A DNA stretch of 64,000 nucleotides, taken from positions 930,001 through 994,000 of the forward strand of contig JAHLKF010000003.1 of the NCBI GenBank assembly GCA_025558075.1. Direction: 5' to 3'. The stretch comes from Gaertneriomyces semiglobifer (lineage: Eukaryota; Chytridiomycota; Chytridiomycetes; Spizellomycetales; Spizellomycetaceae). The stretch's first letter is position 1. Every line of letters begins with the position of its first letter. The notes beneath the pieces were generated by a model. It was not told the DNA's origin. It worked only from the letters and a program-made list of their open reading frames with translations, and did not search any database. Both the position numbers and the translations under genes were made by a program. This document shows, piece by piece, positions 1 through 64,000 of the stretch.

Positions 1-74
1 AGGGCAGGCTCGGGCGAGAATGAAGGGGAGGGGGTGCGGAACGAGCATTTCAAAAGACGTGGAGCCCAGTGCAT
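1..74 (-). CDS. Possible start of a gene running off the left edge
   Basis: An ATG on the minus strand (CAT at 72-74) opens a frame that stays open to the window edge. It begins MHWAPRLLKCSF and continues rich in Ser, Pro and Arg without acidic residues until near the edge, which would suit a mitochondrial presequence. Only about 24 codons are visible, so this may be chance. A pair of ACGCGT hexamers lies about 110-130 bp upstream. Confidence 0.22.
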   Translation of the reverse strand, partial: MHWAPRLLKCSFRTPSPSFSPEPA

Positions 75-182
75 CTGATTTTTTTGCACGAGTGAAAAGT
101 GGTTCCGACTTGATAGCTTTGACAGGTCTGACAGGTCTGACAGGACGGCAGTTGGCCATCGCTATTTATATTCCAGAGATCG

Positions 183-204
183 ACGCGTCTTGACAGGACG
201 CGTC
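183..204. promoter_or_regulatory. Pair of ACGCGT (MCB-like) hexamers
   Basis: ACGCGT occurs twice (183-188 and 199-204) inside a short direct repeat GACGCGTCT. A triple tract of a TCTGACAGG-like unit lies just before it (about 120-148). ACGCGT is the MluI cell-cycle box bound by MBF/SBF factors in fungi. Whether it serves the partial minus-strand ORF at the left edge is unknown. Confidence 0.25.
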
Positions 205-590
205 TCAACCCTGACCCCGATAAATTGCTGCTGTGCCACGGCCATTTAAGTCACGTGTGGAGGGCAATTGGATAAGCAAGCTGGCCTCATTGACTTGCTT
301 ACGTCTTTATTAAAACAGTGCCTTTTCGCATGACCTTTTTATGCAGCAATAATGAGGGAGGGTTAGGGCTTAACTGTGGCACAACTATTGATCAAAGGAT
401 TTTTGTTTTCAATAAAGCGGGCGTTTTCCGAAATTTATCCGAAATCTATGACATCTATCCGCTCCCGCTTGCTTACCACACACACGTTTTCGTTATCGAT
501 ACCGACAAAGTGTCGCAATGTATTGTACCTGAGACTTGAATCAATACTTTAATACACTTACTAAAGAGGGACAAGAGCATGGCAGGAGTC

Positions 591-1265
591 CTATGCAACA
601 AAGCTCTTTCCATTGTTGGTGACAGGGAGTTTCAACCATGGGATATCAAAGTTCCCCTCTTTGCAGATAGGTTGCAATACGAATTTCTTGAAACCACTTT
701 GAGGAGCGTGGGTGACACATTGAGCGAGATACCCTTCCAAAGTAGTCAAGGCTCTGCCAACGTCTTCAGCAATCTGAACCAGAATGCATTACGTGGGTTT
801 CTCAAACTTGTTGCCGACGATCAATTTGGTTTCCGTTACAGCATGGAACAAGACGTTGTTAGGGATTCCATCGGACATGGAGAGCGATGTCATCGCAGTA
901 GAGTCCGGTTTGTCCGTCAGCTTAACAGGACGGAACTTGATCTTGTCCTGGTATGCAGCGACAAGAGAGGTGGGGTGAACAGATGAGTTGGAGTCCATTT
1001 GTGAAAGTGGTGCTAGAGTAATCGTTGCTACTGTTGTCGACCCAAGACCGCCTTTGTTGCTCAAAGCCCGACATGCCCACGACCACGACCAATATGCTGT
1101 TGTCCTGAGGATCGCGATCACGATGAGAACGAGGAGCATGCGAGTGGCAGCTACGACAATTGCGATTTTACGTTGAGTATGAGGGCGACTATGAAGCTCG
1201 TGAAGGTTCGAAAACTGGGCCCGACGGAAGCGCGGATCTGGGTTTGGAGCAGCTCTTCCTGACAT
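591..1265 (-). CDS. Doubtful single-pass membrane protein, split by a stop codon or a 39-nt intron
   Basis: The frame starts at ATG 1265. It has an Arg-rich head, then one hydrophobic segment at about residues 33-55 (includes MLLVLIVIAILR), then a polar region. It meets an in-frame TAA at 789-791. Beyond that stop the same frame is open to 591 for about 60 more codons of ordinary composition (includes PWLKLPVTNNGKSF). Two readings fit: a nonsense-broken gene, or a gene with a 39-nt intron (754-792, GTAATG...GGCAG) that joins in frame. I do not recognise the family. Its first ~20 codons lie in a tandemly duplicated block and are repeated, start codon included, at about 1424. Most likely a decaying or lineage-specific gene. 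Confidence 0.32.
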
Positions 1266-1489
1266 GTTACCCCTTGGGGTTCATCACAGGTTGGGTTTGG
1301 TCATCACACGTCGTGCATCACCGCTCTGGACTGAGAACGTCAGGAGCTGTTAAGGAACCTCGCACATTGAAAACTGGGCCCGACGGAAGCGCGGATCCGG
1401 GTTTGGAGCAGCTCTTCCTGACATGTTACCCCTTGGGGTTCATCACAGGTTGGGTTTGGACATCACACGCCGTGCATCACCGCTCCGGA
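1211..1489. repeat. 159-bp tandem duplication, two copies plus a fragment
   Basis: A block starting AAAACTGGGCCCGACGGAAG at 1211 recurs at 1370, a period of 159 bp. The first ~120 bp are nearly identical (few substitutions) and the rest has diverged. A third fragment, GGGTTTGGAGCAGCTC, appears near 1664. Read on the minus strand, each full copy carries the same ATG and the codons for MSGRAAPNPDPRFRRAQFS, so the duplication copied the 5' end of the doubtful membrane ORF. Confidence 0.9.
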
Positions 1490-2118
1490 CAGAGATGTGT
1501 GGGTTCTCATGCAATGCATGTGTACGTAGATGTAGGTGGAGATAATTGTGAAGGCAAGGGATGAGTTTCTGCTATTCCTAATGGGTCCCGAACTAACTGG
1601 TTATCACAGATTTTTGTTGCCTGTAAATATGGAAGTCGCTCATTGTGGATTCATGCACTCAGGGTTTGGAGCAGCTCGTCCTGAATCGACTCGTGCGTGT
1701 CATTTCACTCTTTGTTAATCTTAATTTTATGATGTTGCGCAGTGTTGTACACTGTCGGCCGCATGCTGAAGGATCCACAGTTGGTGAAGAAGAGTACCAG
1801 TATGACCCACAGGAAGAGGAAATGGAGGCGACGGAGCAGTATTTAGAAGATGAGAGTGATGAATCCGGTGTCCGAAACGGACCTTAATCACGAAATCCAT
1901 AAGCATAGAAGTGCACGTAAATGCCAGCGTAAATCACGAACTTGATTAATAGTAATCACGTTAAGCTTATAGGATCCATGCAGTTGCCATGACAATCGTG
2001 TGAACTTGAACAAGTGACTTGCAAGTGAGGCACTCACTTGTATTTGTTTTTGAAATTTGGAAACTTTTTGGAGGTTCTTCTCCGTCGCAACATTAGGGCA
2101 GGTGAATCAGGATACAAC
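1490..2118 (+). other. Stretch without a convincing gene
   Basis: Spacer between the duplicated block and UTP3. A + strand frame ending at 1887 has an acidic, coding-like tail (1780-1887, includes EEEYQYDPQEEEMEATEQYL) just after a possible acceptor ATCCACAG. No start or upstream exon could be joined to it. It may be a relic 3' exon. Confidence 0.3.
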
Positions 2119-4510
2119 ATGGGCAGAAAGAAGGGAAGAAAGGGGAAGGCTACTCTAGAGAGGCCCGTCGAGCGAGTTCAGGACTATAGAGTTGGTGCTT
2201 CTGCCAATTTAGATGACCTTGGACTCGACGATGAGGATGCTTTCCATTTGCAAAGGGAGAAAATCGGCTTTGATGATAACTTTGGTCGTCGCCATGATGA
2301 TGATGACGAGGATGAAGAAGTACTCGGACTGGACATGAGTGATTCGGACGATCATGAAGAAGATGATGAGGATGCTGAGTTTGACCAAAGCATATCGGAT
2401 ATAGTTGAAGATGATGAGGATGACCAAGATGTGGCTCTCTTGAAAAAGCTCAAATTTAACATCAAGGCGCCACTGGACAGCGACGATGATGAAGAGGGCA
2501 GGGGAAAGACAAAAAAGGACGATTTTGACGATCGTGCGTGGGGTAAATCCAGGGGCATATACTATGACGCTGACGAGGCATCGGAAGAGGAGGATGCAAA
2601 AGCTGAAGAAGAGGAAGCACGCCGTCTTCAAAAACTCCAAGCTAGTCAACTAGGGGAAGAAGATTTCATGGACGACTTGGACGATACCTTTGGCGCAAGA
2701 TTAGCTGATAAGGCGGGCGCCTATGGAACAGCTGGCATGGATGAGGACACCCTCCACGATGATGAAAATGAATTTGACCATCTAGCCCTTTCATCTGCCA
2801 ACTCGTTGCCGGTGCATCTCCTCTCCGCACCAGCTTCAGAGGTCCATGTCGTTCAAAGGGCTACTTCGAACTTGTCCGTCGAAGAACGCCGCAAAATTGC
2901 AGAAGCTACGATCCCCGAGATTGTCCAACTAGTTGAACTCTTTTCTGCCCGGTGGCAGGAATTAAGGGAGTTGCTGGGTCCTACCCTCAAGTGGCAGTGC
3001 ATTCCAGATCCGGATAGCAGCGCATTGCCGTGCACGCCGAAACAGTACGCTAGACACTACCTCGAACTCAAGTATCGCCTTATCACCATGTACCTCACTA
3101 ATGTCGCTTTCTACTTGTCACTCCGCGCGAACCCACCGCCAGGTGCTAACGTAAAGGCACATCCCGTAGTGGAAACTCTCGTAAACATCCAAGAGCTTCT
3201 TGATCAGCTTGAAACGAGGGTGGAAGGAAACGTTGTGAGCGACGATGATAGCGACGACGTAGTCGAAAGTGATGAGGATGAATCCGCTAAACGTAAGCGA
3301 AGAAAAAGAAAACGAAAGCTCAAGAGACAAATGAAAAAGGGGTTCCCGGTGCTGTTGGGATGGGTGAACAAGTGGAATTCGGGTGATATTTCTGAGAGTA
3401 ATGATGAAGAGAGCCTTGCTGACGACATGGATGAACGAACTGTGTCAGTACAAGTGCATCAGGAGGCTGCCGCCTTCAGTGAGCGCAAGAAGTCGCGGAA
3501 GGGTAAGGCGAGCAAATCAAATGATGCTCCGCCAAAAGCTCAGAAAAAGAAGAAGGAAATATCAGTTGACATTCCAGACTACACGCCACTGAAGCCCAAG
3601 AGGAATAAGTTCGCACGACAAACGAACGGTATCTTGGGCGATTTTGGCGAATCTCGTGATATTGACGATGTCGACATGGAAGATAAGCTTGCGAAGAAAA
3701 GGAGTCTTCAATTCCATGTCACCCGGGTTGATCAGGTAAGGAGTTTCCATTGAGGAGAATGGAGGAACTGATCACTGAGCTCGGTGTTTTTTACAGGCGA
3801 TCCACTCACGACAGGCCCGGAAGTTGAAGTCGGGTGCTGGAGACGACGATATTCCTTACCGCGATGCCAACGGAAAACTCATACAACCGGGCATAGCGCG
3901 TGTTGATGAACCAAAACAACCCCTTGATGTTGGCACTGTTCAGGACTTCTTTAAGCGTGATGTAAAGCGGGACAACGCGGATTTAAGTGAGCACGATGAT
4001 GACGATGATGGACTGGATTATAACGCCATAGCAGACGCTGCTGCGGCCGAAGCTGAAGCCGAAAAGAAAGCTTCTAAGAAGCGCAGCCGCAGCGATTCCG
4101 ATGCAGACTCTGACGAAGAAGACCCCGAGGAATACTACGCTCGCATTGTGCAGAGCAAGCAAGCTGCCGCATCTGAACGCGAAGAAATGCACGAAGCTCT
4201 GCGTCAAGCCCGCACTGAAGAAGTCCTCTCGACTCGCGCTCTTCTGTCTACCGACAACGACCTCAATGAGAACTCTAAACGTTTGGCATCCTATAAGATT
4301 CTGGCCAATAAGGGTCTCACACCGCATCGCAGTAAGGAACAGCGTAACCCGCGTGTCAAGCGTCGTAAGCGTTATGAGAAGGCTACTAAGCGATTGGGAA
4401 GCTTCAAGCGTGTTGTCAAGGACCGCCGAACAGTTAATGTGGATGGATATGCTGGTGAGAAGACTGGTATTAAGAAAAACCTGAGCCGAAGTGTCAGATT
4501 TGCGGGGTGA
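2119..4510 (+). CDS. UTP3: U3 snoRNP / small-subunit processome protein UTP3 (SAS10)
   Basis: Exons 2119-3735 and 3797-4510, 776 aa; the 61-nt intron joins in phase 0. I start at the first ATG (MGRKKGRKGK), since the frame upstream has no earlier ATG. The protein is highly acidic between about 40 and 200. It has the Sas10/Utp3/C1D helical domain at about 260-370 (includes VQLVELFSARWQELRELLGP). It ends in the basic Sas10 C-terminal domain, with NPRVKRRKRYEKA and a closing YAGEKTGIKKNLSRSVRF that is diagnostic for the family. UTP3 acts in the nucleolus in 18S rRNA maturation. It is longer than the human and yeast forms because of acidic linkers. UTP17, another processome subunit, follows head-to-tail 276 bp downstream. 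Confidence 0.93.
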
Positions 4511-4786
4511 TCTGTAAATACACATGTCTTGTTAATTTATGTGGTTCGAAAACATAAGCGACTGTTACTTGCATTCATTGCCTTCAGCGAAGAAATATAT
4601 TTCTAGTGAAATCTATTTTCTCCTTGATTACATAATATATTTCAATTAATTGCGATAAATTTCATTAAATTACTCTCACTCTTCTTTGCGAGTCGCATTT
4701 CACCTCGACTTTCCTCAGTCGCACAGCCAACGCAACGACGAAGCGCACTCCGGTTCTTGAGGGATTCTTTGAATTGGATAGTACAA

Positions 4787-7700
4787 ATGGCACGGAAGGG
4801 GAAGAAGAAAAGTGAAGGGCCCACTGGTTCCGTTGAAGGGAGTCAGGTTGAGGTGACACCCTCAGCAGCAGAGGCTGTGAAACCAAGGAAGGACGCCCAA
4901 AAAAAACCAAACAACATGTCAGGAAGCAGTGATATTCCAGTAGAGCGTACCTCTGTTGATGTCCCCAAGTCTGTCGCATCAACTGTTGAACCGGTCGAAA
5001 TTAAACAGAAAAAGTCAAAAATAAAGAAAAATAAAGTTGATGCTGCTGATAAACCCGTTTCTGATGCTTCACCCGTAAAGATCAAAACGGAGGCCGGTTT
5101 AGATGAAAAGGTGAAAGACAAAGCATCCATGCGGAAGAGCAGAAATAAGGAAGGCGTATCCGAACAAAGCAATAATACCGCTGACGAAATGGACGTTGAT
5201 GAAGAAAACGCCACATCCTTGGTGAAGGTTGAGGATGAACCACAAAGCTCTGCAAAGCGACGTCAAAAACGTGGCGCCCGTAAATACCGGGTTGCCCCGG
5301 TCACCGAGTCGTCTGCGCCTACAAAGCCAGCTGTAAAGCCGATCCCAGGATTGTCAACTTCGACCACCGTGCCCACAGCCAACACAATAGCTGCCGAACC
5401 AGCTACCCAGTCGATTGTTACCGAGTCGCCATTTATCATTCACCCACTCACTCCGTCGCATACCATATTCTCCTACCCGGTCTCCTCAACAAGACTGTTG
5501 ACACTTCACAGCAATGCATTGACTATTAGAAATACCAGAACTAATCTGGCAATTGTGACGATCAGAGCGGAAAGCGGGGAAAAGTACAAGGATTGTTACG
5601 TAGATGAGAAAAGGGAATGGGTATTTGTTGCAACGACCTTTGGGATAAGGGCGTTCAATTTTGAAGGTGTTGAAATGAGGAAGTGGCGTTTGGGAGCAGT
5701 GGAAAAAGTTCTTGTTCGTGAGGTACGTTCTAGGCAAATGGATATATCAACCAGATTTTACGAAGCTTTAACGGACTTGTTTGTCTCCCCCCTGTCTCTC
5801 ACCTACAGGTCAAGAACACATCTTATTTCTACTTTGTACAAAAGGTGGCTCCGAAACTTCGTCACAGCAACCTCGATAACAAACATAAGCCTCGCCATGT
5901 CCTTTACACGTACCCGTTGATCGTGCCTCCAACCAAGCAAAGTGTTCCTAGACGTGTTTACTCAGCAGGCTCTACACCGTTCCTCTCACAAACGGTCCTA
6001 CCCAATGGCAGTGTCCTCTTAGCTGCAGCGACTCCGCGGCGCGGCGTAGAGTTGTTCCTCGATAACCAGTCGAACGGAAGGATCGAAATTCCGGAGGATG
6101 TTACCGCTGTAACCTTGTCACATGCCGGCGACTGGTGTGCGGTTGGAGATACAAAGGGACAGATAACCCTTGTTCATCTCTCCGAAGAGAAAGATCATAC
6201 TGGAGTGACAAAGCTGAACACTCAAACACGTACTATACTCCACTGGCATCCGACAGCTGTAAAGGCGCTTTACACGTCGCCTGATTCAACGCACTTGTAC
6301 TCGGCGGGACAAGAAGCTGTTTTGGTTTCCTGGCACGTAGGTAGCTTGCAGAAGACGTTTGTGCCGCGACTAGGTGGGGCCATCAGCTACTTGAGCGGAT
6401 CAAGTGACGGGAGTGTGTGTGTCGGAACGGAAAGTAATGTCGCATGGGTTGTGAGAGCGAACAAGGTTGTGGGCTGCTACCGCGGTGTACGTCCGGCGCC
6501 TGCTGTCACTGCGAATGCAACCCCTCAAATGGTCTACCATGAGCTCGCTCAAACAGTCATGATTCCCTCGTTTCCTCTGGTACAACAACTGTCTATGACT
6601 TCTGGTGCCGTTGTCGGGGAACTGGAACTGGCGCCTCCCGTGCCCCCCGGTACTGGATCCGCCAACAATGGACGGATTACTCAGATTGCGTTAGGTGGGA
6701 ATGACAAAGTGATGGCGACAGTTTCCGTGAGGACAGGAGAGATCGACGGTGATGTCGCAACTTTAGGAGTATGGGAGTACAATGCACTTCACAATCCGGC
6801 GACTGTTGATGAAAAGGACGCTGAATCACCTTCTACCGGTTGGAAATTGGCCCTTCAAACGCTAGCAACGCCCGAAACCTGCATCGCCGTTTCCCCCACC
6901 GGTAAAGGTGTAGTTACTGTTGGAAGAGATTACATCAAGATTTTCAGTTCTATTTCTAACGCCAATGACGGAGACATTTGGGCGGCTACTCTCGCCCTTT
7001 CTACATCTCACCTGTTCCCGTTGCTTCCCGCCATTGCCGATATTCATTGGAGCGTAGCCTTCTTGAGCGACGCATCAGCGATTCTGGTGTCAATTGGATC
7101 AAAGTTATTCATTTTGTCGAGCGACGGAACAGTAGTTGGCCAGTTACCCTTAATGGCGGGTGGTGATGTTTTGGGCATCAGATGTTTAGGACGCTACGTT
7201 TCCGTTCTGCGAAATGAAGTTGTACGGAAGAGATCAGCAAAGTATGAGCTTGATGTAGCGGAAAAAGAAGCGAAACTCTCTGAAAGAACCGTACTGGAGA
7301 TATGGGATTTGGTTACGCTCTCGATGAAGTTTGGCATTCGATTGCCGTCTCCGTCTCAACTTTCCACCTTTGGAAATTCGTTTGCAGTGACGACGAAGGG
7401 CGTGGTTGTGCTCGTGGACCCAGAGATTGTCCAGCCTGTTATCATTCCGGTACAGAACGACGTCGAAAGTGTGAGGGGAGCCATAGAGGTGGAGAACGGA
7501 TTGGCGATTGTTGGTGTGAATGGTGGTGTAGGAGTACTATCGCGTTTGACGACAAGCCGCTTCGCTAGCGCCGAAACGTCAAACGTTAAGGAGGAAAAGG
7601 GATTGGCTTCACTTTACCCAGCCGCAACAATTGACACTGAGAAACAGGAAACTGAAGACGATACAAAGACGGATAGTATATTAGGCCAGGATAAGAACAT

Positions 7701-7968
7701 CGCACTGTGGGATTCAACCCCCGCACATATCCTACCGCCTCCCAGCCTACTCTTTGAGGCGTTCTTTGAGAACTTGTTGGTGGCCCGGAAAAGCGATGAT
7801 GCTCAAGTAGGGACCGAGACCGAGCTCTTCCAAGAGGTTAAACAAGAGGTTAAAGATGAGATGGATGTGGACGTCGTGCAAGCAACCGCCAAGGACGACG
7901 AGGATGTGAATGAAGAATGGGATGTAACAGCGTTTGCGATGAATGTATTCAAAGATCTTGTCGTTTGA
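4787..7968 (+). CDS. UTP17: t-UTP / small-subunit processome WD-repeat protein UTP17 (NAN1, WDR75)
   Basis: Exons 4787-5722 and 5809-7968 (intron 86 nt, phase 0), 1031 aa. Start chosen at MARKGKKKSEGP, the first ATG. Residues 1-210 are a low-complexity Lys/Glu/Ser-rich tail; two degenerate beta-propellers follow from about 214. WD-like blades are visible, for example SHAGDWCAVGDTKGQITLVH. The C-terminal segment DSTPAHILPPPSLLFEAFFE is the conserved WDR75/Nan1 ending, followed by an acidic tail. In the t-UTP (UTP-A) subcomplex it supports rDNA transcription and early pre-rRNA processing. The extended N-terminal tail is unusual for the family. Lies 276 bp after UTP3 on the same strand. Confidence 0.85.
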
Positions 7969-8237
7969 TGACAGCTCAAGTTATGGAGGCTTCATTGTTC
8001 GTAGATGGAGAGGATGTTGTTACTGCTGAGTTTTGTTTCCATATTTTAAATATTTATTTGGGCATGTCGCATGGATAAAAGATGCATGTGTCCTTATTAC
8101 TTATGGGGAAAAGTCACAACGCGCGCGGGAGTTAACAGCGTCGCTGAGAAAAATGCAACCTTCCCACGTTAACGCCATTAGCATTCTGTACAACCGCAAT
8201 ATCATATTATACTTTGGTCCGCTCCATCGTCCGCCAC

Positions 8238-9239
8238 ATGTCTGCACAAGCGAGCGGACGCAGTCGAGGACCTCGCGGCCGTAAGACTGACGATGACCCT
8301 ACCGTCCGTGTCTCGAAGGCCATGTCGTACCTCCTTCGCCACGGTGCTGCGAAAGAAGGTCTGCCGATCCGGGAAGACGGATTCATGCTTGTCCAAGATC
8401 TTGTAGGTATTACACTATCCGTTCACATTTAAAAAGCAAAAGAAAGGAATTACATCTAATACAACCTATCCATTCTTCTCTTTTTGTTTCTTTTACTGGA
8501 CAAAAGTTATCGCACCCTCGACTTAAAGCGCAGACGTTCGCCACCATCCAGTCCATCGTTACCACCAATGACAAGCAACGGTTTACGCTCTACCAGGATC
8601 CCGATACCCAACGATGGTACGTCCGCGCAAATCAAGGGCACAGCATGAACCTGGCCGTCGACATGACACCCATTATGAATGCCAAAGAGTGTCCCGTTGC
8701 AGTACATGGAACGTACAGCAGGTTTTGGCCGAGCATTGGTAGGTTTACCCTTATCGTTCAAAGGCGCCGTGATCCCGTCACTGCCATTTTCTCAAGTGGG
8801 TTCACCTGACTAAGATGACCTTGGTTGCTAGCTCGGGAAGGTTTAAAAGTCATGAACAGACAACACATTCATTTCGCAGTAGGACGACCTGGTGACGATG
8901 GGGTTATAAGGTAATTCACAAATCTACTGCCCCCATATGGTACTGCAGTTTCCACTTTTGAATCTAACCAAGTAAATTTGTCTATTCTCAGTGGTATGCG
9001 ATCCTCCGCGGATATTCTGATCTACATCGATGTAGAGAAAGCACTTGCAGGTAAAGTCACACATGCAAAATCATAGGGTTTGTTCCGGTCAACACCATTA
9101 AACTTCGTTTTATTTCATAGATAATATTCCATTCTACCGGTCCTCTAACAATGTCATCCTCAGTCCCGGAAAGGACGGTGTCATACATCCAAAGTATTTT
9201 TGGCGTGTAGAGGACCGTGCAGGAAAGACTTTATCATAG
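8238..9239 (+). CDS. TPT1: tRNA 2'-phosphotransferase (KptA/TPT1 family)
   Basis: Five exons: 8238-8402, 8507-8738, 8832-8910, 8992-9050, 9121-9239; 217 aa. Every join keeps phase with GT...AG borders. The enzyme removes the 2'-phosphate left at the splice junction by tRNA ligase and passes it to NAD+. Family blocks appear in order: VSKAMSYLLRHGAAKEGL (catalytic Arg-His near the N-terminus), then LSHPRLKAQTFATIQSIV, NDKQRFTL and VRANQGHSM, then VHGTYSRFWPSI and REGLKVMNRQHIHFA, then SGMRSSADILIYIDVEKAL, and near the end VILSPGKDGVIHPKYFWRV. Length is normal for the eukaryotic enzyme. Confidence 0.95.
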
Positions 9240-9461
9240 CCGCACCTGGTTCTCAACTCTGGGCTTTTGATATCTTCTCAAGCGCTCCCTCTGATTTACC
9301 TGGCAAACCAACCGCTACTTGGTTTACCATCCTGAACCAGCACTCGAACAGTTGGAAACTAGCTGGGTCGGAGAGACATGTCGCATTTATGCAAAACGTC
9401 GCCTAGCTTTGGCGGCAGGATTACTGGCACGCTGAGCCGAGTGGTAACGACTAGTGGCGCG

Positions 9462-9613
9462 GGAGACATGAAGCGATGCTTCCACTGTGGTCCGCATTTG
9501 AACGTTACAATGTTTTATTAACATATATAGTTGGATAGGAGACATGAGGCAATGCTTCTACTGTGTGTCCACATACGAACGCCTCAATATCAAATAACGC
9601 AGATAGTCGGATT
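9462..9613. repeat. Degenerate 76-bp tandem duplication
   Basis: GGAGACATGAAGCGATGCTT (9462) and GGAGACATGAGGCAATGCTT (9538) begin two imperfect copies that stay alignable to about 9613, where both end in an AGT(T/C)GGA motif. The copies sit just downstream of the tRNA-Gly on the opposite strand. No coding sense was seen. Confidence 0.7.
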
Positions 9614-9690
9614 GAAGAACCGGTTCCTTTACGAATGTGCTGACCGGACGACAGTTGGCCAGGGCAAAAGCACAAGCACGGGAAGCAAAA

Positions 9691-9761
9691 TGCATTGGCC
9701 GAGAATCGAACTCGGGTCTACCGCGTGGCAGGCGGTAATTATGCCACTAAACCACCAATGC
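9691..9761 (-). tRNA. tRNA-Gly (anticodon GCC)
   Basis: The minus strand folds as a complete 71-nt cloverleaf: acceptor stem GCATTGG/CCAATGC with discriminator A; D-arm with the A-box-like TGGTTTAGTGG; anticodon loop CTGCCAC reading GCC; T-arm CCGAG-TTCGATT-CTCGG with a good B box. It has no intron and no encoded CCA, as expected for a eukaryotic nuclear tRNA gene. Confidence 0.97.
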
Positions 9762-10111
9762 TTGCATGAACAATTACTGGCGTGTAACAGTATCATACAA
9801 ATTTATTTCTCATTCCTTCGCTGAGCAGAAGGTTATGGAAACGTTGAATTGCCTTTCATCGTGGAAAGTCGTTTGCAAGATCGGACAGAAGTTCTATTAT
9901 ATATAGTTTCAATGATCCGTGCTGGCAATATCATTCATATCATTGCCTACCCAGCCGACAATATATTAATCTCCCCTCTGGAGATTGCCGACAACCAAGC
10001 CGTCTATAAAATTAATCCACTACCATGTTGCACACTGCAACCTTTTCGAAATCTTCCAAAAACCGATCGCATCACAACAACGTCTCGTACATTGTGTTAG
10101 TCTTTAACGTC

Positions 10112-11951
10112 CTACCAGAAACCGACATCACCATCCCACATCGTGCCCGCTCCGCGCCCAATCTTCATTCCGTACGGCATGCTCTTCCTCTCACACATTA
10201 AATTCTCTCTCAAACTCGCACTCAGGTCTTGATCGACTTCACCACATCCTCTTCTCAGCTGAGGATGAATTGTTTTGACATTCAAACGCTGCTGTGTCGT
10301 ACTCAGACGTTGCTGCGTTTTGATCTCAAGTGGTGTTTGCGATTCCGGATCCGTGATCTCGTTCAAGCCGCGGAAGTACGAAGGTTTGGCACGACGCAAG
10401 TCGCCTTCCTCGCATTCTTGCTTCAGGGCGACAGAGAGAAGAGACCGCCGCGGACTTGATTGTGGGTTAGACACTCCTTGGCGAACGTCGATCTTTTGGA
10501 ACAAGGGTTGCGGTTGAGGGGCTTTGACCTTTTCAGACTCATCATCAGAGGCAGAATCATAGTCAGCATCACTGTCGCTGTAGTCCGATGAGAAGTCGTC
10601 CGAATCACTGTAATCGTCGTCTTCGTCATCGAACGTGTACGTAGCGACAGGCTTGGGTTGCGGTTTGATGTAGAACTGTGGAAGGTTGATGGCGGTAACG
10701 GGTTTGGGTTGATGAAAGGCCGGAAGGTTGGCGGGCCTTGGTGGAGGTGTTTGACTCTGAGCAATGAAGAACTTGACTTTGGGGCGGGCACCGAGGACCT
10801 CGGGCTGTTGGTATTGTTGTTGAGGCGCTGGTTGTTGGGGTATACAGGGGCCGGTGACTAGCTGCTGATGTTGTGCTGACTCATCCTGCTGGACGTGTAT
10901 TGACCGTTCGGGAGTTGGAAACCGTTGTAGCGCAGCAGGTGCGCAAACAGGAACCGGCGCAAGTGGCAACGGGACATGCGGCGCAGTGTAGTCCTGAAGC
11001 AGTTTAGAGCATACCGAAAGTTGGGCAGCTACTGCTTCAGTCGGACAACTTGTGTCAACCTCATGGGTGACGGAGACTGCTTGTGGCAAGACCGCTATCG
11101 GCAACGCAACGTTAATCTGGGCAACAGCAGGTTCTGCAGAGGCCACAGCTACAGCGACCTGCGCCGTGTCGTGTATCGCTTGAGCTCCAACAGCCTGCTG
11201 ATGATGCTCCTCTGACGTTAATGCCCCTTTTGATTTGATACCTTTGGCCACGGACTTTTTCGAGTCCTCTACAGCGTTTTTCAATATTCTGTTAAATGAT
11301 TCCGGGGAGACTAGGTGTGAGTTCTCTATCGGGTTGTGCGCCGATGAGGGTATTGATGATGAACTTGACGAGGGAGGAGAATGACCATGACATGATCGAT
11401 ACCATAGTCTATTGAGCGATGGAGGATGTGAGTTAGTTCTGTTGTTTCACACACGCTTCTTTCTCCGTTCCCAGAGAGTTTGCCACCCCTGCCGCGTTTC
11501 TTCCCACAGCATTTGCCCAGGTCTGACACGTTTCCCTCAACATTCACATAGCATTTGCCACTCGTCCATGTTTCTTCCCACAGCAGCGTTTGCCCACAGC
11601 TGACAACTTTTCAACCTCAAAAGCCGCTCAAGTTCAAATGAAACCACCTCCACGACCGCCGGCCAAAGTTTTTACCGAGCCCTGTTCGCCCGCAGCAAAC
11701 CGACCACGTCTCAACACATGTACCGTAGAACACTCCCAACAATGTCTCCAATGCACAACCCTGACCAACCACAGATAAACGCTTACTCACCTCCAAGAGA
11801 TGTTTTCCAGACGCCTTCCATTCTCAAGGTTATCTTTGCACTTTGTAAAGACGTTCCATATTGTCTGGATATCCTCTTCGTCGATGGTAGTGAGCTTGGA
11901 GATGTTGTTGAATGCAAGGGTTAGGACGGGTTCCGCCAGGATGCCCGGCAT
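10112..11951 (-). CDS. AreA GATA-like N-terminal domain (DUF1752) plus DUF3295-type protein
   Basis: Exon 1 is 11791-11951 and exon 2 is 10112-11408 (minus), 485 aa; the 382-nt intron joins in phase 2. Exon 1 encodes WNVFTKCKDNLENGRRLENI followed by SWR, and exon 2 resumes with LWYRS, completing the fungal AreA N-terminal-like motif (DUF1752). The middle is Gln/Pro/Ala-rich and disordered. The C-terminal third has the DUF3295 layout: an Asp/Ser stretch (about 320-350), LFQKIDVRQ, SSPRRSLLSVAL, and near the end LSASLRENLMCERK. In Dikarya such proteins are linked to nitrogen or stress regulation (Mks1-type); that role is inference here. There is no GATA zinc finger. Domain assignment is fairly sure, function is not. 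Confidence 0.7.
11479..11628. repeat. 75-bp tandem repeat inside an intron
   Basis: Within the intron of the AreA-like gene, TTTGCCACCCCTGCCGCGTT (11479) recurs as TTTGCCACTCGTCCATGTTT (11554), both followed by TTCCCACAGC. The period is 75 bp and the copies are diverged. A repeat expansion would explain why this intron (382 nt) is several times longer than its neighbours. Confidence 0.6.
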
Positions 11952-13710
11952 TTCTGTTGTGCAGGGGATTTTGGCTCCCTTCTTTGTCTAGCGGTCTGTG
12001 AACCTCTCGAGAATATGACTTTTAGGGGCGCTGCTGTATATGTAAATCAACCCGTCGCTGGGGTTTCGTCCACTCGGTGTTGTTGGTCTCTTCTCAGTGG
12101 TGGGTTCTGCCTTTCTTCTGTTCCCTACGTCGTGGGTGTCTGTCCTGCGTCTGTCGGTGTGTCTGTACTATGATATCCTTCCTGTCCTGAAGCTGAGTGT
12201 CCTTCCTGCCTTGTGTGTGTGTGTGTATTATAAGGATCGATATCGATGCCCAACTCAACAGGCCCTCGTGATTGAGCGCTGAGCTGCGGGGAAACAGGGG
12301 AGCGTGTGACTTTTTGATTTCTTTTTCTGGTTCAGATTCAGACTCACAACGAGACACCACACAGCAGCACTTGCTTGCAACTCCTGCGATGACCACACGA
12401 CTTGCTACGACGAACCCACTACTAACTACGAGCGTATACGCAGAGTAGATACCCTCTGTATACTCGCAGTATCGGTATTTACACACACTATATCATATAT
12501 ATACGCTGCCCTTTGTCGTTTTGCTGCGTAGCGTCTCGCCACTTCGTTTTATAGACTTCGAGTCAAGTCAAATGGGGATGTTCTATATTTCCGTTATAAC
12601 AAATTATAATAGTGTGGGGGCCACCTGAATTTGAATTGCAGGTCGATAACAAAGTCACTCGCGCATGTTCCCGAGTGCCCCCTCAAAGTCTATCGACGCG
12701 CGCTATCACATGCGCACATGAACGACCAGTTGGTCAATGGGAAAAGGAAACCGACCCCATGCTATCAAGAGTTATCAGCTCAGCTGCTCTATATTTATCC
12801 TCCCTCGTGGTTTGCCTGTCACAGTCACTGAATGCCTCTTCGCGTCAGTGGCACAGCCTTTCTGGCCGGTCATGCCCCCCCTTGTAAATGAGACACAAAA
12901 CCCTCGCGCAAACTCCCGAACCGCATAGAAAAAAAAACGCCTGCCCTTTGCCGATCACGCGCGATGGAGTCATGATTTCACTTACAAGTCAAGTGAGGTT
13001 TTCCTCGCGACGAAGCAATTTTCCCACCGGACATTGTCGGCCTTTCTCACAAGTCTTTTGCCAGTGGGAAAATTCACAGTTGATTTCCCAGCGCGTTATT
13101 TGCGAGGAAGAATAATGCTCCCGGATGATAACCAACCTTTGAGTGGTTGAATACTTTGTACACGTTGAGTACCTTGAATACGTTGGAGTCGTTTATAACC
13201 AGCGACCAGGATACTTACAGCTTTGAACTCATTGGCTTTCATCGTGCATGCGAACAGACAGTGCAAAATTGTCCGTCCTGGAACTCCTACTGTCTGGACC
13301 ATTAACACCAGAACGCGGTGAACATGAACTACTGAACAAAGCAAATGAACCATGCTGAAATCTAGAACTAGTGCTGTTGACATTCCAGGCATTTATATTC
13401 CGTTCAAATAGCTCGCTGCCAGTCTTGTTTGCATCTCCTATTGCAGAATCTCAGAATTCAGTGTCATAATGTGTGCATTTCGCATCGGATGGCCCAAACC
13501 AATCGCGACGCGTCAAGTCATCTCCGCGGACTTGCTTCTGGTGTTTTGTTCAAAAAAGCGTTTTTACGCATTCGGCAACACTTTTCACCACGGCATGGTA
13601 CTTGTACTTTTACAGTACATGTAGATTGACAAAAGTACATTGCACTCGCAACTGGTACTGGTCGAAACGAGCTTATCTGACAACAACTCCACATACCCCG
13701 TTGACGAAAC
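11952..13710. other. Long intergenic region between divergent genes
   Basis: Upstream of both the AreA-like gene (-) and the CDF transporter (+). It has CT- and TG-rich tracts, with a (TG)n run near 12210-12226, and an inverted repeat at 13001-13109. A minus-strand frame near 13210-13350 (includes GRTILHCLFACTMKANEFKA, ending at GTAAGT) looks mildly coding but could not be joined to a second exon. Otherwise nothing recognisable; probably promoters and 5' leaders. Confidence 0.5.
13001..13109. repeat. Compound inverted repeat
   Basis: TTCCTCGC (13001-13008) pairs with GCGAGGAA (13102-13109), and AATTTTCCCAC (13018-13028) pairs with GTGGGAAAATT (13064-13074). The nested arms could form a hairpin or cruciform with a loop of about 35 nt. 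There are no terminal duplications or ORF to call it a transposon; it may be an operator-like element or MITE remnant. Confidence 0.6.
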
Positions 13711-15209
13711 ATGTCAGGCACGCACGAGATTCTCGTCATGGACTCCATAAAACCTGGCGCCTCGCCTCTTGCCGAGACTGCCTCCGTTACCCGAGCAGAA
13801 TATGTTGTCCTCGACGCTACTCCAATAACCACAACGCCACCCGCCTCCGACCCGCTCTCTCTTGCATCTCGTGTTATTTCTAGCGAACAGATCACTGACC
13901 TCCGTCGACGTAACCAGCCATTGAGTAACAAGCGGGTCGCAGAATTCTACGAAGACCAAAACGATGAAATCAGGAGATTGCTTTCACCAATGGAGAGCAC
14001 GCCGGAGGAATCCGAGGAAATCGAAACCAGTCGCCACAGCAAGCAGTTTCGCTTAAAGATCGCTATTCAAGGCTCGTTTATCGCCAATGTCCTCCTATCC
14101 GTCCTCCAACTTTACGCAGCCATTTCTTCTGGATCCATGTCCCTTTTTGCTACCATGGCCGACTCCATTTTTGACCCGCTTTCAAACCTGATTTTAAATC
14201 TCGCCCACAAGACAAGTGTCAAGTGGGATGTTGATAAATACCCGTCAGGAAAAGCCAGGATGGAAACTATTGGGAACGTGGTGTACAGTTTCTTGATGAG
14301 CACCGTTTCCATTGTCCTGATTGTAGAGTCAATCAGGACGATGGTGGATCATGATGGGAAAGATGTGTTTGAATTTCATATCCCCGCTGTTGCCGCTGTC
14401 GGCACTGCTTTTGGTAAGTCCGTCGTGATGCTTGTTACTGCTTTGGTTGCACTGTCACAAAAAGAAACACACAACCAAGACTCTTTCTAACTCATGCTAC
14501 TCAAACTCGAAACAGCCGTTAAATTCATCCTTTTCCTGTACTGCTTCTCCCTCCGCGAGTACTCCCAAGTCCGCATGTTGTGGGAAGACCATCGCAACGA
14601 TCTCTTTGTCAACGGCTTTGGTATTCTTACCAGCGTCGGTGGTGGGAAACTCAAGTGGTGGATCGATCCCACAGGCGCCATCGTTATCTCGATCGTCATT
14701 TTGGGGTTGTGGACTCACACAGCTTACGGTACGTGAACAGCCAACATGTAACAAAATGGCATTTTGGGGCCGCCATTGTCTCTTCTTTCAGGTATCTCAC
14801 CCTATTTGAATGCTTTTATATATATCAGGACAACTTCAACAGCTCGCCGGTGTCTCTGCCTCGCCCGAGTTTATTCGTTTCGTGACTTATAAGGCCATGA
14901 CATTCGACCCTCTCATTCAAAAGATTGATACCTGTCGCGCCTACTATTCTGGACCAAAAATTATTGTCGAGGTGGATATTGTCATGGATCCCGCTACGCC
15001 ACTATGGAAAACGCATGATGTGGGCGAAGCCCTGCAAATGGCGTTAGAGAAGTTGGAGAACGTGGAGAGAGCCTATGTTCATGTGGATCATGAATGGGAG
15101 CATAAGCCTGTAAGTGCCATGATTTTCCGAGACATCTCTCGTCCTTTATCGGCTAGTGGTTGGTTCTCACCTCCATCGATTGTTTCTCTAGGAGCACAAA
15201 ACGACCTAA
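13711..15209 (+). CDS. Cation diffusion facilitator, manganese-type
   Basis: Exons 13711-14413, 14516-14728, 14829-15109, 15192-15209; 404 aa. After a ~100-residue cytosolic N-terminus there are about six membrane helices. Helix 2 carries MADSIFDPLSN (a DxxxD site) and helix 5 carries HRNDLFVNGFG (DxxxN). DxxxD is characteristic of the Mn-CDF subgroup, unlike the HxxxD of zinc members. The cytosolic C-terminal domain contains the Asp/His-bearing IIVEVDIVMD and AYVHVDHEWEH. Such proteins export Mn2+ (or Fe2+/Zn2+) from cytosol into an organelle in exchange for protons. The last exon encodes only EHKTT and a stop. Metal choice is inferred from the motif. Confidence 0.8.
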
Positions 15210-15424
15210 GACTAGTTGTGAGGGCACAGACAACGTAATCCTGTAACGTGCTGGTTACCGCGACTTTGAATGCCGGCTGAAAAGCACCTAGCTTCCCGTT
15301 GTTATTCGGTATATCCATATATTTCGTCTAGTCATTATATATAGCTTGTCTGTATGTACATCCATTACAATGCGTTACCGGGGTATACCGGATCCCGCAT
15401 CTTTTCCGCTGGGATGCTCCCCAT

Positions 15425-18400
15425 CTACTGCTTGGTATCAGCTTTGCCGGCACCACCCTTCTGTATGCGTTTACTTGTCGAGGCGCATTCTTTAGAGTGT
15501 CGGGTCACCCAATGAGCAATCTTTCGTGAACGAGAAAATCCAGAGTCAGCAAATCCGATGCAGCACTCGAACACAACACCACACAAGCATGTTTCACTCA
15601 CTTGACAATTTACTCCACAGTACCAAACTCTTCCGCATCCCTTACACCCTTTCAACTTGACTCCTTCACCTGACCCACTCATCGCCATTCCTTCCCTCAT
15701 TCCACACGCATCACATACTTTTCCAAGGGGCATTTTCGTCTTGCCCTCTACCATCTTCCGTAGCGTGCTCCACCTCAACTGTCTCACGTTCTCCCCTCCT
15801 AGTTCACAAAACATCACTTCATCTTTCAGCATCACCAACAGATGCGAATTAATAATCTCCCCGTAAAATGGCGGCCGTTTGGCAAGACACGTTACAGCCT
15901 TGTTATAGTGTTCAATGAGTTTCGGTGGGAGGTTGAGCGCCAGACATGCCCCCGCAATCGTCAAATGAGCATCAACCACATGTCGACCTACGGACTCCGT
16001 GCCACACCAATGCAGGTAGCGCAACAACCAACGAATCCCATCCACAAGGTTCTCGCGTCCCTCAAGCTTGGTTTTGGCAATACCAAGCCAATACGCGCAT
16101 TCCTTCATGACTGGCGAGACGTACCGTCCTTGAGGCGGCTTACCGTCCGATGTCGTCGTAGTAGGTGGGGCGAGTCGTGCTTCTTCGACTTTCAGTGCAG
16201 CTTCAAAATCGTGACACGCCAATGCGTATCTGCCGACGCGGATACGATAGCACCCCAACAAGCACACTGCGGTGGGATAATACTTGTCCGTCCCTTGCAT
16301 CACACTGATCGCACTGCCCAAATGAACAATCCCTAACTCGGGCGGCCGGTTGAGTAGATTCAAAAAACAGTCTACCAGCTGAGCATGGCAATGCATCGTT
16401 TCCTGCGCCGTGACGACTTGAACGGATATGGCGGCCAGCAGTCTTGCTTGGAAATTATCCAAATCAAACATGCCTTCGAAAAATGAGAATCCATGCAGAT
16501 ATTCCTCGATCGCTTCATGGTGTTTCTCGTTCTTTGTGTACGCCTCTGCAAGTCGAAATATCTCCCGAACGCATGTTAACGTCTCAACCATCCTGGGAAA
16601 CGTTGATTTGTACGCTTCAATAAGCTCAATTGAGGGTATCCGACCAGATACGTTCCGGTCTTGTAACGTCTGCCGTTCCGCCAAATGCATCGATGATACC
16701 AACTCCACCATCGTCCCAAATCCATGAGTATCTTGTTCATATGGATCCATTCCTTCGGTTTCCCGTGCTGCGGCTGCAATCTTGTTATGGATACACGAAT
16801 GCGGATCTTTACAGGCATGCGCCCCTACGTCAATTGTTGGCGGAGATCCGGAAATCCCAGGCATGCCATCTAATCCAGCTTCTGCGCCCACACCCGTATC
16901 TTTCCAAATCTTCATACACGGCTTCGGAGAACTGTTTCCCGTCCACGGAGGCCCCATGAGGTCCACGAGACTGTAGCTTGGTACATTCGCAAAATCTTTG
17001 AGACTACCTCGCGTTTGCACAGGAACTGGTCTCGAAGCCGCCTGTGCCCATTTATCAGCCATGACGGGGTCAACCGGTACTCCGGCACCCGTTCTGTACA
17101 TGCCCGATATGGCGAACTGGGCTGGCTGGAACCCTTGTAGTGCTGCTTGATGATACCAGAAAAAGGCGCGTTCGAGTGTATTGATGGGGGTTCGCCCACC
17201 CTTGCCGTCCGGTACAGTTGCGCTACCCGTTGCCTCCAGCAACCGATGATCGTGATACATCTTGCCCATGAGATACTGACTTCTGGCATGTCCCCTATTC
17301 GCAGCTTTGAATAACCATTTCTTCATTTGTCTAGCGTCCATTCGTGCGCCATGTTTGGTTGACGTATGAGCTGCGGCGATATCGTGACACGTACGTGGTG
17401 ATTCGAGTACTCGCACGGCTTCGTATAGGTTGTCGTAGGTTTCGTAGCTCGCGTCGAGGGACATGGCTGCAAGACGAACAGCGGACGCAAAGTGACCTCG
17501 GAGAACGGCTTTCCGATACCACTGCTTGGCGGTCATGAAGTCTTGTGGTGTGCCTAGTACCGCAGATGATTATTCTCACAGAACATAAAGTTTGCACACA
17601 GCATGATAAGATTCGTACCCCTTCCAAGCTCATAAGCTCTCGCTGTCTTATACATCCCCTTAACATTCCCTTTCTCTGCTGCCTTGCGGTAATACAAGAA
17701 TGCCATGCCTTCATCTCGATGTATGCCCGCCCCTTTCTCGTACATATCCGCCAGATGCTGATGAGCCGTAGCGTCTCCCAACTCTGTGGCTCGCTTGTAG
17801 TATTTGAACGCACGGTTGAAATCCGCCCCACAACCAATACCACGGCGATACCACTCCCCAAGCATTGCGTTTGCACCTGCAACCACTGAAACAGTCATGC
17901 GATCTCCCGCTGTGATGGTGACGGACGGAAGGGGTTCGTTTGGGGCAGAATTATAGGGGATTGTCGGTTCGAAACCTGAAACGAAACACTTGCTTGTGAA
18001 CAAACACCCGTGAAGAAGCCTCGCCAATAACTCAAACTAACCTCCGTTGGCGGCTCTAACAAGCCAATGCAGAGCCTGTCTATCCAATTCTCTAACTCTC
18101 TCTGGTGATGCTCCTCTTTCCTTAAATAAGTGCAGGCAAAGGGCATAAACCATGCATGCCCGCGGGTTGCCCTCCTGTGATTCCTCAATGGCCTTTTGAC
18201 ACAGTGCACGCTGGTCATTGACCAGTTCTGGATGATAACCCATTTGCGCGACAAAGTTGCGAAAGTATTCAGCTAATGCTCTTTGTTGTTGCTGTGCTTG
18301 TGATGCTCTAGGCTGCTGGGGCTGTTGCGGTTGCGAGTGGGGTTGGTGGGACGGCTGTTGGGCTAGCGTCTGTCCGGCAGACGCTCGTTGCACGGGTTTT

Positions 18401-18801
18401 GATGATTGCGGCTGTGAAGCAGCTTGGGGTTGCGCTCTTTGTTGACTATGTGAAGTTGCATGCTGAACTTGTTCTTGCTGACCATTCTGAATCTCTTGTG
18501 CTCGGCCCGCTGATTGAGTTTGGGTTACAGGTCTTTCCGATCGCTCCGACGCTTGTGCAATTACTGGTTCACTGGCTTTCTGTTGTAACTGAGCTTGCGC
18601 TTGCGCCTGTGCCTGTGCTTGTGCTTTTGCTTGCTCCGCAGCTTTCTGCTGCATTGACAATGCTCGTTCCAACACCGTCCGTGATGGCACTCCATTTTTC
18701 TCGGTAGCAGCAGCGGCGGCGGCGGCGGCTACAGCGGCAGCAATCTGCTGTTTGGTGACAGGAGGCTTGGAGCCTTGTTTTCGTCGATTTGCTTTCGCCA
18801 C
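15425..18801 (-). CDS. Sel1-repeat protein with C-terminal MYND zinc finger
   Basis: Exons (minus) 18042-18801, 17619-17975, 15602-17553, 15425-15520; 1054 aa. Start at MAKANRRKQGSK. The N-terminus is low complexity: poly-Ala, then an (AQ)n tract, then Gln/Ser/Pro. Sel1-like repeats run from about 200 to 570, for example ANAMLGEWYRRGIGCGADFN and AHQHLADMYEKGAGIHRDEG. A TPR-like region follows. The MYND finger reads CDACGMREG, CKGCGRVWYCGVNCQ, then AHWVTRHSKEC. The last intron (81 nt) is in frame and without stops, but it must be removed to restore MYND spacing. Probably an adaptor; partner unknown. Divergent from the Qc-SNARE. Confidence 0.75.
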
Positions 18802-19170
18802 GGTTGCGAATTACAGTTATTGAATATCCGAATGCCGTCGCCTTCTATTCCACAGTCCTTTATTCTATCCCCAGAAGCTCGTTAGCTTCCACAATTGCAC
18901 CGTCCACTGCTTGTACCCTTTCGCTCAACCGTTTTGATCGCTGAGTAGTGATTGCCAATGCTCTCCTCCAAAACCAGTTTAACCTTTTGTGTCGTGTCAG
19001 AAATCTGTCGCGTTGTCTGGGCTTCGCATTCCTCAAACCGCCCAGCGATAGTAACTGCCGCCTACGAAAGCAAGCGCCTTACTACTATTTGCTCCTGTGC
19101 ATGTGGGCTGGCGGGTAACGAGGAGCCCTCATAGTGGTTTAACTAATCGCTGGTAGAGTGTGCTGGCAAG
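18802..19170. promoter_or_regulatory. Divergent promoter between the Sel1/MYND gene and the Qc-SNARE
   Basis: About 370 bp separate the two start codons on opposite strands. No TATA box or known motif stands out. The + strand ORF at 18952-19134 has no gene-like features. Confidence 0.5.
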
Positions 19171-20057
19171 ATGCCCGACTTGGAAGCACCTTCAGCGGGC
19201 CTATTTGACTGGTCGGTGCCCATGGTACTCATAAGACATTAGATTATGAGGAAATTAACTTGCGCTTTGGCATTGCAGGCAATCCGAATCTGTTCTTCTC
19301 CAATCCCTCGCAAGCGATACCTTCTCCCTTCTTCTTGAGCGGAAACACCTTATCCGATCATCACTCTCGACATCATCTGTCGATGATACAATTGGCAAAA
19401 ACATTCACCTTTTCAAATCAGGCGTGGAGAAACTGGAAGAGGAGCTATCAAAAGCAGAGAGCAGCGGTAACGTCAAAGATGCTGACTTGAAGGAATGGGA
19501 ACAGAGTGTGTTGGAACTGGGCCGAACAGCCACACGGCTGGAGGAGAATACCCACGTTGCTGGAAGTGGGCCGTCTCACCAGCACAAGGAGCGAAAAGAG
19601 CTCTTTTCGGCTACTCCAGGATCCAAGCGAGTGCGTTTTGAACACCCACCTTCTTCGTCGTCTGAAGACACACAGGATGACGTAGACGCTCACGGCCATC
19701 TGCGACTCCAACAACGCCTAATGGATCAGCAAGACGACCATCTAGACGCGTTAAGCGAAACGTTGAGCCGGCAGAAGCAAATTGGATTAATGATTGGTGA
19801 CGAGCTGGACTTGCATGTTGATCTATTGGACGAGACAGAGGAGCGCGTGGACGGAGTTCGAGCAAGGTTGTCAAGAGCGGGAAGGCGGCTGGAAGATGTG
19901 GTAAGGAGAGAAGGAGGATCATCAAAGGGTAAGCGCTCGAAGTATCTTTACGATATGCACGCTTATGCTGAGGCATCGAATTCTTTCAGGAAACACAATC
20001 ATATGCATCTTAGTCTTAATTCTCATACTCGTCATCGTCTTGGCTCGCAAGTTTTGA
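19171..20057 (+). CDS. Qc-SNARE, syntaxin-8-like
   Basis: Exons 19171-19211, 19279-19928, 19990-20057; 252 aa. Start at ATG 19171 (MPDLEAPSAGLFD). The N-terminal half is helical with heptads (LLLERKHLIRSS, VEKLEEELSKA), as in syntaxin N-domains. The SNARE motif lies at about 148-210: LMDQQDDHLDALSETLSRQK with the central-layer Gln, then GDELDLHVDLLDETEERVDG. The last exon supplies the C-terminal anchor TIICILVLILILVIVLARKF, ending at the membrane. Order and length fit syntaxin 8/Syn8-type t-SNAREs of late endosome/vacuole fusion. The first donor (GTCGGT) is non-standard, so exon 1 is the least certain part. Confidence 0.78.
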
Positions 20058-20754
20058 AAGGCCCTTACCGGCGTGGCGAAGTAGGCTAAATGCCTCACCG
20101 GCGTACAAGCTGAGCAAGGCACCCCAGCATGGCGTTGGCGACCGTCGTCAGACACGACGAGGCACCCCATAGACCCGATCCGCGTCGAGCAATGGATCCC
20201 ATCCAATCTCTGATAGCATAGTCCTTATTAGAGTAATGATTGTCCAGCCGACCACGACAGCTAGCAGGTACTGGTAAGGGAAGGGTGTGCATGGGATCGC
20301 ACCGGATCATCCGGACGGGCTTGCCCAGATTTGTGACCTAGTTCAGTAGGTTTGTATATACATGTTACGATTTTGAAGATCTGATTCGTGAAGCTTCATT
20401 TCTAGTTTTTGTTCAATTTTCCAACTTCGCTGACGGGCAGTTCAGTTCGAAGGAGTTAGTTGGTGGAAGCAAAATTGTGACATGGTGTGCAGGCGCATGC
20501 ATCTGGGAAGTATGTGTGTTCAGGTATCGTCCGTGTGTGGGTGAATGCAATGTCATCTCCGCGGGCGAGGAACAGGTGGCATGCCAACCTCCTTCCGATG
20601 ACAGTTCATGCTAAAAAAGCATCGGGCGACAGATTAAGATGCGCGTTCCCGGCCGAACAAAAGAATAGGGTTGGCTCCGCCAAATGTGAAGTCAGTTTTC
20701 TTTCTCAAGAAAATATCTCTATCTATATACATTGCAACAGTATTGTCAGGTGGA
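20058..20754. other. Convergent intergenic region
   Basis: Lies between the 3' ends of the Qc-SNARE gene and the CDC1-like gene. A small inverted motif (ACCGGCGTGG...CTCACCGGCG, about 20067-20103) follows the SNARE stop. The rest is unremarkable; no RNA gene or ORF could be supported. Confidence 0.5.
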
Positions 20755-22470
20755 TCAGCTTGAACTCAACCAAAGCAGGCACACGGCATAAACTCCAATT
20801 CCCACAATCACACACTCTGCCATTAATCGTCCGGCTCTTGATGTCACCTTTCGTATACTCACTCCTTTCCATTTTCCGAGACAAACTCTGTCAGCCCGGT
20901 CGTAATATGGTCGACGTCGGACACCGTATAATGGCAGCTCAATATATGTTGGATATGAGGATCGAAGAGTGCAATACGCGTACAACGGTGCCAAAAGAAG
21001 AGTGAAAAGAAAGCAGCGCGCGTAGTAGAGGTAAGTCGGTAGCGGTCCCGGCAGGGGACAAGGAATTAGTGTTGGATTCGCTCTCGGTGTCATGACTGAG
21101 GAAGAAGATGAGGCAGGAAGATGTAAGATCCCATAACCAGGATACCAATTGCCTTGCATCCAACTAAACGTCGCAATAGTCCATTCTGTGATACTTGGCG
21201 AGTGATGGTATTCGCACCAGTCGTGATCATCCCCAGAAAGGACAAGGGATGGGCGGATGGTCTCCAATATGTAAGCAGAAAGCGGTGCTTTCACGAGGTC
21301 TATTCCATGAGTAGGTTAATTTCAGACTGGGAAAGGGAACGCTAAGCACCTTCGTGTACTCACTCTGGTACTGATACCCGCCACCCTGTCTGATGACAGG
21401 ATGTCGTCGCAGTCCTCCACAGGCTCCACCTTCAGGCCGGAACAGCGGCACATGCGTCACAAGGATACGCTGTTCACTCAACGTCTCATTCTTGGGTATA
21501 CTTTCTAGGGATGAAAGCGCCTTCTGATATGCAACTGTGCTGTTTGAGCCACTCAAGCTGACGGTGTCAAGAGTGATGATTGAAATGCCGTTGATAGTGT
21601 GGGCTTGGTTGGGCGGTCCAAACGTTGCGACAAAGCGGTCGTATGCCTTTGGGATGACTGAAGGTGGAAACCACTGGTTACTCCGTGATACCGCATTGTC
21701 ACCGACAAGACTCTTCATTCGCCTCACCCTCATCTCCAAATCCAATATCATGATTCCCTGCCGCCCACCACACAAACATGCTCTTGTTTCGTAACTTGAA
21801 AACATTGTAAAGCCTTTCCAATTCTTCTTGGAACCTTCATTTTTATCATAAGTATCATCCAACTGTAGGGGTAGGTAGTAAGTCGGCAGCTTACGTTTGA
21901 TTATCCGACCATTCTCTTCCCCCATCCATTAGATCTCCCAGGAAAATCACACCATCCGGCTTGTGCTTTTCTTGCAATATCCGAAAGTTGCGCTTCATAT
22001 AGAGGTCTGAGTAGAACTGGGTGATGGACAGTGCGGTGCCCTACATAGTTCGCATGTGTCTCGATAGTCAGCTCTAGCGTACATGCAGATGGTACATGAG
22101 AAGAACAGACCTGCTGCCCATAACTATAGGCGTCCGTCAACTGTGGATCGGCAATTACCGCTATTCGCTGCCCGTCTTTGGGTATCTGCCACCAAATGGT
22201 CACTTGCTGTTCCGATTGTGCGGCCTCAAATAATAGAAGACTTACATTACATTGCCCTATAATCCACGTTGCAGAAAGCACTTCGAATATTATCAAATTG
22301 ACGGCCCATAAGAATATAAACGGATTGTGTTTGGCCAACCGAAGTAATAATCTTAAGAGTCCTTCTAGAACTTTTCGTGCTGACAGCTTGTTTCTTATCC
22401 GGTCGCCATCATTATCCATGCCTCCTGCCCGGCCGTGGCTGCCCCAATTCAACCGGGTAACCTGCTTCAT
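20755..22470 (-). CDS. CDC1/PGAP5 (MPPE1)-like metallophosphoesterase
   Basis: Exons (minus) 22111-22470, 21895-22040, 21728-21834, 21364-21657, 20755-21299; 483 aa. Start at MKQVTRLNWG; the frame extends upstream only through a GTG. A membrane helix lies at about 46-70. The calcineurin-like metal-binding blocks follow: AVIADPQLTD, VIFLGDLMDGGREW, WWAAGNHDIGFGDE, ILVTHVPLFRP and SGDDHDWCEYHH. Two hydrophobic segments occur near the C-terminus. In yeast and animals this family removes ethanolamine-phosphate from a GPI-anchor mannose, needs Mn2+, and acts in the ER/Golgi, helping GPI-protein export. The acceptor of exon 3 (AATGAAG) was chosen because the frame before it has a stop. Confidence 0.85.
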
Positions 22471-22625
22471 ATATGTTAATAGCTGCTGATAGCGCCAATT
22501 GTGAACAAGCAAGTGGCCGAACACGCTTTTAGCTTCACCGCAAAAACGCTGTCGTTCAATTCAGATCCACGGCCTCTATCTAGTTTACGCAAAAAACATA
22601 ATCCGTACTTATAAGCTATGCGTTT

Positions 22626-24540
22626 CTAATCTATTTCGCTTGCGCCTGCTAGAGCTTCAGGTAAACCGGGAACACTCTTCGCCTCTACTTGCATGAGTCC
22701 GCTTTGACTTTCGCGAGTAAGTAGTGGTCCCACGGCCATTTCGGTCCACGTTTCCCATGTATGCTGCACGGTAAAACGGGCTTGTTTTGATATAGCAACA
22801 CAGAAAATTGCATCATACCCACCAGCTAGCATGTCGCGTTAGAAGCGAGGCAAGTGGATCAAATCCAAGTAGCAAAGGACCACAAACCTCCAGGCACTCC
22901 AGCGAGTACAATACCAGGGACATCCATACATGCATCAAGTAACCGCGTTTGCTCAGCTGGCTCAATAGGTACATCTGCCTCGGTTGACATAGTACGCAAG
23001 TGCTTTCGTACAGCCTACTCATATCACGTCAATATGACAATGGTTCGGCGGGATACGAGAAATACTCATACCTGGAATGCGTTGTAAAGGAGGCAGAACA
23101 TGGTGTGGATGGGCGCTAACTCCTCACGGACTTCGAAATGTTGCCACTGCACACACAATGAATCAAATGCTCTCACGCATTTCAACATTAAGGATGTTCT
23201 CACCCTGGAAGCAACTGTCTTACTACACTGAGCAAGAATGGTCTCATATCCAGAAGGGTTCACAACTGCCAGATGCGACAGCTCCCTCAGATACTTTTCG
23301 ACTGCGCTATTCTCTGCGTTCAGTTGGGTCCACAGATCCAATGCTTCCTCTGGCTTGGACTTCCTCCATTGAAGTACACTAGAAACCAACTTCGGCGTGC
23401 TGCTTCCTGCATCAATGTCTGCCAACAGTAGGCTGAAGCCCAACGGAAGTGAAAACTGTTCAACTTCTGAATCCCAACTAGACAGGAGCAAGAACATGAG
23501 ACACGTTGCAGAGCCCACCCTTTGATGAAACTCTTACCGGCATTCGGAGGCAGAGGGTACCAGTGCCTTGCACATGTCTTTGAGAGGCAATGAGCTGTTC
23601 TGTGCTCCGGCAGCTTTCAATAACGGGTCCAGAATGATTGGCGAGAAGCGCCGGTAGGCGTGATTGCCGAACACCGCAGCACTAACATCAAATCCGCTTC
23701 CTATTTTGCCTTGAGCGAGGCAATGGCAGAACTGCGCGGTGTTATGGACCAGCTTTAGCCCAAATGTTTCCTCATTTGTGAGCATTCCATTAGACCCTCT
23801 AGGTAGTGATACCACTTTGAAGTGAGACAAAAGAGCGCCAACAAGGGATGTTATCATCGCCGCTGATGACCCTAGCCCAGTTTTGTGAACGTTTGCGATA
23901 TCAGAGTATGTGGAACAGAATGGGGGAAGAGTTGCAAGGGCGTCATGGTTGAGGGGTAGAGATCGCCGGGCCAACTGCTCTCGTTGGGAGTAAAAGTCAT
24001 TGCTTCCGAATATGACAATATCCAGGCCATGTAATAGTATGCTATCCACGTCTCCGGAAAGGGCAGAACCAAGGTTTAAAGGATGAAGGAGTGCACATTC
24101 CACATATCGGTTTCGCACTTGTGAGCTGAAGGCTTGAAACGTCAGCGGGGTTTTCAAAAAGAACAGGTGGTTACCGCAACCGGATACTCACTTAACCGGC
24201 CGAATGTCGTATACATGACCTTCATCAGTTGGCTGACGGCTCACGTCGTATTCCCACTTGCCATCACTGAACTGAGGAGAGATCACAGTAATGCGCGGCT
24301 CCTTTCGAACTGACCCTCCATCTTTCTTTGGTGTTACGGAGACGTAGAACCGTGAGTCCGTTGCGACGACCAGGCCTTTGTATGCGCGATCCAAGACGAG
24401 GTACCCTCCCGTAAGTAGCACCTTTCCTGGTGCGGAAACGACCGTACTGGCGCTATGGGCACATGCAAACATTAAAGACAGAGTTTTGGTTATCTCAGCA
24501 GCCCATGGTGACAATGTCCTTACCCGAGCCCTGTTGTCAT
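22626..24540 (-). CDS. ERG8: Phosphomevalonate kinase
   Basis: Seven exons (minus): 24524-24540, 24192-24452, 23538-24125, 23204-23477, 23072-23146, 22888-23014, 22626-22825; 513 aa. The enzyme phosphorylates 5-phosphomevalonate with ATP in the mevalonate pathway to sterols. GHMP-kinase features: N-terminal SAPGKVLLTGGYLVLD, the glycine-rich ATP loop KTGLGSSAAMITSLVGAL, the family segment GKIGSGFDVSAAVFG, and C-terminal GVPGAGGYDAIFCVAI, which only appears once the last intron is removed. The first exon is only 17 nt (MTTGL plus two bases) and its join restores SAPGKV. Length is close to fungal Erg8. The CDC1-like gene follows 155 bp downstream on the same strand. Confidence 0.92.
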
Positions 24541-24667
24541 TGAGAAGATTTACTCCACAAGCGCTAGCTAGGAAAACGGCTGGATCTTGGCACGGAACGT
24601 GAAGACCTCAGAATTCAACAAGTGGACCAAAACAGGGAGTACTTGACATGAAGAGGATACAACATTA

Positions 24668-25026
24668 TTACGCTATGTTGATATAGGCTTTACGTGGATC
24701 CAATAGAACCCTGGCCGTTGACGATTCATGCAGACGGTCCTCTGGGGTTGGGAAGTCCTTGGAAGTGCTAGCCGCGTTGTATCTGGTTCCTGTGGAGTTC
24801 CAAAGCAGGAAGTGTAGAAAGTATACCTGGGTTCAGCCAAAGGGGATAATAGTGTCCGTCCTGCAGCAGAGTATAGCGGCATCTCATCGGTGCCCTCATA
24901 TACTCGCACTGAATCAAAACGCCGGTTGACCAGGAACTACCTCTGTCTAATTACGCCGTAAATTCATTGATACACATTCATCATAGCATACTACTTCTCT
25001 CCGGGAACCGCATAATCGACCGCCAT
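24668..25026 (-). CDS. Unrecognised small protein, three-exon model
   Basis: Proposed exons (minus) 24995-25026, 24827-24942, 24668-24789; 89 aa. It starts MAVDYAVPGEK and includes STGVLIQCEYMRAPMRCRYT, GHYYPLWLNP, DFPTPEDRLHESSTARVLLD and a C-terminal PRKAYINIA. The frame is kept across two joins and the composition is protein-like, which is the only support. The second intron would be only 37 nt, shorter than almost all others here, so the model may be wrong. It sits between ERG8 and the LAMTOR1-like gene on the same strand. No family recognised. Confidence 0.3.
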
Positions 25027-25101
25027 CAGCGGCTATGTATAGAAATCGCCAATTTCGAGAAGTTGCCGTCGGTCCACCCTTGACTACCAGGTATACTTTC
25101 T
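24816..25101. repeat. 15-bp perfect inverted pair
   Basis: AGAAAGTATACCTGG (24816-24830) and its exact complement CCAGGTATACTTTCT (25087-25101) are about 256 bp apart and flank the small unrecognised gene. The left arm overlaps a proposed splice donor. It could be chance or the scar of an inversion. Confidence 0.45.
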
Positions 25102-25199
25102 GGCCGCAGAATAGGAAGGGTGCATTGATAAAGGGCTTTCGAGCTGGACGTTTCCGGGACATGAGATCTCAAAGCCATCGGAGACACCAAATGCTCCCA

Positions 25200-25927
25200 T
25201 TACATCCCTAGTCCCTTCACGACAAACTCCCCAACATCGTTAACTTTCATCTCGTCCAGCACCTCCCCAACCTCCTTCCCTATCCGTTGCAGAATTGCCA
25301 CATCCTCGGCATTGACATGCGCTGCTTTCAGAACACTCAATGCCTCTTCTTGGCTCCTGATGGTCGTCGGGGTGAGCATGTTCATCGTCCGGCGAAATGA
25401 CCCAAACGCGGCCGTATGCTGTTGAACTATTTTGTCATATTCTTGTGCCCGCTCAACAGCGAGCTCATGTTGAATGCGGTCAAGGGTTCGAATGGCTGAA
25501 ATATCTATTAGATGGCTATATAGATGCAGGTTAAGCTCTATAGTGATTCGATGAGAACACCATGCATTAACCTACTCGGCTGTCTTCTGTACAATCCGCT
25601 TCAAACTCTCCTGTTCTCGCAGTTGATTGAGGGAGTGAGAATTAGCATGATTCGATCTGAAAGTAATGGCATAAGTGCTACATTCGTTTTGGATCGCAGA
25701 TGCGAGTAAGTAGCACTTACATGTCAAACTCCGGTTGAACAGGATAAGTGTCGCCATCCAGCAATCTCGTGCGTTCATCAGGCTGTTTTACGCCAATTCA
25801 AGTCAGTTACTGGATGCACATGAAGCTTACGAATGGAAAGTTGACGGTGATTTACCTCATTGCTCCCAGTTCCTCGGCCATGCCCAACCCCATCTGCCGA
25901 GAAACAGTACGAACACCAATTACCCAT
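25200..25927 (-). CDS. LAMTOR1/p18-like Ragulator membrane anchor
   Basis: Exons (minus) 25856-25927, 25721-25782, 25576-25656, 25200-25515; 176 aa. Starts MGNWCSYCFSADG: Gly2 for N-myristoylation, with Cys5 and Cys8 available for palmitoylation, the same lipid-anchor logic as LAMTOR1. Next comes an acidic DERTRLLDGD block. The core SLKRIVQKTADHLIDISAI matches the most conserved LAMTOR1 helix, where an ILxKTAxxxIDvSA pattern is expected. Helical segments follow (ERAQEYDKIVQQH, EDVAILQRIGKEVGEVLDEM). LAMTOR1 wraps the Ragulator and tethers Rag GTPases/TORC1 to the lysosome or vacuole (Ego1/Meh1 is the yeast counterpart). Length is close to the animal protein (about 160 aa). Divergent from the CLASP-like gene. 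Confidence 0.65.
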
Positions 25928-26241
25928 ACTCCCTAGTTCTAGTAAATGGCGTGCAAAGTAAAATTTAGCGTATGCTATGAGGCCCCATGTACACTCTTCG
26001 AAATAAGATGTGGATCCAACTTACAGGAATTGGTGATAGTTTTGCTTTGCTCGCCTTGTAAAACTTGGAAAACGTCTCCGTGGTCGCGTGCGAAAACGTC
26101 CAGATAAAAGTGTTCAGTCGCGAACAGACCGATACTGCAAGTTGGACACGGAGCCTGTGCTGGACGGCGTCAGACGGAAAAGAAGAAAGAAACCAACAGG
26201 ACGAGCGAGAAGAGAGTCGAAGTCCTGTTGCAAAGAGTACT
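25928..26241. promoter_or_regulatory. Divergent promoter of the LAMTOR1-like and CLASP-like genes
   Basis: About 315 bp between opposite start codons. The frame of the CLASP-like gene is open upstream to 26065 but has no earlier ATG. No recognised motif. Confidence 0.45.
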
Positions 26242-28190
26242 ATGGTAGTGGGATCACCCACCAAACTTACGAGTTCCTCATACGAGATCAACAAGCTTGT
26301 GCAAGCGTTCAACGACGAGCGCGAAACCGAGCAGAATTGGGAACGACGTCGAGATGCACTGAAGGCTCTCGAAGCAATCATCTCTCGGCTGGATGTAACA
26401 GAAGAAGCCCTAGTCAAAGATGTTGAAAAAGTGGGACGTCAGTTGTTGGAGAAGTCGCTGATTTCAGAACGATCAGCCGTTGTGGCGGAGGCATCTTCAG
26501 TCGTCGAAGCCAGCGTAAAATGCTTTGGCGACTTTGTCTTTGGCATCAAAGTCTTGACACTCTGCCTGAACAACTGTGCCAGAGGCAACACTACTGTCGC
26601 ACGCCGGGCAGCCAACGCAATGACGACGCTCGCTACAGATGCCCCACATCGGTTGTCACGACATGAATTCCTAGATGTATTTGTACACGGGTTAGAGAGT
26701 CGGAGTGAGTCGTTGAGGAAGGCAGCTGCAGAGGTTTTTACAAGGGTGGTAATTGGGAATGGCGGTAGAGCAGATATGACACTAGTAGAAAAAGCAATGA
26801 AGATGATGATCCAGAGTGCAAGTGCGGATGTCAGAGGCTGTGGGCAGAAAGTCTTTATTATATATCGTGACACTGTTGGCGGTGAGAGGCTTAGAAAGTA
26901 TGTGCGAGCAGTTTTGGCGTTGACGCCTGCTATCCGTTGAAAGCTCATCCGTTCAATTACCAAAGGTTCATGGACAGTTTAGACTCTACGGCTAAGAAGC
27001 GTTTTGAGGCCGGAAGCGCTTCACCCATCAAGATGGTTATCAGTAGAAGTCGCGGCGGATCACCCACTGCACCCAGACGAGCGCCCTCCAGCGTCGCAGC
27101 CTCGCCACTTCAAGGCCTCCCAGATACTTCTGCGGGACAGCGTCAGATTACCAGCGGCCCAAGTCGAGTACCTGTTCAGCGGGACGCGGAATTAGTAAAC
27201 CCTGATGGATCGCTCCGGCCGGGCACGCGGTTTGCACTTGGGGGAGCACAGCGAGTACCCCGACCGGCATTTGAAGAGCAACAGCAGAGACTGACTGTAC
27301 CAGTTATTGGGGATGAAGGAAAACACGTAGATGTGTCCGGAGCAAGGCGAATGCCGCGCAGGTCGATGTTGCCGACGCATGAGTTGGTCCAACCACCGAC
27401 AGCAGGTGCGCGGCGAGCCCCACGAAAGTCCATACTTCCCATGCATGAGGCAGTGACAGCGTCAGTAGATTCAGAGCCAACCACTACTGCCGCGGCACCA
27501 AAGAGAGCAGCACCCCGACGTTCCATAGTTCCACCGCGAGTACCGACAAGCAGTGGACAGGAACCTGATAAGGTCGGTGGCCGGATGACCCGGGCCATTG
27601 GACCAAATGCAACAGCCGGCGTAGGGCGCCCCGTCGTTCGAGGTGCCAAACCGGCGATGAAAGGCAAACCAAGTACTGCAAGTACGTTGATGAAACCGAC
27701 TGCCGCGTCAGCAGCGCGCAAAGTGGCAGGTCTGAATGGAGTACAACAGAGCCTTATCCCGGTGATGAGCCCGGCCAGGACACAGGCGCGTGCGGCGGAT
27801 GCTGATCTTGCGTCGGATGACGAAGTGTTGTCGATATGCTCGGAGAAGATCCCTGATGATGTAGCAGCACTTGCTGCGGTACAAGAAGGACTAAACGAGG
27901 TAGTAGCAACCGCTGGTGAGAAACTGGAAGCATCACCGAAACTTGAGGATGTGAACGCTCCAGACGTTGCGATTGAAGTCAAAGCGCGAAAGAAACTGAC
28001 ATTCAGCGAACTACGTGACAGGCTATATAGTGAAGTGGACAAACTTGTTGAGCAACATATGGACGAGTTACGCGTAGACTTGTCCGTTGAGAGACCATAC
28101 CTTGCATGGCTCTTGGCAGCTGAAGGGCAAGAATTACCGCATGTTGCAGCCTTGCCGCCCGCTGCGGAGGTTGGTAGTGCTCCATACTAG
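26242..28190 (+). CDS. CLASP/Stu1-like TOG-domain microtubule protein
   Basis: Exons 26242-26897 and 26966-28190 (68-nt intron, phase 2), 626 aa. Start at MVVGSPTKLTSS, the first ATG. Residues 15-235 form a helical TOG/CLASP_N-like array (EQNWERRRDALKALEAIISR, VARRAANAMTTLATDAPHRL, ESLRKAAAEVFTRVV). From about 236 to 500 it is basic and Ser/Pro/Arg-rich, the usual microtubule-binding linker. This linker has one exact SxIP motif (QSLIPVM, about 481) and three relatives (RRSMLP ~352, RKSILP ~374, RRSIVP ~405), suggesting recruitment by EB1. The C-terminus is helical (LTFSELRDRLYSEVDKLVEQ). One TOG domain is fewer than in most CLASPs, so another TOG-family member is possible. Confidence 0.55.
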
Positions 28191-28371
28191 AATAGGAATG
28201 GTGAGCAACTGCTGCTATGATGTTTTGTACATAGTAATGATAAGTCGCAGCCGTATATGTCCCTGGTGCGCTGTGGCACCAATTCTCCTGAACTACGCCA
28301 TTTCCGCTGACACACCTCCTTTTGTCTATACAATGTTCAAGATGATGCGCCAGGTCTGGCCCGACATATCC

Positions 28372-28854
28372 TCAAGCGTCCGTCACGTTCTTCAAGTCCT
28401 TTTCTACTCTCATATGTTCAATCCCAACTTCCTCAAAAACATCTCCAACTACACGATACCCAAGCTTCTCATAGAATCGGCATGCGTTGAGCCTAGCATG
28501 TGCGACCACCTTCGCAAGTCCGCTCTCTTGAAGGCATTGTTCTGCCTCTTGTATGAGCTTGCGTCCTATGCCCAAACCCTGATGATCCGGTGATACCGCC
28601 ATCTGTCGCAGTTTCGCTGTTGTTGCTGACACTGGAACGAATTGGACTGTGCCCACCAGAGTCGTCGCAGCTCCTGGCGATGAAGGCAGTAAGAATGCTG
28701 CAAAATGGATGTTGTGCTCTTCAACCGTGATATCTTCATCCGCAAGTGACAGCCCTAGAGGTTTACGCAACACGTTCTCTCGTAGGTCCAAGGCATCCTT
28801 GAATTCCGGGGAGTCAAATGGTATCTTACGAGCTATTATTGTCTGGTGCACCAT
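28372..28854 (-). CDS. GNAT-family N-acetyltransferase
   Basis: Single exon, 160 aa; starts at MVHQTIIARK, the first ATG of a frame that runs three codons further upstream. The GNAT fold is visible: LVGTVQFVPV (beta4), then KLRQMAVSPDHQGLGIGRKL with the acetyl-CoA loop QGLGIG, then VVAHARLNACRFYEKLGYRV as beta5-alpha4. The substrate cannot be told from sequence. Small stand-alone GNATs of this kind include arylamine, polyamine and peptide acetyltransferases. The 3' end converges on the CLASP-like gene. Confidence 0.85.
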   Translation of the reverse strand: MVHQTIIARKIPFDSPEFKDALDLRENVLRKPLGLSLADEDITVEEHNIHFAAFLLPSSPGAATTLVGTVQFVPVSATTAKLRQMAVSPDHQGLGIGRKLIQEAEQCLQESGLAKVVAHARLNACRFYEKLGYRVVGDVFEEVGIEHMRVEKDLKNVTDA

Positions 28855-29021
28855 CTTTTCCAAGAAACAGAATGTGTAATTGTGGTGGTGAACGTTAGTT
28901 AGCCTGATTTAAGCTTCACATTTTATACAACGACTGGACAAGATCCAAAAGGCACGACGCGGGTTTATTACATGCATCTGCGATGCTCATTACGGCTAGT
29001 CTGCATTGGCCAGAGAAAGAA

Positions 29022-30655
29022 CTACCAATCGCCCTCATCATCCTCTTCCATCTCCTCCAGCACCTCCCCAAGTCGCTTGGCTTCTTCACCGTCCGCGGCA
29101 GCCCACTCCTGGCGTCCCTCCTTGGGGAACCGGAGCGCTTTCACACTCTCATTATGCAGATTCAAACAGAACCCAATACGACTATGGAAAGCGTCGTGAG
29201 GCTCCGTGGTTGTATAAACATCTGTTGTCTCCAAAGAGGACATATAACCTTCGCTATGATGGAGTGTGGCAGAAATAATTCCATCGCGAATAGCCTAGAG
29301 TCAATGTTAGCATTCAGTTGCTCGGAACCTGAAGTAGGCTGACCGACTCACTTTAGCGATAACAAATTCTGCGTCTTCCTCCCCGTCCAACTGTAACTTG
29401 ACACACACATCCCTCAATGCGATCCGGCTGTAGCTCAAGCTAATCATCCTGATGCCGGTCTTAATCACATTATGCCTCAACCGCAGGATCATTGTGTAGT
29501 TCCTATCCCTTTTGAACACTCCTGCATACTGCTCCAAAGCTTTCTTAAACAATTCCAAATCGCCAATCCTCACGGCTTGTGTGATTTCCAGATATGGTTG
29601 CAATGATTTCCGCAGCGTGGGTTGACGGAACAATGACCGATCGGGGATTTCACCCATCAATAACTGGATAACAATCAATAGCTTATGAGCGGACTGTTGA
29701 AACCCAGCGGCATTGGCACTTTGAGGCGCTTTGCGTGTAGCTTGCAAGAGATGACGGTGTGCAGTGGAGTAATCCAGTTGAATCGCCTTGATACGTCCAA
29801 GGTAGTACATGTACCGCGCAGTTTGATTGTTACTGGCACCTTCCGGGAAACTCGTCTTGCTTACCAATTTATCTGCCTGATCGTACAAGTTGTACTCGAG
29901 ATAACTCCTCAACAGTAGGTTCAACAAAGTCGCTTGTGTATCGTCATCGTGGCGGAGGGTTGCGGTTCGTTGCGCAGCAAGCAAAAGAGGCCGCGCTTCG
30001 CCTAGTCGCCCTTGCAACTCGTAGAACCGCGAAAAGTAAAAGTAAATACGACCACCCAATTGATCCAGAGTTCGCCTGTTTAATGATTGAATCTGCTCAA
30101 CAATTGCAGTCGCCAGTGCTAATCCAGTTTCGACCTGGTTGCCATCATGCAGATATAGCAGGACCAGGAAAGATAAATAAATGTCATGCTCCGGCAAAAA
30201 TGCTTTTTCTTTCTCCTTTTGTTTTTCATTCTTGTCGGCTGTATCTACGTCCATACTTTCGGTTACTGCGGTGGTGGGTGTGCCCACATATCCAAGAAGT
30301 TGATCCAAATTTGCGTGGCCGGGAGGGTAAAAGGAAACAAGTGCCCTCTGTAAAATAGATGGGGACAGACGTTTGCGGATTGATGCGGTAGCGCGAAGGG
30401 CGCGGGTGGCATATCGGGACTCTAAAGCTGTCACGGAACGCTCCAGCAGGAGGATATTTTGCTTGATGTCTATCCGACCACAAACGACTGAGTAAGACGA
30501 ACTCAAAATCAAATGGCATCGCCTATGCCTATCCGCAGCTCACCAGAGAACACTGCCTCCTCTTCCTCTTTTTTGAGTTCCTCCTCAGTCTTCTCAGGAA
30601 CTGCAGTGTCCACCTCCATAGCTGTTGTCGTCTCACGTGTTTTTTCAGTCATCAT
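29022..30655 (-). CDS. RPN3: 26S proteasome regulatory subunit RPN3 (PSMD3)
   Basis: Exons (minus) 30544-30655, 29352-30487, 29022-29294; 506 aa, normal for the family. Exon 1 encodes an acidic N-terminus (MMTEKTRETTTAMEVD). Then come ITR-like helical repeats from DIKQNILLLERSVTALESRY, and the PCI domain toward the C-terminus (IRLRHNVIKTGIRMISLSYS-like helix, ALRDVCVKLQLDGEEDAEFV). After the last intron follow AIRDGIISATLHHSEGYM and DAFHSRIGFCLNLHNESVKA, which are diagnostic for Rpn3. It ends in an acidic tail. The protein is part of the 19S lid scaffold in nucleus and cytosol. Two ATGs stand in tandem at the start; I used the first. Confidence 0.94.
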
Positions 30656-31106
30656 AGATCTTTCGTCCTTGAGAATGCCTGCTCGTTCGAATGCCCTTCC
30701 TTTTGATCAACTACTCGTGCGTTCCACTCTCTGCTATGGGCGATACCTTCCTCTAGTGCCTTCACTCTAACACGCTGAACCATCTAGACACGACGTGTAC
30801 TGGAGCTGCAATGTCACCGCTAGGGTTCGGATCACGTGGTGCCTACTTATGTAAGCTCCGCGGCCATCGTCTCGTTATTCACCCGCGTCGCCAGAAGCAA
30901 AAGACGGCGACCTTATTGGGAACTTTGCAGATGTAGTTCAATTTCATTGGTATGGTGTCGAATGTCCACCTGCGAGGAAGGTCCACTGGCCAGTATATGA
31001 TATTTAAACATTAAATACATAAAGTCCTCCCAAAACGCAAAGCATGTACATGAAAAAATACGACCGTTCCTGCTTACACCTGCCTTGCATGAAGCTGGCG
31101 TCCCCG
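30656..31106. other. Intergenic, RPN3 promoter and POL2 3' region
   Basis: About 450 bp between two minus-strand genes. An ATCACGTGGT box (centre about 30834) contains CACGTG, a bHLH-type site, about 180 bp upstream of the RPN3 start. No gene-like ORF. Confidence 0.45.
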
Positions 31107-34100
31107 CTATATGACGCGCATCACCCACTCAACAACTTCCTTCAGCATGTGCATATCACAGAACTCGGCAAGATTGCCGAATACCTTCATACGCCGCACA
31201 AACTCGTCGCGCTTGTAATCCGTGACGATCATTCCACTGCAGTCGGCACAATTTTCCCTAAGATCCTCGCTTTTTACTAACTTGCAGCGAGAACACTTGG
31301 TGTCTTGCTGCTGCCATGCCGCCAGCCTTCTTTGTACGACCTCTACCATCCGTTGCTCGATTGACGCAGTGTCATACTCTGTTTGACAAGCAGGGCATAA
31401 CCAGGTGATACGTTTATCCGCTTGCTGCTGTTCATCGTCGAAACGGTTCGCGAAGAGATCTCGATCTCGGGTCAAGTCAACGTCCCGACAGTGATTACAC
31501 ACTTCGCAAATAACCTGTGCCAGCTTGAACGGTTCGCAAGGGTTCACAAATTTGGCCTCTTCGCTAAATTCCCCTTCCCCAATCAACATCAGCAAATCTC
31601 GTTTCAAGCCCCGTACTTCTCGTTCGAGATTCTCATCCAGTCCAAATACAGCAGTGACGCATTTAACGAATTCCATCGCTGGCTTCGTCATATGCAGATG
31701 TGATCCTGGTAGCAGCGGGAACTTATATGCGCTTGGATCCCCTTTGCCTTCCCGCTTGCGGTAAATCTCGGGAACGATCTTCAACAGTCTGCGTTTCATC
31801 TTCGTGCTGATGAGCTCACGTAAGAAAATCAACAGCGGGCTGTCACCGTCGTTCTCGGGTACCTGACCCTCGCGGTAGCCAGCAGCGATCGAATTCTCAA
31901 TTATCTTTCGCTGAAATGCTTGAATTTCAAAGATGTACTCAGCGATGGTCCTCATGAACTTTGGCTGCACGATAGGTGGTAAGTATTCGCCGATGTTCCA
32001 TTCCATTTCGGCGGTTACCACCGGCTGGACACGCTGTTGCGCTGCCTCATTGCTTTCGTCGGCTTCAGAAGCAACGGGTCCAAGCAGCAGCTCATCGACG
32101 TTTTCGCAAAGCAACCCACCATAGTTGTGGAGGTCGAGCCACAACAAGTAACCCCAATACCGGACAGCTTTGAGCTCCAGCATTTCCAGCATCGGCTTTT
32201 TATTTACAGCCTCCAAAATGTACTTAGAATATCCAACGGCAGTCCCAAGATCGCGTTTAGTTGTCTGCAACACAATTTTCTCGAAGCTGGCATAGATGAT
32301 CTTGCTCCCAAGCTTCTTGAATTCCGCGATAAGTTGTACAAAGACTCGTCGCATCAGCCCATGTACGAGGGAGAACAAAGCGGGATCGTAAAGCTTCGAC
32401 GATGACGACGTCAACCATCGATACAAATGTTCTAGTAAGAACGAAGCAAAGCGATTTCGTCGTCTAACCTCGTCAGCCCAACCCATAACCATCGACTTCA
32501 GGACATTGAAGGTTGCTGGACGAACCTCGCTTTCATCTACATTACCGAGCAAACTGCGGCCCACATCCCCCGCTTCTCCAGGAGTTGAAGTATAATCGTC
32601 CATCAAATGCCCAGCAACATGTGCAGCGTTGCCGCCCATAACGCCATCTTCCGTAAGGAGGCCACTCTGCATCAGCGTATTCAAGGCCAAATCCCATACC
32701 TCTACCTCGATCGTGACAGTATCATATGCACCAGGGAGATTGATCTCTGGATTAACCAATTCCTCCAACTCGAAACGGTTATCGTCCTGTTCACGCCCTC
32801 CCAAGTCCGGCTTTTCCGACAAAGAATACCAGAGTATCATATCCGCACGTTTGAGCCGCCTGGCAAGTCCAAGATCGGCGAGAAAAGCGGTGTAATCGAA
32901 GGCGATGTTACAGAATGGCACATCAGCGTATCTAGAAAGAGCGATTCGCTCCTTCAAAAAGTCATTCAACGTTAAGTAGTGCATCATCATGCGTCGGGAC
33001 ACATATGCTTGCCATCCGAGAGATGGGAAGGCCAGGTCCTTTTTCTGTGCAGGTAGGGAAATTATTGGGAAATCATGAATCAAGGTAATCCCGTTCATCA
33101 ACAAATGCCGAGAACTTTTAAGACTTTGCAGGGCGATAACCGTCGGCCCTCGTCTTTGTTCCTGGTATTCTCTCAGCGTCGCGTTTACGGCTGCCATGGC
33201 TTCATATTCCGTTTTCAGTACGGTTGAGCTTACTTCTAGATCTGAACTGTATGATATGACATCTGGTTCCACGCTGGAGCCACTCTGTGAAGGCGTAAAC
33301 GATGGTATAGCGCCATTCTTAGCCTCTTCGTACCGGTCTGCGTAAAGCGATTGCATATTCGGTATTTGATCTCGATTCCGTCCGGGATCGACTATATATA
33401 TCCAGGCCTTTTGTAGAGCGGTGGAGAAGACCCCAACTATCTGTCGGGAGCCTTGGGCTAATTGGAACAGGTACAGATAATGAAGGCCAGTATCACGTGA
33501 GAGGTACGGCGTTTGACTGTCGATGGTTTTGTGGTTAACCTCATCCAAATCAAACCCGTCTTCTAACCCGCGGCCGCTAAAGACTCTTTTGCGATCAATC
33601 GTGCTGACGCAACCCAATTTGATGAGTGCGCGGAATAACAGCGGAACCTGAAGTTCGTAAACTCCTTCTATTTGTTGGTGATTCGCCATGGACGCAAGCA
33701 TTGACGCATTTTCTCGGTAAAACGATTCGCTCATAGTCATCTCGTACAGGTATAAACAAGGGTGTGATCTGGGGAGCGTTCGCGTCCTTCTCACCATTTT
33801 GATACCCACGCGGTCCGAATCCTCTTCAGGGTCCGGTATTCGACTATTCACGTAAAACGTTCGCGGTACGGAGAGCTTGATAGAATGTAGGGTGCCTTCA
33901 ATAAGGGCCCAAACCCTGAAGTCCCCAGGTATGTCAGTTTCGGCAATCTGTAGAATCTGCCATGGCAGAGATAGAACATTTCTTGTTTGTTGTCGGAAGA
34001 ATCCGGCAACTGTGGATGATTGTCCGGCAGCTCCGGCATTGGCCCCAAGGCCTCGGTTGCCAAACATCGATTTATGCATGGCCACTTGCGCTCTACGTCT

Positions 34101-37100
34101 CTTCCATTTGCGTTTTTGAAACTCCAGCCACGCCGGATAATCCTCGTACATGCTAGGCATGTTCTCTGGACGATCGCGCTCTGGTAACTGGTCGTAGTCT
34201 TCGACGATCCTCGTCGGTTGGTCTTGAATACGTTTTCGCTTTCCACTTCGTTTGTGCACCACAGGAAGTGGTTTGTTCCTTTTCAGTACGGCATCCGGTC
34301 CTGTAACGTGTGCAATATCTTCCATATCCGCAACTGCCGTCGCTTCCTCCCTCTCAAAGTCTTCATCCTGGAGTTCAAGTGATGCTCCATCTTCCCTTTC
34401 AAGTCTTGCCGCAGGAGTTTCTTTGTCAAACATCTCTGTGATTCGGTATTGCTTGGTCTTGTCATCTTTTGCGGCGACTCTTTTATGTAACCAATCTGGA
34501 TGCCTGACTCTGGGGACGGGATTCGCCACCCCTTGCATAGCGGCGGGGATGGTAATCAATTTCTGAATAACACTACCAAAGCGCTCGAGGTAATACTTCC
34601 AATCCAAAATCTCCCGAATATCGAAACTCGTCATACTGCTATCTTTGAGCCATTTTTTCAAGTAGTGCTTTTTTATGCTCTCTTCAGTTTGGAAAATCAC
34701 CACCGGGATGGCTCGTTCGCTAACCGGGAGCCCAGCTGGTTTGGCCGAAATGACGAATTTACAATTCAATCCACGATCCTTAACCATTTGGTCGCCTAAG
34801 AACTCAGCCAGACGCCGGGCTGTGCTAATACTTGTCGACTTCTGAGCACCGTACTCTTCCAGGCCCTTACTCATACTTCGATTTTCTGAGATAAGTTCGA
34901 AAAGTTCGTCATCGTCCAAGTTGGCTCCCTTACTGTAGAGCACATCCAGCCATTGATCTGCGACTCGAGCTACCGCTGCATAGCACTCCGCAAGGGTTCC
35001 TCCCTCCAAAAACACCTTGAAAATATGGCTTTGGAAAATCTTAATCAACTTTAACTCTCCGCGACGCTTGACTTCAAATCCTTTCAATTCGGCCAATGAA
35101 CCGTCATCATTGAACACTGCGTAACGCTTCTTCAGCAGCTTATCCTCCTCAGTGCTGGATGGGAGAATCATAGCTCGATACGGTCCGTCGACCTCAAAGA
35201 AGATACTGTTTTCGCTACGGGTTGAGTAGGCCTTCGTCACTGGATCCGCAAGCTCCTGGTACTGATGATTGGTGAACTCATCATGAACCAAATGATTCAA
35301 CATAACACAAGGGTAAGAAATGGGGAAGATTTTTCCATTCTTCAGCTTGAATGCAAAGTTTTCTGGGAAGGTCGCGGGGAAAATACACCAAATACCATCA
35401 GTATCGAGCTCCAAGGGACGCCCAATTTGTTCGATACGTGAGCGAGCCAATTGAATGATAGTTGCTCCCGTGAGACAGACGATACCGGCCATCTCCATGG
35501 AATACCATCGGGCACCTTTTCTCATGACATAACCGTAGAAAGAGTTAAGAATACACCTGTAAATATGGTCACTAACGCGCTCGCCTGCAAAAACCCTTTC
35601 TACAAGATAACTCACTTATGTGCCAGCTGGAGTGAGTCGTACACAACAATGAGCTTCTTTGCCTCGTCAACCTTCGTCAAGTCACCCTCCTGCGTGGCTT
35701 CATCCAACTTTTTCTTCCAGGTTTTATGTAATCCTTTGTACTCGTAGCGTCGATCGCGAAAGTCTCTCACTGTGTTCACGTAGAATGGATTTTCCCTCTG
35801 GCAGACAATACTTTCCTTACCCACCACTTTGGATTCATGAATTTTCGCATATACTTTTCGGCTGTAGGTCGAAACACGCTTTTTGATGATCTGGTGTTGC
35901 TCGTATTTGCTCAATTCATGAAAAGCACGTAGTGCATCATCCGGCTTGCGGCCAGGAAATTTTTCCTGCTCTAGTTGGTTCTTTATCATATTGTATTCGC
36001 TTCGTTTTGCTGGAAAGTATTCTCCACGCCAGGACCAAAGCATTTTCCGTTGACATGTACTTCCTGGCCCCAGATTGAAATCACAGGAAGCGCAAGCTTC
36101 TTCGTTTACGATCGCGTCCGGTTGTAGGCGGTTTGTAAGAATGATGTTAGGGTACATCGCTGCTACATCCAAGTGATAAATGCTCGGCTTTTCTAAACGA
36201 TTGGGTATATCTCGAAGATTCTCCAGGGCCGTGACAATCTCAGCTTTCACTTCATCATAGTTCATTACGTCTTCTAGCTTCAGTTTTCCTTCTACAATGA
36301 TACTGAACCTGAGAGCAGCATCAATTTCATCAATTAACTATGATGTCCTTAATTAGTCACAGGTGCCCAAGTAGTTAGGGCAGGTGCTGCTCATACCTGT
36401 TGAAAGGCTTCCGGTACCAGTCTAAATTTTACAGGAATGTCGCTCCGGAAGACACCCGCCTCCAGGGCTTCGACATGTCCTCCCACGTAGGTCTCACTTT
36501 CTAGTAAATGACCATCGAAGAACTGACCAATTTTTTCCTGATGCTTATTCGGCATGATAACGTTCGCCTTATGGGCTTGTACCATCAGTAGTGTCTCGCA
36601 AAGGGTTCCGGATCCTCTCCGCAAAACGTCGTCCGGATTCATGGGGATAATGTTGCACAGGGAGAAAATAAAGGGATGGACGTATTTCATGTAAAGGTAA
36701 TAAGTGGCGACAGCATCGGAAACAGAGTATTCGGCAAGTTTCTGCGGTTGCTCCGATGCAAAACGAGTCATGTCTTCAGGATCAAGCTCGTCCGGATTGT
36801 AGCCTAACTTGGCTGTTGTCACGGCCTTCGTAAAGGTGGTTAACTTGATGCATGCAAGGGGTCGCAAGCTAACGGACCTGCTCATACCTTTAAGCCTTGA
36901 CTTCCTTGTGGCAAATACGAATCACGCTTTACCCAACAAAGCGCATCCATATGAATGCCGTAGTATGACTTGTACTCTTCCCCCATCTCTCGACAGAACC
37001 CGATTTCCTGCTTCATATTGATTCCATTCGCCGCCGCTCTTGCCTCTACAAACGGCCAATCAAAGAAATCACCGTTATATGTGACAAACACTGTAGGTCG

Positions 37101-38354
37101 CGCTTCTTGAATATGCTCGAAGAAACGTCGGAGCATGCTACCCTCGTCTGGCTCATTGAAGATCGTGAACACACCCTCATACTCGGGTTTGGGGGTATAT
37201 TCGAAATCATCAATATCTTCCGATACAATCTCACGGTTGGTGATAAGAAAACCTTGGCCGTCAATCATGTAGGAAATCATCATGATAGAGTCAATTGAAG
37301 CATCCGGAAATTTTAGCGGCAACTTCGTCGTTTCAATATCAAATGCAAGTACCACGGGGTCCGCACGCTTGACTTTATCCGGTCGCGGCTCCAATATGAT
37401 GGATCCGGTGAGAGCTTTGACATCATACCACAGACCCACGCGTAGGTCACAGTTGATGGCAGCCCGGATATAATACATCACATCGTACTCCCGCAGGTCA
37501 ACAACGTAATCTAGCGCTTCGCGCGTATTTCGATGTATAGCTTGATCATGTTCCGCTTTCTGCACGGCCATTTCTGCGAGCTCTTCGTATGCTCCCATGC
37601 TGTCTTGCTTCGCCTTATTCCTGTTTACCGCAGGCAAAAGATCTCTACGACAGGCCATCAGGTTTTGCATATTCCAAAACTTTATCTTCAATAATGTCCG
37701 CTTAATCCCGAGAAGGTGATTCGCTTGACTTAGATCATCTTTATTTATCTTCTCCACACCGATCAAGACATGCTCGAACCGCCGGCGGATGTAATCTTCC
37801 ACCTCGGGCTCTGTACCAGGTTTACACATTACGTAAAAGTACGGCTGATAAAGCACGGTCGCTTTAAATGTACCGCCGTCTTCCTCCAAAAAGTACATAT
37901 CCACGGCCGACTTGCCTGTCGGCCATTCCCCATCAAATATCGTGGTCGCATGAAGGTTGACCATCCATCCCAGTCGTTCTGGGCCTTCCGAATATCTCCA
38001 GAAGCCCATCTTTTCGTCCAACTCGTCGCGTGCTTTTGTTTCTGCTATTCGTGCTTCTACGGAATCGGAGCTTTCCACCTCAACCACTTCTGGCGCGGTA
38101 GGACGTGAATTGGCCGCGACGGGGCCATCAACCTCCCCTTCCCGATTCGTTACATCCTCCAAACTTAAGCTGTCATCTCCGATGCTATTGGTTGCGTAAG
38201 GGTTGGGCCTCGCCTTCGTACTTGACTTTGGCAGTGACCTGCTCGAGTATTTCTTGAACTTACTACCTCCGCCTCTGCTATTTCCACCAGCTCCACGACC
38301 ACCTCGCCATTTTGACTTCCATTTACCGCGAGCAGAAGGAATGCCAAAGGTCAT
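31107..38354 (-). CDS. POL2: DNA polymerase epsilon catalytic subunit
   Basis: Exons (minus) 36888-38354, 36397-36825, 35616-36337, 31107-35556; 2355 aa. A Gly/Arg/Lys-rich N-terminus precedes the proofreading domain: Exo [13 protein letters not shown] (~339), Exo [11 protein letters not shown] (~427), Exo [19 protein letters not shown] (~525). Polymerase motifs follow: [12 protein letters not shown] (~687), [18 protein letters not shown] (~874), [10 protein letters not shown] (~923). The cluster-binding cysteines specific to this enzyme are present ([14 protein letters not shown]). A PIP-like QYRITEMF occurs after the core, then the inactive second polymerase module. Two C-terminal zinc sites (CEVCNHC...CPAC and CSRC...CADC) bind the B subunit. 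This is the leading-strand replicase. Divergent from SPC24. Confidence 0.97.
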
Positions 38355-38756
38355 ACTTTAAAGATGATTCAGATCCGAGGCCGTTTCAGCTTTGCATTTA
38401 CCAAAGCGTTCCGAGTCTATATAAACCGAGCACTGTCGACGTTCGTCTACTCGTCGGATTGCGGTGGCCTCCTTCAGTCGAAAGGCTCTATCTATGAAAT
38501 TGGCGGCGCAGAATGCATGAGATAAGAAGTTAAATGATATGGCTGTCTTCTTACTGCGGGCGGTGGAGGAAAAGTGCGACGTGTGAGTCCGACCTCGTCC
38601 AGACGGATTTTTGTCACGTCTGAGCGCGTGTGCGAAATTTGAACACTTTCGGTTCAGTTTGTACATATCGCAGCTTAAAGCTTGGCGGCAGGACCACCGA
38701 CGGTTATTTCGTTTGCTTGTATTGCTTTACTAGCTGCATATCATACTGTCGCCACG
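38355..38756. promoter_or_regulatory. Divergent POL2 / SPC24 promoter with repeated TTGGCGGC
   Basis: 402 bp between the two start codons. TTGGCGGC occurs twice on the + strand (38500-38507 and 38682-38689), resembling the E2F core (TTTSGCGC/TTTGGCGG) except for the first T. POL2 (S phase) and SPC24 (mitosis) are both cell-cycle genes, so shared periodic control is plausible. No TATA box seen. Confidence 0.4.
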
Positions 38757-39516
38757 ATGCCTGATCCATTCGAGGAAGCGCGCTCAATGGCGCAAGATCT
38801 CATTGAGAACTTGGACCCAGCGCACGAAGTCGAGCAGATACGTGGGATTCATAAAATGATGAAACGCAGTGCGGATGCTCGGTCCAAGCAGGTGGATTCC
38901 ATTCAAGGCACCCTCAAAGGTAGCGGCAGCCAACATTGTGGACATGGAAAGCTTTACTGACGTGACTTTAGCACTATCGCGCACACTGCAAACCGCTCAG
39001 ATTTCCACCGCTTCTCCCAAATACTCGTTAGATTTACAACAGTTCTCAGATCGAATGATTGCTCTCGATAGAGAGAAATATAGTATATCACGCAACATTG
39101 CCGAGGTTGATGATTCCGTGGAAGGCCTTGAAGCCCAGCTGAGAAACCTACAACGCGAAGAAAAAGAGCTCGAACAAGAAGAAATCGAGGAGGAAGAAAA
39201 GGAGCTAAGCGCGACATGGTACAGTATAAATGTTGTTCACCATGTACCGCTTGCATCTGACCCTGATACGCTGTGTAGCTTGAAGCTACAAATTTATAAA
39301 GAGCTCGGGATAACGTTGCAAAGAGACGACACCGGCCAAATCAAGGGGTGTAAAGTTTGTAAGTCTTCAGATCGTAGTGATTTGTGTGCTACTTCCGCTT
39401 GTCCTAATTTCGACAATCTAGTATGCTATCCAAAGAGAGACATACAGTTCATTGATTTTGAGGACAAGTTCTCACGCTTTTATTATGCGAACTTTTTATG
39501 GGACCTTAGCTCGTGA
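38757..39516 (+). CDS. SPC24: Kinetochore protein Spc24 (NDC80 complex)
   Basis: Exons 38757-38919, 38972-39218, 39279-39358, 39422-39516; 194 aa, with 52-63 nt introns that keep phase. Start at MPDPFEEARSMAQDL. A coiled coil runs to about 136 (DDSVEGLEAQLRNLQREEKE and an acidic EEIEEEEKE). The globular domain follows: LKLQIYKELGITLQRDDTGQ, then RDIQFIDFEDKFSRFYYANF ending LWDLSS, the hallmark Spc24 C-terminus. With Spc25 this domain docks the NDC80 complex to MIS12 and CENP-T. The correct C-terminus appears only after the last two introns are removed. Confidence 0.85.
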
Positions 39517-40041
39517 TCGGACGCCCAACACCTCCAGGGGAACGCATTACGGGTTTTGCGGAGGCATACGTACAGTAGGCGTGCGGGCAGCATTAGCCGC
39601 TACGAAAACCGGATGGCCCCTTGCCAGGTCATTCATTGCTCGCACACCTGAGGGGCATCTCAGCCTTTTACGGACCAAACCATGTGTGCGAAATTCTTTC
39701 GCTTTGAAGGCGCGTCGACCACGAACTAGCAGTTCAAATCAACAAAAATGTATGATAGCCCAAGACCATAGACTTAAAGAAGTACCATTACGTAGATCAA
39801 ATGCATTGATTTTACAAACACTGCTTCCGGTGGGATAACCTCAGTTTGTTTGCATGGACGGTTAGATGCCATGTATCTTTCACTATGATGGTCTCTGTTC
39901 GTGATGCTCGAGTTTAACGCGCGCCTGAATAACCCTAACCCCGACCGTGCTGTGAATTTGTTTTGATTTTTGAAGAGTTCCGCTGCAACCACTTACGGAG
40001 GAACACTACGCAGGCAAGGACATCAGCGGACGTTGGTTAAC
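39517..40041. other. Intergenic, upstream of MAK21
   Basis: 525 bp between two + strand genes. The MAK21 frame is open upstream to 39970 but has no ATG there. A + strand ORF at 39452-39838 overlaps the end of SPC24 and has no family features. Nothing else seen. Confidence 0.45.
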
Positions 40042-43000
40042 ATGGCCTGGAACAAGGATCGCGGTGGCCCATCGCCCAAGGGGGTCAAGAGCTGGAATAA
40101 AACCAACGGAAAACCACGAAATAGACAAAAGTCGTCGCAGCAGCAAAGACAAGGCAATTCTGCAGAAACCACAGGGCCAGTGTCCAAATCAAAGAGGGAT
40201 ATTCTCCTTCAAGAAATAATATCACTAGGTGGTGCAGAGGATGATTTGGATTTGATAGAGGATGCGCTCAGCGGAAGTGAGGTGGAGGATGAGGTGGACG
40301 TTAAGCGACCGAAACCCTCTACTCAGCCAAAAAAGGCTGTTGCTGATGTGGACGAGAACAAGCTTCTTGCCGACCTCAAGGCTTTCCTGAAGACTGATCT
40401 GAAAGTTGATGTCAAAGATATCGAAAAGCGTGTCATTGAAGTTGCAGACGATGAGGGCGAGCAAGAGTGGGAGTCCGAACAAGAGGATGAAGCCGATGAG
40501 GCTGGAGAGTCAGAATCCGAAGAGGCTGGAGTGTCAGATGCCGAAAGTGCCGATAACGATGTGGGTTTGATGCATATGGATACTCCTCACGAGGAAGCCG
40601 GAAGGTTCGATGAACCAGACGCAGACGAAGCCCCGCGATATGGGAAACAGGATGAGGATCAAGTATCGCAAATGGTTGAACAGTTACTGAAAGGGAACAC
40701 GCCGGACGATAAGCTCGCCAAAAAGTTATTATTGGAACCAATCAGCCAATGGTACCTCAACCCGTTGCCTGCCGTCACACGGAATGCCACACCAACAACG
40801 AACGAAAGCCGGATCTCAGACTTATTTCAGAAGGCCGAAGACCTACATTCCGCCGAGGTACAAAAGTACGAAAGCTCCAAACGTTTATCGAACGCCGACA
40901 AAGACTTTGTTGCAACTATTCTGAAATCAGGCACAGTTACTGATAAAGTCTCAGCGCTTACACTTTTGATCCAAGAGAGTCCGGTGCATACTCTGTACTA
41001 TCTACGTCATCACCTTGTTAACGGTATGGCACGTAAGAAAGCCCGACGTGAGGCGGCAATGGCAATTGATGCTATCAAGGACTTATTCCTCAATACCCTC
41101 CTGCCGAATCGGAAGCTTCGCTACTTTCGTGATCAACCGTTAGCCTCACCGGATATCACTCCTGCGCATTTGGTATCATGGTACTACGAAGATGCCTTGA
41201 AGAAGTCTTACTTTGAGTTCATAACCCTAGTTGAGGATTTGGGGCGGGATCCTTTACTTTACATTAAACTAAAAACACTTCAGTATATCCACGATCTCTT
41301 GACTGCCAAACCTGAACAGGAACAGAATCTGCTTGCTCTGCTGATCAACAAACTTGGTGATACCGAAAAGAAAGTTGCTTCCAAATCAGCGTACCTGCTG
41401 AACCAGCTACTACTACAACACCCGAACATGAAGTTCGTGGTGGTAAAGGAAACCGAACGGCTATTATTTCGACCAAATGTTGGCGAACGCGCAAGATACT
41501 ACGCGATTACGTTTCTCAACCAAATCATTTTGAGCGCAAAAGAATCCGAAGTAGCAGTGGCGAATAAGCTGGTGGAAATATATTTTGCGGTATTTGATGA
41601 GCTGGGCAAGCGGAAGACAGTAGCCGGCGAAAAAGAAAGTAAAAGGAAGAGTAAGGAGAAGAAGCGGTGGAGAGATCGCGATGGTAAAGGTGGCAAGGCC
41701 AAGGGTGGGCCAACTGGTAAATCAAAGAATGACGTTGCTGACGATGCCGAGAAGGTGTATATTGCCGTGGACGGCATTCCGTCGCGTATGATGTCGGCAT
41801 TGCTCACTGGGCTGCATCGCGCCTTCCCTTTCGCAAAACTTGCACCCGAAGTATTCACCACACACACCAACACCTTGTTCCGCCTCTTACACTCGACACC
41901 ATTTACAACATCGTTGCAAGCACTGACCTTGCTATACACTCTGCAAGCGACATCGCACACATTATCGGACAGATTCTACCGTGCCCTTTACGACACGTTG
42001 CTCGATTCCCGCCTGACAACATCGTCCAAGCAAGCAATGTACTGTAATCTTCTCTACCGCGCCGTCAAAGGGGATGTAAGTGAGAAGCGCGTGAAGGCCT
42101 TTGTCAAGAGAATTCTTCAGGTAGCGGCAGTTTCCAGCGCAAGTCTTGCGTGTGCCTTGGTGTTCCTCGTTGGTGAGATTGGCAAAGTGCGCAAGGGAAT
42201 CTGGGGAATGATAGAGGTACCCGAAGAGCATGACGTGGAGGCCTTTAAGGACGCTGATCAGGAAGTGGAGGTCGCGGATGAGAAGATATCTGCGGAGGAC
42301 AAATTGGAAATCTATAACTGGCGTGCCCGTGATCCGTTGTATGCGAACGCACAGGTGACGTGCCTTTGGGAACTCATTCCGCTTACCCACCACTTCCACC
42401 CAACGGTACAACTATACGCAAAAACATTACTTTCGTCGCAACCGATTCAGCCTCCCCGGAATGCGACCAACTATGATCCCTTACAAAATCACACACTAAC
42501 CCGATTCTTGGAGCGCTTTGTTCAAAAGAACCCGAAGAAGGTCGAATCGAAGGATGGTGTTGTAGGCAAAGGCGGAAGTCTGATGCAACCTCGTATTGTG
42601 GACGACCGACTTGGAAAAGAGGATGAGGATGAAATGAAGACTCGTCTCTTCTCTGCTGCCAGAAAACGTGCCGTCGTTGTTGTCGATGAGGAAGGGAAAA
42701 GAGTAGCTTTGGATGATGCACCTGTGCACCAAAAAGCAATGGAGTGGCTGAACAACCCGAATGCTGTGGATAATGTCCCGGTAGATGAACGTTTCTTCCT
42801 CGAGTTCTTTAAAGGATCAAAAGCCCTCAAGGATAAGAAAGACAAGGCAGAGCGTACTAGAGACGTCGATAGTGATGTGGACGCTGCTGACGATCTGGAG
42901 GCTGCAGATAGTGACGAAGGAGAAATGGATGACGACGAAGTGTGGGCGGCAATGCAACGGAGCAGCGGATTTACTAAGGATATGATGGACGCGGACGAGG

Positions 43001-43710
43001 ATGGGAATGAGGACCTTGCGTTGGATGTGGAGGACGACGATAGTGCGTCCGATGATGGAGACGACGAGATTCCCGAAGATGCTGAGGACATGGAAAAGCT
43101 TTTCAGTCAAATGGACGGTGTTTTACTTGATGGCACTGGCAGTAGTGACGTTGAAAGCGGCGCCGACAGTGAGAGTGAGGATGACATGTCACTTTGGGCA
43201 TCCGGTGAAATGGAGGCCAGCAAGCCAGAACACTCCGACTCCGAAGCAGATTCAGAGGTCGAACCAATTTACGAAAGTGTGGACGCTTTTGGTGATGGTG
43301 CAAGCGACTCTGAATGGACGTCAATGTTGGTGGGTGATGATCTTGACTCTGATATTGAGGAAGAGGAGGTCGAATCCAAGCAACCAAAAGGAAAGAGAAC
43401 ACGAAAGGAGAACAGGTTACAACAGAAGGCGAAAGCTTTGGGTTACTCTGGGAAGTACTTTGAGGCTGGCAAGAGTGCTGATATCTTTGCTAGCTTGGAC
43501 GACTTTGAGGCGCTAGTTGAGAGCGGTATGGGCTTGGATGATGATGACCAACCACAGGCTGATCAAGTAAAAGACTCCGCACCTGAGCGCACGGCGACTA
43601 CTGGGAGCAAGGGCAGAAAGAGCGTCAAAAACTCCGCTTTCGGTGGTAACAAGCGAAAGAGGGGTGGCACGGAAGGCGCAGGTAGCAAGAGGCGAAAGTC
43701 GGGAAAATAA
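40042..43710 (+). CDS. MAK21: Ribosome biogenesis protein MAK21/NOC1 (CEBPZ)
   Basis: Single exon, 1222 aa, the longest intronless gene here. Starts MAWNKDRGGPSPKG. An acidic N-terminal region precedes the HEAT-repeat CBF/Mak21 domain. Diagnostic stretches are SQWYLNPLPAVTRN, DKVSALTLLIQESPVHTLYY, RRE then AIDAIKDLFLNTLLPNRKLR, PAHLVSWYYEDALKKSYFEF and KSAYLLNQLLLQHPNMKFVV. Further on, WELIPLTHHFHPTVQLYAKT and FLEFFKGSKALK match the conserved C-terminal core, followed by a long acidic then Lys/Arg-rich tail. With NOC2 it escorts early 60S pre-ribosomes in the nucleolus. Longer than yeast Mak21 through its acidic tails. Confidence 0.95.
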   Translation: MAWNKDRGGPSPKGVKSWNKTNGKPRNRQKSSQQQRQGNSAETTGPVSKSKRDILLQEIISLGGAEDDLDLIEDALSGSEVEDEVDVKRPKPSTQPKKAVADVDENKLLADLKAFLKTDLKVDVKDIEKRVIEVADDEGEQEWESEQEDEADEAGESESEEAGVSDAESADNDVGLMHMDTPHEEAGRFDEPDADEAPRYGKQDEDQVSQMVEQLLKGNTPDDKLAKKLLLEPISQWYLNPLPAVTRNATPTTNESRISDLFQKAEDLHSAEVQKYESSKRLSNADKDFVATILKSGTVTDKVSALTLLIQESPVHTLYYLRHHLVNGMARKKARREAAMAIDAIKDLFLNTLLPNRKLRYFRDQPLASPDITPAHLVSWYYEDALKKSYFEFITLVEDLGRDPLLYIKLKTLQYIHDLLTAKPEQEQNLLALLINKLGDTEKKVASKSAYLLNQLLLQHPNMKFVVVKETERLLFRPNVGERARYYAITFLNQIILSAKESEVAVANKLVEIYFAVFDELGKRKTVAGEKESKRKSKEKKRWRDRDGKGGKAKGGPTGKSKNDVADDAEKVYIAVDGIPSRMMSALLTGLHRAFPFAKLAPEVFTTHTNTLFRLLHSTPFTTSLQALTLLYTLQATSHTLSDRFYRALYDTLLDSRLTTSSKQAMYCNLLYRAVKGDVSEKRVKAFVKRILQVAAVSSASLACALVFLVGEIGKVRKGIWGMIEVPEEHDVEAFKDADQEVEVADEKISAEDKLEIYNWRARDPLYANAQVTCLWELIPLTHHFHPTVQLYAKTLLSSQPIQPPRNATNYDPLQNHTLTRFLERFVQKNPKKVESKDGVVGKGGSLMQPRIVDDRLGKEDEDEMKTRLFSAARKRAVVVVDEEGKRVALDDAPVHQKAMEWLNNPNAVDNVPVDERFFLEFFKGSKALKDKKDKAERTRDVDSDVDAADDLEAADSDEGEMDDDEVWAAMQRSSGFTKDMMDADEDGNEDLALDVEDDDSASDDGDDEIPEDAEDMEKLFSQMDGVLLDGTGSSDVESGADSESEDDMSLWASGEMEASKPEHSDSEADSEVEPIYESVDAFGDGASDSEWTSMLVGDDLDSDIEEEEVESKQPKGKRTRKENRLQQKAKALGYSGKYFEAGKSADIFASLDDFEALVESGMGLDDDDQPQADQVKDSAPERTATTGSKGRKSVKNSAFGGNKRKRGGTEGAGSKRRKSGK

Positions 43711-43921
43711 TTTTGTAGATAGTGGTGATGCTTATTTATTCATATGCAATTTTCTCTTTAAAACGTGGTAGCTTGGTGAACACATGTTCCGTTTCCGAGT
43801 CCCATATTTAATTCTAAAGTAATGGTTCCCGTCAAGAATGTCGATGCTGCACGACGTTTCTCGCTACCTGACGGATGCATCTGTAACTAATTGGTATACT
43901 CAAATGTCTATTGTTGCACAC

Positions 43922-44330
43922 TTAAGGCAGAGCCGATCGGGGAACACTAGGCATCTGGCTCGCTATGGCCCTTGCGGTCTGTCGGTTGGCCTTCTGCTTA
44001 TGGTAATTCTCTCGTAAATAAAAGATGTTCGAAGCTAACTCGTAAGTTATTGGGGTTGGTGGCTGTGGTTGGGCGGCGACAGCCGACGGTGCTTCGGGTA
44101 CAGTACGGTCGGGGATATGACAGAAGGAAGGGTCGTCAATATGACCTTGACACACATAGAACCAATCAGCGGTTGTGTTGGAGAGGACAGTTGTTGTAAA
44201 CTTTGAGCAGATGAAGCATGGTGCCTCTTTTGTAGCTAGGTGATGAAGCTGTTGCAGGAAAACTGACTGATGATTACGCAAATGGAATAGTCTTACCCGT
44301 TCGCTTTGAGTACAGGTTGACTCCTGCCAT
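43922..44330 (-). CDS. VFA1: VPS4-associated protein 1 (VFA1)-like
   Basis: Exons (minus) 44297-44330 and 43922-44235; 115 aa. The 61-nt intron joins MAGVNLYSKRT to ATKEAPCFICSKFTTTVLSN. The zinc-binding core CFIC...DWFYVCQGHIDD is diagnostic for Vfa1, followed by a Pro-rich linker and a C-terminal helix (ELASNIFYLRENYHKQKANR). Vfa1 binds the AAA ATPase Vps4 and stimulates ESCRT-III disassembly at endosomes. The protein is shorter than yeast Vfa1, lacking most of the middle linker. It converges on MAK21, 211 bp apart. Confidence 0.75.
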
Positions 44331-45415
44331 GCTATTGTATTTCTAGTATTGCTGCCAGGTCTGCCTTGTTACGCTCAAAGCACTTCAAATTCATGCATAA
44401 CCAAAACGCGCGCGTTTCAACACTCTGGGTTGCACTGAAGTAACCAGCATAGTCAAGTTCATCATGGTCACTATGTAATGAACTCTGTCTCTACCGGCAA
44501 TAGTACCATCATTTGCTCCATTCTGATTTGGTCTACGGGGTCTCCCATAGTGGCATCCTGTGGCATTCACTAATTGCAGTTCCCCAGCAGCGGCAGAATG
44601 GGGATTAGGACAAGCGTTTTCTGCACCCTTGCCCTGAATTTTGGATCGGCAGGTCAAGGTATAACTCTGGTGCTGGTTATTGACGCCGTTGCGAGGCCGA
44701 GTGTGTCCGCTTGCCCCGACCACGGCTTCCAGGCAAATTCTGGGCGACCCCTCTATCTTACGCAAGGCAGAGCGAGACTGCTGCACCCAACAGCTATGGA
44801 CGGTGCTTGCTGTTGACGTTTATGGAGCGTCATCTGCGTACCATCACTGATGTATTTCTTGCTCACGAGCTGGAAGCTCCAAGTCGTACTCTTATTGACG
44901 TTGGATGCCGGTTGTCGACTACATGTACATGGTATAACCCAAGTTTTCTAGGAACTTGCTTCTCATTGAACGGGTTGCGCGAATTGAACGCCAGCCGAGG
45001 CACCTTCCCGCATTGGTTTAGGATTTCATGGTTGAACTGTGGCTCAATAATTTGGAGACTGCTGGCAAGTAAGTGCTGCAGAAGATCGTGAATCAATGTT
45101 GGAGTAGAAACGGACTCTGCACTTTCTAGCAGTCCGAGTTTGCTAATTACGGTGGGTTCACCAGTACTCTCCAGAAAGGAAGCACCATACATTGGCTGGC
45201 TTCTGCATCGAGATAGCGCTTCTTACGATCAGCGATACTCTGCTCTCTATGTCAGGCAACGATCACAATCGTGCGTTCAGCATAGTCCAGTCTGGTATAT
45301 CATATTACATACGGACCACACCCTCGATTAACAGTGCTGCTGGTTAACTGCACGAAAGCACCAGGTAGATCTGGAGCCTTCCTTGGAAAAACACTTCTGT
45401 TGTCGCGTTGTCGGA
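44331..45415. other. Gene-poor region upstream of BiP
   Basis: A minus-strand ORF at 44863-45192 starts with ATG and has ordinary codon use (109 aa, includes SLQIIEPQFNHEILNQCGKV), but no recognised family and no supporting context. An overlapping + strand ORF (44823-45091) is equally unrecognised; at most one is real. Otherwise nothing. Confidence 0.35.
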
Positions 45416-45417
45416 GT

Positions 45418-45590
45418 GCCACGTAAGCGGCGTGTCACGTGGCTTATTAACTGAACCGTCCACTGACGTGGCAGCAACTGAAATGCAATCACATGACGCT
45501 CACATGACTGTACTGCAGCCAATCAGCGTGCGCAGCGTATTGTCGCGGTTGAGCAGCTCAGATCCTTCGAACGACGGGACATAAAAAGGC
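45418..45590 (+). promoter_or_regulatory. BiP promoter with UPR-element-like sites and TATA box
   Basis: GCCACGT (45418-45424) faces an inverted ACGTGGC within GTCACGTGGC (about 45434-45443). TGACGTGG, the metazoan UPRE core, is at 45464-45471. CAGCGTG, the core of the yeast KAR2 UPRE bound by Hac1, is at 45524-45530, just after CCAAT (45519-45523). A TATA-like ATAAAAAG is at 45581-45588, about 70 bp before the ATG. The set fits ER-stress induction of the following gene. Confidence 0.6.
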
Positions 45591-45653
45591 CCACCCGTCG
45601 CATCCTCCCCCTCGTCTTCTCATTCCATAGCTCTCGCAACTCATAGCAAGACC

Positions 45654-47729
45654 ATGAAGTCTAGATCACCAACATATTGGCGCTTATGCGCGGTCCTCTT
45701 TGCACTTTTGTGCTCCTTTGCCGTCGTAGCCGCTGCTACTGAAGCAACGGACGCTGCGGCCGGTCCTATCATCGGTATCGACTTGGGAACAACCTACAGG
45801 TAAGCATTTACTTTGTTTGACGCACTGTGGTGGATCAGATGAGGCTCACTCTTTTATTTCGCTAGTTGTGTTGGAGTTTACAAGGATGGCAAGGTCGACA
45901 TCATCGCCAACGACCAAGGAAACCGTATTACCCCATCATACGTCGCTTTCACCGAAGAGGAACGTCTTGTCGGTGATGCCGCGAAGAACCAAGCTGCTAT
46001 GAACCCCTACAACACCATCTTTGACGCCAAGCGTTTGGTTGGCCGTCACTTTACCGACAAGGAAGTACAGCAGGACATGAAGCACTGGCCCTTCAAGGTC
46101 GTCAGCAAGGATGGCAAGCCTTTCATCAAGGTTGCAGTCAAGGGCACCGACAAGGTTCTTTCACCTGAGGAGGTGTCTGCCATGGTTCTTGCCAAGATGA
46201 AGGAGACCGCAGAAGCATACCTCGGCCAGAAGGTCACTCGCGCAGTTGTTACCGTTCCAGCCTACTTCAACGATGCCCAGCGTCAGGCCACCAAGGATGC
46301 CGGAACCATTGCCGGTCTTACTGTGGAGCGTATCATCAACGAACCTACTGCTGCTGCTATTGCTTACGGTCTCGACAAGAAGGGTAGCGAGCTCAAGGTG
46401 CTTGTGTATGATCTCGGAGGTGGTACCTTTGATGTTTCCCTTCTTTCCATTGAAGACGGTGTCTTTGAGGTGTTGGCTACTAGCGGTGATACCCACTTGG
46501 GCGGTGAAGATTTCGACAACCGTATCATTGAGCACTTTGCCAAATTGTACAAGAAGAAGACCGGAAAGGATTGCACCAAGGACGCCAAGGCCATGGGCAA
46601 ATTGAAGCGTGAAGCCGAGAAGGCCAAGCGGGCCCTGTCTTCCCAAATGTCCGTTCGTGTTGAGGTCGAGTCCTTCTATGACGGCGATGACTTTTCTGAG
46701 ACTCTCACCCGTGCCAAGTTCGAGGAGCTCAACATGGATTTGTTCAAGCGCACCATGAGACCTGTAGAGAAGGTTTTGAAGGACGCTGGTGTGAAGAAGG
46801 ATGAAGTTCACGATATTGTTCTGGTCGGTGGTTCCACCCGTATCCCTAAGGTTGTCGAGCTTCTCGAGAACTACTTTAACGGCAAGAAGGCGTCCAAGGG
46901 TATCAACCCTGATGAGGCTGTCGCTCACGGTGCAGCTGTGCAGGGAGCTGTTCTCGGTGGTGGCGTGAACGGTAGCGAACGCCCGGATTTGCTCCTCATT
47001 GATGTCAACCCATTGACGCTCGGTATTGAGACGACTGGTGGTGTGATGACCAAGCTGATTCCCCGCAACACCCAAGTGCCGACCAAGAAGAGTCAGATCT
47101 TCTCTACTGCCGCCGACAACCAGCCCACTGTGTTGATTCAGGTGTTTGAGGGCGAGAGGCCGCTTACAAAGGACAACAACTTGCTTGGCAAATTTGAGCT
47201 TACCGGTATTCCACCCGCACCCCGCGGTGTTCCTCAAATTGAGGTTACATTTGCGTTGGACGTGAACGGATTGTTGACGGTTTCTGCACAAGACAAGGCG
47301 TCTGGCAAGTCTGAGAGTATCACGATCAAGAACGACAAGGGACGGTTATCTGACGACGAGATTCAGCGTATGGTGGATGAAGCCGAAGAGTTTGCGGAAG
47401 AGGACCGTAAAGTAGCGCAACGTATTGAGGCGCGCAACCAGTTTGACAGCTACGTGTACTCTCTCAAGTCGCAGCTTTCCGACGACTCGCAGTTGGGCGG
47501 CAAGATTGAGGAAGATGATAAGAAGACGTTGATGGATGCTATCAAGGAGGCCCAAGAGTGGATTGAGGAGAATGGAGCTACGGCGAGCAAGGAAGATATT
47601 GAGGAGCGCAAGGGCGAACTTGAGTCGGTTGTCAACCCCATTACGACCAAGCTATACCAGGGCGGTGAGGGTGGTCGTCAGGGCCAGGCATATGAGGAAG
47701 AGGACGAGGTTGACCACGATGAGCTATAG
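45654..47729 (+). CDS. KAR2: ER Hsp70 chaperone BiP
   Basis: Exons 45654-45799 and 45866-47729 (66-nt intron, phase 2), 669 aa. A signal peptide ([20 protein letters not shown]) precedes the ATPase domain: [40 protein letters not shown] and [20 protein letters not shown]. Then come the [20 protein letters not shown] substrate-binding domain and a helical lid. It ends in HDEL, the ER-retrieval signal. The intron splits the phosphate-1 loop at TTYS/CVG. BiP drives translocation, folding and ERAD in the ER lumen and represses Ire1. The promoter carries UPR-like sites. Confidence 0.98.
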
Positions 47730-48504
47730 ATGAATAGTTGTTTAGAGTGATCAAGTATTGTTCTTTTTTCCCAAGATTTGAGAAAAGAGATGGGTCTCAT
47801 TTTGTGGCGAGAGGATCTCATCGCATTTTTTACTATTTTGTTTATACTTTTGGGCGAAGGTGTTGCCAAAGAGCGACGCAATATATTATTATCCTTTTGC
47901 TGATGCAAAATACCCTTTTGCGAATCGTGTGAAATGTAGTATATATACATGTTATACGTTACAGGACGCAACTTCATGTTCAAGGTTTTTTTTAACCTTT
48001 TTGCTTTGGAAGCTCTCATTGCTTCTCGTTGCCTCTCAATGCCTCTCGATGAGCGCTTGTTTCTTTGCAACTCAAGTTTTACCAGTGCAACCAGATGTTG
48101 AGAGGTCCAGATCTCTCAAAATCGGGATGCACTGATAGTCAGCGTGCTGGTATCCTCGACGACGTACAACGCATCTATACAATTGCCTCAAACACGCCGT
48201 TAGGGCTGACTGTTTCTAGGTGGGTGCACTGTCCACTTGTCAGCCAGCGTGCTCCTATCCTAGACTGCATACATGCAATGCAAGCGGTATATTCTTTCAC
48301 TTGTCCCTTCACAATTCATCTCCGTCCGGTGTTTTATTCTGTTGAACAAATGCTTGGTACGTACTCGGGGTGCCATTTGGCTGCAAACTATTGCTTATGT
48401 CCGTATCACTCAATAGGGCACGAAGTAGTGGACAATGGGGACCGACTGGACACCCAGGTAGGCGTAGGTGCATGTACATCTTGAGGGAGCTTGGTTGTTT
48501 CCTC
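47730..48504. other. Intergenic, BiP 3' region with a degenerate repeat
   Basis: Convergent spacer between BiP and the unrecognised gene at 48505. TGCACTGATAGTCAGCGTGC (48128) and TGCACT...CAGCCAGCGTGC (from 48225) begin two loosely similar segments about 97 bp apart, both followed by TATCCT. AT-rich 3' sequence precedes them. No gene-like ORF. Confidence 0.45.
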
Positions 48505-48960
48505 TCATGGCTTGAGCGGCAACGTTGAATCCCAGAGGACAAACTCCAGCGTTGCCAATTTGATTTCTGCGTCTTTCACAGACATCTGGTTCTCTTTATG
48601 GAAATTCGCGGCAGAATCGTTCTTAAATTTCATAAGAAGTTCGCAAGTCGTCTCTACTGAGACCTGTCGCGTGGACAATACTGTCTCCAGATCCAACGCA
48701 TTCGTTACGATGTGTGGTACTGTACTGGTAGTCGGTAATTATTTAAGCACCGTTTTCAGTTCAAATTCATTCAAGCCGGGACATTGAAGACAACACGTGG
48801 TTGAAGTGACTTACCCCACACTTGAGTCACAGCGTGGTGCCCGGTTGAATAGAATACCCGAGCAAGAAGGATTAATAATACCGTTTGCCATGGGCAATTT
48901 TGGGCGGTGCGGAGTGACTTGCCCTTTGAATTGCGCATTGAAATTTGTTAATTTGCGCAT
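48505..48960 (-). CDS. Unrecognised two-exon protein
   Basis: Exons (minus) 48815-48960 and 48505-48724; 121 aa. A 90-nt intron with GTAAGT donor and CCAG acceptor joins in phase 2, linking two frames that are each coding-like. Starts MRKLTNFNAQFKGQVTPHRP, the first ATG in its frame. The second exon is helical (TNALDLETVLSTRQVSVETT, then MSVKDAEIKLATLEFVLWD). No signal peptide, membrane segment or known motif. Its size and single amphipathic helical region would suit a subunit of a small complex, but that is a guess. A TATATAATG stretch lies about 60 bp upstream. Confidence 0.48.
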
Positions 48961-49723
48961 TGGTGGCCTTGGGGCTGACGTTGATCTTGAAATTGACAAC
49001 TGTGATATGGGCACATTATATATATGATATGTGGCATAATTTAATAGCTGCAATTATGTTATATGTAGCATGGGCAGAGGTCACAACACAACAGGCGAGA
49101 TCTGAAGAAACAAAGCGACGCAAAAGGGAAAAAGAAAACGGCGCCCGAAACAAAAAGAGACTTGCAAAAAAAAAGGGGATAACTCATCTCTTGTTCATCC
49201 AATTCATGTTCATGTCGGGTACTTATACTCACTTCTCCATGGGCTGCATGCTTGCTCATGCTTGTTAGCTACTCGCCTTACTTAAGACTTGTCACACTTA
49301 CTTCCTCATTACGCAAACGACAAACGCAAACGAGAGAACACGAGAACGCACTCGGCAGAACGTTGGTGATTTTTATATGTTTCATGCTTTATTTTAACTT
49401 GCACTTAACTTGTCCAAATGTCCAACAAATGTGCCATGGGCCAATTCCGAGAAACAAAAAACCTTTTTTTACGAGGCTTTCTTTTGTTATCGTCCATGCA
49501 CCGAGTCAGTCGTCCGTCGCATTAACGAAGCAATCATCCATATCATCCCATCCCCATCTTCTTCCACAGGACAATGGGAGTGACGCTCTCCTTCACAGAC
49601 TTATAACCACTGCCCATCCATCCAGATCCTCCCCTCTCCCAAACCATAAATTTAAATTGGCGTCCTCCTCGGCATTACTACAATTGACTTAACAACTGCA
49701 ACGTTCAGAAAGACACGGTGTCA
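48961..49723. other. Divergent intergenic region upstream of the MFS transporter
   Basis: About 760 bp, A-rich in 49090-49180 (a run of nine A near 49167). No RNA gene or gene-like ORF seen; probably promoters of the small gene (-) and the transporter (+). Confidence 0.45.
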
Positions 49724-51145
49724 ATGAACGCTCGCACTCCCTGTACCAACGACCGTGATATTTCATCCAAACCTGCTGACGCGGCAACAACACAGGTCAC
49801 CATCGAAGACGTCGACTACGGTATCAAGCTTCCCGATCACGATGCCGACAGCACAGACACCCATCAAGTCCTCAATCACAACGACTTGCCTCCACCGCCG
49901 GAAGGTGGCTATGGCTGGGTCGTAGTCGCCGCCAGTTTCGCCGTCCATATCGTCACCATTGGCGCTCAGGCCGGCTTTGGCGTCTTTAATCAGGCCTACA
50001 AGGACAGCGACGAATTCGGAGACGTGTCGCGTCTGGGCATCGCTTTTGTCGGCTCCCTCGGTACCGCCATGGTCGCCTTGGGCGGCATGCCCGCCGGTTG
50101 GCTAGCAGATCGCTTTGGCTACCAACTGATGTGCGCTGTCGGAGGAATCATCGAGATGATCGGTTACATTGCCGCCAGCTACTCTAAAAATTACGCCCAA
50201 CTCCTCGTCACTCACGGCTTTCTCACCGGCCTCGGCGTCGCCATCGCCTACTTTCCTGCCATCGGCGTCGTATCCCAATGGTTTCAACGACGACGCGGCG
50301 TGGCCGTCGGTATCGCCGTCTCGGGTTCCGGTATCGGTGGTCTCGCGCTCTCTCCACTGACCCGCGCACTCGTCGAGCACCTCGGTTGGCGCTGGGCCCT
50401 CCGAATCATCGGTTTCATGGCTGGCGGCATCACCCTCTTGGGCGCCCTCCTCATCCGCGTCCGATACCGCTCCCCACGTAAAGCCGGAGGCGGCTTCAGC
50501 ATGAAAAGCGTCGCCAAAGACCGTGCCTTCATCCTCCTCTTTTGCACCACCGTATTCGGCGCCTTCGGCTACTTTATCCCCTTCTTCTACCTCCCATCAT
50601 TTGCCACCAACCACGGCATGTCCTCCTCTCAAGGCGCCCTCCTCCTCGGACTCCTGAACGGCGCAAGTGCAGTAGGTCGTCTCGCATGGGGCTACTCCTC
50701 TGACAAACTCGGTCACGTCAACACCCTCTTTTCGTGTTTCGCCGTATCCGCTCTCTGCATGCTCGTCTACTGGCCCTTTGCAACCACTTTTGGCGCCCTT
50801 CTCGGGTTCGTCCTCATTTTTGGCATCTTCATTGGCGGATTCGTCAGTCTCCTACCCACAGTCGCTGCCAGTTTCTTTGGTCACACGGGTCACATCGCCA
50901 CCATCACCGGAATGCTCTACACCGGTTTCTTCTTTGGAAACCTCTTTGGATCTCCCATTGGTGGTGCCATGCTGGATCATTTCACAGAGTACTTGTCCAA
51001 TGGAGAAAAAGAGGTCAATTTTACGCCGAGTGTCATTTTCGGAGGTGGGATGATGGCCATCGCGACGTGTTTCGTGTGTGGACTGTGGTTTATCACACGG
51101 CGGAGTCCAGGGCCCAGGGACATCTCTGGTGTCGCCAAGGTTTGA
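49724..51145 (+). CDS. Major facilitator transporter, monocarboxylate-transporter-like
   Basis: Single exon, 473 aa; starts MNARTPCTNDRD, six bases after an in-frame GTG. A ~55-residue cytosolic N-terminus leads to PPPPEGGYGWVVVAASFAVH, the SLC16/MCT signature before helix 1. Twelve helices can be traced, with AGWLADRFGYQ (MFS motif after helix 2), VSQWFQRRRGVAVGIAVSGS in the first half and RLAWGYSSDKLG between helices 7-9. Fungal members (Mch family, riboflavin and carboxylate carriers) vary in substrate, so the cargo is not assignable. Codon use is strongly C-rich compared with neighbours, consistent with high expression or a separate origin. Confidence 0.9.
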   Translation: MNARTPCTNDRDISSKPADAATTQVTIEDVDYGIKLPDHDADSTDTHQVLNHNDLPPPPEGGYGWVVVAASFAVHIVTIGAQAGFGVFNQAYKDSDEFGDVSRLGIAFVGSLGTAMVALGGMPAGWLADRFGYQLMCAVGGIIEMIGYIAASYSKNYAQLLVTHGFLTGLGVAIAYFPAIGVVSQWFQRRRGVAVGIAVSGSGIGGLALSPLTRALVEHLGWRWALRIIGFMAGGITLLGALLIRVRYRSPRKAGGGFSMKSVAKDRAFILLFCTTVFGAFGYFIPFFYLPSFATNHGMSSSQGALLLGLLNGASAVGRLAWGYSSDKLGHVNTLFSCFAVSALCMLVYWPFATTFGALLGFVLIFGIFIGGFVSLLPTVAASFFGHTGHIATITGMLYTGFFFGNLFGSPIGGAMLDHFTEYLSNGEKEVNFTPSVIFGGGMMAIATCFVCGLWFITRRSPGPRDISGVAKV

Positions 51146-51533
51146 TGCCTTGATGCCTTGATGCGATCCGCATACGTTGATCCGCGTACGTTCATGCGCG
51201 ACGACGATGGAAAAGACACCCGAAACATATTCATTCTTGTATATAGCACACTTAGCCTTTATTTAATTATCTTTTTTTCTTCGGTTTTGGGAAAAACCAT
51301 ATAATATACCTCCACTACTACTCCCTGACATACAAATGCAAGCAATTTGGGCGAATGCAAGTGATATATTTTTTTCTTTTTCGCAGCTCTCACTCTATAT
51401 GCCTAGTAAAAAAATCCGGCAGCGAAAAAAAAGAAAGAACCTAGCCCCAGAACTACAACTGAACTACAGTTGGCAATTTCCTCGCCCTTCGCATCACACC
51501 GAGACGGGAGAACGAACATCCGACACGTTTTCG
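51146..51533. other. Convergent 3' region
   Basis: AT-rich spacer between the transporter and the hydrolase. TGCCTTGATGCCTTGATGCG (51147) is a short direct repeat just after the transporter stop. No gene seen. Confidence 0.45.
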
Positions 51534-53338
51534 CTATAGACCCTTCCACAGCACCTTTCCATCCTTCTCCTCCGCACCTCGTTCCAAAACACTGCGCACC
51601 TTTTCGCCCATCCCAACCTTTCCCCTTCCAAAACCACCTTCAATGCTCAAACTGCTCGCCATCAACTGTCCCCTAAAATCTCCAATCACACCGGTATCGT
51701 ACCCACCCCAGTTCATCTCAAAGTACTCAATCACATCATTGAACGACGTCGGCGGTGAGAGCGACCTGCCTCTCCGCGCCGTCCCGTTGATGACGCGCTT
51801 GATATCGTGGGTGGTGGGTAACGACGATAAGGGGTGGTGGGGGTAATCATAGTAACTCAGAGTGTTTAGCAGTCGCAAGCGGGCAGACGGCATGCCAGGG
51901 TGGTGGGGTCTGGCGTTCTTGGGAACGCGAGGCGGGAGAAAGTAGCGGTTCACAATGGTCGGTGTGAGTTTATCCATTTCGGACCAGGTGGGGTTCCATT
52001 TGGGTGTGCCCCGTTTGGAAACGAGTTTGGCATCTACGCCTTCGAGGAAATCGGGTGTCAGGAGGAACTCGTTGGCCATGTTGTATTCCATCATGAAACA
52101 TTCAGCGAAATCTTGCTTTCGACCACGACGAAGTTGGGCTAGTGTCACTTTGAGACTGGTGGGGCTTTTGGTCTTGAGTTGGTCAAGCGTCTTTTGTGCC
52201 CATTCCTTTTGCTGCGTTTCGTTCTCAAGGGCTGCAACAATCTGTTCAATCGTATCAAACTTGAAGCACCTGTCAATGGCATTGGCGATTTCCCCTCCCA
52301 ACTTCCAGTCGCGGAAGCGCTCCATGTCGGGCCCAACCACAAACTCTTCCAAGATTCCATTGACCACTTCAATTTCATCAGTCTCAAGCTCCGCCAGGCG
52401 AGTATACAGCGACGAAAGCCGCTCTGAAGGAATGTAATGTGTGGCAATTCCAGCAATGAAAACTTCATCGCCGCGAAGTTGGGTCGCTGTGAGTCCAAGA
52501 TATGTCCCAAGTTCACCATCTAGGCGAGGCAAGAAAAAGGATCCACCGACATCAGGAAAAAGACCGATATCTACTTCCGGCATGGCAAATAGTGTCTTTT
52601 CGGTTGCAATTCGAAACGGGGCATGAACAGAGAGGCCGACACCGCCACCCACTAGAAGGAAAATGCATCACAATGTCACTTATTTTGGCCAATGGCTAAT
52701 CAGCAGCAGCTGTACGTACTCGTGATTCCGTTCATTACACTGATAAACGGCTTTGTACTTGTTCCGATGAGGTGATTTAGGCGGTACTCTTCCTCAAAAA
52801 ACTTGACGGATTGCGCCAGCTCCTCCGCTTTCCCAGACATGGCACCCTTCACAACTGATTTTACATCCCCACCCGCGCAAAATGCCGGTCCGTCTACTGC
52901 AGAGAGCACGATAACTTTACAGAGATCCGAGTCTTGCCAAACCTGCATCCGACCCGTCGTTAGGTGTGAATGTTCAACCTGAGCAAACGATGCAGAGTAA
53001 CATACCTGTAATTGCGGCAACATGTTTTGAATCATCCCAAGGTTGAGGGCATTATATGCTTTTGGTCGGTTGAGCAAGAACATGCGTATCGACTGCATCT
53101 TTTGGTGTCTCACTTCAGCTCCCACTGTCGTTGACATCTAAAACAAAGTTAAAACAGAAAGTTTAGAAAGCAGTTCGTTTGTTGAGCCATTTCTGAAGAA
53201 CTGTACATTTCTGGATCGCCCGATATGCGATGCAAGAGCTTCAGCTCTTCTGCTTGCAGCATTCAGCCCGGTAGTACTAGCTCTCACACCCGCCGCAGCC
53301 GCTCCTGCATACGCCATTCCTCTCCCTCTGGCAATCAT
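51534..53338 (-). CDS. 3-hydroxyisobutyryl-CoA hydrolase, mitochondrial
   Basis: Exons (minus) 53207-53338, 53006-53137, 52720-52942, 51534-52651; 534 aa. Exon 1 is an Arg/Ala-rich presequence without acidic residues until late (MIARGRGMAYAGAAAAGVRA). The crotonase fold follows: FLLNRPKAYNALNLGMI, oxyanion loop DGPAFCAGGDVKSVVKG, MGGGVGLSVHAPFRIATEK, then PEVDIGLFPDVGGSFFLPRL with the catalytic acidic residues of HIBCH, and GIATHYIPSERL. It hydrolyses 3-hydroxyisobutyryl-CoA in valine breakdown. A C-terminal extension of ~150 residues is longer than usual. The related mitoribosomal protein mS47 is a less likely alternative. Confidence 0.88.
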
Positions 53339-53751
53339 CTCTGCTCTGCTCTCTTCAGCTGGTTTTGCGTCCTTGCGTTCGTCTGGCGTTTGAGAATGTT
53401 TTAAGTTTCGTTGGATCTGCTATCGCCAAGTGAACATACAGACTTGCAGTGACTTGTGAGTGAAGTGATTAAGTTGCCATGGTCCGTAGCCATAACCCTA
53501 GCGCTGCTTATCGAGTACATGGCGGACATGACCGGGCGCTGCGCGTCAAAAAGCGTCGAACACCTGGCGACTGCCAAGAAGCCAAGAAGGTCTACGCAAG
53601 CGCACTCTCGCTTCTAGAAATACCTGAACTATCTGTATAAGACGGAGTTCCTTCGTTGCCTCGGATCAGGATCAGGAGAACTGGCTGTTGGTTGATTTGG
53701 ATTTAAAACTCGAAAGCAGGTCACTGACAACCGGGAGGTGTAGTCCACAAC
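53339..53751. other. Divergent spacer with one short ORF
   Basis: Between the hydrolase (-) and VID27 (+). ATG 53479 opens a 53-codon + strand frame to 53640 (MVRSHNPSAAYRVHGGHD, then basic). It could be a small protein, an upstream ORF of VID27, or chance. No other signal. Confidence 0.3.
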
Positions 53752-56269
53752 ATGTTTCTTCTCAAGAATTTGGGAAGCCTAGTGTTCGGCGGGGCGCAGA
53801 ACGACAGCATGGTACAGCTGCCAGCTGGCCAATTGTACCGAGTGAACAATACCGGCTCAGCAGTGTCCAAGAAGTTGATCTTCCCCCATGCCGAGGCCTG
53901 CATCCGTCGGACAACAAACGCCCATAACTACCAGTTGATCATTACCCGACTTTATGAAGATGGGGAGGAAGAAGCTGATGATGATGAATTACTAGATGAT
54001 GAGCGTGTATATTTGATTGATGAAGCCCTTCGGTTTCGTCGCCTTGGTCGTAAACCCCCATATTGCTTACAGTGGGCGGATCCCAGCGAAGGCGGCGGCT
54101 GGGAGTTTGCCGTGGGGGGTGCTACCAGTGAACCACAAATGAGCTTATTTGAGGATACGGTACGTGGTTTTTTTGGTCGTCTGTAATGCGTGGGCACGGA
54201 CTGACAGTTTTAATGACAGGTGTATACTTGTATGTTCGAGCGGAAGCACGGCAAGAGCCATGGCGACGTTGATGAAGACGTACTGTCTCGTTTTGTTGAT
54301 AAGGTGAAAGCCGAAGCGGATAGGAATGCTATTGACAAAGCACTAGTGCAGGTGCGTACATGTGAAACATTTCTTTGCTGCACCCTTCAACTGATGTTCA
54401 CCGGTGTTGTAATCATAGACAGCGTCAACACCAAATGTCACACCTATTTCCAAAAAGCCGCTCTCGGCAAATACACCCTCGTCGCTCGCATCCTCTTCAG
54501 CTCCCGCAACGCCCACCCCCGCCTCAAAATCATCCAAACCCACGCCTGCTATAGTTCAGAAGTCTCTGGGTGACGCAATGCAGCCCGTTATCGCACCCGA
54601 AGGAGAACAGATTTGCGCCGTGAAGGCCCAGCTCTATCTTTTCGATAGTCGAGAAGGCCACTTTGCTCTGATGAAGGACGCGGTGACGGCAGAGATAATT
54701 GAGACTGGCGTGTACGAGTTTGCCCTCGTTGTCAAGGAAAAAGATACTGCGTATATTTGCCAGCCGGTTGACCAGAAGATGGCTCCTACTTTCAGCAAGG
54801 AACATCGCTCATTTGTGTGGGTCTGGTACGACCCAGCAACTGGACAGCCGTTGTATTCTTGGTCCCTCAAATTCGAGGGGTCTGAGAACGAGGAGCTTGA
54901 GTTCAAGCAGATTCTTACAGAAGCTGTATATGAAACGTCAAATCGGGAGGAGTTTAGGAAACTGAAAAAAGATGACCAGGAGTTTTTATTGGCAGTACAC
55001 AATGACCCAATGGAAGTAGATCAACAGGATGATGAGCGGGAAGAAGACGAGGAAGAGGAGTGGGAAGAAGAGGAGGAAGAGAAGCAGCCTGCCCGAACGA
55101 CGAGTGCGGATGATTCTGATGAAGAGGATAATCAAATGCACGACAAAGGGAGCAAGAACAGTCAACTCGCCGTTGGTTACAAGCACAACTCTTCGTTTGT
55201 CGTACGTGGCAGCAAAATTGGAGTTTTCAGGCACACGGATGATGATCAGCTTCGATTCGCGACAACGATTAACAATGTTTCTGACCTTAGTGGGCAGTTC
55301 TTCTCCCCGCGCAAAGTTATGCTTCACGAGCAGGACTCTTCTATGGTCCTGATGAAACCGGGTGACGACCACAACTTGTACAAGATGGACCTGGAATACG
55401 GCAAGGTGGTGGAACAGTGGAAGGTTGATGACAGTCGCACCGTTGATGAGATCGTACCGGATAACAAGTATGCGCAGATGACTCCGGCGAAGACACTGAT
55501 CGGGTTGAGTCACAACTCGATTTATCGTATCGACCCACGTCTTGCGGGCAATAAGTTGGTCGAGGAGCAGTCCAAACAGTACGTTATGAAGAACGGATTT
55601 AGTTGCGGTGCCACTACAGGCAAGGGTGACCTTGTCGTCGGCTCATCGAAAGGAGAATTGCGGCTGTATGATCAACTCAACAAAAGGGCGAAGACTCACC
55701 TACCTGGAATGGGTGATCCAATCATTGGTGTTGATACTACTGAAAATGGACGTTGGATCGTAGCAACATGCCGAACACACTTGCTGCTGATTGACACGCA
55801 AATAAAGGGATCGGATACCAGTGGATTCAGCAAAAGTATGGGTGCAAACAAACCCGCACCGAAGCGTTTGCAATTGAAGCCTGAACATGTCGCGTGGATG
55901 GGATGCGTACCAAACTTCACCACTGCGAAATTCAGCACCGGCGATGCTGAGGAGCAGGCGATTATTACCTCAACCGGTCCATATGTCATTCGTTGGAATT
56001 TCAGAAGGGTGAAGGGTGGTCACCTGTACGATTATACTATCAAGAGATATGCGGATAATGTTGTTGCAGACAACTTCAAGTATGGGCAGGACCGTACGAT
56101 GATTGTTACCTTGCCTGAAAATGTTGAGATGATCACCAAGGTAAACTTCATGTGCAATTGCCTAGCTCGGCTGAAGTTTGCTTACTGTTTCATTTCATTT
56201 TAGAAATCGCTGTCAACCCCAGTGAAAATGCTCAAGAGCCGCTCAAACATTGTAAATTCTCCCTACTAA
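53752..56269 (+). CDS. VID27: Vacuolar import and degradation protein 27 homologue
   Basis: Exons 53752-54159, 54220-54351, 54419-56140, 56204-56269; 775 aa, close to yeast Vid27. The N-terminal domain starts MFLLKNLGSLVFGGAQND. A Ser/Thr/Pro/Ala linker (about 181-230) follows, then a PH-like domain (AVKAQLYLFDSREGHFALM, EHRSFVWVWYDPATGQPLYS) and an acidic stretch. The C-terminal beta-propeller has SFVVRGSKIGVFRHTDDDQL, YKMDLEYGKVVEQWKV and GDPIIGVDTTENGRWIVATC. The last exon encodes KMLKSRSNIVNSPY, the characteristic Vid27 ending. Yeast Vid27 is tied to glucose-triggered degradation of gluconeogenic enzymes. Exon 3 begins at TAG/ACAGCG; a later acceptor (54559) is also in frame. Confidence 0.93.
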
Positions 56270-56473
56270 TCCATGTTTGCAAGAAAGTTGCTAATGGGCG
56301 GAAAGTTCAATACTGTACTGTATGTAGCATGTTAGGATTTTGTTGTAGCATTATAGTAAGTGTACTTGTATATCGGCAAATAGGCAAGAGATGTATTCAA
56401 ACCTCACTATCAAGAGGGTGAGGTACATATGATGGCCCATTATTGCACATATTTATTGCGTCCGACTGATCAC

Positions 56474-57556
56474 TTAAGCGGAAGCGGCCGCGTAGCGCTC
56501 GGCCACGTTCTTCCAGTTGACAACGCTCCAGATGGCTTTCAAATAATCAGGCCTGACGTTCTTGTATTGGAGGTAGTAGGCCTGTGATATAACGAGTGAG
56601 CATTTCCATCGGTGAAACACATACCGGTGCGTGAGAGTCCAAACTTACGTGTTCCCAAACATCAACACCAAGCAGCGGGACCAAAGTGGTAAGCGGGTCC
56701 TGGTTCGCAGTAGTGGCAATTTCTACGCGCTTGGTGGCCTTGTTGAAGCCCTGGTTATGACCCAAAGACGTGTTAGAGAGAACTCGTCTGAAGCGACCCG
56801 AGTGGACAGATGATACGTACGAGCCAACCCCAACCGGAACCCTGCACAGCAGCAGACTGGGCGCTGAATTTTTTCTGGAATTCGTCCAAAGAACCGAACT
56901 CCTGGTTAATGGCGTTTAGTAATGCACCCTTCGGGGGTTCACCGCCACCCTGTTTTTGAGGAGCAAGGTTGGTCCAGAAAATGCTATGGGTGTGCATGAG
57001 AACGCATGGTAAATGACCACTGATGCTAATACAAAGGGAACGAACCTGTGGTTAATGTGACCTAAGGCACCGCATCACTCTGTGTTAAAAGTAGGCATAT
57101 GGTGACCTACAAGATGCACCGGGACTCACCTCCACCGTTGAACTTGAGAGCCCCCTGGAGAGCAATCTGAGTTTTAATGTCATTCTTCTGCGTGGCTTCA
57201 TACTCTTGTTCGCAAGCAACGTTTAGGTTGTTCACGTAGGTCTGGTGATGCTTGGCATGATGGAGCTGCATGATCTCAGCTACAAATATCATGGTGATTA
57301 GCATGAATTGCACTTGCTCCTCGCGTTCGAGATACCACGATCGTTACCAGAGATAAAAGGCTCGAGCTACAAATGTTTTCATGGCGTTAACAACCTAGAT
57401 CTCATAAGAAAGAACGCGAAAAGTGCATGTACGTACAGCATTGTAGTCGTATGGCAGATCGGGAAGGGTGTGCTTTCCCCTAAAGGCAGCAGCGATGCTG
57501 AAGGCGCGACCGCACAAGGCAGGCTTAGAGACGATGCGACGAGTAATGGACAACAT
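56474..57556 (-). CDS. SOD2: Mitochondrial manganese superoxide dismutase
   Basis: Seven exons (minus): 57437-57556, 57348-57366, 57130-57279, 57046-57061, 56821-56983, 56649-56750, 56474-56581; 225 aa. Presequence [20 protein letters not shown]. Metal ligands: His in [10 protein letters not shown], His in GGGHINHSIFW, and Asp/His in [22 protein letters not shown] carries the Gln typical of Mn-SOD, and the protein ends near [19 protein letters not shown]. Exons 2 (19 nt, LEPFIS) and 4 (16 nt, GHINHS) are micro-exons; the fourth completes a codon set containing a metal-ligand His, so skipping would inactivate the enzyme. Removes superoxide in the matrix. The p22phox-like gene lies upstream on the same strand. 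Confidence 0.96.
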
Positions 57557-57951
57557 GGTTGTAGTATGCGATGGCGGGGCAGTGATCTGTGCTGCAGCTT
57601 CCTTCAGATTGACTGCAAAAGCACATCTGTTTGTCACCTTCGGGAACTTCCATGGGTCACGTGATCGACGCGATGTTGCAACTGGCAGCTGCGACTTGAC
57701 CAAGAAACTTCGGAAAAAGGAATGCGCATCAGAGACTTTCTTGCCTACAACAGATACAACACAGGAATATATTTACAAAAAAAGCGAACTGCTTCGAGGG
57801 GGGCCGCGATGGCTTCTAGGATAGCTGTACTCGTTGCAGTCTCTTGTCTATTTACGTTACGATACTGGCGTTCAAAACGACTGGTGATTGTCAAGTGTTC
57901 CAAAATTTTGTCATCTGCATCATTGGGATCTTCGAATCTCCCAAGTTCCGT
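57557..57951. promoter_or_regulatory. SOD2 upstream region with CACGTG
   Basis: 395 bp between the p22phox-like stop and the SOD2 start, both minus strand. GTCACGTGAT (CACGTG at 57658-57663) lies about 100 bp upstream of the SOD2 ATG, a bHLH-type palindrome. No ORF of note. Confidence 0.4.
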
Positions 57952-58495
57952 TCAGTTCTCAGGAGCTTTGATAGCACTCATGTCTTTCCCTCCATCTTTC
58001 TTCGCTGGCCGTTTCTTAGGCGGTTCCCAACTCTCTCCATTGATAGCGGCCCGAAGGAGCATGATCACACTGAAGACAAGACACATTGCAGCCGTTGAGG
58101 TGGGTGCAACGAGGATGGCAGGAACGATTGCCCCGGCATGAACCAAAGCACGTAGATACAGGTTGGAAGACAGGAAACCCAGCGACCCAAATGGCGCGAA
58201 CGGGTAGTCCCAAAACAGGAGAAGAAGGCCAGCCGCACTACATTAACCCGGTTAATATACTGTTGAGATCAGTCTCAAGCTCTACCATCGAGCACTCACA
58301 TGTTAGCAATGGCTAATATCATCTTGTTTGGGTACCATAGCGCGATAATTCCACCTGTGAGTTGAACTATGTGCGAGAGGCAGTAGCCGGTCAGTACCCC
58401 GCCCAAAAAGTAGCTCAGAAGCAGCAAATTCACTTACAAAAACCAGAACCAAGTCCTTGGAATCGTGCCCAAGGATACCAATTAAACCTCCCCAT
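57952..58495 (-). CDS. p22phox / NoxD-like NADPH oxidase subunit
   Basis: Exons (minus) 58438-58495, 58300-58366, 57952-58237; 136 aa. The spliced protein begins MGRFNWYPWARFQGLGSGFF, then QLTGGIIAL, AGLLLLFWDYP, NLYLRALVHAGAIVPA and LLRAAINGESWEPPKKRP. This keeps the p22phox order: MGxxxWxxWAxxQ start, LTGGI in helix 1, an (E/D)YP after helix 2, a YxRAxxH helix 3, and a GExWxP just after helix 4. Four membrane helices fit. p22phox (NoxD/Pro41-related in filamentous ascomycetes) stabilises the flavocytochrome catalytic NOX. The Pro-rich tail that binds p47phox in animals is replaced by a short Lys-rich tail. No NOX gene is in the window. Confidence 0.72.
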
Positions 58496-59504
58496 TCCTG
58501 CTAGCGAAACGACCGTTGGCTTTCCGGTAGTAGTGTGTGCGCTCCTAACCGATGATATCCGCTAAACTGCACTGCCGACTCCGCAGGCTAGTGTTGCTCT
58601 TCAAATACTGCTCGGTCCGCTGTTAGTTCGTCGTCGTTGTCGTCGTCGTTCGCCCGTTCGTCCTACGGCCATTAAGAAGCCTGGAGCGTTGAGAGGAGGC
58701 CTTGAAACTCCAAATTGAACTAAATTATTTGCGGGACGCGGTCGGGGTATCTGTGCCACGCATAACATGACTGTGCCGATTTAGCCGCCATCTGTGGCAA
58801 CAGGATGCCTCCAACGTGAGTCACCATCGCCTATGTTGCTACCAATAACAACGCTTATGTCATATTAACTCGCTTTTTTCCTGTTAGTGTTAGGGTTGTG
58901 ATTGGGAGGTCCTTTTGGACAAAGTCTTTGGCAAGGCATCTCGTTTTCTTTCTTTTCTCCACCTTCAGCTCGAATTACGACGATCCATAACCGTTGTCGA
59001 GGTGTGTATCTGAGAGGCATTGGGACGCCTTGAGGAGCGACAGTGGGAGTAGATGGTGTCGCCAGATGCAAGGATTCTTAAGGACGATCGTTCTAGCAGG
59101 CTAGCGCTTGTGCATCATGAGCGGCCCGTGTGATTGAGTGTTTGCGAACGACGCACGAAGCAGTTTTCCTCGACAGTCATGCAAGTGTCAATGATCAGGG
59201 ATGCCATGCCTATTGCGGTTACGGTATGCATCACGCTCTTCCCGCTTTCTTTCGGCAACCGTTTGCGACATACTCCGATAAAACTGCTTCATGAATCGCT
59301 CTTCAAGGAGCGACACTCATGATGGGCAGTCATATTCAAATTGTGAATAGTGGCTCTTAGGAATCGTTTTTGTCTTATCTGGCGACGACACTCCTATGGA
59401 GCTTTCGCGGTGTTGCCAAATCGGCTGCCTTTGTTTTTCGCATGCCTGTGATTGGAATAAGAAAGCTGACTCTGTTCCTTTCGATAGATCTCTAACCAGA
59501 CAAA
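58496..59504. other. Long spacer upstream of uS8
   Basis: Contains a GTC/GTT triplet tract (about 58625-58655). A possible two-exon microgene on + (58805-58815 joined to 58888-58990, 37 aa, MPPTVRVVIGRSFWTKSLAR) has a good GTGAGT donor and TTAG acceptor but no recognised family. The remainder is probably the p22phox and uS8 promoters and the uS8 leader. Confidence 0.35.
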
Positions 59505-59968
59505 ATGGTTCGCATTTCCGTGCTTAACGACTGCTTGAAGAGCATTGTCAACGCTGAGAAGCGTGGCAAGCGCCAGGTCCTGGTTCGCCCCAGCTCCAAG
59601 GTCGTGGTCAAGTTCTTGTCTGTCATGCAGAAGCACGGTAAGATATGCAAGATCGGTGTTGGTGTTTGTAATGAATTCTTTCCTAACTGCCTTTGTCCTG
59701 CGAATTAGGCTACATCGGTGAATTTGAAATCATCGACGACCACCGTTCCGGCAAGATCGTCATCCAGCTCATCGGTCGTCTCAACAAGTGCGGTGTCATC
59801 TCCCCCCGTTTCAACGTCAAGCAGAAGGACATTGAGACCTGGATCAACAACTTGTTGCCTTCCCGTCAGTTCGGTTACATCGTCCTTACCACCTCTGCCG
59901 GTATTATGGACCACGAAGAGGCTCGTCGTAAGAAGACTGGTGGAAAGATCCTTGGTTTCTTCTACTAG
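59505..59968 (+). CDS. RPS22: 40S ribosomal protein uS8 (Rps22 / S15a)
   Basis: Exons 59505-59637 and 59709-59968 (71-nt intron, phase 1), 130 aa, exactly the eukaryotic uS8 length. Starts [40 protein letters not shown] and [20 protein letters not shown] are near invariant, and the protein ends GGKILGFFY. It binds 18S rRNA helix 21 on the 40S body. Confidence 0.98.
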
Positions 59969-60313
59969 ACAGTAGGATCTGTAGGAGCCGTGTATTTGCC
60001 AATATACGTCTCCCCTCTGCCTTACAATTTTTTTGTTAATTGCACGCGATAATTCTTGCACTGTGTTTGTACAGTGACACCTTAAGTGGTTCTTGTAGGT
60101 GCAAGCTTGGCAGGCGCTCTTGAAGTAATTCACAACCACTTGTAAATTCCATCGCTTCATTTTAGTTCCAACTTCTCACCGGCTACTTCGTCTTTTGAAT
60201 TGAAGGGCAGGAATTGCATTTTTACTGGTAACCTGGAAGGTACTCACGGAACCCATAGCAAAAACGAGGATTGTTTGATTCGGAAGCAGTTCAACTAAAC
60301 AACCAAAAGAAAC
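59969..60313. other. Intergenic, uS8 3' region and LYR promoter
   Basis: 345 bp between two + strand genes, with a T-rich 3' stretch after uS8 (about 60025-60040). The minus-strand ORF 59705-60160 is antisense to uS8. Nothing else seen. Confidence 0.45.
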
Positions 60314-60643
60314 ATGTCAAAAGTGATCACACTTCCTCACCAGCCGTCGCTCCAATTGTTCCGCGAAGCGCTGCGAACTGTCCGCCAACATCATGGTATG
60401 GGGTCGCCCACTCCTACGGTCAAAGCAAGACTTGATCCACACAAACGAAAGCTGGCTTACAACGTGCGGGGAATATTCGAAATCTACCGAGATGTTAGGA
60501 AGCCGCAAGAGGTCGAAAAGCTGATTCAGGAAGGTCGCCATGACTTGCAATTGATGCGAGCATTGGTGAAGGCGCAAGAGTTGGGATTGTCTCGGGAGAA
60601 TCCACCAATATTGCAAGAACTACTTCAAATTGAGAAAAATTAA
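60314..60643 (+). CDS. LYR-motif mitochondrial assembly protein
   Basis: Single exon, 109 aa. It has the LYR-family plan: SLQLFREALRTVRQHHG near the N-terminus (LFRE in place of L-Y-R), KLAYNVRGIFEIYRDVRKPQ in the middle with the downstream conserved Arg and Phe, then EVEKLIQEGRHDLQLMRALV. LYR proteins bind the mitochondrial acyl carrier protein and serve Fe-S or respiratory-complex assembly. Which member this is cannot be decided. It converges on THO2. Confidence 0.75.
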   Translation: MSKVITLPHQPSLQLFREALRTVRQHHGMGSPTPTVKARLDPHKRKLAYNVRGIFEIYRDVRKPQEVEKLIQEGRHDLQLMRALVKAQELGLSRENPPILQELLQIEKN

Positions 60644-60799
60644 ACGCCATTGTGATTTCTCTCATTGTAAATAGCTATATAATAAGGAATCCATCATATA
60701 ATATAAGAAGAATGGCATGGAGTAGTGCCATTACAGGAACACCAAAACTTGCGAGTCGACAGGCTTCGCTTCAAGTTCAGTCTGAAACCGTAAGCGCGC

Positions 60800-63700
60800 T
60801 CATCGCCTTCTTGGTCGGTCGCGATGCCTAACGTCTCGGTCTCTGTCATGTCGGATATGTACATCTCGGCGCTTATCGGGACGGTAGGAGTCAATCGAAG
60901 GTAGCCCTAAGGACGCTGTGGGTAAACTAGGACGCATAAGATCCACCTAGAACGGCCAACATACCATCTTCTGACGGGCGTTTGCGACCGTGGACTGCAG
61001 CAGGCGTTGCCTCATCAGGTGGCAAGGCTACTAATTATCTTCATTATAAGAAACAACCGGAGAACTTACGTCAGACACCTGGCCACTCACCGTCGTCCCG
61101 TTCGTCACGCCTACTCCTTTTGTGATCTCTTTCACTACCTTTGCGATCTTTCCTTTCATCCACAGGGCCGCTCTCGTTGTCGCGCTCTTTGCGCTTTCTG
61201 TCCCTATCCTTATCTCTTACCCTATCTTTCTCTCTTTCACTTCTCCTGTCTTTCTTATCCTTGTCCCTGCTTGCACTGCTCCTTTCCCTGTCCCTATCCT
61301 TTTCTTTCTCCCGGTCGCGACTTCTATCGTCGCGTTTGTCTTTGTTATCCTTAGCCTCTTTCGCCGCCGTGCCTTCGTCTTTGCGCAAACCCAGTCGGTC
61401 CATGATAGTACGATTGTTAGGTGTAGATGCGTCCACATCCTTATTGATCGGTCGTCTGTCACGGTCACGAACATCCCTTTCACCATCTTTGGAGGAAGCG
61501 CGGGAATGTGTGGTGCTGGCAGCCCCATTCCTCGGATGAGGCTGATCCTCCTTTACCATTGACGAACCAGCGGGCCGGTCACCAATCCTACCAGCCGGTT
61601 CATTCGAGCGGGAGTCAAGGGGCTTTGTGCGATCGTCACGCAATGCGCGGGTATCTGCCCGATCGCGCCTATCTGCCACACTTGGTGCGCTACTCTGGGA
61701 GGTGGCGCGGGGCATGACAGGACGGTCTGACGCCCGTTGCGCCGCAGCAGAGCGGTGACCATCGCGCTCAGTGATTTGTCCCTCCTCGCGTCCGTCGTCT
61801 CTTTGAGGATCATCTCGGCGAACTGGCTCTCGTCTCATGTCATCACGGCGCCCTTCAACTGGTCGACTCGGAGGCACAGCCGCGGTGGGAGCTTTGGAAT
61901 CTGGTCTACGAAGTTCTTCCCGTCTGATTGGCGCATCCGCTCGGGATCCTACTTGCGGCCTAGGGACCGGTGAATTTCTGGCATCCGGAATTTTTAAAGC
62001 CTGCGCGGCCGGTGCGCCAGGCTTCTGTTGATCTGTGGTCGCAGATGGCTTCGATCCTGGGGCCGCCCTCGGTAAAGCCGACGGATGGGAAGGCCCTCTC
62101 CGTTCCTGAATCCCCACATGCGACGCAATTTTGACAATGGGTTTGTCAACTTCCGCTTCCATAAGCTCACCACTCTCTCGTGTTGACGTTGGGTTACGTT
62201 GCTTGTCCCGCTCTTCAAGTGTCTTCATCTGTTCAGCTGAGACTGGAATCTCACTCTCGCGCCGATCGCCTGATACACCGCGGTCACTGGAGGAGGCCAC
62301 CTTGCAGAAATCTTTCATATCAACCCAGAAATCTTTCCGTAACTTCAGCTTCGTCCCGAAACTCCTTGCCATCTGTTTCAGATCAGCACGGGTTTCAGTG
62401 CGCTCGATTTCCATCAGGCTCAACTCCAACGCACTGCCCAACTGTTTCGTCGCAGGGCACCATTCGTGGATGCGATCTAACACCAGAATACCATTGCGAA
62501 CTTGCATGTACTCTTTGCTATCGAGACATGCTTTAATCGCCTTTGTCATTTTCAAGTGCCACTTGCGAAGTGCTTGCCGGAACTCTTCATAATCAATATA
62601 ATCCGCATGGCTCAAGTCAATCTTTTGGAAAGGCGATCCAGCAGGCCATTTCTTGAGAAAACCAGGCAAGTTCTGTCCAATGGCCTCTTTTTTAAACAAA
62701 TCGGCACTTTTGTGCCACCCTGCAAGCGTTTTCAAGATAGCAGCGAGAAACGAGCCATAATTCTTGGCTTCTTCCTCTGTGGAAGAGAAGATGCACGCAT
62801 GTATCAAGTCCTTGCCGAATATCTTATCGTATAGGGTTGCCGTGGCAATGCTTGGTGTTCCCAACGAATGCATCGTCATGATAAACTTGGCCGTAAACGA
62901 CGCATCAGCAGGGCTTTGAATGCACCTGGGAAACAGGCAATATTGTATCATTGTGTTCACAACTTCCGTTCGATTGACACTGTTCCTGAACCATTCTCCG
63001 CTCTCCAGACGAAGGCGCTCCATAACTTTGTGAACATGTTCATCGTGCAACCGCCACTCCCTCTCAAGGGTGGCCACCACGACATTAGTTCTTTCAATTT
63101 CTTTTCGTTTTTTCTTAACTTCTTCCGCCATTTTTCTGGGCTCCTCCATGCCATGATCCCGTGCGCGCTCTAACTGGGCAATATCAATGTCCAGTTGGCG
63201 GATAGCTTTCTTCTGGTTGTTGCTTTCGGTTAAGTATTGATTTTGCGGGCAAAAGATGTCATATAATGACAACTGCCAAAAAGTGGTATAAAATGTGGGC
63301 GAGATACCCAGCCAAACTTCGTTCGAGAAGTGTGTCTGCATAAAGCGAATGGTGGAATGCAAGCCCGATTGCCAAACTGGGTTCAACGCAGGATCAGGCA
63401 TGACAGGCGCAGATTCCGTGGGGTTATCTGTGGCAACTTCAGTAGACGTGGGCCCATCGATGTCCATCGCGTCACCCTTATTTCCAGGTTCTTGTTTGGT
63501 ATCGATATCCATTGCGTCACCGTTCTGTAAGTTCTCCTTGTCGTCCGGTCCTGGCGTCCCGTTTGATTCTGTCACCTTGCTACCCTGCTTTATCTTCCAT
63601 CCAAGTTTGACTCGCGCTATGAGGAATGCTTGACTGGGTTCTAGTCCGTAAACGCCTACAAGCTCCTCGACATCAGGTATGGCACTCGCAAAGGCTTCTT

Positions 63701-64000
63701 CCCCCGCCATGGTAGTCAAAAAGTCCAAGAACTGCAACAGTGTCCGTTGGCAGAAGTCCGTTTCCCACCCCAGCACTTTCAGCTCCTTTGGAACCCCAAC
63801 TTCAAAGAACTCCTCGTCCATGCCAGCGAATGCGGCCTCTTGTCGTCGCTGACTGATCAATACAGCAACTTGCTTTGCAAACTGCGTATCCACCAGCGCC
63901 TTGCACAACCGCATACCTGGTCGTCTGGTGGTGCGCAAATTCTCCCAAAACAACGCTTCGCGCTTTAGAGTCTCCCCACCTGCCAAGGCCTCTATCTGCG
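60800..64000 (-). CDS. THO2: THO complex subunit 2 (THOC2), 5' end cut by the window edge
   Basis: Visible exons (minus): 61091 to the right edge, 60965-60994, 60800-60906; about 1015 residues seen. The frame is open to the edge, so the N-terminal part lies outside. Diagnostic for the Tho2 C-terminal region are LSLYDIFCPQNQYLTESNNQ, ESGEWFRNSVNRTEVVNTMI, QYCLFPRCIQSPADASFTAK, TLYDKIFGKDLIHACIFSST and DYIDYEEFRQALRKWHLKMT. A ~350-residue Arg/Asp/Ser-rich tail follows. The last two exons add VHGRKRPSED and an RD-rich end (HDRDRDVRHRDRPRRR). The first frame alone would stop at 61071, inside an intron. THO couples transcription to mRNA export. Confidence 0.93.

What the first reader, a model, noticed from the sequence alone, without database searches (positions are those of the whole stretch)
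57952..58495. Probable p22phox/NoxD subunit of a fungal NADPH oxidase
Three exons join in phase into a 136-aa four-helix protein with the full p22phox motif order: MGxxxWxxWA start, LTGGI, (E/D)YP, YLRALVH, GExWxPP. In fungi this partner is best known as the divergent NoxD of filamentous ascomycetes; this version looks closer to the animal form, suggesting the early fungal state. It lacks the Pro-rich p47phox-binding tail, so regulation must differ. It sits next to SOD2, which would detoxify the NOX product.
Basis: partly seen in the sequence, partly recalled or inferred. Interest (0 to 1): 0.8.

Follow-up and report, generated by a model that had tools for sequence, protein, structure and literature searches.

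The report
Chytrid fungus p22phox oxidase subunit gene
This is a real gene of a chytrid fungus for p22phox, the small membrane partner of superoxide-making NADPH oxidases, interrupted by introns at the same places as the human gene, so it is a well-kept ancient member of a known family rather than something new.

Summary
Confirmed. Three exons at 57952-58495 (minus strand) splice in phase into a 136-aa protein identical to a public, unnamed protein of the chytrid Gaertneriomyces semiglobifer. It passes the p22phox Pfam cut-off (57.5 bits against 25), matches human p22phox by sequence, and its predicted fold matches solved human p22phox far better than any other chain. Both introns coincide, in position and phase, with introns 1 and 2 of human CYBA (after c.58 and c.128), which supports the gene model and common descent. 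The same genome encodes three NOX-type proteins (one clearly NOX2-like), a p67phox/NoxR, a Cdc24, and a PX protein with a borderline PB1 and no SH3. The animal Pro-rich p47phox-binding motif was found in 0 of 16 chytrid sequences (one is cut short there). Instead eight sequences, seven filed as Spizellomycetales, end in a near-invariant peptide (KDMSA[IV]KAPEN), better conserved than the membrane core. That tail and the intron match are the only fresh points. A chytrid p22phox/NoxD homologue was already reported (Batrachochytrium, Lacaze 2015, seen only as cited elsewhere). The neighbouring SOD has a mitochondrial-looking leader, so adjacency is weak functional evidence. 'Closer to the animal form than NoxD' was not tested directly.

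The parts
58438..58495 (-). p22phox exon 1 (58 coding nt, starts ATG at 58495; residues 1-19 and the first base of codon 20)
   Evidence: protein identical to P0001
58367..58437 (-). intron 1 (71 nt, GTAAGT...CATAG), phase 1, same place as human CYBA intron 1 (after c.58)
   Evidence: human c.58+4 and c.59-2
58300..58366 (-). p22phox exon 2 (67 nt)
58238..58299 (-). intron 2 (62 nt, GTGAGT...GTAG), phase 2, same place as human CYBA intron 2 (after c.128)
   Evidence: human c.129-23_129-5del; one-residue offset from the alignment
57952..58237 (-). p22phox exon 3 with stop codon (57952-57954)
57955..57987 (-). codons for the conserved C-terminal peptide KDMSAIKAPEN (residues 126-136)
56474..57556 (-). 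neighbouring Fe/Mn superoxide dismutase gene (several exons), tandem, downstream of the p22phox gene; not part of the complex

Best explanation
The gene encodes the p22phox (cytochrome b558 alpha) subunit of a chytrid NADPH oxidase. Shown: a protein of the p22phox family and predicted fold, with introns where human CYBA has its first two, in a genome that also has NOX, p67phox/NoxR and Cdc24 genes. Inferred: it pairs through helices 1 and 4 with a NOX catalytic subunit (most likely the NOX2-like one on contig C6), stabilises it, and presents a short cytosolic tail on which activators (NoxR, Rac, a PX-PB1 organizer) assemble. Because the Pro-rich p47phox target is absent, docking would use the conserved KDMSA[IV]KAPEN tail, the loop between helices 2 and 3, or direct NoxR-NOX contact.
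Against: No expression or biochemical data. Of 12 human p22phox residues reported to touch NOX2 only W6 and W9 are identical here. Of five polar-core residues R90 and H94 are identical, E53 is D52, N11 is R11, Y121 is L102; at H94 the five animal-type rows of A3 have Y. Of nine disease-missense positions read in papers, three differ (E53, L105, Y121), as does S118, a further one that I recalled. The NOX2 TXXT motif is only half kept in the C6 NOX (TSAL) and lost in the C24 NOX (SAAK) (my reading of the alignments). Which NOX is the partner is therefore inference.
Confidence: 0.93

Rival explanations
1. It is a p22phox-fold protein that has left the NADPH oxidase and does something else (for example an ER or trafficking membrane protein).
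For: NOX-contact and polar-core residues are only partly kept; ascomycete Pro41/NoxD was first described as an ER membrane protein (passage in PMC5542705).
Against: Six of nine missense positions of chronic granulomatous disease read in papers (G24, R90, H94, A124, A125, E129; not E53, L105, Y121) are identical; NOX, NoxR and Cdc24 genes coexist in the genome; M. oryzae NoxD is needed for superoxide production and interacts with Nox1 (passages).
Confidence: 0.05
2. The open frames are a chance or decayed, pseudogene-like assembly.
For: Two short introns are needed, and no transcript data were available here.
Against: An identical annotated public protein; 15 further chytrid sequences, 7 covering all of the query and 8 covering 69-88%; intron positions that match human CYBA.
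Confidence: 0.01
3. It is a NoxD/Pro41 orthologue proper, nearer to the ascomycete than to the animal form.
For: It also matches Pfam DUF7727 (E 6.3e-9), a 139-position family that could be NoxD (not verified); FgNoxD has 146 aa and two introns; searches with PF05038 and PF24853 found no second such gene in the genome.
Against: The animal model scores higher (57.5 against 36.9 bits), and a 15-sequence profile reached animals but no protein named NoxD (only the 7997 candidates sharing most words were scored, and most hits are unnamed). NoxD and p22phox are held to be homologues in any case, so this is a matter of placement.
Confidence: 0.2

Closest known systems
Human/animal p22phox (CYBA, cytochrome b-245 light chain)
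   Different: No Pro-rich p47phox-binding motif; shorter loop between helices 2 and 3 (19 residues fewer before R90 in the alignment); R at 11 and 104; short conserved KDMSA[IV]KAPEN tail instead.
Fungal NoxD/Pro41 (HAM-6)
   Same: Small fungal p22phox homologue of similar length (146 aa and two introns in Fusarium); in M. oryzae it interacts with Nox1.
   Different: Sequence relation not measured here; no sequence labelled NoxD was reached.
Other chytrid 'p22-phox' proteins (Spizellomyces SPPG_02568, Powellomyces, Clydaea; UniRef names)
   Same: Relatives at 68, 56 and 46% identity; orthology presumed, no tree built.
   Different: Clydaea lacks the conserved C-terminal peptide.

Membership tests
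p22phox / Cytochrom_B558a (PF05038) | Profile score above the curated cut-off | tested here: met
   57.5 bits, cut-off 25
p22phox / Cytochrom_B558a (PF05038) | Four-helix membrane fold of solved p22phox | tested here: met
p22phox / Cytochrom_B558a (PF05038) | Buried polar network N11, E53, R90, H94, Y121 | tested here: inconclusive
   2 of 5 identical (R71, H75), D for E53, R for N11, L for Y121 (list from the paper)
p22phox / Cytochrom_B558a (PF05038) | A calcium-independent NOX encoded in the same genome | tested here: met
   C6 and C24 proteins: NOX2 is the best PDB match, no EF-hand among Pfam matches at E up to 0.01
Animal-type p22phox with p47phox docking | C-terminal PPPRPP-type Pro-rich region | tested here: not met
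   Not in this protein. PPRP in 0 of 16 chytrid sequences (P0011 is cut short there) and in 5 of 7 other rows of A3; P0022 and the apparently misread P0023 lack it
NoxD/Pro41 | Sequence grouping with ascomycete NoxD | not tested
   No sequence labelled NoxD was obtained; the DUF7727 match is not shown to be NoxD
p22phox / NoxD function | Physical association with NOX and need for superoxide production | not testable with these tools
   Needs experiment

The most novel reading that the evidence does not exclude
Chytrids assemble their NADPH oxidase without the animal SH3-to-proline contact: a lineage-specific C-terminal peptide of p22phox (K-[DE]-x-S-A-x-K-A-P) docks an organizer that is a PX-PB1 protein lacking SH3 domains. 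Animal Pro-rich/SH3 docking would then be a later, animal-side addition to an older p22phox-NOX-NoxR core.
Probability: 0.3. Interest if true: 0.55.

Novelty: new member of a known kind. Interest (0 to 1): 0.3.

Why it matters
A 2007 survey whose 13 fungi included the chytrid Batrachochytrium concluded that fungi seem to lack p22phox and proposed Bem1-type SH3 organizers (passages). This chytrid gene, with introns shared with humans and the partner genes in one genome, indicates that the p22phox-NOX-p67phox core was already in place in the ancestor of animals and fungi, and offers a way to ask how such a core is switched on without the p47phox docking site. It is mainly confirmation: NoxD was named the fungal p22phox in 2015, with a chytrid homologue (as cited in PMC5309816).

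Full report
What was checked. On the minus strand, exons 58438-58495, 58300-58366 and 57952-58237 splice into a 136-aa protein. It is identical to a public protein, 'hypothetical protein BC832DRAFT_548925 [Gaertneriomyces semiglobifer]', on a contig of the same length as the window's contig (1,352,641 bases). The window therefore comes from that chytrid (Chytridiomycota, Spizellomycetales). Exon 3 is the one PF05038 match in the 20.9-Mb assembly at E up to 0.001.

Introns. The chytrid coding sequence is cut after nt 58 (phase 1) and nt 125 (phase 2). Human CYBA variants are written c.58+4_58+7delAGTG (PMC11219406, passages), c.59-2A>G, c.129-23_129-5del and c.204-2A>G (PMC8818666, passages), and c.287+1 (PMC12343970, passages), so human introns follow c.58, c.128, c.203 and c.287; a fifth after c.369 is recalled. 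In the alignment the chytrid protein lacks one residue after position 30, so its nt 125 corresponds to human c.128. Both chytrid introns thus coincide in position and phase with human introns 1 and 2. I derived c.128 from the alignment before searching for it (one search was that search). If two introns were dropped at random on 408 nt, hitting 2 of 5 sites has P about 1.2e-4; where the one-residue gap lies adds some slack for intron 2. Fusarium NoxD also has two introns (PMC8928025, passages); their positions were not seen.

Residues. Nine missense positions of human p22phox in chronic granulomatous disease came up in the passages read: G24, E53, R90, H94, L105, Y121, A124, A125, E129. Six are identical here (G24, R90, H94, A124, A125, E129); E53 is D52, L105 is A86, Y121 is L102. 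S118, recalled, is V99. Of the five polar-core residues given in PMC9711523 (passages) two are identical, one is conservative and two are changed; of its 12 p22phox residues that touch NOX2 only W6 and W9 are identical. R104 is present in 16 of 16 chytrids and in none of 5 animal-type rows; R11 is in 13 of the 15 chytrid rows that have the position, and N in 5 of 5 animal-type rows.

Complex. Seven NAD_binding_6 places were found; three are NOX by domains and PDB match. The C6 protein scores NOX2 424 bits, DUOX1 235, a bacterial 'putative ferric reductase' 209, NOX5 193; the C24 protein NOX2 296, DUOX1 230, NOX5 222. The C26 protein is best with NOX5 (218, NOX2 174), its Ferric_reduct match is below cut-off, and its first 636 residues have no Pfam match. 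PB1 gave five places: one is a NoxR/p67phox with TPRs, the activation-domain stretch YIGKAKVVAAVEATNNYAGF and a PB1; one is Cdc24; two are CBS-PB1 proteins by eye; one is an 800-aa frame with PX and a borderline PB1 (23.1 bits against 23.6, 25.9) and no SH3 match, with another gene close upstream by eye. Two tetraspanin places exist.

Tail. The PPRP motif is in 0 of 16 chytrid rows of A3 (P0011 is partial and stops before a tail; P0002 and P0012 have one plain PxxP each) and in 5 of the 7 other rows; P0022 and the apparently misread P0023 lack it. In P0001-P0008 the last 11 residues have 91% mean pairwise identity, the linker before them (115-124) 40%, and the core (4-112) 67%. NCBI files seven of these eight species in Spizellomycetales and one, Phlyctochytrium arcticum, in Chytridiales. 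Three further sequences (P0009, P0010, P0013) end in a related SAKAP/SSKAP; P0012, P0014, P0016 and P0017 do not share the full peptide. This is the pattern of a short binding motif after a free linker; its partner is unknown. Of the chytrids, only Blyttiomyces sp. JEL0837 was not looked up.

Neighbour. An Fe/Mn superoxide dismutase lies 395 bases downstream on the same strand. Its leader looks mitochondrial by eye, whereas NOX releases superoxide across the membrane, so I give the adjacency little weight.

Known or new. A 2007 survey said fungi seem to lack p22phox (PMC2121648, passages); a 2022 study finds p22phox only in opisthokonts (PMC9421330, passages). Lacaze et al. 2015 named NoxD/Pro41 the fungal p22phox (title as cited, not read); a figure legend in PMC5309816 cites them for a Batrachochytrium dendrobatidis homologue. 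UniRef names three chytrid relatives 'p22-phox'. The gene is thus a new member of a known family. In three searches of the open-licence library on p22phox with chytrid, Batrachochytrium or introns (listings, the last two showing 10 of 19 and 10 of 29 papers, with passages of a few) I saw nothing on shared CYBA introns in fungi or on the chytrid tail peptide.

Noticed in passing
L009:2252-5809 (G000 contig C26, about 33,750-37,310, + strand): A NOX-type protein of 1186 aa in one frame whose first 636 residues have no Pfam match; best PDB match NOX5 but no EF-hand found. It may be the 'unclassified' chytrid NOX of PMC9421330; an extra N-terminal domain on a NOX would recall DUOX.
   Followed up: partly
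L017:1064-3463 (G000 contig C1, about 1,906,560-1,908,960, - strand): An 800-aa frame with PX and a borderline PB1 but no SH3 match, the likeliest Bem1/p40phox-like organizer of this genome.
   Followed up: partly
L069:968-4484 (G000 contig C20, about 307,970-311,480, - strand): SH3, RhoGEF and PX domains in neighbouring frames on one strand, probably one gene; the only PX-SH3 pair within 8 kb among 17 PX and 43 SH3 places listed.
   Followed up: partly
window 57955-57987: C-terminal peptide KDMSAIKAPEN is better conserved among the eight closest chytrid sequences than the membrane core.
   Followed up: yes
window 58238-58437: Both introns coincide in position and phase with human CYBA introns 1 and 2.
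   Followed up: yes
Pfam PF24853 (DUF7727), matched by window 57952-58495: This family of unknown function matches 15 of 15 p22phox-type proteins scanned, including a sponge one, so it is probably a p22phox relative and possibly the NoxD family.
   Followed up: partly
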